Shown here: in pieces, positions 1 through 14,972 of the stretch
Numbering within the stretch: the stretch's first letter is position 1
How the letters are laid out: each line of letters starts with the position of its first letter
DNA from: an uncultured bacterium
GTDB lineage: Bacteria; Patescibacteriota; Gracilibacteria; Absconditabacterales; Absconditicoccaceae
Assembly (NCBI GenBank): GCA_903943625.1
Contig: CAJAPL010000054.1
Span: forward strand, 1-14,972
Direction: 5' to 3'
DNA: 14,972 bases
Position numbers and translations under genes: made by a program
The notes under the pieces: generated by a model
Told to the model about the DNA's origin: nothing
Database searches by the model: none
The model's input: only the letters and a program-made list of their open reading frames with translations

Positions 1-2
1 AT

Positions 3-764
3 AAACATTTCGACATTATTGTAAAAAACTTATTAAAACATAAAAATAAGCTAATAGAAATAGAAAAAATCAAAGCTATCTGAAGAAAAATATTGGACAC
101 AGACTACTCAGAAAAGAAGCTATATAAGATAATTTATTACCTGAAGAATAGGGAATACCTTCAAAGTTTAAAAAAAGATATACTACTCGTAAAAGATCCA
201 GAAAAGCAATACACCAACCAACAGCTACTAGAAACTTATTATCGGAATATTTTAAAAAAACATTGTAATGAATTTGTAGTATGAAAACGATATATATGAT
301 GAATCAAGGCCTTAGAGTTAAATCATTCCTCCTATGATATACCAGAAGAAATACTTATAGTAAACTCACAAAAACAATGCACAGAAACAGTAATGTTTGA
401 CAAACAAATACTATTTAAATCGTATTCCTCAGACACAAAAAAGCTATTTTCGGTTTTTTACAAAATGACAAGGAAGATATACATAAAAAATAATGTATTC
501 CCTATAGCAAACACCGAACTTGCAATCTTAGAAAGTCTTTATAACCCATCTGTAATAAATAAGTGATATGCCGATGAATTTATAAAAAAAATATTAAGGA
601 AAAACAAAAATTCCCTAGATACAAAAGTACGGGAACAAATCGTCAAAACATCAAAACATCACAGTAGCATCAATAGACTCTATAAGTTAGCCCAGTGAGT
701 AGACCCAGAGATAACTGAAAAGATAAAGAACATAATCAAAAGGTATAGTTACTTTATCTGATAG
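3..764 (+). CDS. AbiEi-like antitoxin / winged-helix regulator, 5'-truncated by window edge
   Basis: The frame is open from the window edge to TAG at 762-764 if TGA is Gly (about 253 residues visible; true start lies upstream). The N-terminal part (around residues 25-65) looks like a winged helix-turn-helix, with YKIIYYLKNREYL followed by a basic wing. Then comes a segment like the AbiEi core (KRYIGGIKALELNH, then DIPEEILIV), followed by NNVFPIANTELAILESLYNP, which matches the 'IA-pEkAllDlLY' signature of AbiEi-type antitoxins. Family members repress their own operon and neutralise the AbiEii nucleotidyltransferase toxin. Here no AbiEii gene follows: the next gene is lgt on the opposite strand, overlapping this 3' end by 11 bp. 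A partner, if any, must lie upstream of the window. In-frame TGA codons occur at about 81, 285, 300, 303, 564, 696 and 759. Family assignment rests on motif pattern only. Confidence 0.55.
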
Positions 765-1602
765 AAACTTTCTGAGGATTCCTCAAAAGGAAATATAATC
801 ACAGAAAAAAGAAACATATAAAAAACCGCTGACTTTTGGTTAAATATAGGATGAATTCTGATTGGCTATCCATTCTTAAATATTCAAGAAAAAATCTAGC
901 AATACTATATCGCACAAGAAAAAATCAAGTAATATATCCTATTCTATATATTCACTTTCTTATAAACTTTAACAAAATGATAGAGGTAAAGACAAACAAC
1001 AAAAATCACTCAAAGAAACCAGCCAAAAGATTTGTATTTATCCTAAGGAAGCTATCTACATTGTCATAAACATGGAATATATGCAATTTCTGAAATAAAC
1101 TTATAATCCGATTGCTTAATCATCGAAAATCATACGGGACTAAGATACCGTACAACTCTTGGTTTAAAAAGTTTCAAATCCTACCAAACATAATACCCAA
1201 AGGAGTTATCGTCAATATCAGGTCAAGAAGCCGAAGCAATTCAGATTTTTTTAGTTTCCTTTTTCTAGCAAATATAATCATTGAGACTGAGACTCAAACC
1301 ATCCCGCCAATAAAAGACATCCCTCATTTTCGAAACTGTAACATTTCTCTAGGAGAATCAAAATAATACCACAAATCATATATTAATATATGTCATAGCC
1401 TGCCTCATAAAAGAACTCACAATACACAATACAAAATAAGATCGTCTGTATGCTTATCAAGTAGCAAGTGGATTTTAGGATAATTCATAAAGACCTTTCT
1501 TTTTGCCAATAAGTAGAAAAATATATAGGCAGACATAAAAGCAACCACATAGAAAACTCAATACCGATAAATATCTATGGGTCACACAGAAAAAGCTATC
1601 AT
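754..1602 (-). CDS. lgt: Prolipoprotein diacylglyceryl transferase (Lgt)
   Basis: Lgt transfers diacylglycerol from phosphatidylglycerol to the lipobox cysteine of prolipoproteins in the inner membrane. The 282-aa product has the normal family length. It shows the N-terminal SVGPIDIYRYGVFY, then LGGRLGHILIYDLWYY, GGMSFIGGMVG (residues about 94-104), FGRIGNFLNQELYG (139-152) and the C-terminal GFFLVRYSIARFFLEYLR. These match the Lgt signature GRxGNFxNxE and the late R...E pair (R236, E240). Arg141 and Glu149 align with E. coli R143 and E151. The oddity is Ile98 where the family has His (SFHGG, E. coli H103). Several signature glycines, including G143 in GRIGNF, are TGA, so standard-code callers miss the gene and find meaningless plus-strand ORFs at 836-1069 and 1112-1366. 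Start is ATG at 1602; a TATAAT lies only 10 nt upstream (1618-1613) and there is no SD. It converges on and overlaps the upstream plus-strand gene. Confidence 0.9.
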
Positions 1603-1612
1603 TATTTTTTTT

Positions 1613-1647
1613 ATTATAAAACAAAAAATAATCTAAAGATTATTTTT
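1613..1647 (-). terminator. Hairpin terminator of the pilus operon, followed by a TATAAT for lgt
   Basis: A perfect 10-bp stem, AAAAATAATC (1624-1633) with GATTATTTTT (1638-1647), has a 4-nt loop. Read leftward it runs into TTTTTTGTTTT, as expected for a terminator of the gene ending at 1667. Immediately beyond it is TATAAT (1618-1613 on the minus strand), 10 nt from the lgt start, which could be an lgt -10 box giving a very short leader. No convincing -35 was seen. Confidence 0.5.
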
Positions 1648-1666
1648 AAAAAAACAAGGTATAAAA

Positions 1667-2356
1667 TTAATTACCCAGTGTGTTTAAGACTTCTTTTGTA
1701 GTCACTAGCTCATCAAGCAGCCCATTTTTTATAAAATCAAAGTTCCTTATTATCAGATTTTTTTGTGATTGTACGTAATCATATTTGATTTTTACAAAAT
1801 CATAATAATAACTTAATTGATCAAATAAAACCGTCTTGGCATTCATTTTTATCCTATTTTCTCAGGCACATTTTTGAGCATTAATTGATTTTTGTAATGA
1901 CTCATCCATATATTCCTGGTCATATAATGCTATTGATTCAAAAAACTGCCTGTCATATAGATCCTTTTCATCCAAGCAATCATTCATGTCGGACTCCAGC
2001 AATCAAATATCTTGCCTCAAAGCACTCATGGAAAATCAAACATTAGTTAGCAATTGATCAGTATCATTAAGATATTTATCTAGCGTAACTTCTTTCATTG
2101 CGCTAAATTCCAACATGGAAATAATACTTACAGATGCGTGGGTCTTTATACTTTTCAATAGATAAAGTACTCAATCTTGTTGGACATTATTGGTATTATC
2201 AAAACTATTACTAGCAACTCCTCTATGTAATCATATCAAAAAAAGCGATATATTTTCATTCCCCAAAATATAATTAGCAGAAAGAAAATTTGATCCCAAA
2301 AATAATAATGGTATAAACAAAAGAAATAGTGCGGTTTTAATATAGGACTTAAACAT
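1667..2356 (-). CDS. Unknown membrane-anchored or secreted protein in pilus operon (229 aa)
   Basis: Not recognised. The 229-aa product starts at ATG 2356, 23 bp after the PilC-like gene, and ends at TAA 1667-1669. Residues 3-24 form one hydrophobic segment (YIKTALFLLFIPLLFLGSNF) preceded by a lysine, so it is either a signal peptide or an N-terminal anchor. The rest is hydrophilic and helix-prone, with many Asp, Asn, Gln, Tyr and Leu and two isolated cysteines (near C-L-D-E and K-C-A-G). Nothing resembling a pilin prepilin-peptidase site (GFTLIE) was seen. Position as last gene of an assembly-ATPase/PilC operon suggests a role in the pilus or secretion apparatus, perhaps an extracytoplasmic accessory or alignment subunit, but that is inference from context. 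In-frame TGA gives Gly at several places. A terminator-like hairpin lies just downstream. Confidence 0.75.
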
Positions 2357-2379
2357 AAAATCAAATACAGATCTAAATA

Positions 2380-3471
2380 TTATTGTACAACATTAACAAG
2401 TTCTGCCATAGGCAAAAATATTGATCACACGATTCATCATATTATAACAGCAACAAATGCCATTAAGATTGGTTCCAAAGCAGACATCAAAATAGCTATT
2501 CTAGATTTTAATAACGTATCATAAAACACAGAAATTTTCTTCATAGATTCACCGATACTTCAAGTATTTTCTCAAACATTTACTATTTGCACAAGTATAG
2601 GATCAAAAAGACTTGATCATTCCATAGAATCATAGAAGCTAAATCCAGCAGAAATATCATCTTTTATTTCAAGCATTTTTTTCTTATATTGAAAATTTGT
2701 TAATATTCTGGACATTAGTTTTAGTGATATTACTGGATTGACTCAAGCCTGATAAAATTGAGCCAAAGAAGAACAAAATCTGTACATATAAAATGTTTTA
2801 ACCACTCATTTCACAACAGGGATTTTCAAAAGCATCGTATCAATAAATATCTTAAATGGCAAGAAATATTTATACATAAATTGGATACCAATAACTCATC
2901 CAAAAATAAGCATTATAAGGAAAACTCGAGTTTTCTTTAGAAAATCAGATAGCCCAAGCATCAGTCTTGTTATATAAGGAAGTTGGTCTGGCTGTGGGAA
3001 CATAGACACTATACTCGGCATAACAAACACAAGTAAGACTATAACCGCCGCTATAGAGAATAGAATCAAAATAATAGGGTAAGTCAGAGCCTTCTTTATG
3101 CTCTGTCTTATGCTCTGGGTATTTTCAAGTTCATCAGCGATTTGAGATAGTACTTCTGGTAAATTCCCAGTTAATTGAGCTGATCTCACAAGCTCTATTT
3201 CAGAATATCAGAAAAAATAATCATGATTTTCCATTGCTGATGCAAGGTTTTCTCATTGTGTCATCTGCTCTATTAAATCATCTATTATCATACGCAATCA
3301 TCTATGGTCCTCAGACTGTTTAATTGACAAAAGGCAATCTCTGATTCATAGTCACGCATTCTGAGAAATAGCCATTAATCTAAAAAAATTAGTCTTATGG
3401 TTCAGTCAGGGAGCAGAAAACTTTATCATAAGCTTCTCTAGCATTCATCACTTCAATATTTTTTGAGACAT
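2380..3471 (-). CDS. pilC: Type IV pilus / type II secretion inner-membrane platform protein (PilC/GspF family)
   Basis: PilC/GspF proteins sit in the inner membrane and couple the cytoplasmic assembly ATPase to pilus subunit polymerisation. The 363-aa product shows the duplicated family architecture: a first cytoplasmic domain (residues about 25-125, including FFRLMAISQNAGLGI and SAQLTGNLPEVL), a transmembrane segment at about 130-157, a second near 180-200, a second cytoplasmic domain (FCSSLAQFYQAGVNPVISL, then VNVGENTGSIGESMKKI), and a C-terminal transmembrane helix at about 330-358 ending PMAELVNVVQ. The paired 'GExTGxL' motif appears in both halves (degenerate in the first). It is a little shorter than the usual 400 aa at the N-terminus. 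ATG at 3471 is preceded in frame by a stop at 3472-3474, which fixes the start. It follows the ATPase gene by 18 bp. No SD is visible. Confidence 0.92.
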
Positions 3472-3489
3472 TTATTATCAAATTACAAA

Positions 3490-4809
3490 TTAAAAAGATT
3501 TTCATTTTACAAATTTGAAAACCTGATCCATGCTGAGAAGTCATTTTATAACCTTAAACACACCATCTCTTTCAAGGTTTATCATACCACTCTTTAATGC
3601 GGCCTTTTCTATTTCAAACGCTTGCTTTCATTCCAACAACATCGTCTTTATCTCATCGTTATAAGGCATCATTTCAAATATTCCAAGTCTTCACTTGTAA
3701 CCACTTCATCAACAGACAGAGCATGTTTCTCATGTTTCAGGGTCTTTTCAAGTCCCCATATGGATATATCATTCATTTATGAAATCGTTCCATTGCTCCT
3801 GGGAAATCCCCCTACTTATAATTTCTTTTTTTAAAGCACTCTCATCAAAATTACGAAAAGATTCTTTTACATATTCTAGTCTTTTATCTCATTTTATAGA
3901 CACTCTAGCCTTACAACGCTTACAATTTGCTCTACAAAGCCTCTGAGCAATAACCAAATTAAAAGTACCAACAATCATATAAGCCTTAGCTCATAAGTTT
4001 AGGACTCTCGTGATGGTTTCAACCGCAGAGTTTGTATGAACAGTCGAGAATACAAGATGTCAGGTCATCGCAGACTCCATAGCCATATCCAAAGTTTCAT
4101 TATCACGGATTTCTCATACCATCATAATGTCAGGGTCTTGCCTGAGTCAGCCTCTAAGTCAACTGGCAAATGTAAATCATATATCCGCTCTTATCTGAGC
4201 CTGATTAAGTCAGGACATTTTATTTTCTACTGGATCTTCATATGTAATAATATTAACTTCTGGCGTATTTACTTCAGTAAGACAGGCGTAAAGAGTGGTT
4301 GTTTTACCGGATCATGTAGGTCAAGTATTCAAGATAATTCAGTTTGGATATTTCAAATAAGTTTCAAGAATTTGTTGATTACTACCTTCTATACCTAACT
4401 CTGAAAGTGGGGGGATATCTTTTGATTTATCCACGATACGCATTACCAATTTCTCTCACCAAACCGTAGGCAAGGTATTTGCACGCAAATCTATTTCCTT
4501 GTTTGTTTGAGTAACATTTGAAACTCTAGCATCTTGGGGAAGCCTCTTTTCATCGGGTCTCATCTGACCAGATTCGATTTTAAATTTTGATATAATACTT
4601 TCGTGAAGATGTTTAGGATATTGAATCAGTTCTTCCAAAACTCAATCCACTCTGAGTCTTATTCTAGAATAATTTTCCAATGGCTCTATATGAATATCTG
4701 ATGCTCAATCTTCAACCGCAATAGTTAAAAGATTATCAAAAATCTTTACAACATCCGATTGTAAAACTGCCTGATTTAACTTTTCTCTAAATTGAGCTGT
4801 TTCCGTCAT
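3490..4809 (-). CDS. pilB: Type IV pilus assembly / type II secretion ATPase (PilB/GspE family)
   Basis: A hexameric cytoplasmic ATPase that powers pilus extension or secretion together with PilC. The 439-aa product has the GspE core: GASDIHIEP near residue 40 (Asp/His box start), then the Walker A motif G-P-T-G-S-G-K-T at residues 163-170, a Walker B region ending [21 protein letters not shown], and a zinc-binding tetracysteine region (C292, C296, C299, then C363 and C366) followed by the typical [12 protein letters not shown]. It lacks the extra N-terminal GspE-N domain found in longer relatives. Both Walker A glycines (codons at 4321-4323 and 4312-4314) and the glycine of GEIRD (4114-4116) are TGA. 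A stop at 4813-4815 just upstream fixes ATG 4809 as start. It is the first gene of the operon with pilC and the 229-aa gene. A retraction ATPase (PilT) is less likely because of the zinc motif. Confidence 0.93.
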
Positions 4810-4848
4810 TATCTAAAAGCTTTAACTCATATAAATTAGCACAAACTA

Positions 4849-4877
4849 ATTATAACTAATTTATCTCTAAAAAGCAA
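4849..4877 (-). promoter_or_regulatory. Promoter of the pilB-pilC operon
   Basis: On the minus strand TTGCTT (4877-4872) and TATAAT (4854-4849) are separated by exactly 17 nt. This is a near-consensus sigma70-type promoter. It leaves a leader of about 35-40 nt before the ATG at 4809 and lies between the serS terminator and the operon. Confidence 0.6.
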
Positions 4878-4904
4878 AAAATCACAAAACAAATTTTATA
4901 TACA

Positions 4905-4929
4905 AAAATGAGGCTTACTGCCCCATTTT
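4905..4929 (-). terminator. Rho-independent terminator of serS
   Basis: The stem AAAATG-A-GGC (4905-4914) pairs with GCC-C-CATTTT (4920-4929), with one A/C mismatch and a 5-nt loop. Read leftward it ends in a short U run. It lies 41 bp past the serS stop, so it separates serS from the pilus operon. Confidence 0.6.
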
Positions 4930-4969
4930 CTATATTTTCACAAAGTTTGTTTTTTTTATTAAATTTTGG

Positions 4970-6247
4970 CTATTTACCTATATATTCTTTGCCCATATAG
5001 GGAACCAATACATCTGGGATCTTGATTGTTCAATCTTTTTGTTGGTTATTTTCAATTATAGCAATCATAGTTCTTCACATAGCAAAAGCCGTAGCATCAT
5101 TCATATAAACAAACTCCTTTTCTCAATTATTTTTCTTAAATCTAGTATTTAGTCTGCGAGATTGGAAGTCAGTCACGAAATCAGATGTATGTGTTTCTCT
5201 ATAACTGCCTTGCCCTGCCATATAAGTATCCACATCTATGTGTCTATAATCAATGTCTCACATATCTCAAGTACAGCCTTCAATCAAGCGATAAGGCAAT
5301 TTCAAAAGTCCCATCATATATTCTTGCAGTCAAACTATAAGTTCCTGTTCCTGTTCTCAAGTCTCTGGGGTACTAAATGTTTCGATTTCCATTTTATCAA
5401 ATTGATGAACTCTGATTATTCATCTAACATCTTTTCCATAGGTTCAAGCCTCTCTCCTAAAAGCAGTAGAATAGCCCACCATACGGACAGGCAAGTCACT
5501 CTCATCAAACATTTTATCCATATACATTGATCACATAGTGTGTTCAGCGCTTCATACCAAAACCTGTTTATCATCATGTAGACAATATCTCTCATCCATA
5601 GGGTGCAATCTTCACATTTTTTCCATTACTTCCATTTTCATAATCACTGGCGGAAGGAGTGGGACATAGGGAGTATCTTGAATCTTTAATTTCTTTTCTT
5701 TGATTATTTTCTGTATCACTTTCCTATCTCACAATATTCTAAAAGCAAAAGTCATTATTGCTAGTTGCAATAGTACCAAATCTCATTTAATATACGTAAA
5801 TCTTGTTCAAGAAACCTTAGCCCCCGTTTCTTTATCTATGATGTCCCAAAGTTTGCCCAATTCTTCGTGATCTTTGGGGTCAAAATCAAATTTAGGAATA
5901 TCTCAACAAACTTTTATAACAACATTTTTCTCTTCACTTTCTCCTATTGGAGTATCTGGATGATAAAAGTTTGGCATAGTAAGAATAAGTTTATTAAACT
6001 CCTCTACTACTTTATCATAATCCAGTTCTAGTTTCTGTATTTCAGATTTCAATTTTTTAGCTCAATCAAAATCTTTTTTTGCCGCAAATTCCTTTTGTTG
6101 AAATTTCATATCATCAAGCCTCTTTTGAAGATCTCTCCTTTGATCATCTAGACTAAGCATCAAATCCACATCTACGTCCTTGTTTTTATTCTTACATACC
6201 TGCTTGTAAGCCGCCACATCTTCACGCACTTTCTTAATATCTATCAT
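4970..6247 (-). CDS. serS: Seryl-tRNA synthetase
   Basis: Cytosolic class II synthetase charging tRNA-Ser. The 425-aa product has the family's normal length. The N-terminus (MIDIKKVREDVAAY, then DLMLSLDDQRRDLQKRLDDM) is the antiparallel coiled-coil arm that grips the long variable arm of tRNA-Ser. Class II motif 2 appears as [21 protein letters not shown], starting at residue 263. Motif 3 region reads NDATAFAMGRTMIAIIENNQ, and the protein ends with IPDVLVPYMGKEYIGK, a typical SerRS C-terminus. The active-site strand YMAGQGSYRETHTSD is present. Glycines of motifs 2 and 3 include TGA codons, which split the gene in the standard code. It stops at TAG 4970-4972. The upstream region has an AT-rich TATAAA 8 nt before ATG, with a CTGATT 17 nt further up, and no SD, so the mRNA may be nearly leaderless. 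Confidence 0.96.
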
Positions 6248-6433
6248 TTTACTAGTTTATAATTAATAATTAAAAATCAATCAGCTAATATCTGAGTTAT
6301 AACGAAAGATTTAGAGTCACGAAAGCAAATCAGTATAATAACGCAAATCAAAAGACAGGATCATTTTTTCTTGTTCTAATAGAATAAATCCATAGAGTAT
6401 AGTTAACAATTTAGCTTTTTTTTACAATCCCAA

Positions 6434-6820
6434 ATGCAGCAAAACATACCACTAATAATTATATGAATAATAATCTGACTGATAATCGGATACCTTGTAT
6501 CAAAAATATATTTCCAGACAAAGATCAAATGACAAAGGCAAGAAGCAGTTTCTAGATCTCGTTCAGTTTTGCTTGGGAATGTAAATGAAAAAGTTGCTCC
6601 ACTGCTACCAAATTTCCCATATTACTATAAGGACTTGGTATTTGTAGGCAAATGAGTAGATTATATAGTCTTCAACTGATTATCTTCTGGGGACTTGAAA
6701 AATATAGTATTTTTGGAAATCAAGAGCTGAACATCAACACTTAACAGAAACGAAAGAATGATAAAAGAATGTACGGAAAGTAAAAAAGTATATTACGACA
6801 CATACTATGTAAAGAATTAA
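6434..6820 (+). CDS. Small membrane-anchored endonuclease related to archaeal Holliday junction resolvase
   Basis: The 128-aa product begins with a transmembrane helix (residues about 5-24, PLIIIGIIIGLIIGYLVSKI). It then shows SRSVLLGNVNEKVAPLLPNF, KDLVFVGKGVDYIVF and IVFLEIKSGTSTLNRNER. This order (R-x-x-L-x-G...E-x-x-A-P-x-x-P, then K-D-x-x-F-x-G-x-x-x-D-(Y/F)-I-V-F, then E-(V/I)-K-(S/T)-G) is that of the Endonuc_Holl family (Pfam domain for endonucleases related to archaeal Holliday junction resolvase). The E..., D and E-x-K residues would form a PD-(D/E)xK-type metal site. Biological role in the family is poorly known; a role in DNA uptake or repair near the membrane is speculation. Three of its glycines are TGA. 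It is transcribed away from serS and converges with the VanW gene, 10 bp beyond its stop. Confidence 0.8.
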
Positions 6821-6830
6821 CTAAGAACAG

Positions 6831-7904
6831 CTATCTAACAGCGGCATTTTTACTATCATATCTTGAATCAAAAGTCTGAGTACTTTTTGGTTCTCAAGAC
6901 TCTATTTCATATATTTCTTTAACGACTTTAGCCGATAACTTTCATATCTGTTCCTTATTGACATTCACTCATCTAGATGATTTTTGGGGGGTTACAGCGA
7001 CAAAATAATTGAACGATCACTTATCAAGAGTCTTAAAATATATCTCTTGGGGCGATGTATTTTTTATCTCAAATTGTTTACTATTCTGATAGACGGCAGC
7101 ATCATCTCAGTAAATATAATCCGAATAGTAAGCCGTAAGCCATACACTATGTCAGGATCTTTTTAATATCTCTATATCAGGGTTAATAAGGGAGACTCTA
7201 AAAAGCTGGCTAGCAAATCAACAAGTCCCTCAATAAAACATCAAATCTTGAGGTCAGCGTCATTTACAATATCAAGGCAAATAAGAAACATGGTCATTCA
7301 GATTTATTGTTTTTCACGCCGCTAATATAAAGTTATCAAAGCTAGCTAGAGCTACTTTATAATTTTGTTTTGTACAAGGCTTTAGCAAACTCAAATCCTT
7401 ACGTACTACAAAAAATCAAAGCTCTTTAGCTTTTTCATAGTAAATATATTTTATTGGGATTGAAATCTTCTTTCATTGTTGTTGCAAATTAGCCAATAGG
7501 TATTTTTGCCTGTCACTCTTAGGCATAATGGATTTATATGACTGGAAAAAGGGGGTCGTAGATTCATAGGTAAAATTTTTACTAGAATCATTGTAAACCT
7601 CATTAAATCATCACAAATCCGGCCATACCTGGTCTATAATAGTTTTATATGACACATCAGGAAAGTCTTTTCTAAGTAAACATGTTGGAGATAAAATATA
7701 ATTATTTCAGCTAATTTGATATTCACATTTTTCATCCTTAATCAGAATGAGTTTCTTTAATAAAGATATTTTGGGTATTTTTTTACTATATACAGATAAA
7801 GTATTTAAATTTTTCATATAATCCGAAAATCTTAATGTATCTTCAGCAAAACTAAAAGATAGAAGATAAACGGATATAACTAAGATGTGAATAAGATATT
7901 TCAT
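6831..7904 (-). CDS. Secreted VanW-domain protein
   Basis: The 357-aa product starts with a clear signal peptide (MKYLIHILVISVYLLSFSFA, cleavage likely before Glu-Asp), so it acts outside the cytoplasmic membrane. The central and C-terminal part matches the VanW domain: FDNFILAAGKTINLNDHVSY, then a GGTCGFASQLFRV motif around Cys228 (family GGGiCQvsttLyraa), GHSVWLTAYYSDYIYGDDAAV (His252, Asp268; family Hs--v-Yyp-G-DA-V), and QFEIKNTSPQEIYF. VanW proteins occur near vancomycin-resistance genes and in many Gram-positives and CPR. Their biochemical function is not settled, though they are usually linked to peptidoglycan. The first 190 residues, before the VanW domain, are not recognised. In-frame TGA is frequent. 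Start ATG 7904 gives the signal peptide directly. No SD. It converges on the endonuclease gene. Confidence 0.8.
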
Positions 7905-8015
7905 AAGATATAGAGTAATGATAACCTTACGTTACCACAATAAATAGCTCCCTCTAATATTATAAACTATTTAAAAAATTTGTCAAATCTTTGTGGTGTC
8001 AATAATATGTATAAT

Positions 8016-8043
8016 TTGATTATTACACTATACGAAATATAAT
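8016..8043 (+). promoter_or_regulatory. Promoter of the 8.05-8.28 kb RNA
   Basis: TTGATT (8016-8021) and TATAAT (8038-8043) are spaced by 16 nt on the plus strand. The predicted start, near 8050, lies at the beginning of the structured region. Between the VanW gene start (7904) and this promoter nothing else was recognised. Confidence 0.55.
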
Positions 8044-8049
8044 TAGACT

Positions 8050-8284
8050 AACATAGTTACTTATCGTAGTTCTACTACACCTACTAGGTAACCATGTTGG
8101 AGGTATTCCTCCTAAAACACTATCTAGATCTTTTACCCCAAAAGATCAGATGGAATTAGGAGAGCACCGGAAGTTTATTATACAATCTATAGGAAATACA
8201 AAAAAAATGTATTTAAATCGGTTGTATGAAACCGACTCTGGTGCTCTCCAATCTTAAACTAGAGGTATCCCCCTAGTTTTTTTT
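8050..8284 (+). ncRNA. Unidentified structured RNA (about 235 nt)
   Basis: No protein-coding signal, but a series of strong hairpins lies between a promoter and a terminator. From 5' to 3': GTTAC/GTAAC (8056-8060 with 8088-8092) enclosing GTAGT/ACTAC (8066-8078); GGAGG/CCTCC (8099-8112, loop TATT); GATCTTTT/AAAAGATC (8127-8147, loop ACCCC); and a 12-bp helix GGAGAGCACCGG (8159-8170) with CTGGTGCTCTCC (8238-8249, one G-U pair). The last encloses two more hairpins, AAATACA/TGTATTT (8194-8214) and TCGGTT/AACCGA (8218-8235), making a three-way junction. A terminator hairpin follows. I do not see the conserved cores of RNase P RNA, SRP RNA, tmRNA or a T-box. It is intergenic between divergent-facing vanW-like and gltX genes (gltX converges on it), so it is probably a free-standing RNA rather than a leader. 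Could be a very divergent 6S or other housekeeping RNA. Confidence 0.55.
8256..8284 (+). terminator. Rho-independent terminator of the structured RNA
   Basis: The stem AAACTAG-A-GG (8256-8265) pairs with CC-C-CTAGTTT (8270-8279), with one A/C mismatch and a 4-nt loop, followed by an unbroken T run to 8284. It lies 24 bp beyond the gltX stop and could also slow transcription coming from gltX. Confidence 0.75.
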
Positions 8285-8308
8285 ATATTTCGGATATTTT
8301 ATCACCAT

Positions 8309-9961
8309 TTATCATTTAATCAAAGTTAATCTTTTAATCACTCTATCTTTCCCCATCACTTTCATTACAGAAAATAGGTCTGGAGTCTGACTAGCACAAC
8401 AAAGAACTATCCTCAAAAACATAGCCAAATCTCATATTTTTCAAACATATCATCACTGTTTAAATTCAGCATTATTGCAAGCAAATCAGAAGTTTTTTCA
8501 GACTTCTTTCAATTGATTAAATCGCTCCTCCGTTCACATATTTAAATCTAAAATATTCGAATATTTGCTAACAAAATTATTTATCAAAGCTTGATTAAAT
8601 ATTTCAGGCAATATTGGTTTAGTTTCGAATAGAGTTTCTCGTTCACTATCATAAAAAAATAAAATCTGATTCTCGACATCTCTAAACGTTGTAAATCTTT
8701 TGGGATCTTTTTCTGTATGTCTTTCTATGTTTATAGCGGCTTTTGTATATTCAGCATCAGATTGCATAAGTTCTGCTAATTTCGGATTATATTGTTTTGC
8801 CCACTCCAATGTTTCTTCATAAAGCTGGTCTGTTGATATTCTAGACATATAATTATTGGACACACTATCAAGCTTCACAAGGTCAAACAAAGCTCAAGCA
8901 TGATTCATTTTATCTAGCTTTATTTCAAAATCTTTATAAGATTTTTCAGGGTTGTTTAGCTGTCGTCATTCAAATTCAGAAGAGATAATTCACATTATAT
9001 ATTCTATAATTCACTGTATGGGATATCATTTTTCAAAGAAAAACTCCACATTAGCCTCAGGATCCTTTCTTTTACTTAGTTTTCTTTTCTTTCCATCTTC
9101 TATCTTCAAAATCTGAGCAGGATGACAATATTTGGGAACTCCCAAATCACAGGCCTTAAATAGCTGTAAATGTAATGGCACAGAAGTAAGCCATTCTTCT
9201 GCTCTTATAACGTGAGAAACTCTCATCAAATGATAATCAACAACATGAGCCATATGATAAGTGGGCAATCAGTCTCATTTAATCAAAACCACATCATTGT
9301 AATTATCTATCATATTTACGTCTCATCTTATTTCATCATGAAAGATTATCTTCTTAGCTAAATCACCAGGAGACCTAAATCTGATTACTTCATATTTTCC
9401 ATTGGTATCTTTTAATTTCTGAGCAATCTCTTCTATTGATTTATCTCTTCGGACAGAGTACTTTCAATAAATTCAAGGGACTAATTTTGATTTGGTTTGA
9501 TTTTCTCTGATTTGATTTATTTCTTCTTCAGTCATCCAGCAAGGATATGCCAATCATTTTGAAATAAGTTCTTTAACAAAAACCTCATAAAAATATTTTC
9601 TCTTTGATTGGATATATGGTCAATAATTTCACACATCTGCATTACCAGGTCATATAGGTCATTCATCTATTTTTATTCAGAATTTTTTGAATCATTGTAT
9701 GATAATGTCTATTCATCATTCGGTCAATCTTTTTTGATCTGTATCTTCTATTCTAAGAAAAAAGGTTCATCAATTTTGTTCTGCAAATCTTGAAGCCAAG
9801 GTCCCAGTAAAAAGTGCTCATATATGCAAAAATCCAGTTGGGCTAGGAGCAAAACGCGTACAAATGGGATTTTCTCTGGGGGGGAACTTTTTTTTCAAAT
9901 CAGCTATCGTTTCTTTCACGTCAGGGAATGTAATATCAGCAATATCTTTTCGCGTAGTCAT
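8309..9961 (-). CDS. gltX: Glutamyl-tRNA synthetase (possibly also charging tRNA-Gln)
   Basis: Cytosolic class I synthetase. The 550-aa product opens with CTRFAPSPTGFLHIGALFTG; the HIGH-type motif is H46-I47-G48-A, with G48 encoded by TGA (9818-9820). LRIEDTDQKR follows, then LPTYHMAHVVDYHLMRVSHV and RAEEWLTSVPLHLQLF. The second signature is KLSKR (294-298), the KMSKR equivalent. The C-terminal anticodon-binding part ends SQTPDLFSVMKVMGKDRVI...L. It is somewhat longer than the usual 470-500 aa. Several TGA codons occur in quick succession around residues 60-110, where standard-code reading collapses. ATG at 9961 is preceded by TATAAA only 6 nt upstream, with no SD. Whether it is discriminating or also makes Glu-tRNA-Gln depends on GatCAB elsewhere in the genome. 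Confidence 0.96.
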
Positions 9962-10130
9962 AATTTATAAATATTAATAAAAAATCTAATAAGAAAATAA
10001 CAATTCTGGATACAAATTCAAGCATTTAACCAAATCACAGCACATTTTTATGAATCAATTTTTATATTGCAAAATACCAACAAATAAATAGAAATACAAC
10101 GCCATAATTTTATTTTTAAAGAAAAATTCT

Positions 10131-11159
10131 ATGAAGTTAGACGGTAAGAGCATACAAACAGCGATTATGCAATTGGTAGAAGATTTTAAATTCGACCCAT
10201 ATCAGATTTTAGAAATTGTCAAGCTTTGAATAAGATCAGGGTTTAAGAAAGATTTTCCAGAACACAAAAAATCAGATATTATAGTAAATATAGAAAATGA
10301 TGGTGTCGTGACAATTTACCAAGAGCTTGAAGTTGTAGAAATTGTCGAAGATAGAGATATCCAGATAACCCTACCAGATGCAAAAAAGATCCGCGAAGAT
10401 ATAAAGATATGAGAAAAATTACTTATAAATGTCACACCAGAAAAGCTCGAACTATCTAGGATAGCGGCTCAAGCAGCAGCTCAAACAATAAAACAGAATC
10501 TCAAAAACATAGAAAGAGAGAGATTTTTTGAAAAATTCCAAAACAAACAGTGAGAATTATTGAAAGCAAAGGTAATTAGAGTACATGCAGATAGCGTAAT
10601 CTTGGACATAGAATGATCAGCTGTTGTATTACTCCCCGACTGACAAATACCGCACAGGATTTATGAACCAGGCGAAGAGATTTTTGTACTATTAAAACAA
10701 ATATCAAAAGACCAATGATGAATAGTACTTGATATAACACAGTCTACAACAGACTATATAGAAGCAATTCTAAGAAAATTAGTACCAGAACTAGAAGAAT
10801 GAGTAATCAAAATAGATAAGATAGCTAGAATAGCCGGTAGAAAGACAAAAATTATAATATCATCCAACGAAGAGAAAGTAGACCCAGTATGAGTAATGGT
10901 AGGCCACAGATGAGATAGAATAAACACAGTACTATCGCTACTTGATTGAGAAAAAATAGATTATATCGAAAAAACCGATGATCCAATCCAAATGATAAGA
11001 AATTGTCTTAAACCAGCACAAATAGAAAGTATCGAAATAAATGACAAAAAAGCTACCGTCGTTGTTAATGAAGATCAAAAAGCACAAGCAATATGAAAGT
11101 GAGCTTCCAACATCAAGTTAGCTACACAATTAACCGGATATCAAATCGAAATAAGATAA
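10131..11159 (+). CDS. nusA: Transcription termination/antitermination factor NusA
   Basis: NusA binds RNA polymerase and nascent RNA and modulates pausing, termination and antitermination. The 342-aa product has the RNAP-binding N-terminal domain (residues about 1-125, with ILEIVKLGIRSGFKKDFPE and SRIAAQAAAQTIKQNLKNIE), an S1 domain (about 135-200, ELLKAKVIRVHADSVILDIE), and two KH domains. KH1 contains VDPVGVMVGHRGDRINTVL (VDPVG at 250-254) and KH2 has IGKGASNIKLATQL (322-335). It lacks the C-terminal acidic repeats of E. coli NusA, as many short homologs do. The GxxG loop glycines (codons at 10890, 11094, 11100 and that of HRG) are TGA, a strong sign of Gly decoding. ATG 10131 follows a purine-poor leader without SD. 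It is divergent from gltX (169 bp between), and an intrinsic terminator follows. Confidence 0.96.
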
Positions 11160-11182
11160 TTAAATATATTATCATCCAACAA

Positions 11183-11210
11183 AAATCTTGATTAAGTTCA
11201 GGATTTTTTT
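11183..11210 (+). terminator. Rho-independent terminator of nusA
   Basis: AAATCTTG (11183-11190) pairs with CAGGATTT (11199-11206) with one G-U pair and an 8-nt loop, followed by a T run to 11211. It starts 24 bp after the nusA stop and abuts the stop of the converging NAGPA-domain gene (11210-11212). Confidence 0.7.
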
Positions 11211-12253
11211 TATAGTTTATCAACAACATAGGCTCTTATAAGGATTTCATGAAAAATAGATTTTTTAGCAATATCATACTTGTCAGATGAAAACATTCAA
11301 CGAATAAGTTTTATAATTTTCCATTTATAATCTTCTCAATATTGCCTAACTATAGATTTTATAATTTTGTCTAATTTATCTACAAATTTTCGATCATCAC
11401 TATTTAAGTTATATTTAGCATCTTCTTGATAAGCTTGTTTTTCCGGTGGTGTAATTCCAGTAAGTTTAATATATTGTTCTCTAGTCAGTACAACAAATGC
11501 ATCCATAATATTCCTCCTAGCTCCCCTATCCAAAACCAATCCTGAATATACCATCCCTAAGCTAGCTCAGGCATCCAAATTAATTGCGTTTCGACATCAA
11601 AAATTTTTCTTTATAAAGTCAGACAATTTCCATAAATTTATTCATCCCACGACTCACATATATATAGTTTTATTGTCCTGAGTAGAACAGATAAACGATT
11701 TATTTCAGTTGGTCTCCATTTTTTTATCTATATAGTTTACAAATCACATTGATACGTCCTCTCAACTATCCAGGAAAACAGGGAAGTTCCCAAGTCAGAA
11801 ATATAAATCATTTTGTTTGTCTTTATTTACATTACTCCGATATCATACATCATGAAGTCAAAAATTATTTTGTACAAGCAATGGCTCTCAATTCTTATCG
11901 AAACCAAATATCGCTCTTATACTGGTATCTGGCCAAAATCTACTATAGTCCTTGGCGTTTCATAGATATATCCTTTCAGAAATAGTATGCGTAACTCCGT
12001 CACAATAATTATAATCCTTGGGACAAAAATAAACTCCATTAACAGACGTATCTCATCAAACTTTTTTAGTAAGACTTTCCAAGGTAGCTCAACCATCCAC
12101 CGCCACAGAACTGACAACATAGTCTTGTCAATCTAAGATCACTTTTATGACTCTAATGGGCAGTCATCACCTATTTTCTATCAACAATTCCCTATAACCG
12201 AAAACAGTTCAAAATAAAAATAAAAAACTGATTATAAATAATATTTTTTTCAT
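11210..12253 (-). CDS. Secreted phosphodiester glycosidase (NAGPA-domain) protein
   Basis: The 347-aa product begins with a signal peptide (MKKILFIISFLFLFGTVFG). After it come an Asp/Gly-rich repeat-like stretch and a C-terminal core ending with the NAGPA signature: MGVVGGINLWKLSDFIKK, then CRNAINLDAGASLGMVYSG (about residues 222-240) and RRNIMDAFVVL. The motif NLDAGAS matches NLDGGGS of the phosphodiester-glycosidase/exopolysaccharide-biosynthesis family, though the second and third Gly of GGGS are Ala here. Family members hydrolyse GlcNAc-phosphodiester linkages (mammalian uncovering enzyme) and act on surface polymers in bacteria; substrate here is unknown. About 90 residues follow the domain (KLTGITPPEKQAYQED... 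to AYVVDKL), helical and highly charged, not recognised. It lies downstream of mutL on the same strand with 116 bp between. No SD. Many glycines are TGA. Confidence 0.72.
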
Positions 12254-12350
12254 AACAGACGTAAAAACATAAAAACGTAACAACTAATAAAACTATAAAT
12301 GTTTATCTATTTTTATCAATATTTATCAAAAGCCAAAGGATTTGTTTATG

Positions 12351-12367
12351 GTCTGCATTTTGCAGAC
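12351..12367 (-). terminator. Hairpin just past mutL
   Basis: A perfect 6-bp GTCTGC/GCAGAC stem with a 5-nt loop begins 2 bp beyond the mutL stop. On the minus strand it lacks a strong U tract (CATAAAC follows), whereas on the plus strand TTTTA follows. It may be a weak terminator or an mRNA 3'-end stabiliser. Confidence 0.35.
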
Positions 12368-12369
12368 TT

Positions 12370-14118
12370 TTATCTATCAAACATCTTATCAATATTATTT
12401 TTCTCAACCTGTACAAAAAAAGTCCTTCCATGTTGACATACAAACATGCCCTCAATATTGTCAAATCACTCTTTAACTAGATTTGCCATTTGTTGCATTG
12501 ACAATCTATGTCCCGCTTTTATGGAAGTTTTGCAAGCTTTGGTGGCAAAGATTCAGTCTAAAACGTTATCATAAGTAATCTTTTCAAGATAAAAAACATA
12601 GTTCAAAAGTTTCGATAAATCTACAGGATAAATAACAAAAACTTTTGGAACAGCGTAAACAGCAATTACATTTTCACCTATCAGAGAGATATCAAATCAC
12701 AGCTGATTTAATTGAGAAATTTTATCCTGTGAATCGGGGATATTTATAACATCAAACTTTAATGGTTGTAAAAGTATTTCAGGATTTAAACTTTTCTCCT
12801 TTTTCATCTTTTCAAATGCAATTCTCTCTGCTAAAGCATGCTGATCTATATAGTATACACTGTCTTTATCCTCAAGTACGATATAACTGTTCCGCATCTG
12901 TCAGACCAATTTGTACTCTCATATAAATTCATTTTCAAATATTTTTTCTTCCTCAAAATCAACAAATCCAGACCCATGAACACTAAAATTTGAAATTTCG
13001 TTTGGCGAGATCAGTCCTTCTTGGATAAACTTGTCTGCGTTATTTTGTTTATCGGTTCAAACCACCAAATTGAATTCCGATCATTTTGCAATATCTGGTC
13101 TTTTAAATTCCATACTAACGCTAGCTATTTTATTTCATGAAAGGGCAGTTTTTACACTTTCATAAATCACTTCATAAATTTTTCTCGAATCTCGAAATTT
13201 AACTTGAAGTTTGCTAGGATGAACGTTCACATCTACCATATCAGTTTTCACATCCAATATTAATATAGCAAGTGGATATTCGCCTGGCATTATTTGTCTA
13301 TAATAAGCATCCATCAACGCTTTTTTAATTACTTTATCTTCAATGGGCCTAGAGTTTACATATATCTTAATGTTTTCGGCGGAACCAAAACGCAAGCTAG
13401 AATCAGATACAACTCACCAAAGAGTTAAGCGGTCGTCTGTATAGTTTATATCCAACAAGTTCGCAGATCGATCTTTTTTATATATATCAGTTATCCTAGC
13501 TAACAATCATTCTTGTGGTGTCAAGTCAAAGACTATTTTATCATTTTTCTTCAAAACAAAGCGTTTATTATAATGCCGTAGAGCAATATCAACAAAATAA
13601 TTGTAACAATAATAAAATTCAGTCTGAGCAGATTTCAAAAATTTTTGTCTGGCGGGGACATTATAAAAAATATCTTCTATACTTATAAATGTTCAATGTT
13701 CAAACCCGACAGGCACATTTTTGATAATATTTTCAGCGCCTCTCCTAGTAAGTTTTGTTCATATTTCACTATACGTAGTTTTGGAAATCACGGTCGTTTT
13801 GCTTACTTCAGCGATACTAGCCAAAGCTTCTCATCTAAATCAATAATTCTTTATATTAAACAAATCTTCTTCGTTATTTATCTTGGATGTAGCATATCTT
13901 TCAAGGAGCAAGTCCATATCTGAGAGTTCAATTCCACTTCAATCATCTTGCACACTAATCAGACTTTTTCATCAATCATTTATACAGATCTCGATATTCT
14001 CTGCCCCAGCATCCAGACTATTTTCCACCAATTCTTTAATTACAGAAGCTGGCCTCTGAACTATTTCTCAGGCCTTTAATCTATTTATTATGTAATCTGG
14101 CAGTCTATGTATCGCCAT
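12370..14118 (-). CDS. mutL: DNA mismatch repair protein MutL, endonuclease-type
   Basis: MutL links mismatch recognition by MutS to strand incision. The 582-aa product has the GHKL ATPase N-terminus: [20 protein letters not shown] (motif A16-G17-E18, G17 encoded by TGA at 14068-14070), [35 protein letters not shown] and [15 protein letters not shown], then the transducer segment with [14 protein letters not shown]. The C-terminal dimerisation and nuclease domain carries [12 protein letters not shown] (D425 to E436), which fits DQHA-x2-E-x4-E, plus [13 protein letters not shown] and the end CQHGRT (C561), a variant of CPHGRP. The nicking activity typical of organisms without MutH is therefore expected. 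ATG 14118 follows a repeat-rich spacer and has no SD. MutS is not in the window. Confidence 0.95.
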
Positions 14119-14122
14119 TTGA

Positions 14123-14186
14123 AGAGCCAATAGTCAATAACTAAAAGTTAAGAGCCAATAACTAGGTATCAATAGCTAAAGGTTAA
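14123..14186. repeat. Short interleaved direct repeats upstream of mutL
   Basis: AGAGCCAATA recurs at 14123-14132 and 14151-14160. TCAATAACTAAAAGTTAA (14134-14151) recurs as TCAATAGCTAAAGGTTAA (14169-14186) with two changes. The units interleave, leaving a spacer of AT-rich near-repeats directly before the mutL start, within the presumed promoter region. It looks like slippage-derived spacer DNA. A regulatory role cannot be excluded. Confidence 0.55.
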
Positions 14187-14266
14187 ATACTTTTATAATT
14201 TTCCCTTGAATTTTCAACCAAGAATCACAAAAGATAAAAACATCCTATTAAAAATCAATAATACAA

Positions 14267-14581
14267 ATGATAAAATTAATCAGATTTATACAGAAGTATT
14301 CTACACAGCTAAAATATTGATTACTATTTTTTGCTATCATTTTTATGATATTTGCTATCAGGTCATATCTGAACAATATAGCTATATTAGACGCCATCGA
14401 TTGAGTAGAAAAAGAGAAAAAAGCAAAAATCGATGAGATTAATTTTACTCAAAATTTTTTGACGAAATATTTATGATCAGATTATGCAGATTATTTTTTA
14501 GCACATGAAAATAGTATTTTATATAAAAATGAGTTTATTCTGAGGCTAGATATGAATATTCACAATCAAGACCTTACTTAA
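14267..14581 (+). CDS. Small single-pass membrane protein, probably 3'-truncated at an assembly join
   Basis: Not recognised. The frame starts at ATG 14267 (in-frame TAA at 14249 fixes this) and gives 104 residues with three in-frame TGA (Gly). A short cytoplasmic N-terminus (MIKLIRFIQKYSTQLKYG) leads into one transmembrane helix (LLFFAIIFMIFAIRSYL, about residues 19-35). A charged, coiled-coil-like stretch follows (DGVEKEKKAKIDEINF), then DYADYFLAHENSILYKNEFI. The topology is like FtsB/DivIC, FtsL or PilN/PilO-type proteins, but no signature supports any of them. The TAA at 14579 lies where the sequence changes to foreign DNA, so the visible stop is probably not the native one and the true protein likely extends further. 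Confidence 0.5.
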
Positions 14582-14590
14582 AGTAAACCT
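14545..14590. other. Probable chimeric assembly junction
   Basis: Left of this interval the DNA is AT-rich and uses TGA as Gly. Right of it the DNA is about half G+C, codes continuously in the standard code without TGA, and uses GGN glycine. The right-hand gene enters mid-protein with no start or N-terminal domain. The exact breakpoint cannot be fixed by eye. Confidence 0.7.
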
Positions 14591-14972
14591 GAAGGTTGAA
14601 AAAGTAATTGTTGAGGGTCCTGGGGTTATTTCAGTAATCATGAAGGGCCGTAACTTGCACACACTTGGTGCCCAAGGTGGTCAGTTCTTTGGGTGGCGCT
14701 TTTTAGCAAGAGGACATTTCTTAATGTCTCATCCTTATTCGCTATCTGCTGCTCCTACGGAGCACCTGATGCGTATTACCGTTAAAGATTTAGGTGATCA
14801 CTCACGCTCACTTGCCTTTATGAAGCCAGGAACAAGAGTCTTTGTTGAAGGGCCTTATGGTGCTTTCACTGCAGGGCGCTCAACGCGCCCTCATGTGGTT
14901 TTAGTAGGTGGCGGTGTGGGAATCACGCCTATTAGAGCGATTATGGAAGAGCTCAGTGGCGGCGTGCAGATG
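14580..14972 (+). CDS. FAD/NAD-binding domain of an actinobacterial-type ferredoxin/ferric reductase (fragment, both ends missing)
   Basis: Open in the standard code to the window end, with no start codon that fits the family. The residues read LKVNLKVEKVIVEGPGVISV, then GRNLHTLGAQGGQFFGWRF, SHPYSLSAAPTEHLMRITVK, LGDHSRSLA, GTRVFVEGPYGAFT and VVLVGGGVGITPIRAIMEEL. RxxS-type FAD binding (HPYSLSAAP) followed by the nucleotide-binding GGGVGITP is the ferredoxin-NADP reductase (FNR) fold. This sequence style, with 'GQFF-WRFL' and 'KDLGDHS', is that of actinobacterial ferric-reductase-like membrane flavoproteins, whose N-terminal heme-binding transmembrane domain is missing here. It would move electrons between NAD(P)H and heme. 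Trp is TGG and Gly is GGN. The organism is probably a different community member. Confidence 0.8.

Follow-up and report, generated by a model that had tools for sequence, protein, structure and literature searches.

The window, a 14,972-nucleotide stretch of DNA analysed over its full length, derives for all but its last few hundred positions from an Absconditabacterales (SR1-type) genome whose code, judged by sequence comparison, very probably (roughly 95%) reassigns three codons of the standard code, with UGA read as glycine and both CGA and CGG as tryptophan. The UGA and the CGA/CGG reassignments have both already been described for this bacterial group, and we take the Absconditabacterales code to be NCBI table 37.

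Reading Frames and Gene Content of the Window

Under table 25, 13 frames, hand-picked from 48 mechanical ORFs, tile positions 3–14581. All contain in-frame TGA, from 3 to 30 each and 191 in 4,429 codons overall. The frames and the adjoining fragment are as follows.

3..764, plus strand: ORF open at the contig edge, no family match; 7 TGA, 3 CGA/CGG
754..1602, minus strand: lgt, prolipoprotein diacylglyceryl transferase (TIGR00544); 13 TGA, 7 CGA/CGG
1667..2356, minus strand: ORF without family match; 5 TGA
2380..3471, minus strand: pilC/gspF-like (PF00482, 1.9e-44); 17 TGA
3490..4809, minus strand: pilB/gspE-like ATPase (PF00437, 6.3e-110); 23 TGA
4970..6247, minus strand: serS, seryl-tRNA synthetase (PF00587 and PF02403); 17 TGA
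6434..6820, plus strand: Holliday-junction-resolvase-like endonuclease (PF10107, 1.5e-32); 6 TGA
6831..7904, minus strand: VanW-like protein (PF04294, 1.1e-11); 17 TGA
8309..9961, minus strand: gltX, glutamyl-tRNA synthetase (TIGR00464); 30 TGA, 5 CGA
10131..11159, plus strand: nusA (PF08529, PF13184); 13 TGA
11210..12283, minus strand: phosphodiester glycosidase, NAGPA-like (PF09992, 4.7e-11); 21 TGA, 3 CGA/CGG
12370..14172, minus strand: mutL (TIGR00585); 19 TGA, 4 CGA/CGG
14267..14581, plus strand: native ORF, cut by the junction with foreign DNA; 3 TGA
14583..14972, plus strand: apparent standard-code reductase fragment at the foreign end; GC 0.48 versus 0.31; no in-frame TGA, CGA or CGG

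The native part stops at about 14582, just where the initial annotation had ended it, and the remainder looks foreign and of standard code. The junction cuts the last native ORF, whose stop codon is therefore untrustworthy. With TGA as glycine, the NCBIfam models of lgt, gltX and mutL are matched over almost their whole length. A Pfam search took in nine of the ten further native frames, all but the cut ORF; seven have a match, and 3–764 and 1667–2356 have none. Under table 11, no minus-strand ORF of at least 60 amino acids is found inside lgt. The 13 frames end in TAA (10) or TAG (3), a tally that is partly circular, as table 25 permits no other stop.

These frames are not due to chance, because TAA and TAG are absent from them and abundant in each of the five other frames of the same DNA (93–175 TAA and 26–119 TAG per frame). 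The same contrast bears on the idea that the region is decayed or mis-assembled and rich in nonsense mutations. The foreign end does show that the bin contains assembly errors, but decay would have to spare the coding frames every TAA and TAG in 4,429 codons, and the same TGA-rich genes are conserved in relatives; we regard this explanation as having a negligible chance of being correct.

UGA Is Very Probably Read as Glycine

The initial annotation had proposed that UGA is read as glycine across the whole native region. Column statistics support this, as do the lack of RF2 in the family and the glycine identity bases of a tRNA(UCA) in relatives. TGA is the commonest glycine codon of the 13 native frames (191 of 278). 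When masked as X, it falls on glycine at 31 of the 35 columns of lgt, gltX and mutL that are conserved in outgroups, at 863 of 914 columns in 19 ribosomal-operon ortholog sets from 17 same-family genomes, and at 56 of 59 ribosomal-operon columns for the present genome alone.

Translation with TGA as glycine, with CGA/CGG additionally as tryptophan, or with TGA as tryptophan gives 154.2, 163.5 and 116.7 bits, respectively, for lgt against TIGR00544 (cut-off 118.9), 294.3, 292.4 and 241.6 bits for gltX against TIGR00464 (cut-off 289.95), and 444.4, 441.3 and 381.5 bits for mutL against TIGR00585. A mycoplasma-like code in which UGA encodes tryptophan (table 4) would keep the frames open too, but it scores 37.5 (lgt), 52.7 (gltX) and 62.9 (mutL) bits below glycine, none of the four conserved TGA columns that are not glycine is tryptophan, and the identity bases of the relatives' tRNA(UCA) are those of glycine rather than tryptophan. 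Such a code is extremely improbable here.

With RF2 lost, UGA would be free for a tRNA-Gly(UCA) that the normal GlyRS charges. The absence of RF2 had been predicted, and indeed neither the present genome nor any of 18 other family genomes has a match above the cut-off, against 11 of 12 genomes from other families. RF1-type matches occur in 17 of the 19 family genomes; that of the present genome (C14:3072-4142) scores 381.2 bits, under the curated 423.25. The tRNA-Gly(UCA) that had also been predicted for this genome did not appear among the 33 tRNAs above the cut-off, all of which were read, in the 88%-complete bin. It is found in G001, a genome of the same genus, where it shows glycine identity bases, and in G007 and G016; within the family, tRNA(UCA) combines glycine acceptor-stem bases with U73. 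A tRNA(UCA) is present in 30 of 31 named stretches, and the core of the G001 molecule recurs among Absconditabacteria records, SR1 RAAC1 included, with 0 matches of the core pattern in viral contigs. The cluster partners of tRNA(UCA) in relatives, namely the Tyr, Ala, Arg(UCU), Glu(CUC) and Leu(UAA) tRNAs, are missing from the bin as well, and most likely the cluster was not assembled or binned.

CGA and CGG Occupy Tryptophan Columns

Genetic code 25, the assignment originally made for this DNA, is right for UGA and incomplete beyond it, as CGA and CGG lie on tryptophan columns and interchange with TGG. We compared the CGA/CGG codons of lgt, gltX and mutL, 16 of the 23 in the window, with family relatives. 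Among 241 relatives' residues at these 16 columns, TGG occurs 79 times (background rate, 1.05%), CGA/CGG 56 times and other arginine codons twice, alongside 4 lysines and 95 other residues. Five of the 16 are on outgroup-conserved columns, of which four are tryptophan and the remaining one cysteine; in the ribosomal operon, 16 of 24 such columns are tryptophan. CGG alone is represented at fewer conserved columns, with tryptophan at 1 of 1 in the window genes and 3 of 3 in the ribosomal operon. Four individual positions are:

1564..1566, minus strand: CGG codon 13 of lgt, Trp column; outgroups W 8/11; relatives CGA 10, TGG 5, CGG 1 (n=18)
1330..1332, minus strand: CGA codon 91 of lgt, Trp column; outgroups W 10/11; relatives TGG 11, CGA 4 (n=18)
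8963..8965, minus strand: CGA codon 333 of gltX, invariant Trp column; outgroups W 11/11; relatives TGG 13, CGA 2 (n=15)
8522..8524, minus strand: CGA codon 480 of gltX, invariant Trp column; outgroups W 11/11; relatives TGG 9, CGA 6 (n=15)

The tRNA complement points the same way. Bases read by eye give tRNA(UCG) and tRNA(CCG) a tryptophan-type identity, with G73 and no A20; tRNA(GCG) and tRNA(CCU) resemble arginine acceptors, and A20 is present in the genome's arginine tRNAs. The end pair of tRNA(CCG) is A1:U72, and that of tRNA(UCG) is G1:C72, not the tryptophan-supporting A/G1:U72; in G001 the latter tRNA has G1:U72. A single TrpRS would then charge tRNA(CCA), tRNA(UCG) and tRNA(CCG), and tRNA(GCG) would keep CGU/CGC as arginine. 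UGA is now the commonest glycine codon, and CGA/CGG jointly exceed UGG as tryptophan codons in the sample read.

Plain table 25, in which only UGA has moved and CGA/CGG stay arginine, was the reading of the initial annotation. It yields full-length matches by itself, and the profile scores are divided: adding tryptophan at CGA/CGG shifts them by +9.3 (lgt), −1.9 (gltX) and −3.1 (mutL) bits, the last two being gains for arginine. Against it stand the near absence of other arginine codons at the 16 columns and the frequency of TGG there, the two gltX columns that are tryptophan in every outgroup, and UCG and CCG tRNAs that carry G73 and lack the A20 of arginine tRNAs. We consider it very unlikely. 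With CGA/CGG as tryptophan, the fuller published code therefore fits, and not table 25.

Relation to Described Codes

Campbell 2013 and Rinke 2013 are said to have reported code 25 in SR1 and Gracilibacteria; it has in common with the present code UGA as glycine and the loss of RF2, but leaves CGA/CGG as arginine. The fuller code, with UGA as glycine and CGA/CGG as tryptophan, is that of Absconditabacteria in Shulgina and Eddy (2021; PMC8629427). Features shared with that description are UGA on glycine columns, CGA/CGG on tryptophan columns, low GC, a clade without RF2, tRNA(GCG) for arginine and tryptophan-type tRNA(UCG)/(CCG). Most Absconditabacteria are given there with CGG below 7 and CGA below 37 per 10,000 codons, the exception being GCA_002791215.1 (CGA 30, CGG 24, UGG 35). 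Usage is further on in the present genome (TGG 43.2, CGA 44.2 and CGG 15.2 per 10,000 codons of the cleaned sample), although our values come from an ORF sample and theirs from Pfam columns. The same study describes CGG as tryptophan in Anaerococcus and a Bacilli clade, where an arginine codon of the CGN box likewise passed to tryptophan through a tryptophan-type tRNA(CCG); as described there, those lineages have no tRNA(UCG) and moved CGG alone, whereas here CGA and CGG have both moved and tRNA(UCG) is present. Code 25 is still applied to these bacteria in published work, for example in PMC10746230. Gene calling with table 25 writes arginine for tryptophan, at more than half of the tryptophan residues in the present genome's sample.

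Codon Usage and TrpRS in the Family

CGA and CGG together outnumber TGG in the present genome by 172 to 125 in the cleaned sample and 187 to 180 in the uncleaned one. Over 19 family genomes their share of tryptophan codons grades from 2% to 63%, which lets stages of the reassignment be compared. We considered whether the filling of UGA with glycine drives tryptophan from UGG to CGA/CGG, through a wobble conflict of the UCA tRNA, and rejected this, as the TGA share of glycine and the CGA/CGG share of tryptophan are uncorrelated (Spearman −0.02, p 0.94; 19 family genomes, kinship ignored).

The family also raises the question of how one TrpRS reads three anticodons. Two TrpRS are not the general mechanism: of the 17 family genomes with a match, 16 carry a single trpS and G013 carries two. 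Nor are clade-specific TrpRS changes in excess, with fixed differences at 11 of 135 outgroup-conserved columns compared with 115 of 1,220 in ribosomal-operon proteins. In the part that starts at the KMSKS motif, 7 of 40 columns differ, p 0.10 against the ribosomal-operon background and p 0.016 against the enzyme's own N-terminal part (4 of 95). We take this as no more than a weak lead. G029, which reads UGA as glycine, is outgroup-like at 11 of 11 changed TrpRS columns, but also at 60 of 88 ribosomal columns. One could imagine a late stage of sense reassignment, in which CGA/CGG are the majority tryptophan codons and one TrpRS, changed in its C-terminal, anticodon-binding part, accepts both G36 and A36; we think this doubtful. 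If it were true, UGG could in principle be given up.

UAG as a sense codon in G006 and G007, suggested by TAG inside their mutL matches, was rejected, the TAGs lying upstream of the likely start. In the window, the true mutL start is probably the internal ATG at residue 19, because the profile matches begin at residues 18–21.

Assignment of UGA to Glycine

A tiling set of 13 ORFs, called with table 25, spans the native part of the window, with TAA and TAG absent from the coding frames and 93–175 TAA in every other frame. The ORFs end in TAA (10) or TAG (3) and hold 191 TGA in 4,429 codons, at least three per ORF by codon count; against 87 GGN codons, TGA makes up 69% of their glycine codons. 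This agrees with the initial annotation, in which native genes are interrupted by TGA but open when it is sense, and lgt is missed by standard gene calling: under table 11, no lgt ORF of 60 aa remains.

We aligned lgt, gltX, and mutL (18, 15, and 15 sequences from the family Absconditicoccaceae and 11, 11, and 5 from other families of the class) after masking TGA, CGA, and CGG as X. At outgroup-conserved columns (at least 60%, at least three sequences), TGA falls on Gly at 31 of 35, the other four being P, A, L, and N. Among ribosomal-operon genes, for which 19 ortholog sets were used and conservation was set at ≥75% and ≥5 outgroups, TGA columns are Gly in 863/914 cases across 17 family genomes and in 56/59 for this genome alone. 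Profile scores favor TGA as glycine over tryptophan by 37.5 (lgt), 52.7 (gltX), and 62.9 (mutL) bits. Judged from these comparisons, UGA is read as glycine, and this part of the earlier code 25 assignment stands.

Release Factors

RF2 (TIGR00020) exceeds its cut-off in 11 of the 12 genomes from other families and in none of the 19 family genomes, this one included, as the initial annotation had anticipated. Of these 19, 17 have an RF1-type match; that of this genome (C14:3072–4142) scores 381.2 bits, below the curated 423.25. The twelfth other-family genome, G029, is itself rich in TGA (150 of at least 158 TGA columns are Gly) and at 94% completeness has no RF-1-domain match whatever (PF00472, TIGR00020). 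In one 18-kb stretch of it (L089), TGA makes up 88% of Gly codons; its CGA/CGG are too scarce for assignment.

A small RF-1-domain protein (∼140 aa, with in-frame TGA) is unmatched in genomes G007 and G016 and was found in three genomes of this genus: here (C163:629–1009, L279), in G001 (L281), and in G002 (L280). This protein is possibly a ribosome rescue factor of the ArfB type.

tRNA(UCA)

The predicted tRNA-Gly(UCA) was not recovered: none of the 33 above-cut-off tRNAs of the bin has a UCA anticodon (two weaker matches, at 16.5 and 15.7 bits, lie outside that set). In G001 (Candidatus Gracilibacteria bacterium Tobar13m-G42), of the same genus, tRNA(UCA) has G1:C72, C2:G71, G3:C70, and U73 and is clustered with the tRNAs for Tyr, Ala, Arg(UCU), Glu(CUC), and Leu(UAA). 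A similar tRNA(UCA) is present in G007 and G016. Because all six tRNAs of this cluster are absent from the bin, as are others, e.g., Lys(UUU), Leu(CAA), and Gly(GCC), the missing tRNA(UCA) is likely a gap of the bin.

A 29-base conserved core of tRNA(UCA) matches 31 stretches of named genomes, including SR1 RAAC1 (CP006913.1), MS502-49, and several records labeled Absconditabacteria. The tRNA is complete in 30 of these, and by eye 29 of the 30 have G3:C70, the exception (L125) having A3:U70. GlyRS would charge this tRNA. Among the copies listed from L105, L119, L087, and L121–L151, the anticodon loop reads YTTCAGC or ATTCAGC, with G37; A37 is usual in tRNAs for U-first codons. L105, the G001 stretch, is contained in L135, which identifies G001 with the Tobar13m-G42 record.

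Assignment of CGA and CGG to Tryptophan

The window contains 14 CGA, 9 CGG, and 14 TGG codons. The outgroups have Trp at lgt CGG 13 (8/11) and CGA 91 (10/11) and at gltX CGA 333 and CGA 480 (11/11 at both). Opposite 16 of the window's 23 CGA/CGG codons, those in lgt, gltX, and mutL, the 241 aligned codons of the relatives are TGG in 79 cases, CGA/CGG in 56, TGA in 5, a Lys codon in 4, and another Arg codon in 2, the remaining 95 encoding other residues, against a background TGG rate of 1.05% of codons in family relatives; in contrast, window AGA faces Arg at 365/580. At conserved ribosomal-operon columns, CGA falls on Trp in 13/21 and CGG in 3/3 (TGG falls on Trp in 93/113 and CGT on Arg in 34/44).

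Some observations run counter to this. One of five conserved CGA/CGG columns in lgt, gltX, and mutL is Cys, Phe occupies the single conserved column at which the window itself has TGG, and scoring CGA/CGG as Trp adds 9.3 bits for lgt but costs 1.9 for gltX and 3.1 for mutL. Taken together, the column data indicate a second reassignment, of CGA/CGG to Trp, so table 25, which leaves both as Arg, is corrected here.

tRNA bases, read by eye against identity rules as quoted in PMC8629427, divide the CGN box. The bin's tRNA(GCG) and tRNA(CCU) have A20 and A73, as expected of Arg tRNAs; tRNA(UCG) and tRNA(CCG), on two contigs each, have G73 and U20. tRNA(CCG) shares A1:U72 with tRNA-Trp(CCA), and tRNA(UCG) has G1:C72 in the bin and G1:U72 in G001. 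Of the 17 family genomes in which trpS was matched, 16 carry just one copy, so one TrpRS would charge the CCA, UCG, and CCG tRNAs. No overall excess of clade-specific changes was found in TrpRS (11/135 columns versus 115/1,220 in ribosomal-operon proteins); those past the KMSKS motif (7/40) are weakly concentrated. The family genome G013 has two distinct full-length trpS genes (L258, L273).

Both reassignments are already known. Published papers describe CGA and CGG as Trp in addition to UGA as Gly in Absconditabacteria (PMC8629427), restate this for Absconditabacterales (PMC13092985), give UGA as Gly in Vampirococcus (PMC8080830), and use code 25 for gene calling in these groups (PMC10746230). 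The gain here is the correction of table 25 and the usage figures.

Codon Usage

Across 103 kb sampled from this genome (the window, contig C64, and fetched contigs), TGA accounts for 1,314 of 2,066 Gly codons, and CGA (128) and CGG (44) together, beside 125 TGG, for 58% of Trp codons. Contigs reading N were left out, as were the contaminant-like, standard-code C6 and C3; with these two kept in, the CGA/CGG share is 187/367 (51%). Across the 19 family genomes it ranges from 2% to 63%, a range that presumes Trp in all, with column support for some. C3 (L206) and C6 (L209) have a GC content of 0.37, use TGG heavily, and contain ORFs that are long under the standard code, clearly so in L209 and less clearly in L206; both are likely contaminants of the bin.

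Foreign End of the Window

Positions 14583–14972 have a GC content of 0.48, versus 0.31 in the native part, and carry one frame without TGA, CGA, or CGG that matches a fragment of an FAD-binding reductase (flavohemoprotein/FAD_binding_8-like). Because this frame runs open from the junction onward, the native gene at 14267–14581 is truncated. The segment appears to be foreign and standard-code, probably a chimeric contig end or else recent foreign DNA.
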